From Candidatus Egerieousia equi (GTDB lineage: Bacteria > Bacteroidota > Bacteroidia > Bacteroidales > UBA932), in assembly GCA_018065035.1 (NCBI GenBank), contig JAGHUC010000003.1:1-41433 (forward strand): 41,433 bases of DNA, given 5' to 3'. The translations under genes and the position numbers were made by a program. Shown piece after piece: positions 1-41,433 of this stretch. The notes under the pieces were generated by a model, which saw only the letters and a program-made list of their open reading frames with translations, made no database searches and was not told where the DNA came from. The number at the start of each line of letters is the position of its first letter. Within the stretch, counting starts at the first letter, position 1.

Positions 1-60
1 TAAGCCCGCCCGTGCCGATGGTACTGCATCCGATGTGGAAGAGTAGGTAGTCGCCAACTT
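1..60 (+). rRNA. rrf: 5S ribosomal RNA, 3' part
   Basis: The window opens inside a 5S rRNA. The segments TAAGCCCGCC, GCCGATGGTACTGC and GAGTAGGT appear in the order and spacing of the 3' half of bacterial 5S rRNA, closest to the Bacteroides type as I remember it. The 5' half lies to the left of the window. The exact 3' end is uncertain by a few bases (about 58-62). A strong terminator follows at once, so this is the end of an rRNA operon read left to right. Confidence 0.88.
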
Positions 61-62
61 CC

Positions 63-95
63 GGGAGCGTTGAGAAATCAGCGCTCCTTTTTTTT
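63..95 (+). terminator. Rho-independent terminator of the rRNA operon
   Basis: An 11-bp stem pairs 63-73 with 78-88 (core GGAGCG/CGCTCC, inner TGA/TCA, with G-U pairs) around a GAAA tetraloop. A run of eight T follows (88-95). It lies directly after the 5S 3' end, the expected place for an rRNA operon terminator. Confidence 0.85.
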
Positions 96-142
96 GTGCC
101 ACGCCGCTGTAGCCCTCACCGGTTTTGGACACGGTTTTCGCA

Positions 143-264
143 AAAATGCGCCCGTTTGCGGTTTTCGTGGCTTGTTTGAGCGCATTTTTTTCGAAAACGC
201 GCTCGTTTGCTCTTTTCTTCGCTCGTTTTGCCACATTTTCCCTGAAAATGCGCTCATCCTCTCT
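143..264. repeat. Degenerate 51-bp tandem repeat with hairpins at the unit joints
   Basis: Units start at 143, 194 and 245, each opening with AAAA(T/C)GCGC. Units 1 and 2 match at about 36 of 51 positions, and the third copy fades after about 20 bases. Each joint can fold: 178-204 pairs GAGCGC with GCGCTC and TTTT with AAAA; 234-250 is a perfect CATTTTC/GAAAATG hairpin with a 3-base loop. Because 51 is a multiple of 3, several frames stay open and give 17-residue protein repeats, which I take as by-products rather than genes. The rest of 96-441 shows no gene other than a weak promoter-like site. Confidence 0.6.
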
Positions 265-395
265 GCGTTCACGTACAGTGAACACTGATGCAGGCCGTTT
301 TTGCAGAATATAAAGCCAGTGATGTAATTGCTCTTTTGGCTCCGAAGGATGGTGCTGTATTATTCAAGCATTTTCCGGAAGTGTTTTAACTTTGT

Positions 396-403
396 TAAAT
401 TTG
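396..403 (+). promoter_or_regulatory. Possible -7 promoter element (TAAATTTG)
   Basis: TAAATTTG matches the Bacteroidota -7 consensus TAnnTTTG and lies 38 bases before the ATG at 442. There is no good -33 TTTG at the usual 19-20 base distance (only a T-rich stretch near 371), so this is a weak call. Confidence 0.35.
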
Positions 404-441
404 AAATAATTCATAATTTAGTAAATCAATCATATTATATT

Positions 442-1350
442 ATGAGAAAGAGTATCTTATTGGCTGCTTTATTTGCTTTTCTTGCCGGCGCTAGTTGTTC
501 AAATAATTATGAAAAGATAATTGAGAAGTTCAATCTGATTGCAAACGATGTTAAGAAAGCCTATGCTCCAGACAGCACGGACGTTACATTCAATGTAAAC
601 ATTGAAATGAATGAGGATGGCAAATTTGAAATCAATGGTTACACCACCGTTCCGGCCGCAAAGGATTCTATGATACTGGCTCTCAAGGCTAATAATATTG
701 ACGCCGATATTGATATCGAAATCATTCCGGACGTAGTTGACCCAACGCAATCTCATGCTGCAACAGTCAAACCTGCTGTTCAGGCCAGTTTGAACAGTAT
801 CAACGGGCATGAATATGTTGACTTGGGCCTGAGCGTGAAATGGGCCACCTGCAACGTTGGTGCAAATAGTCCCGGGGACGACGGCAGCGTATTTGTCTGG
901 GCTGAGACTAGTCCGAAGAATGATTGCAGCTTGAACACATGGAAATACAGGGAAAGCGGTGACAGTTGGAACAACGTCAAGTTTTCAAAATATGTTGCAA
1001 GCAGCGAATATGGCAGTGTTGACAACAAGACCACGCTTGAGTTGGTTGATGATGCTGCAAGGGTCAACTGGGGCGGCAGCTGGAGAATGCCAACAATAGA
1101 GGAACAGAAAGAACTGATAAATAATTGCACTTGGCAGTGGATACATCAAAATGGCGACTATGGTTACAAGGTAACCAGCAAGAAGAACGGGAAAAGCATC
1201 TTTCTTCCAGCTGGGATGGGCTATTGGTCGTCGTCTCTTGATACGAGATGCTCCCGATGGGCTTACTACTTCCTCCCCATTAGTGATATAGTTGAATGGT
1301 CCTTCGACCATCGTTCTGCGATGCATTGTGTGCGCGCAGTTTCAAAATGA
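442..1350 (+). CDS. Secreted lipoprotein with C-terminal Fibrobacter-type major paralogous domain
   Basis: A 302-residue protein. The frame is open from 328, but the ATG at 442 is chosen because it gives a clean lipoprotein signal (MRKSILLAALF..., then GASC), with Cys near residue 20 as the lipid site. Residues 22-120 are unrecognised and acidic. Residues 121-302 start with NGHEYVDLGLSVKWATCNVG and later show WRMPT and YWSSS. This is the repeated lectin-like domain often named 'Fibrobacter succinogenes major paralogous domain' and common in Bacteroidales surface lipoproteins. The usual stretch between FLPA and YWSSS is very short here (only GMG), so a small internal deletion is likely. Ligand unknown. 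The gene stands alone, flanked by repeats on both sides, which suggests an accessory gene. Confidence 0.75.
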   Translation: MRKSILLAALFAFLAGASCSNNYEKIIEKFNLIANDVKKAYAPDSTDVTFNVNIEMNEDGKFEINGYTTVPAAKDSMILALKANNIDADIDIEIIPDVVDPTQSHAATVKPAVQASLNSINGHEYVDLGLSVKWATCNVGANSPGDDGSVFVWAETSPKNDCSLNTWKYRESGDSWNNVKFSKYVASSEYGSVDNKTTLELVDDAARVNWGGSWRMPTIEEQKELINNCTWQWIHQNGDYGYKVTSKKNGKSIFLPAGMGYWSSSLDTRCSRWAYYFLPISDIVEWSFDHRSAMHCVRAVSK

Positions 1351-1393
1351 TTGTGCGAGCCGAGAGCAGAGCCAAGCTTGCTTGAGCTATGCC
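1350..1393. repeat. 44-bp direct repeat, copy 1
   Basis: Starts with the last base of the lipoprotein stop codon. It matches the copy at 1424-1467 at 42 of 44 positions. It contains the small palindrome CAAGCTTGCTTG. Between the two copies lie two mini-hairpins with the core GCGAAGC (at 1396-1404 and 1410-1420). Confidence 0.85.
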
Positions 1394-1423
1394 GAGGCGA
1401 AGCCAATCAATGCGAAGCATAAT

Positions 1424-1467
1424 ATTGTGCGAGCCGAGCGCAGAGCTAAGCTTGCTTGAGCTATGCC
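1424..1467. repeat. 44-bp direct repeat, copy 2
   Basis: Second copy, offset by 74 bases from the first, with two substitutions (position 16 A to C, position 24 C to T). Both copies keep the CAAGC-TT-GCTTG palindrome. The layout resembles dispersed extragenic repeats that sit just after genes. Confidence 0.85.
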
Positions 1468-1501
1468 TCAGGCACTACCTCCAATGCACATCATAACAGT
1501 A

Positions 1502-1529
1502 CCGCTAAGTGGCATTAACCACAAAGCGG
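1502..1529. other. Intergenic hairpin
   Basis: CCGCT aa GTGG pairs with CCAC aa AGCGG around a short loop. No T-run follows on either strand, so it is not a classic terminator. It belongs to the hairpin-rich 1351-1760 interval between two convergent genes. Confidence 0.55.
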
Positions 1530-1565
1530 CGGGCAATGCTCTCGTTGAATTGCTGTTGGGCCTTT

Positions 1566-1583
1566 GCCGTCCTTTAGGACGGC
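1566..1583. other. Intergenic hairpin with 4-base loop
   Basis: GCCGTCC (1566-1572) pairs perfectly with GGACGGC (1577-1583) around TTTA. No T-run follows on either strand. It may stabilise a transcript end or belong to a degenerate repeat element. Confidence 0.6.
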
Positions 1584-1651
1584 CTCGTTAGATTCGTCAG
1601 GCACAAACGTACTCTGACTAGTGAAAGTGATGGCTGCTACATTTGGCAAAC

Positions 1652-1678
1652 AAAAAGAGGTTGGCTTTAACCAACCTC
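1652..1678 (-). terminator. Rho-independent terminator of the serine-block transcript
   Basis: On the minus strand GAGGTTGG (1678-1671) pairs perfectly with CCAACCTC (1664-1657) around a 6-base loop, followed by TTTTTG. It lies 83 bases beyond the stop codon of the DUF1015 gene, as expected for the end of the minus-strand serC-serA-DUF1015 transcript. Confidence 0.8.
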
Positions 1679-1760
1679 CTTGGATAATGTAATCCTGAAT
1701 GCGTATCTTTTGACCGTTACTCAGTATATGAACATCCAGTCCACAATGCGAAGCCCCGTA

Positions 1761-2999
1761 TTATGCAAGCTTGTGGATTGCAAGTCCGCTGCGGAGCTTA
1801 GGCTCGAACCATGTGGTCTTTGGTGGCATGATGTTGCCTGTATCTGCTATGTCAATGATCTGTTTCATTGATACTGGATACAGTGCGAATGCTGCTACCA
1901 TTTCGCCTGAATCAACTCTCTTCTTGAGTTCACCGAGTCCTCTGATACCTCCTACGAAGTCAATTCTGTGTGAGGTTCTGAGGTCCTTGATATCAAGAAG
2001 CTTGTCAAACACGAGGTTGGAAAGAACAGTTACGTCAAGGACACCGATAGGGTCTGAATCGTTGTATGTTCCTTCCTTTGCCTGGAGACTGTACCAGTTA
2101 CCATCGATGTACATTGAGAAGTTGTGGAGAGATGTTGGTTTGTAGATCTCTGTTCCTTTCTTCTCTACGATGAAGTCCTTTGACAGAGCCTCTATGAACT
2201 GCTCCTTGCTCATACCGTTAAGATCCTTGATCACGCGGTTGTAGTCAATTACCTTGAGATGGCTCTCAGGGAAGACAACTGCCAGGAAGAAGTTGTATTC
2301 CTCATTTCCTGTATGGTCAGGGTTGTTCTCCTTCTTCTCGAGACCAACGCGGGCTGCGGCAGCTGTACGATGGTGACCGTCGGCTACATAGAAAGCAGGA
2401 ATTGTGGCGAAAATCTCTGTGATGCGCTTGATGGTCTTTTCATCATCGATTACCCAGAAATGGTGGCCGAATCCGTCCTCAGCTGTATAATCGTATTCAG
2501 GAGCACCCTTGATTACGTTGGCAACTATGGCGTTGATTTCATCGTTGTCCGGATATGCAAAGAATACAGGCTCGAGGTTGGCGTTCTGGTTGCGTACGTG
2601 AATCATACGGTCGTCTTCCTTCTCCTTTCTGGTGAGCTCGTGTTTCTTGATGGCACCTGTCATGTAGTCCTCTACGTTGGCGGCCACAACAAGACCGTAC
2701 TGTGTGCGGCCCTCCATTGTCTGGGCATATACGTAGTAGTTCTCTTTCTTGTCCTGAACAAGCCATCCTTTCTTCTGCCACTCCTTGAAATTCTCAACAG
2801 CCTTGTCATAAACCGGCTGTGAATGTTCCTCGGCAATAGGGTCGAAATCTATTTCGGCCTTGATTATGTGAAGAAGTGATTTCTCACCTGCTTCAGCCTT
2901 TGCTTCAACAGAATTGAGCACATCGTAAGGACGTGATGCAACCTCGCTTGCTATCTCTTTCGGAGGTCTTATGGCTGCGAATGGTTTTACTCTTACCAT
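1761..2999 (-). CDS. DUF1015 family protein, serine-cluster member
   Basis: A 412-residue cytoplasmic protein with no signal or membrane segment. The N-terminus MVRVKPFAAIRP followed by ASRPYDVLN is the hallmark opening of the DUF1015 family, and ADGHHRTAA near the middle is its most conserved block. The length fits the family. It starts 24 bases after serA stops and shares its strand with serA and serC, so the three are probably one operon ending at the terminator at 1652-1678. Its biochemical role is not something I can read from sequence. The neighbourhood suggests a part in serine or phosphoserine metabolism, which is inference. Family assignment is firm; function is open. Confidence 0.85.
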   Translation of the reverse strand: MVRVKPFAAIRPPKEIASEVASRPYDVLNSVEAKAEAGEKSLLHIIKAEIDFDPIAEEHSQPVYDKAVENFKEWQKKGWLVQDKKENYYVYAQTMEGRTQYGLVVAANVEDYMTGAIKKHELTRKEKEDDRMIHVRNQNANLEPVFFAYPDNDEINAIVANVIKGAPEYDYTAEDGFGHHFWVIDDEKTIKRITEIFATIPAFYVADGHHRTAAAARVGLEKKENNPDHTGNEEYNFFLAVVFPESHLKVIDYNRVIKDLNGMSKEQFIEALSKDFIVEKKGTEIYKPTSLHNFSMYIDGNWYSLQAKEGTYNDSDPIGVLDVTVLSNLVFDKLLDIKDLRTSHRIDFVGGIRGLGELKKRVDSGEMVAAFALYPVSMKQIIDIADTGNIMPPKTTWFEPKLRSGLAIHKLA

Positions 3000-3023
3000 T
3001 GTTATTTCTATTAAGAAGTGTTA

Positions 3024-3947
3024 TTAGAATTTGTTTACCTGGAATTTTGTGCAACCCTCGGTGAAGAATTTCACAATCTGGTTTGCAGCTGCAAGACCTG
3101 CATTAACATTAGCCTCTGCAGTCTCCGCACCCATCTTCTTAGGTGTTGCAAATACTCTGTTGCCGAATTTGGCCTTGAGCTCGTCAATGCATGCAGGAGC
3201 TACGTCGGCAATGTATTTGAGGTCTTCCCTGTCTTCCAGAACCTTCATGAGTTCAGGCTCGTTGATAACTTCCTTGCGGGCTGTGTTAACAAGGCATCCG
3301 CCTTTTGGCATTCTTGAAACGAGATTGTAACCGATTGAACCCTTTGTCTGCTCTGTTGCAGGAATGTGGAGTGAAACGAAGTTGGAGTTGGCGTAGAGAT
3401 CTTCAAGAGTCTTTGCAACTGTTACACCTTCCTTCTCCATTGCCTCTGCAGGAACGAATGGATCGTAAGCCATGATGTTCATTCCGAATCCCTTAGCGTG
3501 GTTGGCTACCAGACGTCCAACGTTTCCATAAGCCTGGATGCCGAGAGTCTTGCCCTTGAGTTCAGAGCCTGTTCCAGGTGTGAGCTGGTTCCTTGAAATG
3601 TAGATCATAAGGCAGATGGCCAGTTCTGCAACTGCGTTTGAGTTCTGGCCAGGAGTGTTCATGGCAACGATTTTGCGCTCTGAGAGAGCGGCAAGGTCAA
3701 GGTTGTCAAAGCCTGCACCTGCCCTTACAACTATCTTGAGGTTCTTTGCAGCTGCAACAACATCTCTGGTGACTTTGTCTGAACGTACTATCAGGGCGTC
3801 TGCATCTGCAACGGCTGCCAGAAGCTGGTCAGCGGAAGTGTATTTTTCAAGTTTTGCAAACTCGTGGCCTGCACCTTCAACTATTTTCTGTATTCCTTCT
3901 ACAGCAACTTTTGAGAAAGGTTTTTCTGTAGCTATTAGAACTTTCAT
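3024..3947 (-). CDS. serA: D-3-phosphoglycerate dehydrogenase, short Lys-type
   Basis: Oxidises 3-phosphoglycerate to 3-phosphohydroxypyruvate with NAD, the first step of serine synthesis. The protein has 307 residues and ends after the catalytic domain, with no ACT or intervening domain, so serine feedback through ACT is not expected. NAD-binding segment 136-144 reads GIQAYGNVG, with Ala replacing the first Gly of GxGxxG. Arg224 (NTAR) is the substrate arginine. At the position of the usual catalytic His the sequence is TPKKMGAET, so Lys270 takes its place. This matches the Lys-type enzymes described from Entamoeba and seen in Bacteroidetes. serC lies upstream (75-base gap with a hairpin), DUF1015 downstream. 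Confidence 0.93.
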   Translation of the reverse strand: MKVLIATEKPFSKVAVEGIQKIVEGAGHEFAKLEKYTSADQLLAAVADADALIVRSDKVTRDVVAAAKNLKIVVRAGAGFDNLDLAALSERKIVAMNTPGQNSNAVAELAICLMIYISRNQLTPGTGSELKGKTLGIQAYGNVGRLVANHAKGFGMNIMAYDPFVPAEAMEKEGVTVAKTLEDLYANSNFVSLHIPATEQTKGSIGYNLVSRMPKGGCLVNTARKEVINEPELMKVLEDREDLKYIADVAPACIDELKAKFGNRVFATPKKMGAETAEANVNAGLAAANQIVKFFTEGCTKFQVNKF

Positions 3948-3977
3948 CTCTATGTTTTTTTAGAATTTATAATTATA

Positions 3978-4008
3978 CACCCCGATAGTTTCATCAACTA
4001 TCGAGGTG
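3978..4008 (-). promoter_or_regulatory. Hairpin between serC and serA
   Basis: Arms 3978-3990 and 3996-4008 pair over 12 of 13 positions (CGATAGTT/AACTATCG plus CACC/GGTG with one C-A mismatch) around a 5-base loop. On the minus strand it is followed by AT-rich sequence but no clean T-run. It could be a weak terminator, an attenuator, or an RNA-processing or stabilising element setting the serC to serA ratio. Confidence 0.5.
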
Positions 4009-4022
4009 CAATGTTATTTGAA

Positions 4023-5108
4023 TTATTTATGGAGTTCCTCGAATTCCTTCATTGTAGCTATGAGAGCCTCAACAGCCTCAACAGGGCAGGCATTGTAGAT
4101 GGATGCTCTGAAGCCGCCTACTGAACGGTGACCCTTGATGCCAACCATTCCGCGCTCCTTTGCAAATGCCATGAACTCATCCTGCAGAGCCTCCTTGCCA
4201 GGAGCCATTACAAAGCATACGTTCATGATTGAGCGGTCTTCCTTTGCTGCTGTGCCAACGAACATAGAGTTGCGGTCAATCTCGTTGTAAAGCATCTCGG
4301 CCTTCTTTTTGTTGATCTTGTTGATTGCCTCAACTCCACCAATGCCCTTGAGCCATTTGAGGGTCTCGTGCATTACGAAGATTGAGAATACAGGAGGGGT
4401 GTTGAACATTGAGTGGTTCTTTGCTTCCTCAGGATAATGGGTTCTGTAATCAACCATTGTAGGGAGTACGCGCTCAACTTTTCCAAGAATGTCTTTCCTT
4501 ACGATTACGAAAGTAACGCCTGCAGGACCAACGTTCTTCTGGGCACCACCGTAAATCATACCGTATTTCTTTACGTCAACAGGACGGCTCATGATATCTG
4601 AAGACATATCGGCTACCAATGTTACAGGGCAGTCGATATCTTCCTTGATCTCTGTTCCGTAAATGGTGTTGTTGGTTGTGATGTGGAAGTAATCAACGTC
4701 TGTAGGAATTGTATATCCTTTTGGAATGTAGGAATAAGTCTTGTCCTCGGATGAAGCAACAACTGTAACCTCACCGAAGTTCTTTGCCTCCTTGATGGCT
4801 TTCTTTGCCCAAACGCCAGTCTGGAGGTAAGCGGCTTTCTTGTTGAGAAGGTTTGCAGCTACTGTAAAGAACTGTGTTGAAGCACCGCCGCCAAGGAACA
4901 TGATTGCATATTCTTCAGGGATGTTGAGGAGGTCTCTCCAAAGCTGCTCTGTCTCAGCCATGATTCTCTCCCAACCTGGAGTTCTGTGTGAAATCTCAAG
5001 AATACCAATTCCGGTGTTGTCAAAATCGCGGATAGCCGCAATTGCAGACTCGATGGCCTCTTTAGGGAGTACACATGGACCTGCGTTGAAGTTATAAGCT
5101 TTCTTCAT
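4023..5108 (-). CDS. serC: Phosphoserine aminotransferase
   Basis: Class V PLP aminotransferase of 361 residues. It converts phosphohydroxypyruvate and glutamate to phosphoserine, step two of serine synthesis, and usually also acts in pyridoxine synthesis. The N-terminus ([12 protein letters not shown]) and the PLP site [12 protein letters not shown], with Lys191 forming the Schiff base, identify it. The length is normal for SerC. It is followed by serA 75 bases downstream and preceded by pyrI with a 53-base gap, all on the minus strand. I saw no clear TAnnTTTG promoter in the 53-base gap, so readthrough from pyrI is possible. Confidence 0.95.
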
Positions 5109-5161
5109 TTTGTATGTTTGTTAAGTTTATATTAGTTGTTATAAATGTTTGCTTTTTTGTC

Positions 5162-5638
5162 TTACAGAACGGAAATCACCTCCACGTTCTCAATAGGAGT
5201 GTCCTTTTCGCAGTAGTGGCAGTGAAGTTTGATTGAGCCGTTGTTCTGCCTTATTGTTGTGAATATGCTCTTGATGGGCTGATGGTTTGTGACGCATTTC
5301 GGATTGGAGCATCTGGCAATGCCTTCGATTCTGTCAGGAACGGTTGTCCTCTTTTTCTCCACTACTTCGTAATCCTTTATTATGTTTGCGTTCGCGAGCG
5401 GTGCCACAAGGGCTATCCTGTTCAATTCTTCATCCTTGAAGTATTTTCCTGAAATCTTTATGATTGCTTTCTTGCCAAGAAGTTTGCTGTCCAGGTTGGT
5501 TCCGAAAGTGATAGGATGCTGGCAGTGACTCAGATCAAGTATGTTTATTACCTTGAAAAGCTGTGTTGCCGGAATATGGTCAAGTACGGTGCCGTTCTCA
5601 ATGGCGCTGACCTTTAGTTCTTTCCCTTTTTGCTCCAT
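5162..5638 (-). CDS. pyrI: Aspartate carbamoyltransferase regulatory chain
   Basis: A 158-residue regulatory subunit of ATCase. It binds nucleotide effectors and stabilises the dodecamer with PyrB. The C-terminal zinc site is complete: Cys110 and Cys115 (CSNPKC) and Cys140 and Cys143 (CHYC), matching the E. coli 109/114/138/141 pattern. The frame stays open upstream to 5707, but the Met at 5638 (MEQKGKELKV) is chosen because it gives the family length and lies just after a good promoter. pyrB, normally adjacent, is about 4.3 kb away (9954-10862) on the same strand, with two opposite-strand genes in between. serC follows downstream. Confidence 0.93.
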   Translation of the reverse strand: MEQKGKELKVSAIENGTVLDHIPATQLFKVINILDLSHCQHPITFGTNLDSKLLGKKAIIKISGKYFKDEELNRIALVAPLANANIIKDYEVVEKKRTTVPDRIEGIARCSNPKCVTNHQPIKSIFTTIRQNNGSIKLHCHYCEKDTPIENVEVISVL

Positions 5639-5662
5639 TTTACTGAAAAATATAATAATTTG

Positions 5663-5693
5663 TAAAGATACTCTTTTTTCGGACCATTGGCAA
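5663..5693 (-). promoter_or_regulatory. Predicted promoter of pyrI(-serC-serA)
   Basis: On the minus strand TTG (5693-5691), 20 bases, then TATCTTTA (5670-5663), which matches TAnnTTTG at all but the last base. A start of transcription near 5656 would give a leader of about 20 bases before the pyrI ATG at 5638. The good fit supports the chosen pyrI start. Confidence 0.45.
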
Positions 5694-5774
5694 TATATTA
5701 TTGGCATTTAATCATTGAAATCCAAGTATGTTTGTGTTCATGGTTGATTTGATGACCATATGTAACTTTTTCAT

Positions 5775-5782
5775 TATATTTG
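5775..5782 (+). promoter_or_regulatory. Predicted -7 element (TATATTTG) of the glucosaminidase gene
   Basis: A perfect TAnnTTTG match 29 bases before the ATG at 5812. A TTTG lies upstream at 5748-5751, spaced 23 bases, slightly longer than usual. It would drive the two-gene plus-strand unit 5812-9942 divergently from pyrI. Confidence 0.45.
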
Positions 5783-5811
5783 TATTGGTTAATCGCTAAT
5801 TCAAATAAGTA

Positions 5812-8025
5812 ATGAAAAGACTACTTCCATTCCTTGCAGTATTATCTGCCATATTCGTTTCCTGCAGTGTGCCGGAATTCAGTGACAATTCTCAGGAAAA
5901 GGCGGCTCAGGAACTGGCCTGCAGGGTCTTGGGAGACAAGGCCGCTTCTCATTTCAAGTTCACTCTCCGCTCTGATTCAACGGAAACCTGTGATTCCTTC
6001 ACCCTCCGGCAGAAGGGCCGGAAAGTGGAGATTGTGGCCAATAACGCCAATTCAATGGCTGTAGGACTGAACTATTATCTGAAATATTATTGCAATGCGG
6101 AATACGGATGGCTGGTCGGCGATGATCCTGTTCTTCCTGAAAGATGGCCGGATGTTGATGAGCCTGTTACCATAAAGGCGCGTGTTGCCGATAGATTCTT
6201 CCTGAATTATTGTACCTATGGTTATACAATGCCATGGTGGAGATGGTCCGACTGGGAGCATTTCATTGACTGGATGGCAATGAACGGAGTGAATCTGCCT
6301 CTTGCTATCACCGGCCAGGAGTCCATCTGGTATCAGATATGGACGGAGATGGGCCTGAGTGACGAGCAGGTGAGGTCATACTTCACAGGTCCTGCACATC
6401 TGCCTTGGCACAGGATGCAGAATATTGACCGCTGGGGCGGGCCGCTTCCAAAGAGCTGGCTTGATGCGCAGCTGGAGTTGCAGAAGCAGATAACGGAACG
6501 TGAAAGGGAACTGAACATGAAACCGGTGCTTCCTGCTTTTGCGGGGCATGTTCCAAGGGAGTTGAAGGAGATTTATCCTGATGCTCCTATGACAGAACTT
6601 GAGCCATGGGCAGGATACACCGCGGAATATGCCTGCACCTTCCTTGATCCTATGAGCGAGCTTTATACAGAGATTCAAAAGAAGTTCATAGAGAAAGAAA
6701 CCGAGATTTACGGAACAGACCACGTTTATGGCCTGGACCTTTTCAACGAGCTCATGCCGCCAAGCTGGGAGCCTGATTATCTTGGAAGAGTGAGCCGTCA
6801 GGTGTTTGAGTCCTTGAAGGCTGCGGATGAAGATGCAGTATGGCTCCAGATGGGCTGGCTGTTTTATAACGAGCGCAAATACTGGACAAATGACAGGGTG
6901 GAGGCTTATCTCACTTCGTTCCCTGCTGACAATCAGCTGCTTCTTGATTATTATTGTGAAAAGATGGAGGTCTGGCAGAGGACCGAGTCCTTCTACGGCG
7001 TGCCATATATCTGGTGCTATCTTGGCAATTTCGGCGGCAATACCAATCTGGTTGGACAGATGCGTGAGATTGACAGCAGAATTGAAAACACATTCGTTAA
7101 CGGTGGCTCGAATTTCAGGGGCATAGGTTCGACACTGGAGGGTTTCGACTGCAATCCGTACGTTTACGAATATGTTCTGGAGAAAGCATGGGACATGCCT
7201 TTGACAAAAGATATCCCTGCCTGGACCAAGGCTCTGGCAAACAGGAGGACAGGTGCAGCCGATCCATTGGCACAGGAGGCCTGGACTGAACTCATAGACA
7301 GCGTTTACGTTGACTTCTCCTCTCCCGGACAGGCTTGCTATATAAACCAAAGACCAAATATCAAGAAGTCCAGGGCTTATTATACAAACGCAAGGCTCAA
7401 GTATGACAACAGCCATCTTGAAAACATAATAGGCAGGTTGCTTGAAGTTGATGGCCGTGGAAATGCATATAATTTCGATCTCACCAATCTTACCCGCCAG
7501 ATGCTTGCCAATAAGTTTGGAGAACTTAAAATCCAGCATGATACGGCATATATGACCGGCGACAGTGCTACGATGCGAAGACTTCAGCCTCAGATGCTGG
7601 AAATAATGAAGGATGCGGACAAAGTGCTGGCAACTCAGAACTATTTCCTCCTTGGCAAATGGATTGACGATGCACGCAGCTGGGGTGTTGACGATTCCGA
7701 AAAGGATTATTTCGAGAGGAACGCAAGGAACCTGCTCACATCATGGAGCGATGCTGACATGCTCCTGAACGACTATGCCTCAAGAACCTGGAACGGCCTT
7801 ACCCTCACATACTACATGCCTCGCTGGGAAATGTTCTTCAGGTACATAAACAAGGTGATGGATGAGGGTAAATCCTGGGACGATGCAGCATACTCCGACT
7901 TCAATTCAGAATGCACCGCTTATGAAAGAAAGTGGTGGAATGAGTTCATAGGTAAATTCAGTTCCAGTCCTGATGGCGACAGCAAGGCCATTGTGCTGGA
8001 GATTTATAATAAGTATTGCAAATAG
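5812..8025 (+). CDS. Alpha-N-acetylglucosaminidase lipoprotein, GH89 (NAGLU-like)
   Basis: A 737-residue exo-hydrolase releasing terminal alpha-linked N-acetylglucosamine, known from heparan sulfate and gastric mucin-type glycans. The N-terminus (MKRLLPFLAVL... VSC) is a lipoprotein signal, placing it in the periplasm or at the cell surface. The NAGLU N-terminal domain (about 25-115) is followed by the TIM barrel. LFNEL carries Glu313, the predicted acid/base, and STLEGF carries Glu443, the predicted nucleophile. These line up with human NAGLU Glu316 and Glu446. The C-terminal helical domain follows to the end. It is 9 bases upstream of an outer-membrane barrel gene, suggesting a joint uptake/degradation pair. 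The pair lies opposite to and between pyrI and pyrB. Confidence 0.93.
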   Translation: MKRLLPFLAVLSAIFVSCSVPEFSDNSQEKAAQELACRVLGDKAASHFKFTLRSDSTETCDSFTLRQKGRKVEIVANNANSMAVGLNYYLKYYCNAEYGWLVGDDPVLPERWPDVDEPVTIKARVADRFFLNYCTYGYTMPWWRWSDWEHFIDWMAMNGVNLPLAITGQESIWYQIWTEMGLSDEQVRSYFTGPAHLPWHRMQNIDRWGGPLPKSWLDAQLELQKQITERERELNMKPVLPAFAGHVPRELKEIYPDAPMTELEPWAGYTAEYACTFLDPMSELYTEIQKKFIEKETEIYGTDHVYGLDLFNELMPPSWEPDYLGRVSRQVFESLKAADEDAVWLQMGWLFYNERKYWTNDRVEAYLTSFPADNQLLLDYYCEKMEVWQRTESFYGVPYIWCYLGNFGGNTNLVGQMREIDSRIENTFVNGGSNFRGIGSTLEGFDCNPYVYEYVLEKAWDMPLTKDIPAWTKALANRRTGAADPLAQEAWTELIDSVYVDFSSPGQACYINQRPNIKKSRAYYTNARLKYDNSHLENIIGRLLEVDGRGNAYNFDLTNLTRQMLANKFGELKIQHDTAYMTGDSATMRRLQPQMLEIMKDADKVLATQNYFLLGKWIDDARSWGVDDSEKDYFERNARNLLTSWSDADMLLNDYASRTWNGLTLTYYMPRWEMFFRYINKVMDEGKSWDDAAYSDFNSECTAYERKWWNEFIGKFSSSPDGDSKAIVLEIYNKYCK

Positions 8026-8034
8026 AAATCAATC

Positions 8035-9942
8035 ATGAAACGTTTTCTGTTTTTTATCCTGCTATGCCAGGTGTTCGCATTTTCAAATGCCTATGCACAG
8101 AACTATGCACTTGAGGTGCTTCCGGACAAGGAAGTAATCTATATAAAAAAACTGGCTCTTCCAGGTAATCTTTCGGTCAAGGACCTTCTCCTGATGTATC
8201 CGAGCATATTGAACAGGAACGTGGAGAATGCCATTGAAAGGTATGAGGTTCAGCTTGATGACAAGACCATTGGCGCTGCCAATGATGAAATACTTGTTGC
8301 TACAAAATTAAGGGAGATTGAAAAGATTGAGATTTCATCCTCACCATCAGTGACACAGCAGAAGAACGGCCAGGGCGGAGTGATAAATCTGATCTTGAAC
8401 AAACCTGAAGAGGAAGGTGTTTCCGGATCAGCCTCATTGTTCACTTTCACCTCAGTGGATGTGATGCCTACATTGAATCTGGATTACAGACGTGGTGGTC
8501 TGCTGATACGCAGCAAGTTCAACTTTGAATACTACAATGCGGAAAAGGACTATGAGATAAATGAAAAGGATATTCTGTATGAAATAAACAGCAAGAAATG
8601 GGTGAGAGATAATTATTGGGATCAAGCTGCAAAAGTGGATCTGGTATATACTTCACCAAGCGGCAATGACGTATTTAAGTTCTGGTTGAGCGAGGTGGCC
8701 GACAGAAATGACAATACAACACGTGTCAATCAGCACAGGATTCTGGACAAGACTGCTGAAATTGGGGAAGGCTGGACATTCAATGAGTATTCAGAATCTG
8801 AGGACAAGGTCAGAACCAGAATGTTCGCTCTTATGGCGGCTTCACAATACGAACATTTCTTTGGCAAGGATCACAGGATAAAGCTGGCTTGCGACTACAA
8901 TTATTCGCGCATGAAGGATATAAGGGATGAAGACAAGGAACAGACCATATATCCGAAGAACTTCCAGGCAGAGATGCAGTACAAAGTGCCGTTGCTCAGA
9001 GGTGATTACAGCCTTATCATGGAAAGCGGTGCGAACTATACCGGCAGTGCGGACAAAGTTTATGCCCAGAAGCAGAGTTCAGTATACGCTTCGCCATATC
9101 TCAATTTGAAATACAAGCATGGCGAATGGGCCATAAATGCCGGTGCCAGATACCAGTACTACAAGTATCTGACTTCGCGCAATGACTGGACATTCAATCT
9201 CAATGCAGTATGGCAGATGCTTGACCATCATGCCTTGAGATTCATTGGAACAAAGAATGTCGCGAGGCCTTCGGAAAGCATGCTTGACCCTTCGTTCGTT
9301 AAAAGTCCTCTCGATGGTTCCTGGCATCTTGGAAACCCGGACCTGAGGCCGTCTTCCATATATACAGCTGCCGTAAAATACATTCATGACTGGACTCAGG
9401 GCATAAGTTCCTTCATATTCGCCTTTGGATTCGGTTATCATTATACCAAGGACGGAATAGAAACAATAAATGTGGAGTGGGACAACCGGGCATTCCCATA
9501 CGTGACATATTTCAACAGCAATATCAAGAGAACGCTGTTTGCGGATTTCAATCTGATATACAACTATGACATTTTCTCCTGTACGTTCACCGGAAACTAT
9601 TTCAGAAGCCGTGAGCATGGTTTCGATGAGTCTGAGGACAAATACAGATATTTCAATCTGTCATTGTCTCCTGTGTTCAGGTTCAGACATCAGTGGTCAC
9701 TGGGTTCAAGAATGATTTACAACAGCAGGGTGAAGGCATTGAACTCAACGGAGGGTGAATGCTTCTTCATGTGCATAAACTTGAACAAGACATTCGGTCA
9801 GTGGTCACTGTTTGCAGAAATGGCGGATATATTCGGATACAAGACCTGGGATGAAACGTTCACTGGTGAAAGTCATGTCATGAATACAGGGCACCACCTG
9901 TACCAGAGGCATGTGGCGCTGGGATTCACTTATAAATTCTAG
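8035..9942 (+). CDS. TonB-dependent-receptor-like outer membrane beta-barrel protein
   Basis: A 635-residue protein with a Sec signal peptide (cleavage after AYAQ, about residue 22). Residues about 45-130 look like a reduced TonB plug (VKDLLLMYPSIL, then QKNGQGGVINLIL). The rest is alternating strands rich in aromatic residues and ends in YKF, typical of an outer-membrane barrel of the OMP_b-brl_3 type. The carboxypeptidase-like regulatory domain common in SusC-type receptors is absent and the protein is shorter than a full receptor. No SusD-like partner is next to it. It follows the GH89 gene by 9 bases and probably shares its mRNA. Likely substrate: an aminosugar-containing glycan or its fragments (inference). 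It converges on pyrB with an 11-base gap and no visible terminator. Confidence 0.8.
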   Translation: MKRFLFFILLCQVFAFSNAYAQNYALEVLPDKEVIYIKKLALPGNLSVKDLLLMYPSILNRNVENAIERYEVQLDDKTIGAANDEILVATKLREIEKIEISSSPSVTQQKNGQGGVINLILNKPEEEGVSGSASLFTFTSVDVMPTLNLDYRRGGLLIRSKFNFEYYNAEKDYEINEKDILYEINSKKWVRDNYWDQAAKVDLVYTSPSGNDVFKFWLSEVADRNDNTTRVNQHRILDKTAEIGEGWTFNEYSESEDKVRTRMFALMAASQYEHFFGKDHRIKLACDYNYSRMKDIRDEDKEQTIYPKNFQAEMQYKVPLLRGDYSLIMESGANYTGSADKVYAQKQSSVYASPYLNLKYKHGEWAINAGARYQYYKYLTSRNDWTFNLNAVWQMLDHHALRFIGTKNVARPSESMLDPSFVKSPLDGSWHLGNPDLRPSSIYTAAVKYIHDWTQGISSFIFAFGFGYHYTKDGIETINVEWDNRAFPYVTYFNSNIKRTLFADFNLIYNYDIFSCTFTGNYFRSREHGFDESEDKYRYFNLSLSPVFRFRHQWSLGSRMIYNSRVKALNSTEGECFFMCINLNKTFGQWSLFAEMADIFGYKTWDETFTGESHVMNTGHHLYQRHVALGFTYKF

Positions 9943-9953
9943 CGGATATTATC

Positions 9954-10862
9954 TTATCTGTAGCCGAGCAGATAGGATATGATAGCCATTCTCACGTACA
10001 TTCCGTTCTTTGCCTGTTTGAAATAATAGGCGAACGGAGTTTCGTCAACATCCTGTGCTATTTCATTGATTCTTGGAAGAGGATGGAGAATTTTCATGTT
10101 CTCCTTTGCGCCGCCAAGCATTGAGGCTGTGAGTGAGTAGCAGTTCTTCACCTTCTCATACTCCATAGGGTCGGTGAATCTTTCCTGCTGCACTCTTGTC
10201 ATATACAGAATGTCCGACTGGTTGAGACCGTCCATGAGTTCTGTGGTTTCCTTGAACGGAATGCCTTTTGATTTGAGGAACTCCTTGTATTCGTCCGGCA
10301 TTGAAAGCTCCTTGGGCGCAGTGAATGTGAACTGAGGTGATTCAAACAATGAAAGAGCCTGAAGAAGCGAATGAACGGTCCTTCCGTATTTGAGGTCACC
10401 CACCATATCAATGTTTATGTTGTCAAGCCTTCCCTGTGTCTTGCGTATTGAGTAAAGGTCAAGCAGAGTCTGTGAGGGGTGCTGGTTCGCACCGTCACCT
10501 GCATTTATCACAGGAACGCTTGCAACTTCGGAGGCATAGCGTGAACTTCCCTCAAGAGGGTGTCTGATTACAATGAGATCCACATAGTTGGAAACCATCT
10601 TTATTGTGTCCTTTAGGCTTTCGCCCTTGCTCACACTTGTGTTTCCTGCATCTGAAAAGCCGATTACTCTGGCCCCCAATCGGTTTGAAGCAGTCTCGAA
10701 ACTGAGCCTTGTCCTTGTTGAAGGCTCGAAGAAAAGAGTTGCTATGACTTTGCCCTGCAGAATGGGCTGATTGGGATTCTTTTCAAAATCGGCTGCAATG
10801 TCAAGGATATGAAGAATCTCATCCTTGGAGAAATCGTGAATTGAAATCAGACTTTTAGGCAT
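9954..10862 (-). CDS. pyrB: Aspartate carbamoyltransferase catalytic chain
   Basis: A 302-residue enzyme that joins carbamoyl phosphate and aspartate in pyrimidine synthesis. The carbamoyl-phosphate loop STRTR (48-52) and HPSQ (128-131) are intact, and HPLEG (101-105) and the C-terminal HPLPR block are also present. The length is normal. It starts 5 bases after the yigZ stop on the minus strand, so yigZ-pyrB is likely one transcript from the promoter at 11494-11524. Its regulatory partner pyrI lies further along the same strand, separated by the GH89/barrel pair. Confidence 0.96.
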
Positions 10863-10867
10863 ATTGC

Positions 10868-11482
10868 TTATGTTTTTCTGATTGACAAAGATAATAAATT
10901 ATAGTTTAGGCTGAACGCTTCTTCCAATTTTTGCACCTGCGATAGCGGAACATCAACTTTCAGCGAGCATTTGAGGTTGAACTGCTGGGAAGATGGAGCC
11001 AGATTGAAGTTTTTGAGAATTTTCATGACTTCGTTCATGTCTGTATAGTCAAACTCTATCTGCATTTCCTGGCAGGCGGTTTTTTCAACAAGCAGAGCTG
11101 TCTGTATGGCCTCGGCACTGGAGGTCTTGTACGCTCTAATAAGCCCCGGTATGCCCAGCTTTATGCCTCCGAAATAACGGACCACAACAATAAGTATGTC
11201 GCTGAGGCCGGCGGAGAGGATCTGGTTGAGGATGGGTTTGCCGGCCGATGAAGACGGTTCACCATCGTCATTGGCACGCCACACTTCCCCTGTATGGCCT
11301 ATTCTGTATGCGTAACAATGGTGTCTGGCATCAAAGTATTCTGTTTTAAGGCTTTGGATATGCTCCATGGCCTGTTCGACCGAACTCACTGGAAATGCAA
11401 AAGCAAGGAATTTGCTTCCGTTGTCTTTGTACAGGCCTCTTGATGGAGAAGCAATGCTTTTGTATTTGTCGCTCATTTCCAT
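10868..11482 (-). CDS. yigZ: YigZ/IMPACT family protein
   Basis: A 204-residue protein of the UPF0029/Impact family. Residues about 10-120 carry the Impact domain, with the conserved blocks [23 protein letters not shown] and [10 protein letters not shown]. Residues 130-204 fit the DUF1949 C-terminal domain. Human and yeast relatives act on translational control through Gcn1; the bacterial role is unsettled. The frame is open to 11818, but the start is set at 11482 (MEMSDKY; 11476 is also possible) because a near-perfect promoter lies just upstream and the remaining extension lacks family similarity. The predicted leader is only about 5-10 bases. pyrB follows after 5 bases. Confidence 0.88.
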
Positions 11483-11493
11483 AAAATCGATTG

Positions 11494-11524
11494 CAAACTT
11501 AATTTTTGTAATAGTAAAATCAAA
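11494..11524 (-). promoter_or_regulatory. Predicted promoter of yigZ-pyrB
   Basis: On the minus strand TTTG (11524-11521), a spacer of 19, then TAAGTTTG (11501-11494). Both boxes match the Bacteroidota consensus perfectly. The resulting leader before the yigZ ATG would be very short. Confidence 0.65.
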
Positions 11525-11534
11525 AGATTTTGTG

Positions 11535-11542
11535 TAAGTTTG
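11535..11542 (+). promoter_or_regulatory. Predicted -7 element of the ORF3-like/miaA unit
   Basis: TAAGTTTG on the plus strand, 21 bases before the ATG at 11564. No TTTG stands at the usual distance; the nearest is at 11505-11508, 26 bases away. The same octamer occurs on the other strand at 11494-11501, so two divergent promoters lie within 50 bases. Confidence 0.45.
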
Positions 11543-11563
11543 CTTAACAAAATATGCTTGACT

Positions 11564-12055
11564 ATGGTACTTGTTTATAAGGGTTCTATTGTGGGGAGTA
11601 AAACTTTTTTGCGCCGGTATGAGCTGACCGAAGATATTTCCCTGTATGATTTGAATATTTTTCTGCAGAATGACATGGGCTTCTCCCCTGATCAGATGGT
11701 CATGTTCCGCGGATATGATTCCAAGGGCCGTGTAAAGAGCGAATACTGCCTCTTTGACCTCGGAGACGGCGCAATGGATGCCGTTTCCATTGCTGATACT
11801 CTGGCAAAGGAGGAACAAACCATAGAATGGGTATATAACCTGAAGAACAACAGGGGTATAATGCTGAGTTTCGAGGGCGAAACGGAAACTCAGAGGCGCG
11901 TTTCATATCCAAGGCTCATTGAAGAGAAAGGCCAGAACCCACAGCAGTTCTCAAAGACTTATTCCGATGAGGTTGATGAGTTCCTTGATGATGTGTCCTC
12001 TTCCGATGACCTTTATGAAGAAGAGGAACTGCCTGAAGGTGTAGAGGAAGCCTGA
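11564..12055 (+). CDS. pRiA4b ORF3-like (IS1096 passenger TnpR family) protein
   Basis: A 163-residue protein resembling the plasmid pRiA4b ORF-3-like family (also named IS1096 element passenger TnpR family). The pattern is an N-terminal beta/alpha region (residues 1-60) with YELTEDISLYDLNIFL and YCLFDLGDG, then a strongly acidic tail (SDEVDEFLDDVSSSDD...). An in-frame TTG at 11540 lies inside the -7 promoter box, so the ATG at 11564 is used. The stop TGA overlaps the miaA ATG by one base (TGATG), so the two are translationally coupled. There is no transposase nearby, so the 'IS passenger' name should not be taken as evidence of mobility. Function unknown. Confidence 0.7.
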   Translation: MVLVYKGSIVGSKTFLRRYELTEDISLYDLNIFLQNDMGFSPDQMVMFRGYDSKGRVKSEYCLFDLGDGAMDAVSIADTLAKEEQTIEWVYNLKNNRGIMLSFEGETETQRRVSYPRLIEEKGQNPQQFSKTYSDEVDEFLDDVSSSDDLYEEEELPEGVEEA

Positions 12056-12918
12056 TGTCCCGTGGCAAGCTCACCATACTTCTCGGCCCTACGGCTGTTG
12101 GCAAGACGGACCTGGCAATAGAAATGGCCCGCAGTGCTTCTTCACCGGTGATTTCCTGTGATTCAAGACAGATTTTCAAGGAAATGAAGATAGGCACTGC
12201 ACCTCCTTCCGGCGAACAGCTTGCCGCTGTGAAGCATTACTTCATATTCTCACATTCCGTTGCGGAATATTACACAGCCGGAAAATATGAAATTGAGGCT
12301 CTCGCACTTCTCGAAGAGCTTTTCAAGACTCATGATCACTTGATAATGACAGGCGGCAGCGGCCTGTACATCGACGCCCTGTGCAACGGTCTGGATGATT
12401 TCCCGCCTGCGGACCAGGAACTCAGGGGAAGGCTCATGCACAGACTGGAGAGCGAAGGCCTGCAATCGCTTGTTGATGAACTGTCGCGGGTGGATGAAGA
12501 ATCCTGCGGATTTGTTGATCTCTCCAACCCTCAGAGGGTGGTGAGGGCTCTGGAAGTTACTTTGCAGACAGGAAAGCCTTATTCAATGTGGCGCAGCAAC
12601 AAAAAGAAGCAGAGGCCTTTTGAAATAGAGAAGATAGGTCTGTCAAGGCCCCGGGAGGTACTGTATGAGCGTATAGACAGAAGGGTGGACATGATGGTTC
12701 AGGCGGGCCTGGAGGAAGAGGTGCGTTCGTTGGAGAAATGGCGCTCCATGCCTGCGCTCAGGACCGTGGGATACAGGGAATTCTTTGATTACTTCGACGG
12801 CAGGCAGGATCTTGAAACCACGATTTCACTGATAAAGCGCAATACGAGGCATTATGCCAAAAGGCAGATTACCTGGTGGGGCAGGGACAAGGAAATAAAC
12901 TGGATATCAGTTCCCTAG
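12055..12918 (+). CDS. miaA: tRNA dimethylallyltransferase
   Basis: A 287-residue enzyme that adds a dimethylallyl group to A37 of tRNAs reading UNN codons. The P-loop GPTAVGKT (11-18), CDSRQ (35-39) and TGGSGLY are intact. It is slightly shorter than the usual 300-310 residues but complete at both ends. The ATG overlaps the stop of the upstream ORF3-like gene by one base. Its last 12 bases overlap the end of the convergent recQ gene (12907-12918). Confidence 0.95.
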   Translation: MSRGKLTILLGPTAVGKTDLAIEMARSASSPVISCDSRQIFKEMKIGTAPPSGEQLAAVKHYFIFSHSVAEYYTAGKYEIEALALLEELFKTHDHLIMTGGSGLYIDALCNGLDDFPPADQELRGRLMHRLESEGLQSLVDELSRVDEESCGFVDLSNPQRVVRALEVTLQTGKPYSMWRSNKKKQRPFEIEKIGLSRPREVLYERIDRRVDMMVQAGLEEEVRSLEKWRSMPALRTVGYREFFDYFDGRQDLETTISLIKRNTRHYAKRQITWWGRDKEINWISVP

Positions 12919-15108
12919 TTCGGAAAGGAACTTGATTCTTATAAGACGTACTTCCTCCTCGGTATAGTCAGGACCAAGGGCTTTCATTGCGTCGGTTACG
13001 GAATCCGAAAGGGCTTCCTCCTTGAAATAGTCATATATGTCCGCAATCTTGTCCTCATCCACAACCTGCCTGATATAGTAATCAATGTTCACTTTGGTTC
13101 CTGAGTTCACTATGGATTCTATTTCACTGTAGAGAGTGTCCATCTCCATATCCTTTATCCTGGCAATGTCTTCCAGAGGAATGCGCCGGTCTATGTTCTG
13201 GATTATGAACACCTTGTTCATTGCCTTGCTGGCAACTGTCTTCACAACGAAGTCCGTAGGGCGCTCTATCTCATTCTCATCAACATATTTGGCAATGAGC
13301 TGCAGGAACTCCCTTCCGAATTTCCTTGCCTTTCCTTCTCCTACACCCTGACAGGTCTTCAATTCATCTATGGTGATAGGATACATTGTGGCCATGTCCA
13401 TGAGCGATGGATCGGAGAAGATCACGAAAGGAGGGAGCTTGAGCCTCTTTGCCATTGAAAGCCTTATGTCCTTGAGCATTCCAAGCAGCACTTCGTCGGA
13501 AGCACCGGCTGTATGTTTTATTCCGCCACCTGCGATAGTTTCGTCGTCCTCGTCGCTCTCATTGTATTCGGAGTCCTCCGTAAGCATGATCTGGTAAGGA
13601 TACTTGAGGTATTCCTCACCTTTCGGCGTAACGTGGATAAGACCGTAGGTTTCAATTTCCTTGTGAAGGAACTGAAGAAGCACACCCTGTCTGATTACAG
13701 CAAGCCAGAAGCGCTCGTTCTTTCCCGGAATGAGACCGAAGAACTCGTTCTTGTGATGATTGTAGGATTTTATGAGTGAGTTGGAAACGCCGCCAAGAAT
13801 GTTTGCCAGGTGCTCTGACTTGAAATGCTCCTTCATTGACTGGACAAGTTCAATCACATAGCAAAGATATTTGGATCCCTCGAACTGTTTCTTAGGGTGC
13901 AGGCAATTGTCGCAGCAACCGCAGTTCTCAACGTTGTATTCCTCACCGAAATAATTGAGGAGTATTTTCCTGCGGCAACGGTTGGATTCGGCGTAGGAAA
14001 CAGTGTCATACAGCAGCTGACGGCCTATTTCCTGTTCAGCCACAGGCTTGCCCTGCATGAATTTCTCGAGCTTCTGAATGTCCTTGTAACTGTAGAATGC
14101 AATGCACTGGCCTTCGCCGCCGTCCCTTCCGGCACGGCCTGTTTCCTGGTAGTAGCCTTCAAGGCTCTTGGGAATATTGTAATGGATGACAAAGCGCACG
14201 TCAGGCTTGTCTATGCCCATTCCGAAAGCGATTGTTGCAACTATTACGTCAATCTGCTCCATAAGGAACATGTCCTGGTTCCTTGATCTTGTGGCGGCAT
14301 CCAGTCCGGCATGATAAGGCAGCGCCTTTATGCCGTTCACGTTCAGGAATTCGGCGAGTTCCTCAACCTTCTTGCGGCTCAGACAGTAAATGATACCTGA
14401 TTTTCCTGAATTGTTCCTTATGAATTTTATGATTTCCTTTTCGGTGTTGACTTTCGGACGTATTTCATAATACAGATTCTCACGGTTGAATGATGCCTTG
14501 AAAACTTGGGCGTCGGCCATTCCAAGGTTCTTCTGTATGTCCTGCTGGACTTTAGGTGTGGCAGTAGCTGTAAGCGCAATGACTGGAGCTTTTCCTATCT
14601 GCTTGATGATAGGCTGGATTCTCCTGTATTCAGGACGGAAATCGTGGCCCCATTCTGAAATGCAGTGAGCCTCGTCAACGGCATAGAAGGATATCTTTAT
14701 CTGCTGAAGCAGAAGGACGTTCTCTTCTTTGGTAAGGGATTCGGGTGCTACATAAAGCAATTTTGTGACGCCGCTCAGAAGATCCTTGTGCACTTCCTGC
14801 AATTGCGTCTTTGACAGCGATGAGTTGAGAAAATGAGCAATGCCTTCCTTCTCTGATACAAAGCCTCTTATGGCATCCACCTGGTTCTTCATCAAGGCAA
14901 TGAGAGGGGAGATCACAATGGCTGTCCCGTCCATTACCAGGGCTGGAAGCTGGTAGCACAAGGACTTGCCGCCTCCGGTTGGCATGAGCACGAAAGTGTT
15001 GTTGCCTTCAATGAGATTGCGGATTATTTCCTCCTGGCCTTTCTTGAAAGATGAGAAGCCGAAGAATTCCTTGAGCTTGCTGTGTAGTTCCTCCGATGAT
15101 ATGTGCAT
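12907..15108 (-). CDS. recQ: ATP-dependent DNA helicase RecQ
   Basis: A 733-residue 3'-5' helicase for recombination and fork repair. In order: helicase domain with Walker A TGGGKS (Lys48), DEAH (AVDEAHCISEWGHDFRPEYR), ALTATATP; second RecA lobe with GMGIDKPDVR and QETGRAGRDG; zinc subdomain with CRRKILL and CGCCDNC; winged helix; HRDC domain around residues 530-600; and a C-terminal helical extension (about 620-733) of the kind annotated as a helix-turn-helix in Bacteroidetes RecQ. The length is larger than E. coli RecQ (609) because of this tail. It diverges from kdsD and converges on miaA with a 12-base overlap. Confidence 0.95.
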   Translation of the reverse strand: MHISSEELHSKLKEFFGFSSFKKGQEEIIRNLIEGNNTFVLMPTGGGKSLCYQLPALVMDGTAIVISPLIALMKNQVDAIRGFVSEKEGIAHFLNSSLSKTQLQEVHKDLLSGVTKLLYVAPESLTKEENVLLLQQIKISFYAVDEAHCISEWGHDFRPEYRRIQPIIKQIGKAPVIALTATATPKVQQDIQKNLGMADAQVFKASFNRENLYYEIRPKVNTEKEIIKFIRNNSGKSGIIYCLSRKKVEELAEFLNVNGIKALPYHAGLDAATRSRNQDMFLMEQIDVIVATIAFGMGIDKPDVRFVIHYNIPKSLEGYYQETGRAGRDGGEGQCIAFYSYKDIQKLEKFMQGKPVAEQEIGRQLLYDTVSYAESNRCRRKILLNYFGEEYNVENCGCCDNCLHPKKQFEGSKYLCYVIELVQSMKEHFKSEHLANILGGVSNSLIKSYNHHKNEFFGLIPGKNERFWLAVIRQGVLLQFLHKEIETYGLIHVTPKGEEYLKYPYQIMLTEDSEYNESDEDDETIAGGGIKHTAGASDEVLLGMLKDIRLSMAKRLKLPPFVIFSDPSLMDMATMYPITIDELKTCQGVGEGKARKFGREFLQLIAKYVDENEIERPTDFVVKTVASKAMNKVFIIQNIDRRIPLEDIARIKDMEMDTLYSEIESIVNSGTKVNIDYYIRQVVDEDKIADIYDYFKEEALSDSVTDAMKALGPDYTEEEVRLIRIKFLSELGN

Positions 15109-15123
15109 TTTGTGTCAGGTAAA

Positions 15124-15155
15124 ATTGTTACTGCTACCAAAAATGGTTACCTTTG
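15124..15155 (+). promoter_or_regulatory. Predicted promoter of kdsD
   Basis: TTG (15125-15127), a spacer of 20, then TACCTTTG (15148-15155). Transcription would begin near 15162, about 37 bases before the ATG at 15199. The region also forms an inverted repeat, GCTAC(C)AAA and TTTGTAGC (about 15133-15158), which covers the -7 box and could be an operator. Confidence 0.55.
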
Positions 15156-15198
15156 TAGCACTAAATTACTTGTTTCTTCAGTCAAAACAAAATTTTTT

Positions 15199-16167
15199 AT
15201 GGAAAATTCGGTAGAATCATTGAAGGAGCTGGCAACCAGTGTGATAGACAAAGAAGAGAAAGCGGTGGCCAGATTAAAGACCTTTGTTGATGATAATTTT
15301 ATTGAAATACTGCAACTTATATTCAATTCAAAAGGCAGGCTGATAATAGCCGGAATAGGTAAAAGCGCAATCATAGGCAACAAGATAGTGGCCACGCTCA
15401 ATTCAACAGGTACTCCGGCAATATTCCTGCATGCTGCGGATGCGATTCACGGAGACCTTGGCATAGTTCAGCCCGATGACATTGTAATGTGCATTTCAAA
15501 AAGCGGCAATACCCCTGAGATAAAGGTGCTTGCTCCTCTTATCAAAAGAATGGGCAACAAGCTGATTGCAATGGTATCCAATGTTGATTCGTATCTTGCC
15601 CAGCATTCCGACTACATACTTCCCACAACTGTTGACAGGGAGGCCTGCCCGAACAATCTGGCTCCGACATCAAGCACTACAACCCAGCTTGTGATGGGTG
15701 ATGCGCTTGCGGTCTGCCTTCTCAAGATGCGCGGATTCACACAGGAGGACTTTGCAAAATACCATCCGGGCGGATCACTCGGAAAGAAACTGTATCTTAC
15801 CGTGGAGGACGTGATGGACAAGACCCTTCGTCCTTGGGTGAGGCCGGATGAGTCCATACAGAACACCATCATAAACATTTCACAGAACAGACTCGGGGCA
15901 ACCGTGGTTCTTGACAATGAGAAACTGCTTGGTATCATAACGGACGGAGACGTGAGAAGGATGCTTGAAAGAGGTGTCCCTATGGACAGGCTCAAGGCTT
16001 CGGACATAATGTCCGTTTCCCCAAAGATCATTGAGGCATCCGCTCTGGCGGTCAAGGCATTCAATCTTATGGACAAATTCCAGATAACTTCCGTGGTTGT
16101 GACGGATAACGGACAGTACGCCGGTCTGATTCATGTTCACGATGTAATGAGAGAAGGAATTGTTTAA
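15199..16167 (+). CDS. kdsD: Arabinose-5-phosphate isomerase (KpsF/GutQ family)
   Basis: A 322-residue sugar isomerase converting ribulose 5-phosphate to arabinose 5-phosphate, the precursor of Kdo in lipopolysaccharide. The SIS domain (about 35-170) has GIGKSAIIG, CISKSGNTPEI and HPGGSLGKKL. Two CBS domains follow (about 200-260 and 270-322; VEDVMDK and ASDIMSV mark their starts). The frame is open back to 15103, but the ATG at 15199 gives the usual length and lies after the promoter at 15124-15155. The gene is divergent from recQ, with nhaA starting 51 bases after it. Confidence 0.93.
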   Translation: MENSVESLKELATSVIDKEEKAVARLKTFVDDNFIEILQLIFNSKGRLIIAGIGKSAIIGNKIVATLNSTGTPAIFLHAADAIHGDLGIVQPDDIVMCISKSGNTPEIKVLAPLIKRMGNKLIAMVSNVDSYLAQHSDYILPTTVDREACPNNLAPTSSTTTQLVMGDALAVCLLKMRGFTQEDFAKYHPGGSLGKKLYLTVEDVMDKTLRPWVRPDESIQNTIINISQNRLGATVVLDNEKLLGIITDGDVRRMLERGVPMDRLKASDIMSVSPKIIEASALAVKAFNLMDKFQITSVVVTDNGQYAGLIHVHDVMREGIV

Positions 16168-16189
16168 AAGCGGAAAATTCTTATATTTG
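16160..16189 (+). promoter_or_regulatory. Predicted promoter of nhaA
   Basis: TTG (16160-16162), a spacer of 19, then TATATTTG (16182-16189). The -33 box overlaps the last codons of kdsD. Transcription would start near 16196, giving a leader of about 23 bases before the nhaA ATG at 16219. nhaA can therefore be expressed independently of kdsD. Confidence 0.6.
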
Positions 16190-16218
16190 CAAGTTTGTAA
16201 AATAATATAGACTATCCA

Positions 16219-17562
16219 ATGCCAACCACCAGGTTCGAGATAACAAGAAGACAGATCCGCAGCAGCTTCAGCCACTTTGTCCATAATGAGGCAATAGGTG
16301 GAATAATCCTTCTCTGCTGTGCAGTCATAGCACTTGTCTGTGCAAATACAAGCGCACTCACCGGATTCACCAGATTCTGGACAGACACCAACGCTTCAAT
16401 CCATCTTGGAACTTTCTCCCTTGACATGTCACTTGAACAATGGGTGAATGATGGTCTCATGGCCGTGTTCTTCTTCGTAGTGGGTCTGGAGATCAAGAGG
16501 GAGATGATGGTTGGAGAACTTAAAAGTTTCAAGCATTCCGCGCTTCCAATTCTGGCGGCATTGGGCGGAATGATATTCCCGGCTCTGATTTACACAATCT
16601 TCAATTATGGAACACCAACCTCTAACGGATGGGGAATCCCTATGGCAACTGACATAGCATTTGCAATAGGTATTCTCTCTCTTCTTGGAAACCGTGTTCC
16701 TCTCGGCCTCAAGGTTTTCCTTACTGCACTGGCGATAGTGGATGACCTCGGTTCCATAGTTGTCCTTGCAATCTTCTATCCAAGTCATGCCTTGCACTTT
16801 GACATGCTTGGCTACGCATTGCTGGTTGTTGCAGTGCTGCTTGTTTTCAATAAAATGAAAGTGAACAGGATATTGTTCTATATAATACCCGGCATAGCAT
16901 TGTGGTACTTTGTGCTCCAGTCAGGAGTTCACGCCACCATTGCAGGTGTTCTGCTTGCGCTTACAATTCCTTCAAGCACAAAGATCAACGAAGTTCAGTT
17001 CATGGTCAGCATCAAGCATCTGCTGGACAAATTCAAGCTCAACAGCCAGAGAGGAATAGATGTGCTTGCAAATCCGCAGCAGCAGGAAGTTATTCATAAC
17101 ATGAGTACGGAAATCAGACACGTGGAACCGCTCATGCACACATTCGAGGCGGCTCTGCACCCTTGGGTGACATTCTTCATAATGCCTGTTTTCGCTCTCG
17201 TGAATTCCGGAGTGGCATTGAACTTCTCGGCAGCGGATTCAATACCGCCGGTTGCCGTAGGCATTTTCTTCGGACTGTTCATTGGAAAGCCTGTTGGAAT
17301 CTTCCTTTTCAGTCTGCTCTCATGTCTGTTCAAGATTGCGGAACTTCCTGCAGGTTCCAATTGGAAACAGTTGTGGGCTATTGGAATGATTGGCGGAATA
17401 GGCTTTACAATGTCAATATTCATAGACTCGCTCGCATTTACAGACCAAAGTGCAATAGACATGGGCAAAATCGCTATCATCCTGACATCGGTTGTGGTGT
17501 CCGTTGTTGGTCTGATTGTGGTAAGTCTTACATGTAGAAAGAGAATAAGTAATAAACAATAA
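16219..17562 (+). CDS. nhaA: Na+/H+ antiporter NhaA
   Basis: A 447-residue inner-membrane sodium-proton antiporter for pH and sodium homeostasis. The protein is highly hydrophobic, with about a dozen membrane segments. The NhaA motifs FFFVVGLEIKRE and ATDIAFAIGILSLLG are present, and AIVDDLGSI carries the ion-binding pair Asp175/Asp176 (E. coli Asp163/Asp164). The N-terminus (RSSFSHFVHNEAIGGI) is that of the family. It is longer than E. coli NhaA (388) mainly through a loop around residues 250-310 and a basic tail, common in Bacteroidetes members. It has its own promoter and is followed 14 bases later by the FKBP gene. Confidence 0.96.
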   Translation: MPTTRFEITRRQIRSSFSHFVHNEAIGGIILLCCAVIALVCANTSALTGFTRFWTDTNASIHLGTFSLDMSLEQWVNDGLMAVFFFVVGLEIKREMMVGELKSFKHSALPILAALGGMIFPALIYTIFNYGTPTSNGWGIPMATDIAFAIGILSLLGNRVPLGLKVFLTALAIVDDLGSIVVLAIFYPSHALHFDMLGYALLVVAVLLVFNKMKVNRILFYIIPGIALWYFVLQSGVHATIAGVLLALTIPSSTKINEVQFMVSIKHLLDKFKLNSQRGIDVLANPQQQEVIHNMSTEIRHVEPLMHTFEAALHPWVTFFIMPVFALVNSGVALNFSAADSIPPVAVGIFFGLFIGKPVGIFLFSLLSCLFKIAELPAGSNWKQLWAIGMIGGIGFTMSIFIDSLAFTDQSAIDMGKIAIILTSVVVSVVGLIVVSLTCRKRISNKQ

Positions 17563-17576
17563 ATAATTATTAAACA

Positions 17577-18335
17577 ATGAAAAACATCAAAGTACTGGCA
17601 CTCGCATTGGGCTGTGCTCTTCTTATTGCTTCATGTTCAAGCAAAAATTCATGTGAACTTCTTCCTGGTATCAATCAGGGACAGTGTGATACAGCAAGCT
17701 ATTCTGTAGGCGTATCATTGGCTTCAATGATCAAGCAGTCCGGCATTGAGTGCATCAATTATGATATGATGCTCAAGGGAATGAAGGATTTCTTCGCACT
17801 TGATCCTGCAGATACTACAGTGAAACTCAAACTCAGTGATGAAGTAATAGGTCAGGCTATCCAGAACTATATGATGGAAAGCCAGAAAGCAAAGGAGCAG
17901 TTTGAGGAGAACAAGGAGAAAGAGTTCTTTGCGAAACTGAAGAAGGAGAATCCTGACGTTCAGGAAACAGAATCAGGCCTTTGCTATCAGATTCTTGAGG
18001 CAGGTAATGCAGAGATGATTCCTGCAGATGCTGATACAGTGAATGTGCTTTATACCGGTACACGTCCTGATGGAACAGTATTCGATTCAACAGAGAAGAA
18101 CAATAACGGAGAAGCTGTTGAGTTCACACTTCAGAGAGTGATTCCTGGCTGGAGAGAAGGTATGGAGCTTATTGGCGAAGGCGGTAAGATCAAACTTTGG
18201 GTTCCTTTCAGACTCGGTTACGGTCCAAGAGCCATGAGCGCTGAACTTCCTGCTTACTCAACACTTATCTTTGACGTTGAGCTTGTAAAAGTCAAGAAAG
18301 TTGCTGCAACAGAAGAAGCAGTTGAATTGAAATAA
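17577..18335 (+). CDS. FKBP-type peptidyl-prolyl isomerase lipoprotein
   Basis: A 252-residue lipoprotein with signal MKNIKVLALALGC... IASC (lipid Cys near residue 20). Residues about 30-120 form the helical dimerisation region typical of FkpA/Mip proteins (FKBP_N: ASYSVGVSLASMI). Residues about 130-235 are the FKBP domain, with VLYTGTRPDGTVFDST, VIPGWREGMELIGEGG and YGPRAM. It catalyses proline isomerisation and acts as a chaperone in the periplasm or outer membrane. It starts 14 bases after nhaA and is followed by a strong terminator at 18363-18398. Confidence 0.92.
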   Translation: MKNIKVLALALGCALLIASCSSKNSCELLPGINQGQCDTASYSVGVSLASMIKQSGIECINYDMMLKGMKDFFALDPADTTVKLKLSDEVIGQAIQNYMMESQKAKEQFEENKEKEFFAKLKKENPDVQETESGLCYQILEAGNAEMIPADADTVNVLYTGTRPDGTVFDSTEKNNNGEAVEFTLQRVIPGWREGMELIGEGGKIKLWVPFRLGYGPRAMSAELPAYSTLIFDVELVKVKKVAATEEAVELK

Positions 18336-18362
18336 AAATATTAAGAATTATTGCTGACATCG

Positions 18363-18398
18363 GCAGCAGCGCCTCAAAAATGGCGTTGCTGCTTGTTT
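18363..18398 (+). terminator. Rho-independent terminator after the FKBP gene
   Basis: An 11-bp stem (18363-18373, GCAGCAGCGCC, with 18382-18392, GGCGTTGCTGC, one G-U pair) around an 8-base loop, followed by TTGTTTGGTT. It ends just 14 bases before the next gene, so that gene's start must lie after it. Confidence 0.7.
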
Positions 18399-18411
18399 GG
18401 TTGATTTGAAT

Positions 18412-20238
18412 ATGAAGTCTTTCCTCCGACTCCTTGCATACGCAAAGCCGTACAGACGCTTCTGGCCGAACTACTTGATACTGTCAATCTTTTCGGTCAT
18501 TTTCGGCGTTGTCAACTATGCTTTGTTCGGCCCGTTGCTCAGAGTGCTGTTTGACCCGGATAAAATAGATACAGTTGCAGTAAAGCCAGAATTCGCACTG
18601 GACACTGAATATTTTGAGAAACTTTTCGGTTATTACCTTTCCAACATGATGGCCGATGACGGCCCTCTGTTCGCACTGGCTTTTGTAGGTCTGTTCATCA
18701 TTCTCACGAGTTTCCTTTCAAACCTTACAAGATATCTTTCACAGAAAATTCTTGTTGACATGAGAACCTACATCATGCGGAACATAAGGAAAGCTCTTTT
18801 CCAGAAAGTCTCATCGTTGCACGTAGGCTATTTCAACGAGCATAAGAAGGGAGATATTCTTTCATCGATTTCAAATGATGTCACAGAGGTTCAGAATGGC
18901 GTGGCAGACAGTTTCCACGTGATATTCAGGGAACCATTGCTTATCATAGGCTTCCTCATAGGTCTTTTTGTCATGAGCCCCAAGCTTACGCTCGTGACCC
19001 TTGTAACCTTGCCGTTCTCTGCCATAGTCATTGGCAGGATAAGCAAGTATCTCAAGCGCAAGGCAGTTGAAACACAGACTTTGATGGGGCAGATAGTCAG
19101 TTGCTTTGAGGAAGGAATCTCCGGAATAAGGATCATCAAGGCATTCAATGCGCAGAAATTCGTTGACGGCCGATTTGATGACTTGAATGAGGCGCACAGA
19201 CGAAGCTGCCGCAAGATGTTCAGCAGGCAGGAACTCGCTTCTCCTCTTTCAGAATTCCTGGGAATAACAATTGCCGCTCTTGTTCTGTTCTACGGAGGAT
19301 GGCTTCATTTCAACGGCAAGCTTGGGATGGACGGTCCTGCATTCGTGGTGTATCTGGCATTCTACTGGAGGGTGCTTGAACCGGCCAAACAGATATCCAA
19401 GGCCTATGCAAGCATTCAGAGAGGACTGGTTTCAGGAGGAAGGCTGTTTGCTATACTGGATGCCGAGAATCCTATCAAGGAATCCGGTGCGGCAAAGGAG
19501 AAAGCGGATTTCAGCACAGCCATTGAATTTCGCAATGTCAATTTCGCATATGAGGCCGAGCCCGTCCTTCATGATATCAATATCATGATACCGAAAGGAA
19601 GGACAGTTGCCATAGTTGGCCCTTCAGGAGGCGGCAAATCCACAATGGCCGATCTGCTGCCGAGATTCTACGATATCAACGATGGCGGAATATTCCTGGA
19701 TGGAATCAATATCAAGGATTATAAGATAGGAGATCTGGTAGGGCTTATGGGAATTGTCACTCAGGAGGCCATTCTGTTCAACGACACCATTTTCAACAAT
19801 ATTGCTTTCGGTATGGAGAATGTGAGCGAGGAGGATGTGATCAGGGCGGCAAAGATTGCGAACGCACACGATTTCATTTCCGAAATGCCTGAAGGATACA
19901 ACACCAATATCGGAGACAGGGGAGCCAAGCTTTCAGGCGGTCAGCGTCAACGTCTGGCCATTGCAAGAGCAGTCCTGAAGAACCCGCCAATCCTGATTCT
20001 GGATGAAGCGACTTCCGCACTGGATACCGAGAGCGAGCGTCTGGTTCAGGATGCCCTTACGAATCTGATGAAGAACAGAACGTCAATAGTGATAGCGCAC
20101 AGACTCTCCACCATTCAGAACGCAGATGAGATTGTAGTGCTTGAAAAAGGAACTATACTGGAACGCGGATCGCATCACGAACTGCTTTCAAAAGGCGGTC
20201 TTTATTCACACCTTTGCAAGTTGCAGGATTTTAGTTAA
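18412..20238 (+). CDS. MsbA-like ABC exporter (fused permease and ATPase)
   Basis: A 608-residue half-transporter that dimerises in the inner membrane. The permease domain (about 1-330) has six membrane segments. The ATPase domain has Walker A GPSGGGKST (Lys409), Q-loop VTQEAILFND, signature LSGGQRQRLAIARA, Walker B ILILDEATSALD and H-loop IVIAHRLSTI. The pattern and length fit lipid A/lipid exporters of the MsbA type, but the substrate cannot be proved from sequence. The frame extends upstream through a TTG at 18397, which falls within the terminator tail, so the ATG at 18412 (MKSFLRLL) is preferred. First gene of a tight run that continues through queA. Confidence 0.9.
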   Translation: MKSFLRLLAYAKPYRRFWPNYLILSIFSVIFGVVNYALFGPLLRVLFDPDKIDTVAVKPEFALDTEYFEKLFGYYLSNMMADDGPLFALAFVGLFIILTSFLSNLTRYLSQKILVDMRTYIMRNIRKALFQKVSSLHVGYFNEHKKGDILSSISNDVTEVQNGVADSFHVIFREPLLIIGFLIGLFVMSPKLTLVTLVTLPFSAIVIGRISKYLKRKAVETQTLMGQIVSCFEEGISGIRIIKAFNAQKFVDGRFDDLNEAHRRSCRKMFSRQELASPLSEFLGITIAALVLFYGGWLHFNGKLGMDGPAFVVYLAFYWRVLEPAKQISKAYASIQRGLVSGGRLFAILDAENPIKESGAAKEKADFSTAIEFRNVNFAYEAEPVLHDINIMIPKGRTVAIVGPSGGGKSTMADLLPRFYDINDGGIFLDGINIKDYKIGDLVGLMGIVTQEAILFNDTIFNNIAFGMENVSEEDVIRAAKIANAHDFISEMPEGYNTNIGDRGAKLSGGQRQRLAIARAVLKNPPILILDEATSALDTESERLVQDALTNLMKNRTSIVIAHRLSTIQNADEIVVLEKGTILERGSHHELLSKGGLYSHLCKLQDFS

Positions 20239-20256
20239 AAAAGAAATTACCGGCGT

Positions 20257-21909
20257 ATGAGCGAATATATATCATTTGTCAAGCAGATAGAGGATAGCAT
20301 AAAAGGGAATTGGTATAACGATGCACTCTCGGATTACAAGGGAATGTCATTGAAGTACAGTGATGTGGCAAGGCGGATAGCCAAGCTTCACATTCTCTTT
20401 GAATCATGCGGAGTCCGGACCGGAGACAAGATTGCCATCTGCGGCAAGAACCAGGCGAACTGGGGTGTTGCCTTCCTCGCTGCCATGACATATGGAGCGG
20501 TGCCTGTGCCTATCCTTCATGAATTCACAGCAGCAAGCGTGCATCACATTGTCAATCATTCGGAAAGCCGGATCCTTTTTGCCGGTGATCTTGTTTGGAG
20601 AGCCTTGAACAAGGAGGAAATGCCGGCTGTTGAAGCATTCATAGGCGTGTCCGATTTCAGACTCCTGGCTGCAAGGAACGAGAGCGTTGTAAACTGCCGT
20701 GAGCATTTGAATGAATTGTTCGGCAGGAAATATCCGAAGGATTTCACAGCGGACGACCTGCATTATTTTCATGAGACAGATGGAGATCAGCTTGCTGTAA
20801 TCAATTATACCTCAGGCACGTCCGGCTTTTCAAAAGGAGTGATGCTCCCCTACAGGTCCTTGAATGGTAATTTAAGTTTTGCCAAACGTGTTCATCCCGG
20901 AATCAATTCCGAGGCCAATGTGGTTTCAATGCTCCCTCTGGCACACATGTATGGAATGATGTTCGAGTTCCTGTATGAAATGAACATGGGAGCACATGTT
21001 CATTTCCTTACAAGACTGCCGAGCCCTAAAATGATAATGGAGGCTTTCGCAGCAATCAAGCCTGACATCATCATTGCGGTGCCAATGATAATAGAGAAGA
21101 TTTACAAGTCCAAACTGTTTCCTTTGTTAACCAAACCTGCAATGAAACTTCTCCTGTCCATCCCGGTGATTGACGCAAGGGTTGAAACAAGGATAAAGGA
21201 GGAACTTGAATCATATTTTGGAGGCAGGTTCAAGGAGGTTATCATAGGCGGTGCGGCTTTCAACAAGGAAACCGACGAATTCTTCCACAGGATCAAATTC
21301 AGATATACAATCGGATATGGAATGACAGAATGCGGTCCGATTGTCACCTATGCGGCCTGGGACAAGTCAAAGCCGGGTTCCTGCGGAAAGGTGGTTGATG
21401 AACTTGAAGTAAGGATAGATTCAAGTGATCCTATGAATGTCCCTGGAGAGATTCTTCTCAAAGGACAGAATGTGATGCTCGGATATTACAGGAATGAGGA
21501 ACAGACTGCCGAGGCTTTCACTTCGGACGGCTGGCTCAAGACAGGAGATATGGGTATTATTGACAGCGATGGTTATATATTCATAAAGGGCAGATGCAAG
21601 AGCATGCTGCTGGGACCTAGCGGTCAGAACATTTATCCTGAGGAGATTGAAAGTGCGCTGAACAGCATGCCTTGCATTGCGGAATCTCTAGTAATAGAAG
21701 AGGGCGGCAAGCTTACTGCCTTGATTTTCCCTAATGCGGAGCAGTTCGAAGGCACTGATGTCAAGGTTGATGAGTACATGAAGACAGTAGTTGAGCAGGT
21801 GAATTCATCGTTGCCTAACTATTCAAGAATAGAAAACTTCAGAATCATGGACAAGGAGTTCGAGAAGACTCCTAAGAGAAGCATCAAACGCTTCTTATAC
21901 CAGAAGTAG
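20257..21909 (+). CDS. AMP-dependent acyl-CoA ligase (long-chain fatty acid type)
   Basis: A 550-residue adenylate-forming enzyme that activates a carboxylic acid, probably a fatty acid, to its CoA thioester. The ATP loop YTSGTSGFSKG, GYGMTECGP and GWLKTGDMG are intact. NIYPEEIE and the C-terminal Lys in KTPKRSIKR (the adenylation lysine region) complete the A10 motif. No membrane segment. It starts 18 bases after the ABC exporter and 12 bases before the dCMP deaminase gene. The pairing with an MsbA-like exporter may point to membrane-lipid turnover (inference). Confidence 0.88.
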   Translation: MSEYISFVKQIEDSIKGNWYNDALSDYKGMSLKYSDVARRIAKLHILFESCGVRTGDKIAICGKNQANWGVAFLAAMTYGAVPVPILHEFTAASVHHIVNHSESRILFAGDLVWRALNKEEMPAVEAFIGVSDFRLLAARNESVVNCREHLNELFGRKYPKDFTADDLHYFHETDGDQLAVINYTSGTSGFSKGVMLPYRSLNGNLSFAKRVHPGINSEANVVSMLPLAHMYGMMFEFLYEMNMGAHVHFLTRLPSPKMIMEAFAAIKPDIIIAVPMIIEKIYKSKLFPLLTKPAMKLLLSIPVIDARVETRIKEELESYFGGRFKEVIIGGAAFNKETDEFFHRIKFRYTIGYGMTECGPIVTYAAWDKSKPGSCGKVVDELEVRIDSSDPMNVPGEILLKGQNVMLGYYRNEEQTAEAFTSDGWLKTGDMGIIDSDGYIFIKGRCKSMLLGPSGQNIYPEEIESALNSMPCIAESLVIEEGGKLTALIFPNAEQFEGTDVKVDEYMKTVVEQVNSSLPNYSRIENFRIMDKEFEKTPKRSIKRFLYQK

Positions 21910-21921
21910 AGATTAGAAACT

Positions 21922-22359
21922 ATGGACTCCAAGCAGAAGCAATTTGACGTAAGCTATCTGAAGATGGCTGCAATATGGGGCGAGAATTCATATTGCAAGA
22001 GACGCAAGGTGGGCGCCCTTATGGTAAAGGACAGAATGATCATCTCCGATGGTTATAACGGCACCCCATGTGGATTCGAGAATGTGTGTGAAGATGAAAA
22101 CGGCGTTACTTTTCCATATGTGCTTCATGCTGAGGCCAATGCCATAACCAAGGTGGCCAAGAGCGGCAATAGCAGCGATGGTGCAACCATCTATGTAACT
22201 GATGCACCTTGCGTGGAGTGCTCCAAATTGATAATACAGGCTGGAATAAAAAGAGTTGTGTATTCAAGGGCTTACAGACTTACCGATGGCATTGAACTGC
22301 TGCAGAGAGCTGGTATTGAAGTTTGCCAGATCAATCCCAATGAAGAGGAACAGCGTTAG
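21922..22359 (+). CDS. dCMP deaminase family protein (ComEB-like)
   Basis: A 145-residue zinc deaminase converting dCMP to dUMP for dTMP synthesis. The zinc site is HAE (69-71, with Glu71 as proton shuttle) and PCVEC (Cys97, Cys100). The substrate block GYNGTP (44-49) is that of deoxycytidylate deaminases. The E. coli-type route through dCTP deaminase is not seen in the window. It sits 12 bases after the acyl-CoA ligase and 9 bases before the S41 peptidase, in the long operon. Confidence 0.92.
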   Translation: MDSKQKQFDVSYLKMAAIWGENSYCKRRKVGALMVKDRMIISDGYNGTPCGFENVCEDENGVTFPYVLHAEANAITKVAKSGNSSDGATIYVTDAPCVECSKLIIQAGIKRVVYSRAYRLTDGIELLQRAGIEVCQINPNEEEQR

Positions 22360-22368
22360 AATCTGACT

Positions 22369-23964
22369 ATGGACAAAGAGAAATTGAAAAGATATCTGAG
22401 ATTGCTGCCAACGGTGCTTGTGCTGATTCTTTGCATTATGGTATTTGCAAGAATACTGGCACCAAAGCAGAGCACTCTGAAAATCACGGAGGCCAAGTGG
22501 AGCAAGTTGCTCCTGGTCCTTGATCAGATAGACCGCAATTATGTTGATACCGTGAATACCTCGGATCTCATAGAGAAACTTCTTCCAAGTCTGATGGAGG
22601 GGCTGGACCCACATTCACTGTATCTTCCTCCTGTTGAACTGGAAGAGGCGAATGAATCTCTGGAGGGTAATTTCTCAGGCATAGGAGTTCAGTTCAATGT
22701 CCCTTCTGACACAGCAGTCATCATAGGAGTGATCAAGGGCGGCCCTTCCGAGAAAGCAGGCATTCTCACAGGCGACAGGATAATTACAATAGAAGGTGAT
22801 ACCATCGCAGGTGTAAACTTCCCTCAGGATTCAATCGTAAGGAGGCTCAAGGGGCCTCGCGGCACTTCAGTGAAGATTCAGGTGAAAAGGTCAGAAGAAC
22901 CAAAGTTGCTTGATTTCACAATTGTCAGGGATATCATCCCGGTCAACAGCGTTGATGTTGCCTATATGATTGGTGAATCAACCGGCTATATCAAAGTAGA
23001 GAAATTCACAAAGACCACTTATCTGGAATTCATGAAAGCTACGGTTCAGCTCAAGTCCAAGGGAATGAAATCCCTTGTCATTGATTTGAGGGAGAATGCC
23101 GGTGGTTATTTCGATCAGGCGCTGCTTATGGCAAACGAATTCCTGGGGAATGGCAAACTGATAGTGTATCTGGAAGGCGCTCATAGGAAGCGTCAGGATT
23201 TCTTTGCTGACGGCAGTGGCACTATGCTTGAAATACCTCTTACAGTCCTAATCAATGAGAATTCCGCTTCCTCAAGCGAAATATTTGCAGGAGCCATTCA
23301 GGATAATGACAGAGGCCTTATTGTTGGAAGACGCTCATACGGCAAGGGACTTGTTCAGGAACCATTGTTCTTCTCGGACAATTCGGGGATCAGACTTACT
23401 GTTGCCAGGTATTTCACTCCAACGGGACGCTCGATACAGAAGCCATACAGCGAGGATTACAGATATGATATTTACAAGCGCTACCAGAGCGGTGAGATGA
23501 TGGACGCAGACAGCATCAAAGTCAACGATTCACTGAAGTTCGTCACGCCGGGCGGCAAGATTGTGTATGGCGGCGGCGGAATAATACCTGACAAGTTCGT
23601 TCCTGTTGACACCACAGGTATAACTGATTTCCTTATCAAGGTGAACAGGAAGAGTCTTGTTGTGAAGTGCAGTTCATATATCTCGGACAAATACAGGAAG
23701 CAGCTCTCCGCAATTGACACTCTCCCTGAACTGGACAGGCTGTTCAAGGCGATTGATTTCAAGCAGGAGTTCCTGAATTATTCCGGCTCTAACGGTGTGA
23801 ACCCAAGGGCGGGTGAATGGAATGTATCAGGCAGGATCATAGAGGAGCAGCTCAAGGGACTGGTAGGGAGGTACACCAAGCTGGGGGATGACGCATTCTA
23901 TCCATATATATTGACTTTGGACAATACCATTGATACATTGAAAGCAAGGAAAATCATTAAATAG
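22369..23964 (+). CDS. S41 family carboxy-terminal processing protease
   Basis: A 531-residue Ser/Lys protease of the CtpA/Prc type. One N-terminal membrane segment (residues about 11-31) anchors it facing the periplasm. The PDZ domain lies at about 95-180 (GIGVQF, GPSEKAGILTGDRI). The catalytic domain has NENSASSSEIFAG and SYGKGLVQ; Ser301 and Lys326 are 25 residues apart, as in Prc. The C-terminal 150 residues form the extra domain common in Bacteroidetes members. It probably trims or degrades periplasmic proteins. Co-oriented and closely spaced with the dCMP deaminase and rpiB genes. Confidence 0.93.
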   Translation: MDKEKLKRYLRLLPTVLVLILCIMVFARILAPKQSTLKITEAKWSKLLLVLDQIDRNYVDTVNTSDLIEKLLPSLMEGLDPHSLYLPPVELEEANESLEGNFSGIGVQFNVPSDTAVIIGVIKGGPSEKAGILTGDRIITIEGDTIAGVNFPQDSIVRRLKGPRGTSVKIQVKRSEEPKLLDFTIVRDIIPVNSVDVAYMIGESTGYIKVEKFTKTTYLEFMKATVQLKSKGMKSLVIDLRENAGGYFDQALLMANEFLGNGKLIVYLEGAHRKRQDFFADGSGTMLEIPLTVLINENSASSSEIFAGAIQDNDRGLIVGRRSYGKGLVQEPLFFSDNSGIRLTVARYFTPTGRSIQKPYSEDYRYDIYKRYQSGEMMDADSIKVNDSLKFVTPGGKIVYGGGGIIPDKFVPVDTTGITDFLIKVNRKSLVVKCSSYISDKYRKQLSAIDTLPELDRLFKAIDFKQEFLNYSGSNGVNPRAGEWNVSGRIIEEQLKGLVGRYTKLGDDAFYPYILTLDNTIDTLKARKIIK

Positions 23965-23975
23965 AGATTCGTGAT

Positions 23976-24419
23976 ATGAATAATAATATGAAAGTTGGAA
24001 TGGCATCGGATCATGCCGGTTTTGAGCTTAAAGCAGCGCTGAAGGAATATCTTTCTGCAAAGGGATACGAGGTGTTTGATTATGGAACGGATTCTGGCGA
24101 AAGCGTGGATTATCCTGATTTCGCACACCCACTGGCAGATGCAGTGGAGAAAGGAAATGTAAGTTTCGGAATAGCCATCTGCGGAACCGGAAACGGCATC
24201 TGCATGACAGCCAACAAGCATCAGGGAGTCAGAGGCGCTCTCTGCTGGATTCCTGAAATAGCAGCGCTGGCAAAACAGCACAACAACGCCAATGTGCTTG
24301 CCATGCCTGCCCGATTCATTTCAGTGGAACAGGCAAAGGAGATACTTGATGCGTATATGAACGCTTCTTTCGAGGGCGGCAGACATCAGAGAAGAATAGA
24401 CAAGATAGCAGTGAAATAA
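23976..24419 (+). CDS. rpiB: Ribose-5-phosphate isomerase B
   Basis: A 147-residue isomerase interconverting ribose 5-phosphate and ribulose 5-phosphate. SDHAGFELK (11-19, with Asp12 and His13), GIAICGTGNGI (65-75, with Cys69 the catalytic base) and NKHQGVRGAL are intact. A second in-frame ATG at 23988 (MKVGMAS) is equally usable. It lies 11 bases after the protease gene and 2 bases before truB. Its product feeds kdsD (15199-16167), which uses ribulose 5-phosphate. Confidence 0.94.
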   Translation: MNNNMKVGMASDHAGFELKAALKEYLSAKGYEVFDYGTDSGESVDYPDFAHPLADAVEKGNVSFGIAICGTGNGICMTANKHQGVRGALCWIPEIAALAKQHNNANVLAMPARFISVEQAKEILDAYMNASFEGGRHQRRIDKIAVK

Positions 24420-24421
24420 GT

Positions 24422-25165
24422 ATGATCGAGCCTTTCATTCTTGACTCTACATTCAAGGGAAAACTTGACAACAGCATGGATTCATATCCGGGCGGCATTG
24501 TCATTCCTTTCAACAAGGAGCTCAGATGGACCAGCGCGGATGCTGTCAGAAAGGTGAAATTCATGCTTCAACGCAAGTTTCACAACAAATCGTTGAAAGT
24601 GGGCCATGCCGGTACACTTGATCCTCTTGCACAGGGCGTGCTCCTGATATGTGTGGGAAGGGCTACGAAACTTGCTGAGGATCTGCAGGCCGCTCCCAAG
24701 GAATACATTGCTCAGGTTACACTCGGAGCAACAACAGCATCTTTTGACCGCGAGAAGGAGATAGATGCAACATATCCATACGAGCATATAGACAGGCCTA
24801 TGGTGGAAGGAGTGCTGGCGGAAATGACGGGTGAGCTTGACCAGGTGCCACCTGTGTTCTCAGCAAAAATGGTGGATGGACACAGGGCTTATACTCTGGC
24901 AAGGCAGGGTGAGGATGACACCATAATGAAACCTAACAGGATAACGATCTATGAAAATGAATTGCTGTCTTTCGAACTCCCTGAAATGCTGGTGAGAATA
25001 CGTTGCAGCAAGGGAACATACATAAGGGCTTTCGCAAGGGACCTGGGAAGGGCATTGAACAGCGGCGCATACCTTTCGGGCCTGATGAGAACCATGTCAG
25101 GGAATTTCAATATAGGCAAATGCCTTGGCATAGAACAACTGGAACAAATTTTAAAAGATATTTAA
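24422..25165 (+). CDS. truB: tRNA pseudouridine 55 synthase
   Basis: A 247-residue enzyme forming pseudouridine 55 in the T-loop of tRNAs. [14 protein letters not shown] (61-74, catalytic Asp67) and [13 protein letters not shown] are diagnostic. The protein ends without a PUA-type C-terminal domain, as is usual in Bacteroidetes. It starts 2 bases after the rpiB stop and is followed by queA after 10 bases, so translation is probably coupled. Confidence 0.95.
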
Positions 25166-25175
25166 TATAAAAGAT

Positions 25176-26225
25176 ATGAAACTTTCGCAATTCAACTTTC
25201 CTCTTACCCAGGAGCAGATAGCAAAATATCCGGCAAGATACAGAGATGAATCCAAACTCCTTGTCCTTCACAAGGATACCGGTGAAATTGAACATAAATT
25301 GTTCAAGGATATCATTGATTATATGCAGCCAGGTGATACTTTCGTTTTCAATGATACCAAAGTCTTTCCTGCAAGGCTCAAGGGCAACAAGGAGAAGACA
25401 GGTGCTGAGATCGAGGTCTTTCTTCTGCGTGAACTCAACAGCGATCTAAGGCTGTGGGATGTGCTCGTTGATCCTCCAAGAAAGATAAGGATAGGCAATA
25501 AACTGTATTTCGGAGAGGATGATTCCCTCGTGGCGGAAGTCATTGACAATACAACATCAAGGGGCCGTACACTGCGTTTCCTCTATGACGGGCCATACGA
25601 TGAGTTCCGCAAGACTCTGTTCAGTGTTGGCAAGATTCCTATCCCAAAATGGATAAGGGAGGAACCGGAGGAAATAGATGAGGACCGTTTCCATACCATA
25701 TATGCAAAGAATGAAGGTGCGGTAGTAACTCCTGCCGCCGGTCTGCATTTCAGCAGGGAGTTGTTCAAGAGGATGGAACTCAAGAATATCAACAAGGAGT
25801 TCATAACCTTGCATATGGGTCTGGGACATTACAGAACAGTTGACGTTGAGGATCTGTCGAAGCATAAGATGGACTCCGAGCAGATGGTCATTACTGAGAA
25901 TGCAGCTGATGCTATCAATGCAACGAAAGCTGCTGGACATAAGATATTCGCTGTTGGAATCACTGTGATCAGAGCGTTGGAAACTCCAATTACAACAAAT
26001 GCTCAGGTGAAACCTTATGAGGACTGGACCAACAAGTTCATTTTCCCTCCGTACGATTTCCAGATAGCGGATGCTCTCATTACCAATTTCCAGCTTCCTT
26101 TGTCAACAATGCTCATGACAGTTGCTGCTTTCGGAGGCTTTGAGAAAGTTATGAATGCATATAAGGTTGCATTGGAGAATGACTACAAGTTTGGAACATA
26201 CGGAGATGCTATGCTCATAATTTAA
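25176..26225 (+). CDS. queA: S-adenosylmethionine:tRNA ribosyltransferase-isomerase
   Basis: A 349-residue enzyme that transfers ribosyl from SAM to preQ1-tRNA, giving epoxyqueuosine. The opening [17 protein letters not shown] and [23 protein letters not shown] and [13 protein letters not shown] are the QueA signature blocks, and the C-terminal [12 protein letters not shown] is present. The length is normal. It is the last gene of the operon starting at 18412; the strong terminator at 26264-26299 follows. Confidence 0.96.
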
Positions 26226-26252
26226 ACGTTTATACACGTTTATACACGTTTA
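26226..26252. repeat. 10-bp tandem repeat just after queA
   Basis: The unit ACGTTTATAC occurs twice with a third partial copy (ACGTTTA). The first copy also forms a palindrome with the queA stop codon (TAAACGTTTA, 26223-26232). It lies between the stop and the terminator stem. Confidence 0.75.
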
Positions 26253-26263
26253 ATCGCATGAAT

Positions 26264-26299
26264 AAACAGGCCAGGATGTATATCTTGGCTTGTTTTTTT
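26264..26299 (+). terminator. Strong Rho-independent terminator of the queA operon
   Basis: Left arm 26264-26277 and right arm 26282-26295 pair along almost the whole length (AAACAGGCCAGGAT with ATCTTGGCTTGTTT, two G-U pairs) around a 4-base loop. A run of seven T follows (26293-26299). It lies 10 bases before the dprA ATG. Confidence 0.88.
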
Positions 26300-26308
26300 A
26301 TGTGAATC

Positions 26309-27448
26309 ATGGATAAATTGAATGTTTTTTTGAATGCTTTGAACAGAGCGCTGGTGAATTCTCCCGCACAGTTCAGAAAGCTGATTGAAACGGCTTCCTC
26401 ACAAACGGAGCCTGAGATCTTTCTTGAGTCATTCCTTAAAGCCTGTGCAGCGGGCAATGGTGGAAAGTATTGCGAAAAATACGGACTGGCGATATCCGAT
26501 CATGCCATGAGCCTGCTTTCAGATTCCTCTTCAATTGAAGATTCCAAACGTGAGATTGAATGGATGGAACGCAGGAAAGTCAGAATTCTGAACATAACTG
26601 ACAATGATTATCCTCAATTGTTGCTTGAATGCAATGATGCCCCTCCGGTGCTTTATTGCAGAGGTGAAATTTCATGGAACAGATGGCGGTGCTGTGCATT
26701 TGTGGGCACGCGGCTGCCAAGTGCATATGGCCTGGAGACAACAGCGGAGCTTGTAAGGCTGGTAAGTGGATACGGAGTGACCGTTGTCAGCGGCCTTGCT
26801 TATGGAATAGACATTGCTGCACACAAGGCCGCCCTTGAAAACAGTGGCAGGACTGTGGCGGTACTGCCCAATGGCATAGATTCCATTTATCCGAGCGGTC
26901 ACAGGGATCATGCCGCTCAAATAGTAAGGCAAGGAGCGGTTGTGACTGAATTCCCATTGGGGACAAGTGCAATGAAGATGAATTTCATCAAGCGTAACAG
27001 GATCATTGCCGGTATGTCCGACTGGCTTGTGCTTCCGGAAAGCAGGATACATGGCGGCGCAATGACAACCGCTCAGTTCGCCTGTTCATACGGCAGGGAA
27101 CTGTTTGCCGTTCCTGGAAGACTCAGTGACACGAATTCTGGCGGTTGCAATTATCTGCTTTCAAAAAAAATGGCCGAGACCATATACAGACCGGAGCAGC
27201 TTTGTGAATCAATGGGACTCGGGACACTGGAATTCGGCCACAGAACGGATGAGAAGGAACTTTTTTTCAATGACAGTGACAAGAAACGGAAAATAATGTT
27301 AACTTTAAAAGATATTTCGGGCAGAAATGCAGATGAGATATGCCAGCTTACAGGCATTCCTTTTTCAGAAGTGTCACTCATCCTTCTTGAACTGGAACTG
27401 AGCGGGACGGTGAGGAACAGAGGCTCGGACATATATTCTTTGGCTTGA
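26309..27448 (+). CDS. dprA: DNA-processing protein DprA
   Basis: A 379-residue protein that loads RecA onto incoming single-stranded DNA during transformation. The Rossmann-like core has FVGTRLPSAYG, VVSGLAYGIDIAAHKAAL, NGIDSIYPSGHR, FPLGTSAMKMNFIKRNRIIAG and AVPGRLSDTNSGGCNYLL, all diagnostic. A C-terminal winged-helix region (about 320-379; LTGIPFSEVSLILLELELSG) is present. It starts 10 bases after a strong terminator and is the first gene of dprA-tatD-ansA. Its stop overlaps the tatD ATG by one base. Confidence 0.94.
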   Translation: MDKLNVFLNALNRALVNSPAQFRKLIETASSQTEPEIFLESFLKACAAGNGGKYCEKYGLAISDHAMSLLSDSSSIEDSKREIEWMERRKVRILNITDNDYPQLLLECNDAPPVLYCRGEISWNRWRCCAFVGTRLPSAYGLETTAELVRLVSGYGVTVVSGLAYGIDIAAHKAALENSGRTVAVLPNGIDSIYPSGHRDHAAQIVRQGAVVTEFPLGTSAMKMNFIKRNRIIAGMSDWLVLPESRIHGGAMTTAQFACSYGRELFAVPGRLSDTNSGGCNYLLSKKMAETIYRPEQLCESMGLGTLEFGHRTDEKELFFNDSDKKRKIMLTLKDISGRNADEICQLTGIPFSEVSLILLELELSGTVRNRGSDIYSLA

Positions 27449-28212
27449 TGGAATTTATTGATACACATTCGCATATTTACGATACCGCCTTTGATGAGGA
27501 CAGGCAGGAGGTCATAAAGCGCTGCAAGGCGGCAGGGCTCCGTTCCCTGGTGCTTCCTGCAATTGATATGTCCACTTACGATGCACAGATGGACGCATTG
27601 TCCTCAATGGAAGGATATGCATTCGGGGCCATGGGCCTTCATCCCACGTCCGTGTGTGCAAACTGGAAGGAGGAACTGGATTTCGCAGCCGGTAAGATAG
27701 AGGAAGGTTCCTGGTGCGCGGTCGGGGAGATAGGGCTTGACACATACTGGAGTTCGGATTTCATCGATGAGCAGCTGGAAGTGCTGAGGGTGCAGCTTAA
27801 TCTGGCGCTCAGGATGAATCTTCCTGTAATACTTCACGTGCGCAATGCAATGGACAGGACTATCGATGTGCTAAGAGAAATAAAGGGCCTGCGAGGGGTG
27901 TTCCATGCTTTTTCGGGGAGCCTTGAGTCGTATAAGGAGATAAGGAGACTGGGTGATTTCAAGATAGGGATAGGAGGGGTGCTTACCTATAGGAATGCAG
28001 GGGTGGCCTCCGTGCTGGAACAGGTTCCTCTGCAGGATATAGTCCTGGAGACCGATTGTCCTTACCTGTCGCCAGTGCCGTACAGAGGCAGGAGGAACGA
28101 GAGCTCGTATATACCGGTGATAGCTTCAAAAGTGCAGTCGATCAAGGGCTGCAGCATTGAGGAGGTGGCTGAAATCACCACGGAGAATGCAAGAAAACTT
28201 TTCGGAATTTGA
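27448..28212 (+). CDS. tatD: TatD family metal-dependent hydrolase
   Basis: A 254-residue TIM-barrel hydrolase with DNase activity in studied members. The metal residues are His7 and His9 (DTHSHIY), Glu in VGEIGLD, His in HVRNAM and HAFSGS, and Asp in VLETDCPYLSP. A TTG at 27445 would add one residue, but the ATG at 27448 is preferred; it overlaps the dprA stop (TGATG). The neighbour ansA starts 8 bases after it. Confidence 0.92.
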   Translation: MEFIDTHSHIYDTAFDEDRQEVIKRCKAAGLRSLVLPAIDMSTYDAQMDALSSMEGYAFGAMGLHPTSVCANWKEELDFAAGKIEEGSWCAVGEIGLDTYWSSDFIDEQLEVLRVQLNLALRMNLPVILHVRNAMDRTIDVLREIKGLRGVFHAFSGSLESYKEIRRLGDFKIGIGGVLTYRNAGVASVLEQVPLQDIVLETDCPYLSPVPYRGRRNESSYIPVIASKVQSIKGCSIEEVAEITTENARKLFGI

Positions 28213-28220
28213 GATAGAAT

Positions 28221-29252
28221 ATGGAAGAAAGGAAATCGATACTCATAATCTACACAGGCGGAACCATTGGAATGAAGATTGATTCCGCAAGCGGGGCGCT
28301 GGTTCCGTTCAATTTCAATCAGATATCAAGCGAAGTGCCCGAACTGGGCAAGTTCGGTTACAGGATTGATACCATTTCATACAACCCTCTCATTGATTCA
28401 TCGGACGTGCAGCCTTCCTTCTGGCAGCATCTTGCCAATACAATAGAGGAGAACTATGAGAAATACAACGGTTTTGTAATTCTCCACGGCACCGATACGA
28501 TGTCTTTCTCCGCCTCGGCGCTGAGCTTCATGCTCGATGATCTTGAAAAGCCTGTGGTATTCACTGGAAGTCAACTCCCGATAGGCATGTTGCGTACCGA
28601 TGGCAAGGAGAATCTCATATCATCAGTTGAGATAGCGGCGGGCACTGATGAAAACGGTCATGCCATGGTGCCGGAGGTGTGTATCTATTTTGACAGCATG
28701 TTGTACAGAGGCAACAGAACCACCAAGTACAACGCTGAATATTTCAGGGCGTTCCGTTCACCGAATTATCCTGTGCTGGCCCATGTGGGCATTCATATCA
28801 AGTATGAGACGGGTAATATCCGTTATCCATCACGCTGGGGCAGGAAACTCAAGGTCAACAGCAGACTGTCCAGCAATGTGGCGGTACTTAAATTGTTTCC
28901 CGGCATTTCCGAAGCGGTGGTTGACGCTGTGATTGGCACTGCCGGAGTCAGGGCATTGATTCTGGAGACTTTCGGCAGCGGGAATGCTCCTACCAGCGGA
29001 TGGTTCATCGACCGCATAAAACAGGCCGTGTCCAAGGGAATACTGGTGGTGAACATCACCCAGTGCCTTGAGGGGAAGGTGGACATGGGAACATACGCAA
29101 CTGGTGTGGCGCTCAGGGATGCAGGAGTGGTTGGAGGAGCTGATATGACCTTTGAGGCCACAATTGCGAAATTATTCTTTTTATTGGGTCAAGAGGCTGA
29201 TATGTTGGAAATTAGACGCTTGATGGCAATAAATATGAGAGGAGAAGTGTGA
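28221..29252 (+). CDS. ansA: L-asparaginase, type I (cytoplasmic)
   Basis: A 343-residue enzyme hydrolysing asparagine to aspartate and ammonia. The two active-site threonine blocks are YTGGTIG (11-17, Thr15) and HGTDTM (89-94, with Thr91 and Asp92). There is no signal peptide, so it is the cytoplasmic type. GSQLPIGMLRTDGKENL is conserved in this family. It lies 8 bases after tatD and is the last gene of the dprA operon; a 111-base gap to the ExbB operon follows. Confidence 0.94.
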   Translation: MEERKSILIIYTGGTIGMKIDSASGALVPFNFNQISSEVPELGKFGYRIDTISYNPLIDSSDVQPSFWQHLANTIEENYEKYNGFVILHGTDTMSFSASALSFMLDDLEKPVVFTGSQLPIGMLRTDGKENLISSVEIAAGTDENGHAMVPEVCIYFDSMLYRGNRTTKYNAEYFRAFRSPNYPVLAHVGIHIKYETGNIRYPSRWGRKLKVNSRLSSNVAVLKLFPGISEAVVDAVIGTAGVRALILETFGSGNAPTSGWFIDRIKQAVSKGILVVNITQCLEGKVDMGTYATGVALRDAGVVGGADMTFEATIAKLFFLLGQEADMLEIRRLMAINMRGEV

Positions 29253-29363
29253 AATTTTGTTAGAATTCAAAAAAAATTGTGTAAATTGCGAAGTATTTTG
29301 TGAATGACTGGATAAAGATTAATACTAATAAATACATTGTTTAATTTAATTACTAAAAAACCT

Positions 29364-30098
29364 ATGAAAAAATTTTTCATGTTTCTGGCAGTATTCGGCC
29401 TCGTAGCCTTTGCTGCTGATTCAGCTCTCGCTCAGGAAGCCAATGAGCTCTCTGTAGCTACAGACATTCCTGTTTACCAGCAGATTAAGATTAAATTCAT
29501 CGAGGGTGGTGCAGGCTTCATGGCTACAGTATTGTTGTGCCTTATCTTCGGTCTTGCAATCGTAATTGAGAGAATCATTTACCTGAACATGGCTACTACA
29601 AACACAACCAAACTCCTCAACAAGATAGAGGGTGCTCTCAACGAGGGTGGTATCGAGGCTGCAAAGGACGTTTGCCGTAACACACGCGGTCCTGTTGCTT
29701 CTATTTTCTATCAGGGTCTTCTCCGCGCCGATGAGGGTGTTGAGATGGTTGAGAAATCAGTTGTTTCTTACGGTGGTGTTCAGATGAGCCAGCTCGAGAG
29801 CGGTCTTTCATGGATTACTTTGTTCATTGCTATTGCTCCTTCACTCGGATTCTTGGGAACAATTATCGGTATGATCGCTGCATTCGACGCTATTGCAATT
29901 GCAGGTGATATCTCTCCTAACATTGTTGCAGGTGGTATGAAAGTTGCTTTGATTACAACCGTTGGTGGTTTGATCGTTGCTATCATCCTTCAGTTGTTCT
30001 ACAACTACCTCGTATCAAAGATTGACAGCCTCGTTCTTGCAATGGAGGATTCTTCAATCGCACTCGTTGATATGATTGCTGCATATAACAAAAGATAA
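29364..30098 (+). CDS. MotA/TolQ/ExbB proton-channel family protein
   Basis: A 244-residue inner-membrane subunit of a TonB or Tol energising complex. A signal-like N-terminus (MKKFFMFLAVFGLVAFAAD... LAQE) precedes a membrane segment at about 52-72. A cytoplasmic loop follows, then two further segments at about 150-172 and 190-213, with GFLGTIIGMIAAFDAI and KVALITTVGGLIVAI as the ExbB core. The frame extends to a TTG at 29337, but the ATG at 29364 is chosen. Arg codons here are mostly CGT/CGC, and GGT/GCT are favoured, unlike most of the window, which points to high expression. It is the first gene of a four-gene operon, 14 bases before the next gene. Confidence 0.9.
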   Translation: MKKFFMFLAVFGLVAFAADSALAQEANELSVATDIPVYQQIKIKFIEGGAGFMATVLLCLIFGLAIVIERIIYLNMATTNTTKLLNKIEGALNEGGIEAAKDVCRNTRGPVASIFYQGLLRADEGVEMVEKSVVSYGGVQMSQLESGLSWITLFIAIAPSLGFLGTIIGMIAAFDAIAIAGDISPNIVAGGMKVALITTVGGLIVAIILQLFYNYLVSKIDSLVLAMEDSSIALVDMIAAYNKR

Positions 30099-30111
30099 TT
30101 GAAAGACAGTT

Positions 30112-30528
30112 ATGAAGAAATTACCTAAATATTTACTGTACATACTCTTTATAATTTCTATCATTGTCCTCATTGTTTTCCTTGTAGGACTTGGTAGCAA
30201 TCAGGAGAGTGTTGTAGGGTTGATGCTCAACTGGTCATACGTTCTGTTGGCCATTGCCATCATAGCTACATTTGTACTTCCTTTCATGTATCCTACAGGA
30301 AAGGGTGCAAAAGGCGCTTTGGTAAAAGTAGGCATCCTCGTTGTTTTGTGTGTAATATGCTACTTGTGCGGCAGCGGTGATCCGCTCCCTGAGACAGCAT
30401 CAAAGACACAGGCTTCAGCTTCAACATTGAAATGGACAGATGCAGGCCTTATCCTTTCAGGTATTCTTACACTTGCAGCTTTCCTTTTGATTTGCTTCGG
30501 CTCATTTATTAACTCATTAAGGAAATAA
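30112..30528 (+). CDS. Four-segment membrane protein of the ExbB/ExbD operon
   Basis: A 138-residue protein that I do not recognise at family level. Four membrane segments are visible, at about 5-27, 40-60, 70-88 and 108-133. Short loops join them: a basic one (PTGKGAKG) between the second and third and a Ser/Thr-rich one between the third and fourth. It has no signal peptide. It lies 14 bases after the ExbB-like gene and 3 bases before the first ExbD-like gene, so it is almost certainly co-translated with them. Similar small membrane proteins are, as I recall, found at this place in other Bacteroidetes. It may be an assembly or stability subunit of the proton channel, but this is inference. 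Confidence 0.8.
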   Translation: MKKLPKYLLYILFIISIIVLIVFLVGLGSNQESVVGLMLNWSYVLLAIAIIATFVLPFMYPTGKGAKGALVKVGILVVLCVICYLCGSGDPLPETASKTQASASTLKWTDAGLILSGILTLAAFLLICFGSFINSLRK

Positions 30529-30530
30529 TT

Positions 30531-31109
30531 ATGGCAAGACCAACACCGGAATTGAATGCTAGTTCAATGGCGGATATCTCTTTCCTCATGCTGATTTTCT
30601 GGTTGACAACAACAACCATGAACTCAGACAAGGGTCTCCAGCGCCGTCTGCCTCCTATTCCTCCTGAGGATCAGAAGACAGAGGATATAAAGGTCAAGGA
30701 GAGAAATGTCATTCAGGTTAAGATCAACCAGAATGACAGGATCATTGCCGGTGGTCAGATTATCGAGATTGATCAGCTCAAGGATATCGTTGCTGATTTC
30801 ATCGGTAATCCAACCAACAGCGAGACCAAGCCTGAGAAGGAGATGAAGAACATTGAAGGTTTTGGTGAGTGCGAGGTTTCCAAGGGCGTTGTTTCATTGC
30901 AGAATACACGTGGTACAAGCTACAACTCATATCTGATGGTTCAGAATGAGCTTGCAAAGGCTTTCAATCAGTTGCGTGACGATTTTGCAAAAGCGAAGTT
31001 CGGAAAGGATTATGCTTCCTTGGATGAGGATCACCAGAAAATTGTTAGAGACGCTGTTCCTTTGAGCATTTCAGAGGCAGAGCCTAAGGACATTACAAAG
31101 AAGAAATAA
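30531..31109 (+). CDS. ExbD/TolR-like biopolymer transport protein (long form)
   Basis: A 192-residue protein with one N-terminal membrane segment (about 14-30) holding Asp15 (MADISFLML), the conserved proton-relay aspartate of ExbD. The periplasmic part (about 45-192) is longer than in E. coli ExbD (141 residues), with an extra region around residues 95-180 ending in a basic tail. It starts 3 bases after the four-segment membrane protein. A second, shorter ExbD follows 13 bases later, so the complex may use two different D subunits. Confidence 0.88.
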   Translation: MARPTPELNASSMADISFLMLIFWLTTTTMNSDKGLQRRLPPIPPEDQKTEDIKVKERNVIQVKINQNDRIIAGGQIIEIDQLKDIVADFIGNPTNSETKPEKEMKNIEGFGECEVSKGVVSLQNTRGTSYNSYLMVQNELAKAFNQLRDDFAKAKFGKDYASLDEDHQKIVRDAVPLSISEAEPKDITKKK

Positions 31110-31122
31110 GGAGGATTGAGAA

Positions 31123-31578
31123 ATGGCAAAATTCGCAAGAACAGGTAGCAAAGAAGCTCCTAAACTTAACACATCATCTCTTCCTGATATCGTCTTCATG
31201 ATTTTGTTCTTCTTCATGGTCACAACCCAGTTGAGAGACCAGGAGGCTCTGGTAACAGTCAACTTGCCAAAAGCAAGTGAAATAGCAAAACTTGAACGTA
31301 AGGATTTGGCTTCTTACATCAACATAGGTACACCTGTTAAGAGCAAACAGGCTGAGTTCGGTACCGATTCACGTATCCAGTTGAATGACTCCTTCAAGAG
31401 CGTTCAGGATATCCGTGACTTCGTAGCTGCTGAGCGTGACGCTCTTTCAGAGGCTGACAGAAGCTTTATGACAGTTGTTATCAAAGCGGACCAGAACGTA
31501 CGTATGGGTATTATTACCGATGTCAAGCAGGAATTGAGACGTTGTTCAGCTCTTAAGATCATGTACTCTGCAAAATAG
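31123..31578 (+). CDS. ExbD/TolR-like biopolymer transport protein (short form)
   Basis: A 151-residue second ExbD paralogue. The membrane segment (about 21-37, PDIVFMILFFFMVTT) holds the conserved Asp22. The periplasmic domain follows with IRDFVAAERDALSEADRSF and VVIKADQNVRMG, the usual ExbD fold. It starts after a good AGGAGG-like site (AAGGAGGATTGAGAAATG). It is the last gene of the operon; a strong terminator follows at 31605-31641. Confidence 0.9.
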   Translation: MAKFARTGSKEAPKLNTSSLPDIVFMILFFFMVTTQLRDQEALVTVNLPKASEIAKLERKDLASYINIGTPVKSKQAEFGTDSRIQLNDSFKSVQDIRDFVAAERDALSEADRSFMTVVIKADQNVRMGIITDVKQELRRCSALKIMYSAK

Positions 31579-31604
31579 TGCAACTTAAGACTGTTGTTGA
31601 TAAA

Positions 31605-31641
31605 AGGAGACGGCTGAAAATGTCAGCTGTCTCTTTTTTTT
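31605..31641 (+). terminator. Strong Rho-independent terminator of the ExbB/ExbD operon
   Basis: An 11-bp stem (31607-31617 with 31623-31633; GAGACGGCTGA and TCAGCTGTCTC, one G-U pair) around a 5-base loop, then eight T. It ends 4 bases before the -7 box of the next promoter. Confidence 0.9.
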
Positions 31642-31644
31642 AAT

Positions 31645-31652
31645 TATCTTTG
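31645..31652 (+). promoter_or_regulatory. Predicted -7 element of the alkaline phosphatase gene
   Basis: TATCTTTG is a perfect TAnnTTTG match, 27-34 bases before the start codon. The -33 position falls inside the terminator stem and shows no TTTG, so the call rests on the -7 box only. Confidence 0.45.
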
Positions 31653-31678
31653 TAGCAGTTGTGTTATTATTATTAATG

Positions 31679-32956
31679 ATGAAAAGGAATATTCAAATTC
31701 TTGCGGCGTTGCTGCTTCTCTTTCTTTCATCCTGCGCAAATGATCCACAGGACAACAAAGCAAAATATGTTTTTTATTTTATTGGTGACGGAATGGGCTT
31801 CTCTCATATAGCCCTGACAGAAGCATACATTGCCGAGGCTGTAACTCCGGGTGAGGCTGATGAACCTTCCAGTTTCCCTTTGTGTTTCACACAGTTCCCG
31901 GTTATGGGCATGGCTACTACATATTCGGCAAGCAACTGGATCACCTGTTCTTCTGCTGCAGGAACAGCTCTTTCCACCGGCTTCAAGACGGGTAATCATA
32001 TGCTTGGTGTCCTTCCGGATTCAACGGAACTGACAAGTATTTCCTATATGATACACAATGCCGGCCGCAACGTTGGTATCATGTCAAATGTCCCTATTGA
32101 TCATGCAACGCCTGCCTGCTTCTATGCATCGAGTGCATCAAGAAGCGATTATTTCAATGTTGCAAGCCAGATGCCGGCCAGCGGCTTTGAATTCTTTGCA
32201 GGCGGCGGACTTTATGGTGTCAAGGGCGTTGATGCTCAGGACAGTACCAAACGTCTCGAACTTGAAAAAATGATTGCTGATGCGGGCTATACAATTGCTT
32301 ACGGTATGGATGATTATAAATCAAAGAAGGACAATCGTGGAAAGATGGTTCTTGTTCAATCCGGTACTTTGAGAGGGGCAACCCTTCCGTATGCGAGTGA
32401 CAGAGAAATTTCGGATATGAGTTTGACTGATATGGTTGAAACTGCCATTGAAAGACTTGATGACGGAAAAGGCTTCTTCATCATGGCTGAAGGAGGTATG
32501 ATAGACTGGGCCGCACACGACAATGACGTTGCAAATACCATATACGAGATCATAGACATGGACCAGGCAATAAGGGTGGCTTACGATTTCTACCTTGAAC
32601 ATCCCGATGAAACATTGATTGTGGTAACTGCCGATCATGAGACAGGGGGCGTGTCAATAGGAAGGGGCAGCGGTTACACAATAGAGCTTGAGAATGTGCC
32701 GGCAATGAAAAGCGATACCACCAAGTCCAATCTTACTCTTGACAATTACATGCATGGCCCTGAGCAGCTTGATTCAGTTTCAGTCAAGACAAAAATCGGT
32801 TGGACCACTTCATCACATTGCGGCGGTGCCGTGCCTGTCTTTGCCATAGGCGCAGGCAGCTTGCAGTTCGCAGGAAGACAGAATAACACTGATATCCCTA
32901 GAAAGATATGCAGCGCCATGGGTATTGAATTCAACCCGGACATGAAAAAGCATTAA
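31679..32956 (+). CDS. Alkaline phosphatase lipoprotein (PhoA superfamily)
   Basis: A 425-residue phosphomonoesterase. The N-terminus (MKRNIQILAALLLLFLSSC) is a lipoprotein signal, so it is periplasmic or surface-anchored. Metal-site blocks: FIGDGMG, MAEGGMIDWAAHDND, VVTADHETGGVS and TTSSHCGGAVPV. The nucleophile region reads ITCSSAAGTALSTG, so Cys90 stands where the usual Asp precedes the nucleophilic Ser (Ser91). The ATGs at 31676 and 31679 are both possible. It follows a terminator and has its own -7 box. The GHL10-SGNH gene begins 26 bases later. Physiological substrate unknown. Confidence 0.9.
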   Translation: MKRNIQILAALLLLFLSSCANDPQDNKAKYVFYFIGDGMGFSHIALTEAYIAEAVTPGEADEPSSFPLCFTQFPVMGMATTYSASNWITCSSAAGTALSTGFKTGNHMLGVLPDSTELTSISYMIHNAGRNVGIMSNVPIDHATPACFYASSASRSDYFNVASQMPASGFEFFAGGGLYGVKGVDAQDSTKRLELEKMIADAGYTIAYGMDDYKSKKDNRGKMVLVQSGTLRGATLPYASDREISDMSLTDMVETAIERLDDGKGFFIMAEGGMIDWAAHDNDVANTIYEIIDMDQAIRVAYDFYLEHPDETLIVVTADHETGGVSIGRGSGYTIELENVPAMKSDTTKSNLTLDNYMHGPEQLDSVSVKTKIGWTTSSHCGGAVPVFAIGAGSLQFAGRQNNTDIPRKICSAMGIEFNPDMKKH

Positions 32957-32982
32957 AAGTATAATCAATATACATAGATAGT

Positions 32983-35157
32983 ATGAAAACAAGACAGTTC
33001 ATATCCGCCATGGCTTCAGCAGTGATTCTGCTGGCGGTATCTGCAAACAGTTTCGCACAGGAGCTTCCTAAATGCGAGTTCAGGGGAGCCTGGTTGCATA
33101 TTGTAGGCAACAAACGCATTGCTACACAGACCAGTTCCCAGTTGCAGGAGAAATTGATTGCAACTCTCGATTCCTTGAAACTTGCCGGCTGCAATGCGGT
33201 CCTCTTTCAGGTAAGACCGGACGCTGACGCCTTCTATGATTCGAAACTTGAACCTTGGACCAGATATCTCACCGGCGTTCAGGGCAGGGCACCGGAACCA
33301 TATTGGGATCCTCTTGCATTTGCAGTTGAGGAGTGCCACAAACGCGGTATGGAACTGCATGCCTGGTGCAATCCTTACAGAGTTACATCGGAGGAAAGTG
33401 ACATACTTTGCGATGACCATTTGTATCACAGGCATCCGGAGCTTTTCGTGAAATATGGCAAGCAGTGGTATTTCAATCCGGGTGAGCCTGCTTCAAGAAA
33501 GTTCGTGACCAAGGTGATGGTTGACATTGTAAAGAGGTATGATGTTGACGCCATTCACTTCGATGATTATTTCTATCCTTATCCTATTGAAGGGCAGGAA
33601 TTCGATGATGAGGCTTCTTTCAGGAAATATGGTGCGAAGCAGGGTTTTGACAAGGACCACAAGGCCGACTGGAGACGTGACAACGTTACAATTCTGATGC
33701 GCGACATTAACATTGCCATAAAGAAGGTGAAGCCTTGGATAAGACTTGGTATCAGTCCTTTCGGCATTCACAGGAACAAGAAGGACACTCCTGACGGCAG
33801 CGGAAGCGAGACAAACGGCCTCTCATGCTACGAGGCTCTGTATGCCGACATTCCTCTCTGGGTTGAAAAGGGTTACATAGATTACAACGTGCCGCAGATT
33901 TACTGGGAGATAGGACATCCAAGAGCTGATTACGAGGTCCTTATCAAATGGTGGAGCGCAAATACTCCAAAGGCTCATTTCTATGTGGGCCAGAATGTAA
34001 GTTCATTGAACAAAAAAGATTTGAACAATCCTGAGACAACTCAGTTGAGGCGCAAGATGGAACTTGTCAGGACCTTACCTAACGTTCATGGCAATGTCTG
34101 GTGGCCGGGCTGGTCGGTTGTGCGTAATCATGCACATATTGCCGACAGCCTCATTCAGGTTTATCAGAAGTATCCTGCACTTATCCCTGCATATTCCGAT
34201 ATTGATTCAACAGCTCCGAAACCGGTTGAGAATCTCAGGAAAGAGGGTTACCTCCTCAAATGGAACCAGAATAGGAAGGACGCTTCCGACAAGATGCAGA
34301 AAGCTCATTTCTATGTCATATACTACTTCCCTGCAGGCGTTGAGGTTGATACCAACAACAGCAAGTACATAATAAAGATTACACGTGACACCCAGTTCAG
34401 CATTGCTGAAAACTGCCATCACAAGGACAGAAGCCTGGATCATAAAAAAGGCAGCAGGTATGTGGTGAGCGTAGTTGACAAATGCTGGAACGAGAGTCGT
34501 GGCAATATCGTCTGGGAGGAGACCAAGGACTACTGTGATTATTACTATCCACGTCTGGAGGAGTTTGCGAGCCAGATTCCAGTGGATTCAAAGGATTATG
34601 TATTCCTTGGCAACAGCCTTACACAGGGCGGCAAATGGGAGGAGTACTTCCCTGAAGTGCAGGCGGAGCTTGAGAAGAAAGGAGGCTCTATCCGCAACAG
34701 AGGAATCATTGGTGACACTGCCGATGGAATATATGACAGACTTGAGGAAATCCTCAACGGAAAGCCTGCGAAACTGTTCTTCCTTACAGGTGCCAATGAC
34801 ATAAGCCACAACCTGAGCGCCGATACCATCGTTGGTAGAATAGAGAAAGTGATTGACAGAGTTCAGCAAGAATGCCCGAAGACAAGGATATATGTGGAAA
34901 GCCTTCTGCCTTTCAACGAGAGTTTCAAGAGATACAAGGCTTTGAACGGCAAGACACATGTTGTGAACGAGACCAATGCCGTTCTGGAGAAAATGTGCGA
35001 GCGCAGGGGTGTTGAATTCATTTACATCCACGATCTGTTCCTTGAGGATGGCAGCAAGGAGGTTCTCAAGGCAAGCATTTCACCTGATGGATTGCATTTG
35101 AAACCTGAAGGTTATCAAATATGGAAAGAGGGTATAAGGAAGTGGGTTGAGGAATAA
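32983..35157 (+). CDS. GHL10-type glycoside hydrolase fused to an SGNH esterase
   Basis: A 724-residue secreted protein with signal cleavage after SFAQ (about residue 26). Residues about 30-410 are the GHL10/DUF187 barrel, with EFRGAWLH at the start, WCNPYR, and HFDDYFYPY (His192, Asp194, Asp195). Characterised relatives such as E. coli DigH cleave glycan strands stripped of peptides. Residues about 415-510 look like a fibronectin-type linker. Residues about 530-724 are a complete SGNH hydrolase: FLGNSLTQGG (Ser545), IIGDTADGI, TGANDISH (Asn605) and SPDGLHL (Asp702, His705). One polypeptide could thus deacylate and cut a glycan. The fusion is in frame, with no sign of a sequencing error. asnS starts 53 bases later. 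Confidence 0.88.
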   Translation: MKTRQFISAMASAVILLAVSANSFAQELPKCEFRGAWLHIVGNKRIATQTSSQLQEKLIATLDSLKLAGCNAVLFQVRPDADAFYDSKLEPWTRYLTGVQGRAPEPYWDPLAFAVEECHKRGMELHAWCNPYRVTSEESDILCDDHLYHRHPELFVKYGKQWYFNPGEPASRKFVTKVMVDIVKRYDVDAIHFDDYFYPYPIEGQEFDDEASFRKYGAKQGFDKDHKADWRRDNVTILMRDINIAIKKVKPWIRLGISPFGIHRNKKDTPDGSGSETNGLSCYEALYADIPLWVEKGYIDYNVPQIYWEIGHPRADYEVLIKWWSANTPKAHFYVGQNVSSLNKKDLNNPETTQLRRKMELVRTLPNVHGNVWWPGWSVVRNHAHIADSLIQVYQKYPALIPAYSDIDSTAPKPVENLRKEGYLLKWNQNRKDASDKMQKAHFYVIYYFPAGVEVDTNNSKYIIKITRDTQFSIAENCHHKDRSLDHKKGSRYVVSVVDKCWNESRGNIVWEETKDYCDYYYPRLEEFASQIPVDSKDYVFLGNSLTQGGKWEEYFPEVQAELEKKGGSIRNRGIIGDTADGIYDRLEEILNGKPAKLFFLTGANDISHNLSADTIVGRIEKVIDRVQQECPKTRIYVESLLPFNESFKRYKALNGKTHVVNETNAVLEKMCERRGVEFIYIHDLFLEDGSKEVLKASISPDGLHLKPEGYQIWKEGIRKWVEE

Positions 35158-35177
35158 CATCAAATTTGTATTTTAGT

Positions 35178-35185
35178 TATTTTTG
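35178..35185 (+). promoter_or_regulatory. Predicted -7 element of asnS
   Basis: TATTTTTG matches TAnnTTTG, 26-33 bases before the asnS ATG at 35211. No TTTG lies at the usual -33 distance (one at 35165-35168 is too close). AT-rich flanks support a promoter. Confidence 0.4.
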
Positions 35186-35210
35186 CGTTTTGAAATTACG
35201 TTAAATCATT

Positions 35211-36602
35211 ATGGAAGATATCAAAAGGTTAAGGGTGGTGGAGCTGCTTTCAAAGACTCCCGGATGTGATGTACTGGCCAAAGGCTGGGTAAGAACCAAA
35301 AGAGGGAACAAGAACGTTTCGTTCATAGCTTTGAACGATGGCTCTACAATAAACAATATTCAGGTGGTTTGCGATGCCGCCGTTTTCAGTGAGGATCTGC
35401 TCAAGGACATTACCACAGGCGCATGTCTTGCAGTTTGGGGCAAACTTGTGGAGTCTCAGGGAAAGGGGCAGAGCGTTGAGATCCAGGCTTCAAGAATAGA
35501 AATCTACGGCAAGGCCGATGCAACTTACCCTCTTCAGAAAAAGGGCCACAGCCTTGAGTTCCTCAGGGAGATAGCACATTTGCGTCCAAGGACAAACACG
35601 ATGGGTGCCGTATTGAGAATACGCCACGCAATGGCTTTTGCAATACACAGCTATTTCAACAGCAAAGGCTTCTTCTATCTTCATACACCTCTGATCACTG
35701 CTTCCGACTGTGAGGGAGCAGGTGAGATGTTCCAGGTTACTACAATGGATCTTGACAACGTTCCTAAGACCGAGGATGGAAAGATAGATTACAGCAAGGA
35801 CTTCTTCGGACGCCAGACATCCCTCACGGTAAGCGGACAGCTTGAAGGTGAGCTTGGAGCAATGTCACTCGGACAGATTTATACTTTCGGACCAACTTTC
35901 AGGGCGGAGAATTCAAATACTCCAAGGCATCTCGCCGAGTTCTGGATGGTTGAACCTGAGGTTGCTTTCAATGATATCACCGACAACATGAATCTTGCCG
36001 AGGATTTCATCAAGTATCTGGTGAAGTATGCTCTCGACCATTGCATGGACGATCTGAAATTCCTCAACGACATGTTTGACAAGGAGCTGATAAGCCGTCT
36101 GGAAGGCGTTATCAATACTGAGTTCGTAAGACTGCCATACACCGAAGGCGTTAAGATACTTATGGAGAGCGGCAGGAAGTTCGAGTTCCCTGTTGGCTGG
36201 GGCATAGACCTTCAGAGCGAGCATGAGCGTTATCTTGTTGAGGAGCATTTCAAGAAACCTGTGATACTTACAGACTATCCTAAGGATATCAAGGCATTCT
36301 ACATGAAGCAGAATGATGATGGCAAAACTGTAAGGGCAATGGACGTTCTCTTCCCTAAGATAGGTGAAATCATAGGCGGTTCCGAAAGGGAGGAGTCACT
36401 TGAGAAACTTGAGAGAAGAATAGCCGAACTCAAGATGGATACAAGAAACCTCTGGTGGTACATAGATACCAGAAGATTCGGTACAGCACCTCACAGCGGC
36501 TTCGGACTCGGATTCGAGAGACTGCTGCTCTTTGTGACAGGTATGTCAAACATCCGCGACGTGATTCCGTTCCCAAGAACACCTAAAACAGCCGAATTCT
36601 AG
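35211..36602 (+). CDS. asnS: Asparagine-tRNA ligase
   Basis: A 463-residue class II synthetase charging tRNA-Asn. The OB-fold anticodon-binding domain (about 20-105; [20 protein letters not shown]) is followed by the catalytic core. Motif 2 is [21 protein letters not shown], and motif 3 is [15 protein letters not shown]. The length is typical of bacterial AsnS. It probably starts its own transcription unit with udk, which begins 21 bases downstream. Confidence 0.97.
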
Positions 36603-36623
36603 TAAGATTAAAGATTCTCAGCC

Positions 36624-37244
36624 ATGTTGATAATAGGAATAGCAGGTGGTACAGGCTCAGGCAAGACCACGGTAGTGAACAAACTCAGAACAGCTTTGAG
36701 GGATGAGAAGATTGTGATCATTCCGCAGGACAGTTACTATAAGGACTGCAGCCATCTGTCCGAGGAGGAGAAGGCGGTTTATAATTTCGATCATCCCGAT
36801 TCAGTGGATTTCGACCTCCTTATCCAGCACCTGGAAACTTTGAAGAGCGGCAAGGGCGTTGACCAGCCTGTTTATTCTTATGTTACCTGCTGCAGAAGCA
36901 TTGTTGATACCGTGAGGGTTGAACCTGCGGAGATAATCATAGTTGAAGGCATACTTATCTTCACCAACAAGAGCCTGCTCAAGATGCTTGATCTGAAAGT
37001 TTTCGTTGACGCAGACGCCGACGACAGGCTGGGCCGTGTAATCTGCCGTGACATTGTTGAACGCGGCAAGACAGTCCAGCAGGTCCTTGACAGGTACCAG
37101 CTCACAGTAAAGCCTATGCACAACCAGTTTATAGAGCCAAGCAAGAAATTCGCCGACATTGTAATCCCTCAGGGAGGCAACAACAAGGTTGCCATTGATG
37201 TCCTTCTTGCAAGAATTGAAAAGGCCCTGCAGCAGAACAGGTAA
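36624..37244 (+). CDS. udk: Uridine kinase
   Basis: A 206-residue kinase phosphorylating uridine and cytidine in pyrimidine salvage. The Walker A loop GGTGSGKTTVV (8-18), QDSYYKDCSHLS and FDHPDSVDFDLL are diagnostic of uridine kinase. The length is normal. It lies 21 bases after asnS and 19 bases before the TonB-like gene. Pyrimidine genes pyrB and pyrI are also in this window but on the other strand. Confidence 0.95.
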   Translation: MLIIGIAGGTGSGKTTVVNKLRTALRDEKIVIIPQDSYYKDCSHLSEEEKAVYNFDHPDSVDFDLLIQHLETLKSGKGVDQPVYSYVTCCRSIVDTVRVEPAEIIIVEGILIFTNKSLLKMLDLKVFVDADADDRLGRVICRDIVERGKTVQQVLDRYQLTVKPMHNQFIEPSKKFADIVIPQGGNNKVAIDVLLARIEKALQQNR

Positions 37245-37263
37245 AGTCATTTTTTATACAGCG

Positions 37264-37986
37264 ATGGACAAGGAGCAGAAGAAAGAGAAGAACGTGGGGC
37301 TTTACGCCACCATCATATTCCATCTTCTGCTCGTTATTGTCCTTTTGTGCGCATCCATACGCAATGTGATAGTAGGGGACCCCGTCTTTGAACTTGATTT
37401 CTCGGCACAGGAGGCGCAGGAGGAGATTGAAAAACTGGAGATGATGAAGGAACAGGCTGCGCGCGAAGTGGAGGAAATGCTTGCAGCAGCATCCAGTACA
37501 CCGGCTTCCGCATACAGGAACATTGCAGTTGACCGCAATTCCGCACTGAAGGATGACCGCCATGCAAATCCCGATGCGGTAATGGAGGAAGCACGTGAAC
37601 TTCAGCGCAAACTCAATCAATCCAAGGCCGACGCATCTTCAAGCGAGGATGATGAAGTGGCCGTTCCAGACAAGTCCGAGAAAAAGGAGAACGCTCCACA
37701 GTACAAGGGCCCTACGGTCCTTTCATATTCCCTGGATGGCAGAAAAGCCATCTATCTTCCGGTCCCGGTATACAAATGCATGGGAGGAGGGGATGTAAGC
37801 ATTCAGATAAGCGTTAACAGAAAGGGCAAGGTGGTTGCCGCCAAGGTCATTGAGGCCGCCTCAGTGTCCGATGAGTGCATACGGAAGGCTGCGCTCGATG
37901 CTGCAAAAAGAAGCACATTCTCGGCCAGCAGCAAGGCTCCCGAAAAGCAGATAGGTGATATAACCTACAGATTCATTGCACAATAA
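37264..37986 (+). CDS. TonB-like energy transducer
   Basis: A 240-residue protein with one N-terminal membrane segment (about 11-33), short cytoplasmic N-terminus KEQKKEKN, then a periplasmic part. Residues about 45-80 are rich in Glu and Ala and look like a coiled coil. A Ser/Asp-rich linker (110-150) follows, and a TonB-C-like domain ends it (about 150-240; VSIQISVNRKGKVVAAKVIEAAS then CIRKAALDAAKRSTF). The long proline-rich spacer of classical TonB is missing. The frame extends back to 37189, but the ATG at 37264 excludes the end of udk. It is followed 29 bases later by a periplasmic hypothetical and a TonB-dependent receptor. Confidence 0.75.
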   Translation: MDKEQKKEKNVGLYATIIFHLLLVIVLLCASIRNVIVGDPVFELDFSAQEAQEEIEKLEMMKEQAAREVEEMLAAASSTPASAYRNIAVDRNSALKDDRHANPDAVMEEARELQRKLNQSKADASSSEDDEVAVPDKSEKKENAPQYKGPTVLSYSLDGRKAIYLPVPVYKCMGGGDVSIQISVNRKGKVVAAKVIEAASVSDECIRKAALDAAKRSTFSASSKAPEKQIGDITYRFIAQ

Positions 37987-38015
37987 TTCAGAGAAAATAC
38001 AAATCCATTAAAACA

Positions 38016-38684
38016 ATGTCCTACACTTTAAGAAAAATGGTGGCGCTTGTCACCTGTCTTGTTTCATTCACTGCATACTCCCAGACCTATGAGGATTATG
38101 CCTCACAGGCAGGTGAGAACATGCTTTTATACAGAGGAAGCCAGGCCGTACAATACAGGAAGGCGCATAATGGGAATCCTTACTGGTATTCCCAGGAGTT
38201 CAAGGACGGGAGCCTTGTATACAACGGCAAGGAGTATTTCAATGTCAAACTGAACATAGATGCCGCCGCAGGGCAGCTTCTCATACTCCATCCCAACGGA
38301 GTGTCACAGATCACCCTCTACAGAAATCTTGTTGATTCATTCACTATCGATGGCAAAGAATATTACAATCTCAAGAAACAGGGCTATGATGTCCAGGAAG
38401 GCTTCTTTGAAATGATGCTTGAGGCAGATGGCGGCATTCGCATTTACAGGCGCATTGACAAGATACTTCAGGATGACATCCGCTATCATAATCAGGGAAG
38501 CGGGGATTATGAGATAGGGTATTATGACCCGAACTACAAAAGGAACGTTCATCCATATTTCTACAACAAGGAAAGCTTTCTTGTGATTCAGCCCGGGAAG
38601 ATATTGACTGCCAGAAACAGGAAGGCACTGGCTTCAATATTCAGGAAAAACAAGGAACTGAGGAGAACAATTGAAAATCTGTAA
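38016..38684 (+). CDS. Periplasmic protein of unknown function beside a TonB-dependent receptor
   Basis: A 222-residue protein that I do not recognise. The signal peptide (MSYTLRKMVALVTCLVSFTAYSQ) predicts export with cleavage near residue 22. The mature part is soluble, tyrosine- and asparagine-rich, mixed alpha/beta, with repeated GKEY(F/Y)N blocks around residues 72 and 112, and a basic tail (RNRKALASIFRKNKELRRTI). It ends 5 bases before the receptor ATG, so it is very probably co-expressed with it. A role in binding the receptor or its substrate is a guess. Confidence 0.75.
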   Translation: MSYTLRKMVALVTCLVSFTAYSQTYEDYASQAGENMLLYRGSQAVQYRKAHNGNPYWYSQEFKDGSLVYNGKEYFNVKLNIDAAAGQLLILHPNGVSQITLYRNLVDSFTIDGKEYYNLKKQGYDVQEGFFEMMLEADGGIRIYRRIDKILQDDIRYHNQGSGDYEIGYYDPNYKRNVHPYFYNKESFLVIQPGKILTARNRKALASIFRKNKELRRTIENL

Positions 38685-38689
38685 GCAAT

Positions 38690-41389
38690 ATGCAACATTA
38701 CATATCAGGAAAAACGGCTATGCTTGCCATGATCTTCCTACTCTTGCTGGCAGGTGCTGCCCGAACCGAGGCATTCTCACAACAGACGGTTGTTGGACAG
38801 TACGAAGTAAAAGGAGCAAGCGCTGATTCACTGGCAAGATACATCAGGAAATATGTTTCAGACAAGCTGTACTTCGCGTACGGCAATGCCGATGTGGCGT
38901 TTTATTCGGCACGTGGAGCAGACAAGGAGGAATTCCTTGAATCCGCGATTCAGGAATACAGGTCAAAAGGCTACACCATTGAAAATTGGGACGGAAAAAT
39001 ATTCGTGATACGAGGCAAGGGCTTTGCCTTCAAATTGCCTGAAGGATATTTCGCCGTGAAGGAAACGGGTACGAAGGACACCACTCTCTTGAAATATGCA
39101 AGTGAGGAAACCGTAACGGCAACTTTCGCGAACAAGGTTTATGAAATCGGTGACAGAACGGACTCTCCTGCTCCAAAGGCGTATGTGAAAGGATATGTGA
39201 GGGATGCCTTGAGCGGCGAACCGCTTGCAGGTGTGGTCATATCAAGCGGCAGGACAAAGACATACACGCAGACCGATGCCAACGGCTTTTATAATTTCAG
39301 ACTTTCAACAGGTGAGGATGTGCTTGATTTCAACGCTTATTCAATGGAAAGCCTCAGCCTGAACGTAAAGGTATGGCAGGATGGTTCATTTGATGTGAAC
39401 ATGAAGGAGAAGGTGTTCGAACTCAAGGGTGCTGTTGTTACAGCAGATGCATCGGTCACCCATCAGACCGGCAGGATGGGGGTGGAGCGTTTGAGACTTG
39501 ACAGAATCAGGAAAGTGCCGACCGCTTTCGGTGAGGCGGATGTGCTCAAGGTTGTCCTCACTCTTCCAGGTGTGAAATCGGTAGGCGAAGCCAGTGGCGG
39601 ATTCAATGTCCGGGGAGGTTCCACGGACCAGAATCTTGTGCTTTTCAACGATGGCACGGTGTATAACCCAAGCCACATGTTCGGCGTATTCTCCGCTTTC
39701 AATCCCGATCTGGTATCTGACATTGAACTGTATAAAAGCTCGATTCCGGTTGAATACGGCGGCAGGATATCGTCTGTCCTTGACGTAAAGACGAGGGAGG
39801 GTAACAACAAGAAGTTCGCAGGCTCGCTTGGAATAGGAGTGCTCACCAGCCGTTTGCAGCTTGAAGGCCCGCTGAAAAAGGACAGGACTTCATTCATACT
39901 CGGTGGCCGTGTTACATATTCCAACTGGATATTGAACCTTCTGCCCGACGACAGCGGCTATTCAGGAGGAAAGGCGAATTTCTATGACGCCAACCTTGGC
40001 ATAACACATCATTTCAATGCCAACAATACAATACAGTTCTTCGGCTACTATTCTGCAGACAAGTTCAGCTTCTCGCAGGACACGACTTTCAAATACGGCA
40101 ATTTCAACGGCTCGGTGAAATTCAGAAGTCATTTCAATGACAGGCACAGCCTCACTTTTACAGCCGGTTATGACAATTACAGGAATACTCTGCAGAATTT
40201 TGAGAATGATTATTCGTCATACACACATAAGAGCGCCATCAACCAGATGTATCTCAAGGCGGTGTTCAAATCGGTGCTGACCGACAGACATTCACTTACA
40301 TACGGAGTCAATGGCATACGCTACGATATGCAGCCCGGGAAAATGCAGCCTTATAATGAATCCTCGCTTGTGATTGAAAGGCAGCTTGAAAAGGAGAATG
40401 CCATTGAGGCTGCTCTTTTTGCAGGGGATGAATGGAAGGCTTCGGACAGGCTGATTCTGGAATATGGAGCAAGGCTGTCGGGGTACAAGATGAACAAGGA
40501 CAGCGAGTTCAGTTTCTTCCCGGAGATAAGGCTCAGCGGCAAGTATTCATTTGCGGACAATTTCTCAGTGAAGGCCGGCTTCAATACAATGAACCAGTAT
40601 ATCCATCTGCTGTCAAATACAACGGCCATTTCGCCTATGGATACCTGGAAACTTAGCGGGAAGGAAATCAAGCCGCAGAATGGATGGCAGGCTGCCGCAG
40701 GTCTGTACTGGAGCGTGGCAGGCAATCTTGTGGACATATCGCTTGAAGGCTATTACAAGCAGATGAACCATTATCTTGACTACAAGGCAGGCGCCTCACT
40801 GATGATGAACGAGCATCTTGCCGATGATCTGATTGAAACCAGGGGCAAGGCATACGGTGTGGAACTGATGCTGAAGAAGACCAGCGGAAAACTCAACGGA
40901 TGGCTTTCATATACGTATTCAAGGACCTTGCTCAAGGAGAGTCAGGACAGAGGCATAGAGACCATAAACGGTGGCGACTGGTACAATGCTCCGCATGACA
41001 AGCCTCACGATATCAAGCTTGTGGCAAACTACAAGCTCACCCACAGGTTCAGTTTCTCAGCCAATCTTGACTATTCAACGGGACGTCCTGTCACAATCCC
41101 TGTAGGAACATACGAATATGGCGGAGGCACAAGACTGGCGTATTCCGAGCGCAATGCATACAGGATACCTGACTATTTCCGCCTTGACCTGGCAATGAAC
41201 ATAGAACCGGGGCACTATCTGAAGAGTCTGGCGCACTTCTCAATCACTTTCGGCGTTTATAACGTTACGGGAAGAAAGAATCCTTATTCAGTCTATTTCA
41301 CTTCACTGGCGGGTCAGGCACCTAAGGGACACATGCTTTCAGTATTTGCAACCCAGATACCGTATGCCAACATAAACATTAAATTCTAG
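38690..41389 (+). CDS. TonB-dependent receptor with STN-like and carboxypeptidase-regulatory N-terminal domains
   Basis: An 899-residue outer-membrane receptor. After a signal peptide (about 1-30), residues about 35-110 resemble the secretin/TonB short N-terminal (STN) domain. A carboxypeptidase-D-like regulatory domain follows at about 163-235 (AYVKGYVRDALSGEPLAGVVIS). The plug lies at about 270-375, with LPGVKSVGEASGGFNVRGG and PVEYGGRISSVLDVKTREG. A 22-strand-type barrel fills the rest and the protein ends in INIKF. It lacks a SusD-like neighbour in view, so the substrate is unclear. A short downstream gene begins 11 bases later. An STN domain usually signals to a FecR-type anti-sigma factor, but none is visible here. 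Confidence 0.9.
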   Translation: MQHYISGKTAMLAMIFLLLLAGAARTEAFSQQTVVGQYEVKGASADSLARYIRKYVSDKLYFAYGNADVAFYSARGADKEEFLESAIQEYRSKGYTIENWDGKIFVIRGKGFAFKLPEGYFAVKETGTKDTTLLKYASEETVTATFANKVYEIGDRTDSPAPKAYVKGYVRDALSGEPLAGVVISSGRTKTYTQTDANGFYNFRLSTGEDVLDFNAYSMESLSLNVKVWQDGSFDVNMKEKVFELKGAVVTADASVTHQTGRMGVERLRLDRIRKVPTAFGEADVLKVVLTLPGVKSVGEASGGFNVRGGSTDQNLVLFNDGTVYNPSHMFGVFSAFNPDLVSDIELYKSSIPVEYGGRISSVLDVKTREGNNKKFAGSLGIGVLTSRLQLEGPLKKDRTSFILGGRVTYSNWILNLLPDDSGYSGGKANFYDANLGITHHFNANNTIQFFGYYSADKFSFSQDTTFKYGNFNGSVKFRSHFNDRHSLTFTAGYDNYRNTLQNFENDYSSYTHKSAINQMYLKAVFKSVLTDRHSLTYGVNGIRYDMQPGKMQPYNESSLVIERQLEKENAIEAALFAGDEWKASDRLILEYGARLSGYKMNKDSEFSFFPEIRLSGKYSFADNFSVKAGFNTMNQYIHLLSNTTAISPMDTWKLSGKEIKPQNGWQAAAGLYWSVAGNLVDISLEGYYKQMNHYLDYKAGASLMMNEHLADDLIETRGKAYGVELMLKKTSGKLNGWLSYTYSRTLLKESQDRGIETINGGDWYNAPHDKPHDIKLVANYKLTHRFSFSANLDYSTGRPVTIPVGTYEYGGGTRLAYSERNAYRIPDYFRLDLAMNIEPGHYLKSLAHFSITFGVYNVTGRKNPYSVYFTSLAGQAPKGHMLSVFATQIPYANINIKF

Positions 41390-41400
41390 GAGGAGGGAAT

Positions 41401-41433
41401 ATGAACATTATGAATATTTTTTCAAGATTGGGC
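41401..41433 (+). CDS. Start of a further gene, cut by the window end
   Basis: An ATG at 41401 is preceded by a strong AGGAGG-type site (AGGAGGAGGGAATATG). The first eleven codons read MNIMNIFSRLG. It begins 11 bases after the receptor stop on the same strand, so it is probably the next gene of the operon. Receptors of this type are often followed by a DUF4249 lipoprotein gene; the visible part is too short to say. Confidence 0.5.
   Translation, partial: MNIMNIFSRLG

Follow-up and report, generated by a model that had tools for sequence, protein, structure and literature searches.

A single open reading frame in the window, by which we mean the whole 41,433-nucleotide stretch of Candidatus Egerieousia equi DNA analysed here, encodes a predicted exported protein of 724 residues that joins a GHL10 (DUF187) barrel to an SGNH esterase, and in it known families are combined in a new domain architecture. 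The reading that we favour, to which we assign a probability of roughly 0.5, is that this protein de-O-acetylates and cleaves peptidoglycan, with the peptidoglycan substrate, the specificity for C6 O-acetyl groups, the order of action, and the benefit of tethering being the parts of it that we infer. The features on which the argument turns are as follows.

29337–31578, + strand: ExbB, a 138-residue protein, ExbD, and a second ExbD-like gene, which make up the conserved section upstream (Pfam matches to ExbB and ExbD; synteny)
31661–32956, + strand: PhoA, an exported alkaline phosphatase lying about 27 bp before the fusion gene (PF00245, 1.5e-61; synteny)
32983–35157, + strand: the GHL10–fn3-like–SGNH fusion gene (724 residues, predicted exported; open frame, Pfam, same fusion in genome G035)
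32983–33057, + strand: Sec signal peptide, residues 1–25 (sequence MKTRQFISAMASAVILLAVSANSFAQ; helix at residues 2–21 in the structure model)
33076–34017, + strand: GHL10 (DUF187) TIM barrel, residues 32–345 (PF02638, 3.1e-70; Cwp19 structure 5oq2, 8.3e-84; Foldseek, 2.3e-37)
33562–33567, + strand: GHL10 acidic pair Asp194-Asp195, equivalent to Cwp19 Asp195-Asp196 (alignment mapping; roles from PMC5765458)
34168–34512, + strand: fibronectin-III-like beta domain, residues 396–510 (alignment of 33 orthologues, weak fn3 matches, model strands)
34603–35121, + strand: SGNH/GDSL esterase domain, residues 541–713 (PF13472, 5.6e-23; 7pzg, 1.8e-43; 6njc, 1.3e-42)
34615–34617, + strand: Ser545, nucleophile (in 68 of 69 relatives, with one gap)
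34795–34797, + strand: Asn605, oxyanion hole (69 of 69 relatives)
35086–35097, + strand: Asp702 to His705, triad block V (each in 69 of 69 relatives)
35211–36602, + strand: AsnS, the conserved downstream boundary of the locus (NCBIfam; synteny)

The frame starts at an ATG and contains no internal stop, and the signal peptide, read by eye from the sequence, is predicted to be cleaved between SFA and QE. An assembly or frameshift artefact can be ruled out, because the corresponding locus of a second species (G035) encodes an identically built fusion (723 residues, 74% identity), synonymous sites between the two are saturated (pS 0.83, with an overall pN of 0.17), and both enzyme domains are conserved, each at 75% amino-acid identity; in this comparison the reading frame continues across the junction, with no stop there. 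The initial annotation, a model's reading of the sequence alone, had described one in-frame 724-residue protein with a complete GHL10 barrel, the motif HFDDYFYPY at residue 192, and a complete SGNH triad (Ser545, Asn605, Asp702/His705), and its account of the architecture stands in each of these respects: the motif begins at that residue, the barrel is borne out by the PF02638 match and by the active-site residues discussed below, and the triad is near-invariant over 69 relatives. What it overlooked are the fn3-like domain (about residues 396–510) and the PhoA gene just upstream. The fusion is the sole GHL10 match in a search of the window's genome, and a search of the whole protein against the NCBIfam profiles gave no match. 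The domain between the two enzymes looks like a fibronectin-III domain on the evidence of alignment and model, in that it is also found at the C-terminus of the unfused GHL10 orthologues and its strands are mostly confident in the structure model; the fn3 profile matches are weak (best 0.003), and a profile search of solved structures did not confirm the middle domain as fn3. The model itself is good for the GHL10 domain, mostly so for the linker, and poor for the SGNH half.

The history of the locus can be read from the same genus. In the examinable relatives, as far as their contigs reach, the order is TruB-QueA-DprA-TatD-asparaginase-ExbB-orf138-ExbD-ExbD-PhoA-(GHL10)-SGNH-AsnS. PhoA, GHL10, and SGNH are separate genes in 13 genomes, each SGNH having its own signal peptide, and G002 has separate GHL10 and SGNH genes without PhoA, which brings to 14 the genomes in which GHL10 and SGNH are separate adjacent exported genes. 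PhoA is followed by SGNH in G034 and G001, with GHL10 missing from the locus, and 15 genomes of a sister clade (including L030 and L032) carry a PhoA-SGNH fusion, likewise with GHL10 missing; in one of these 15, G016 (L127:7254-9118), the PhoA-SGNH fusion is split into two frames by an apparent frameshift. The outgroup L260, from another genus of the same family, has PhoA, GHL10, and AsnS in succession and no SGNH at the locus. A tree built from eight neighbouring proteins implies a single origin for each fusion, and five changes, the minimum, account for all the architectures. The simplest history would begin with adjacent PhoA and GHL10 genes, followed by the arrival of SGNH and, in one branch, by its fusion to GHL10; in the other branch GHL10 would have been lost and PhoA then fused to SGNH. 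The esterase has thus been fused twice at this locus, to GHL10 and to PhoA, each time to the exported gene directly upstream, and the locus shows with unusual clarity how a single enzyme can be joined independently to two different upstream neighbours. Where the two parts of GHL10-SGNH meet, the last stretch of the GHL10 protein (CWNES...W) is followed immediately by the first residues of the mature esterase (Y.D.YY.RLEEF), the stop codon and the second signal peptide of the separate genes having been lost. A third fusion suspected in G007, as a 756-residue open frame, was rejected, since an in-frame TAA at L015 2998-3000 leaves two genes. Linkage of PhoA, GHL10, and AsnS was not found outside the family in 80 named, mostly Bacteroidales, loci.

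Outside the genus the combination of GHL10 and SGNH appears to be rare. The initial annotation had allowed that the fusion might already be common in Bacteroidales; no instance from another genus appeared among the matches listed or examined when the SGNH domain was searched against 393 genomes from the order and 395 from the phylum, and a GHL10-domain search of 384 genomes of the order listed no other GHL10-SGNH protein among its matches, these sets being samples that amount to about 750 Bacteroidota genomes in all. A literature search for GHL10 combined with SGNH, its coverage excluding most subscription journals, found nothing. Four long GHL10 proteins scanned from elsewhere have fn3 and T9SS sorting domains (two of them) or nothing else recognised, and none has an SGNH domain; large GHL10 proteins of about 870–1045 residues are seen in L251-L254 and L256, and in G358, G394, G147, and G393 large GHL10 genes lie roughly 15–35 kb from a MurNAc-linked SGNH gene. 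The same esterase subfamily does occur in other fusions, namely GH92-SGNH (L177:1495-3570), SGNH-GH20 (L183:1-2178), and, in the clade of the sialate esterase EstA, sialidase-SGNH (L200:8741-11029), the last being a plausible parallel in which an esterase is joined to the glycosidase that it would unblock. The same type of SGNH domain is also fused to a serine beta-lactamase-like protein (PF00144; L185:7463-9220 and L186:8073-9836), and contig C94 of the window's genome encodes a protein that combines an SGNH domain with an endonuclease/exonuclease/phosphatase domain (PF03372; L003:1270-2688).

For the GHL10 half, the evidence points to cell-wall glycan. The PF02638 match scores 237 bits, with a cut-off of 27.9, and covers model positions 1–302 of 311, and the best solved relative of the domain is Cwp19, with 42% identity over 349 aligned residues in the profile comparison, where the similarity extends to residue 394, and 38% identity by Foldseek. 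The active site proposed for Cwp19 comprises 13 residues, namely Trp36, Gln77, Trp127, Arg132, Asp195, Asp196, Tyr197, Ser250, Gln295, Tyr297, Gly328, Phe367, and Ser368 (PMC5765458), of which 11 are identical in the fusion (W37, Q76, W128, R133, D194, D195, Y196, S258, Q305, Y307, and G336); the position of the Phe367-Ser368 cis-peptide is occupied by W374-P375. Cwp19 is a demonstrated lytic transglycosylase of peptidoglycan that yields 1,6-anhydro muropeptides (PMC6016235), and the GHL10 domain of the fusion probably cuts cell-wall glycan in the same manner. Its fold also resembles the GH156 sialidase 6rzd, and at 12% identity this Foldseek likeness is too weak for the domain to be taken as a GH156-type sialidase.

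The esterase half matches PF13472 (Lipase_GDSL_2) with 82.8 bits, the cut-off being 32.9, and extends over about residues 517–724 when its N-terminal helix is included; besides the triad, the oxyanion residue Gly577 of block II is present and near-invariant over the 69 relatives. Its best solved relatives are the Phocaeicola vulgatus sialate O-acetylesterase EstA/PvSAE structures, at 39% identity (Foldseek 3.3e-13). The substrate of EstA bears its acetyl group on a primary hydroxyl (C9) of an acidic N-acetylated sugar, to which C6-O-acetylated MurNAc would be chemically similar. In the SGNH tree the window's domain falls outside a 24-row clade that unites EstA with enzymes of sialic-acid operons (support 99/94), although the root and some long branches leave some doubt over this exclusion. 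The loop that reads LPFNESFKRYK..GKT in the window, as in L187 and L185, reads LPVNDCYGMF..SRW in EstA, a difference that is a trend and not a clean rule. The esterases of G009 and of the G022 group fall apart from those of the other genus members, and some gene replacement or long-branch error is therefore possible.

The relatives of this esterase are informative through their gene neighbourhoods. Six SGNH relatives from outside the genus are accompanied by genes of MurNAc salvage, and in four of these (loci L187, L189, L194, and L198; genomes G097, G394, G247, and G147) the SGNH gene directly follows murQ, the identity of MurQ being given by TIGR00274/PRK05441 matches for the L189 and L187 copies. 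The operons also include, though not all in every one, a BadF-type (MurK-like) kinase, a MurT/NagX-like membrane protein, NamZ, an AmpG-like permease, and an FAD-linked dehydrogenase of the D-lactate/glycolate type; in G358 the SGNH gene lies beside a MurK-like kinase with the dehydrogenase near, and in G393 it lies near the same gene set. An experimentally studied MurNAc operon is murT-murK-murQ of Tannerella forsythia (PMC5790795). A second group of SGNH genes (L191, L193, and L202) keeps company with sialidase, sialic-acid lyase-type, and epimerase genes, matching EstA. We also observe, across two or more Bacteroidales families, MurNAc-salvage operons whose last gene is an EstA-related SGNH gene. 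These neighbourhoods suggest that the esterase may act on muramic acid of the cell wall, and the SGNH proteins of the murQ operons are candidates for a new group of muramic-acid O-acetylesterases. Such a MurNAc type is not a single group in the tree, because some of its members (L189, L194, L198, and L192 by name; three of the six by count) lie inside a wider clade that also holds EstA; the SGNH genes of the murQ operons are spread over several branches (four label changes) and do not unite in a single clade with the window's domain, which is among the non-EstA branches.

Searches of the window's genome recovered a corresponding salvage route, with MurQ and MurK on contig C88 (L243) and NamZ and AmpG (L244) on another contig. 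The fusion lies on contig C62 and is thus not in the murQ/murK operon, nor is GHL10 linked to MurNAc genes in this genome. No MBOAT protein of the PatA type was found in the window's genome or in G035, whereas other genus members have one, and two Acyl_transf_3 genes in the window's genome are short (frames of about 365–395 residues) and, unlike OatA, have no SGNH part. With no recognisable acetyltransferase of the PatA or OatA type, the organism's own peptidoglycan may not be O-acetylated, and an O-acetylated peptidoglycan substrate, if there is one, may therefore be foreign.

Under the favoured reading, the fusion would be an enzyme of the periplasm or envelope that has two active sites and was formed from neighbouring exported genes. 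Its SGNH domain would most likely deacetylate MurNAc at the C6 hydroxyl, acting on peptidoglycan or on muropeptides. The GHL10 domain would then cut the chain at MurNAc, probably by lytic transglycosylation through the freed hydroxyl, and the fragments would feed the salvage route encoded in the genome (NamZ, AmpG-like permease, MurK, and MurQ). Lytic transglycosylases use the C6 hydroxyl of MurNAc and are blocked by its O-acetylation (PMC1199599; PMC6016235), so that removing the acetyl group first is chemically sensible; in Bacteroides, 27–69% O-acetylation of peptidoglycan has been reported (PMC1199599). The same step would, in addition, make the site of MurK phosphorylation available. The initial annotation had proposed a self-contained machine that deacetylates and then cuts, a scheme that gains from the kinship with Cwp19 and from the esterase relatives in MurNAc operons of other Bacteroidales families. 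The term self-contained is too strong, because the enzymes are separate in 14 relatives and the esterase is fused to PhoA in the sister clade; by the same token, GHL10 is not an obligate partner and the tether is not essential. A bolder version, which we regard as a long shot, has all three exported enzymes of the locus acting on the MurNAc C6 hydroxyl, where the phosphatase would clear away a phosphate and the SGNH enzyme an acetyl group, both from C6, so that GHL10 could close the 1,6-anhydro ring, with PhoA-SGNH and GHL10-SGNH being two packagings of one C6-clearing step; the SGNH proteins of the murQ operons would then be a new kind of muramic-acid O-acetylesterase, ancestral to the EstA-like sialate esterases.

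These considerations have to be weighed against readings in which the pairing, or the substrate, is different. The fusion could be incidental, with neighbouring housekeeping enzymes of the envelope having been joined by a deletion, the tether having no specific role, and the esterase acting independently of GHL10. That the same esterase was separately fused to PhoA, on each occasion to the gene directly upstream, that the genes stay apart in 14 relatives, and that the junction is direct, with only a stop codon and a signal peptide missing, all speak for such an origin; against it, GHL10-SGNH has been kept over saturating synonymous divergence, and the recurrence of this esterase type with sialidase, GH92, and GH20 suggests that functional pairing is common. 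We consider an incidental fusion possible but doubtful.

The choice of substrate raises two further alternatives. The esterase could be an EstA-like sialate esterase or a broad sugar O-acetylesterase, in a protein acting on host mucin or other glycans and not on peptidoglycan, and we judge this unlikely. It would agree with the 39% identity to EstA/PvSAE, with the resemblance of the Cwp19 fold to GH156 sialidases (6rzd), and with the presence in the window, at 5812–8025 and beside an outer-membrane beta-barrel gene, of a GH89 alpha-N-acetylglucosaminidase (NAGLU) gene, but the window's domain lies outside the EstA/sialic-acid clade and differs in its loop, the locus contains no recognised sialic-acid gene, and the similarity of GHL10 to Cwp19 (38% by Foldseek) far exceeds that to GH156, an enzyme family whose catalytic-site residues Cwp19 does not share (PMC6811678). 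Alternatively, both domains could process some other O-acetylated envelope or dietary polysaccharide, such as an exopolysaccharide or O-antigen; the lack of recognised PatA/OatA-type genes, the two short Acyl_transf_3 genes, which are of a kind seen in polysaccharide acetylation, and the reported activity of the GHL10 protein DogH on starch (PMC9967864), suggesting that GHL10 need not be peptidoglycan-specific, lend it some plausibility. Set against active-site residues that follow Cwp19 and esterase relatives that sit in MurNAc operons, we find it quite improbable. The reading that we retain is the de-O-acetylation and cleavage of peptidoglycan.

O-acetylated peptidoglycan resists lysozyme and lytic transglycosylases, so that in gut Bacteroidales the identity of the enzyme responsible for deacetylation is of consequence both for wall turnover and for the sharing of cell-wall fragments. 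To our knowledge, Ape-type esterases alone are usually considered for this task. From the gene neighbourhoods, a further group of SGNH esterases, related to EstA, seems to be linked with MurNAc salvage, and this link is the most useful by-product of the analysis.

Among known systems, Ape1-type O-acetylpeptidoglycan esterases belong to the SGNH/GDSL_2 class and carry out the reaction proposed for the fusion, with a different architecture; no match named Ape1 was among 25 structure-database matches of the fusion. DigH of Escherichia coli, a glycosyl hydrolase acting on denuded glycans (PMC12288456), is likened to the fusion by its description, sharing the proposed cutting of glycan chains, but no esterase part has been described for it. 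EstA/PvSAE (6njc and 7pzg, from Bacteroides and Phocaeicola) has the same SGNH subfamily, triad, and N-terminal helix; the fusion differs from it in lying outside its clade, in the loop after SLLP, in its location away from a sialic-acid operon, and in the attached GHL10 domain. The SGNH proteins of the murQ operons (L187, L189, L194, and L198) resemble the fusion in being exported, in the loop of most of them, and in their sequence (37–43% identity where measured), but they are single-domain proteins within MurNAc-salvage operons. Cwp19 of Clostridioides difficile (5oq2/5oq3) shares with the fusion the GHL10 barrel, nearly all of the mapped active-site residues, and export, and differs from it in its Phe-Ser cis-peptide, where the fusion has Trp-Pro, and in carrying three cell-wall-binding repeats (CWB2) and no esterase.
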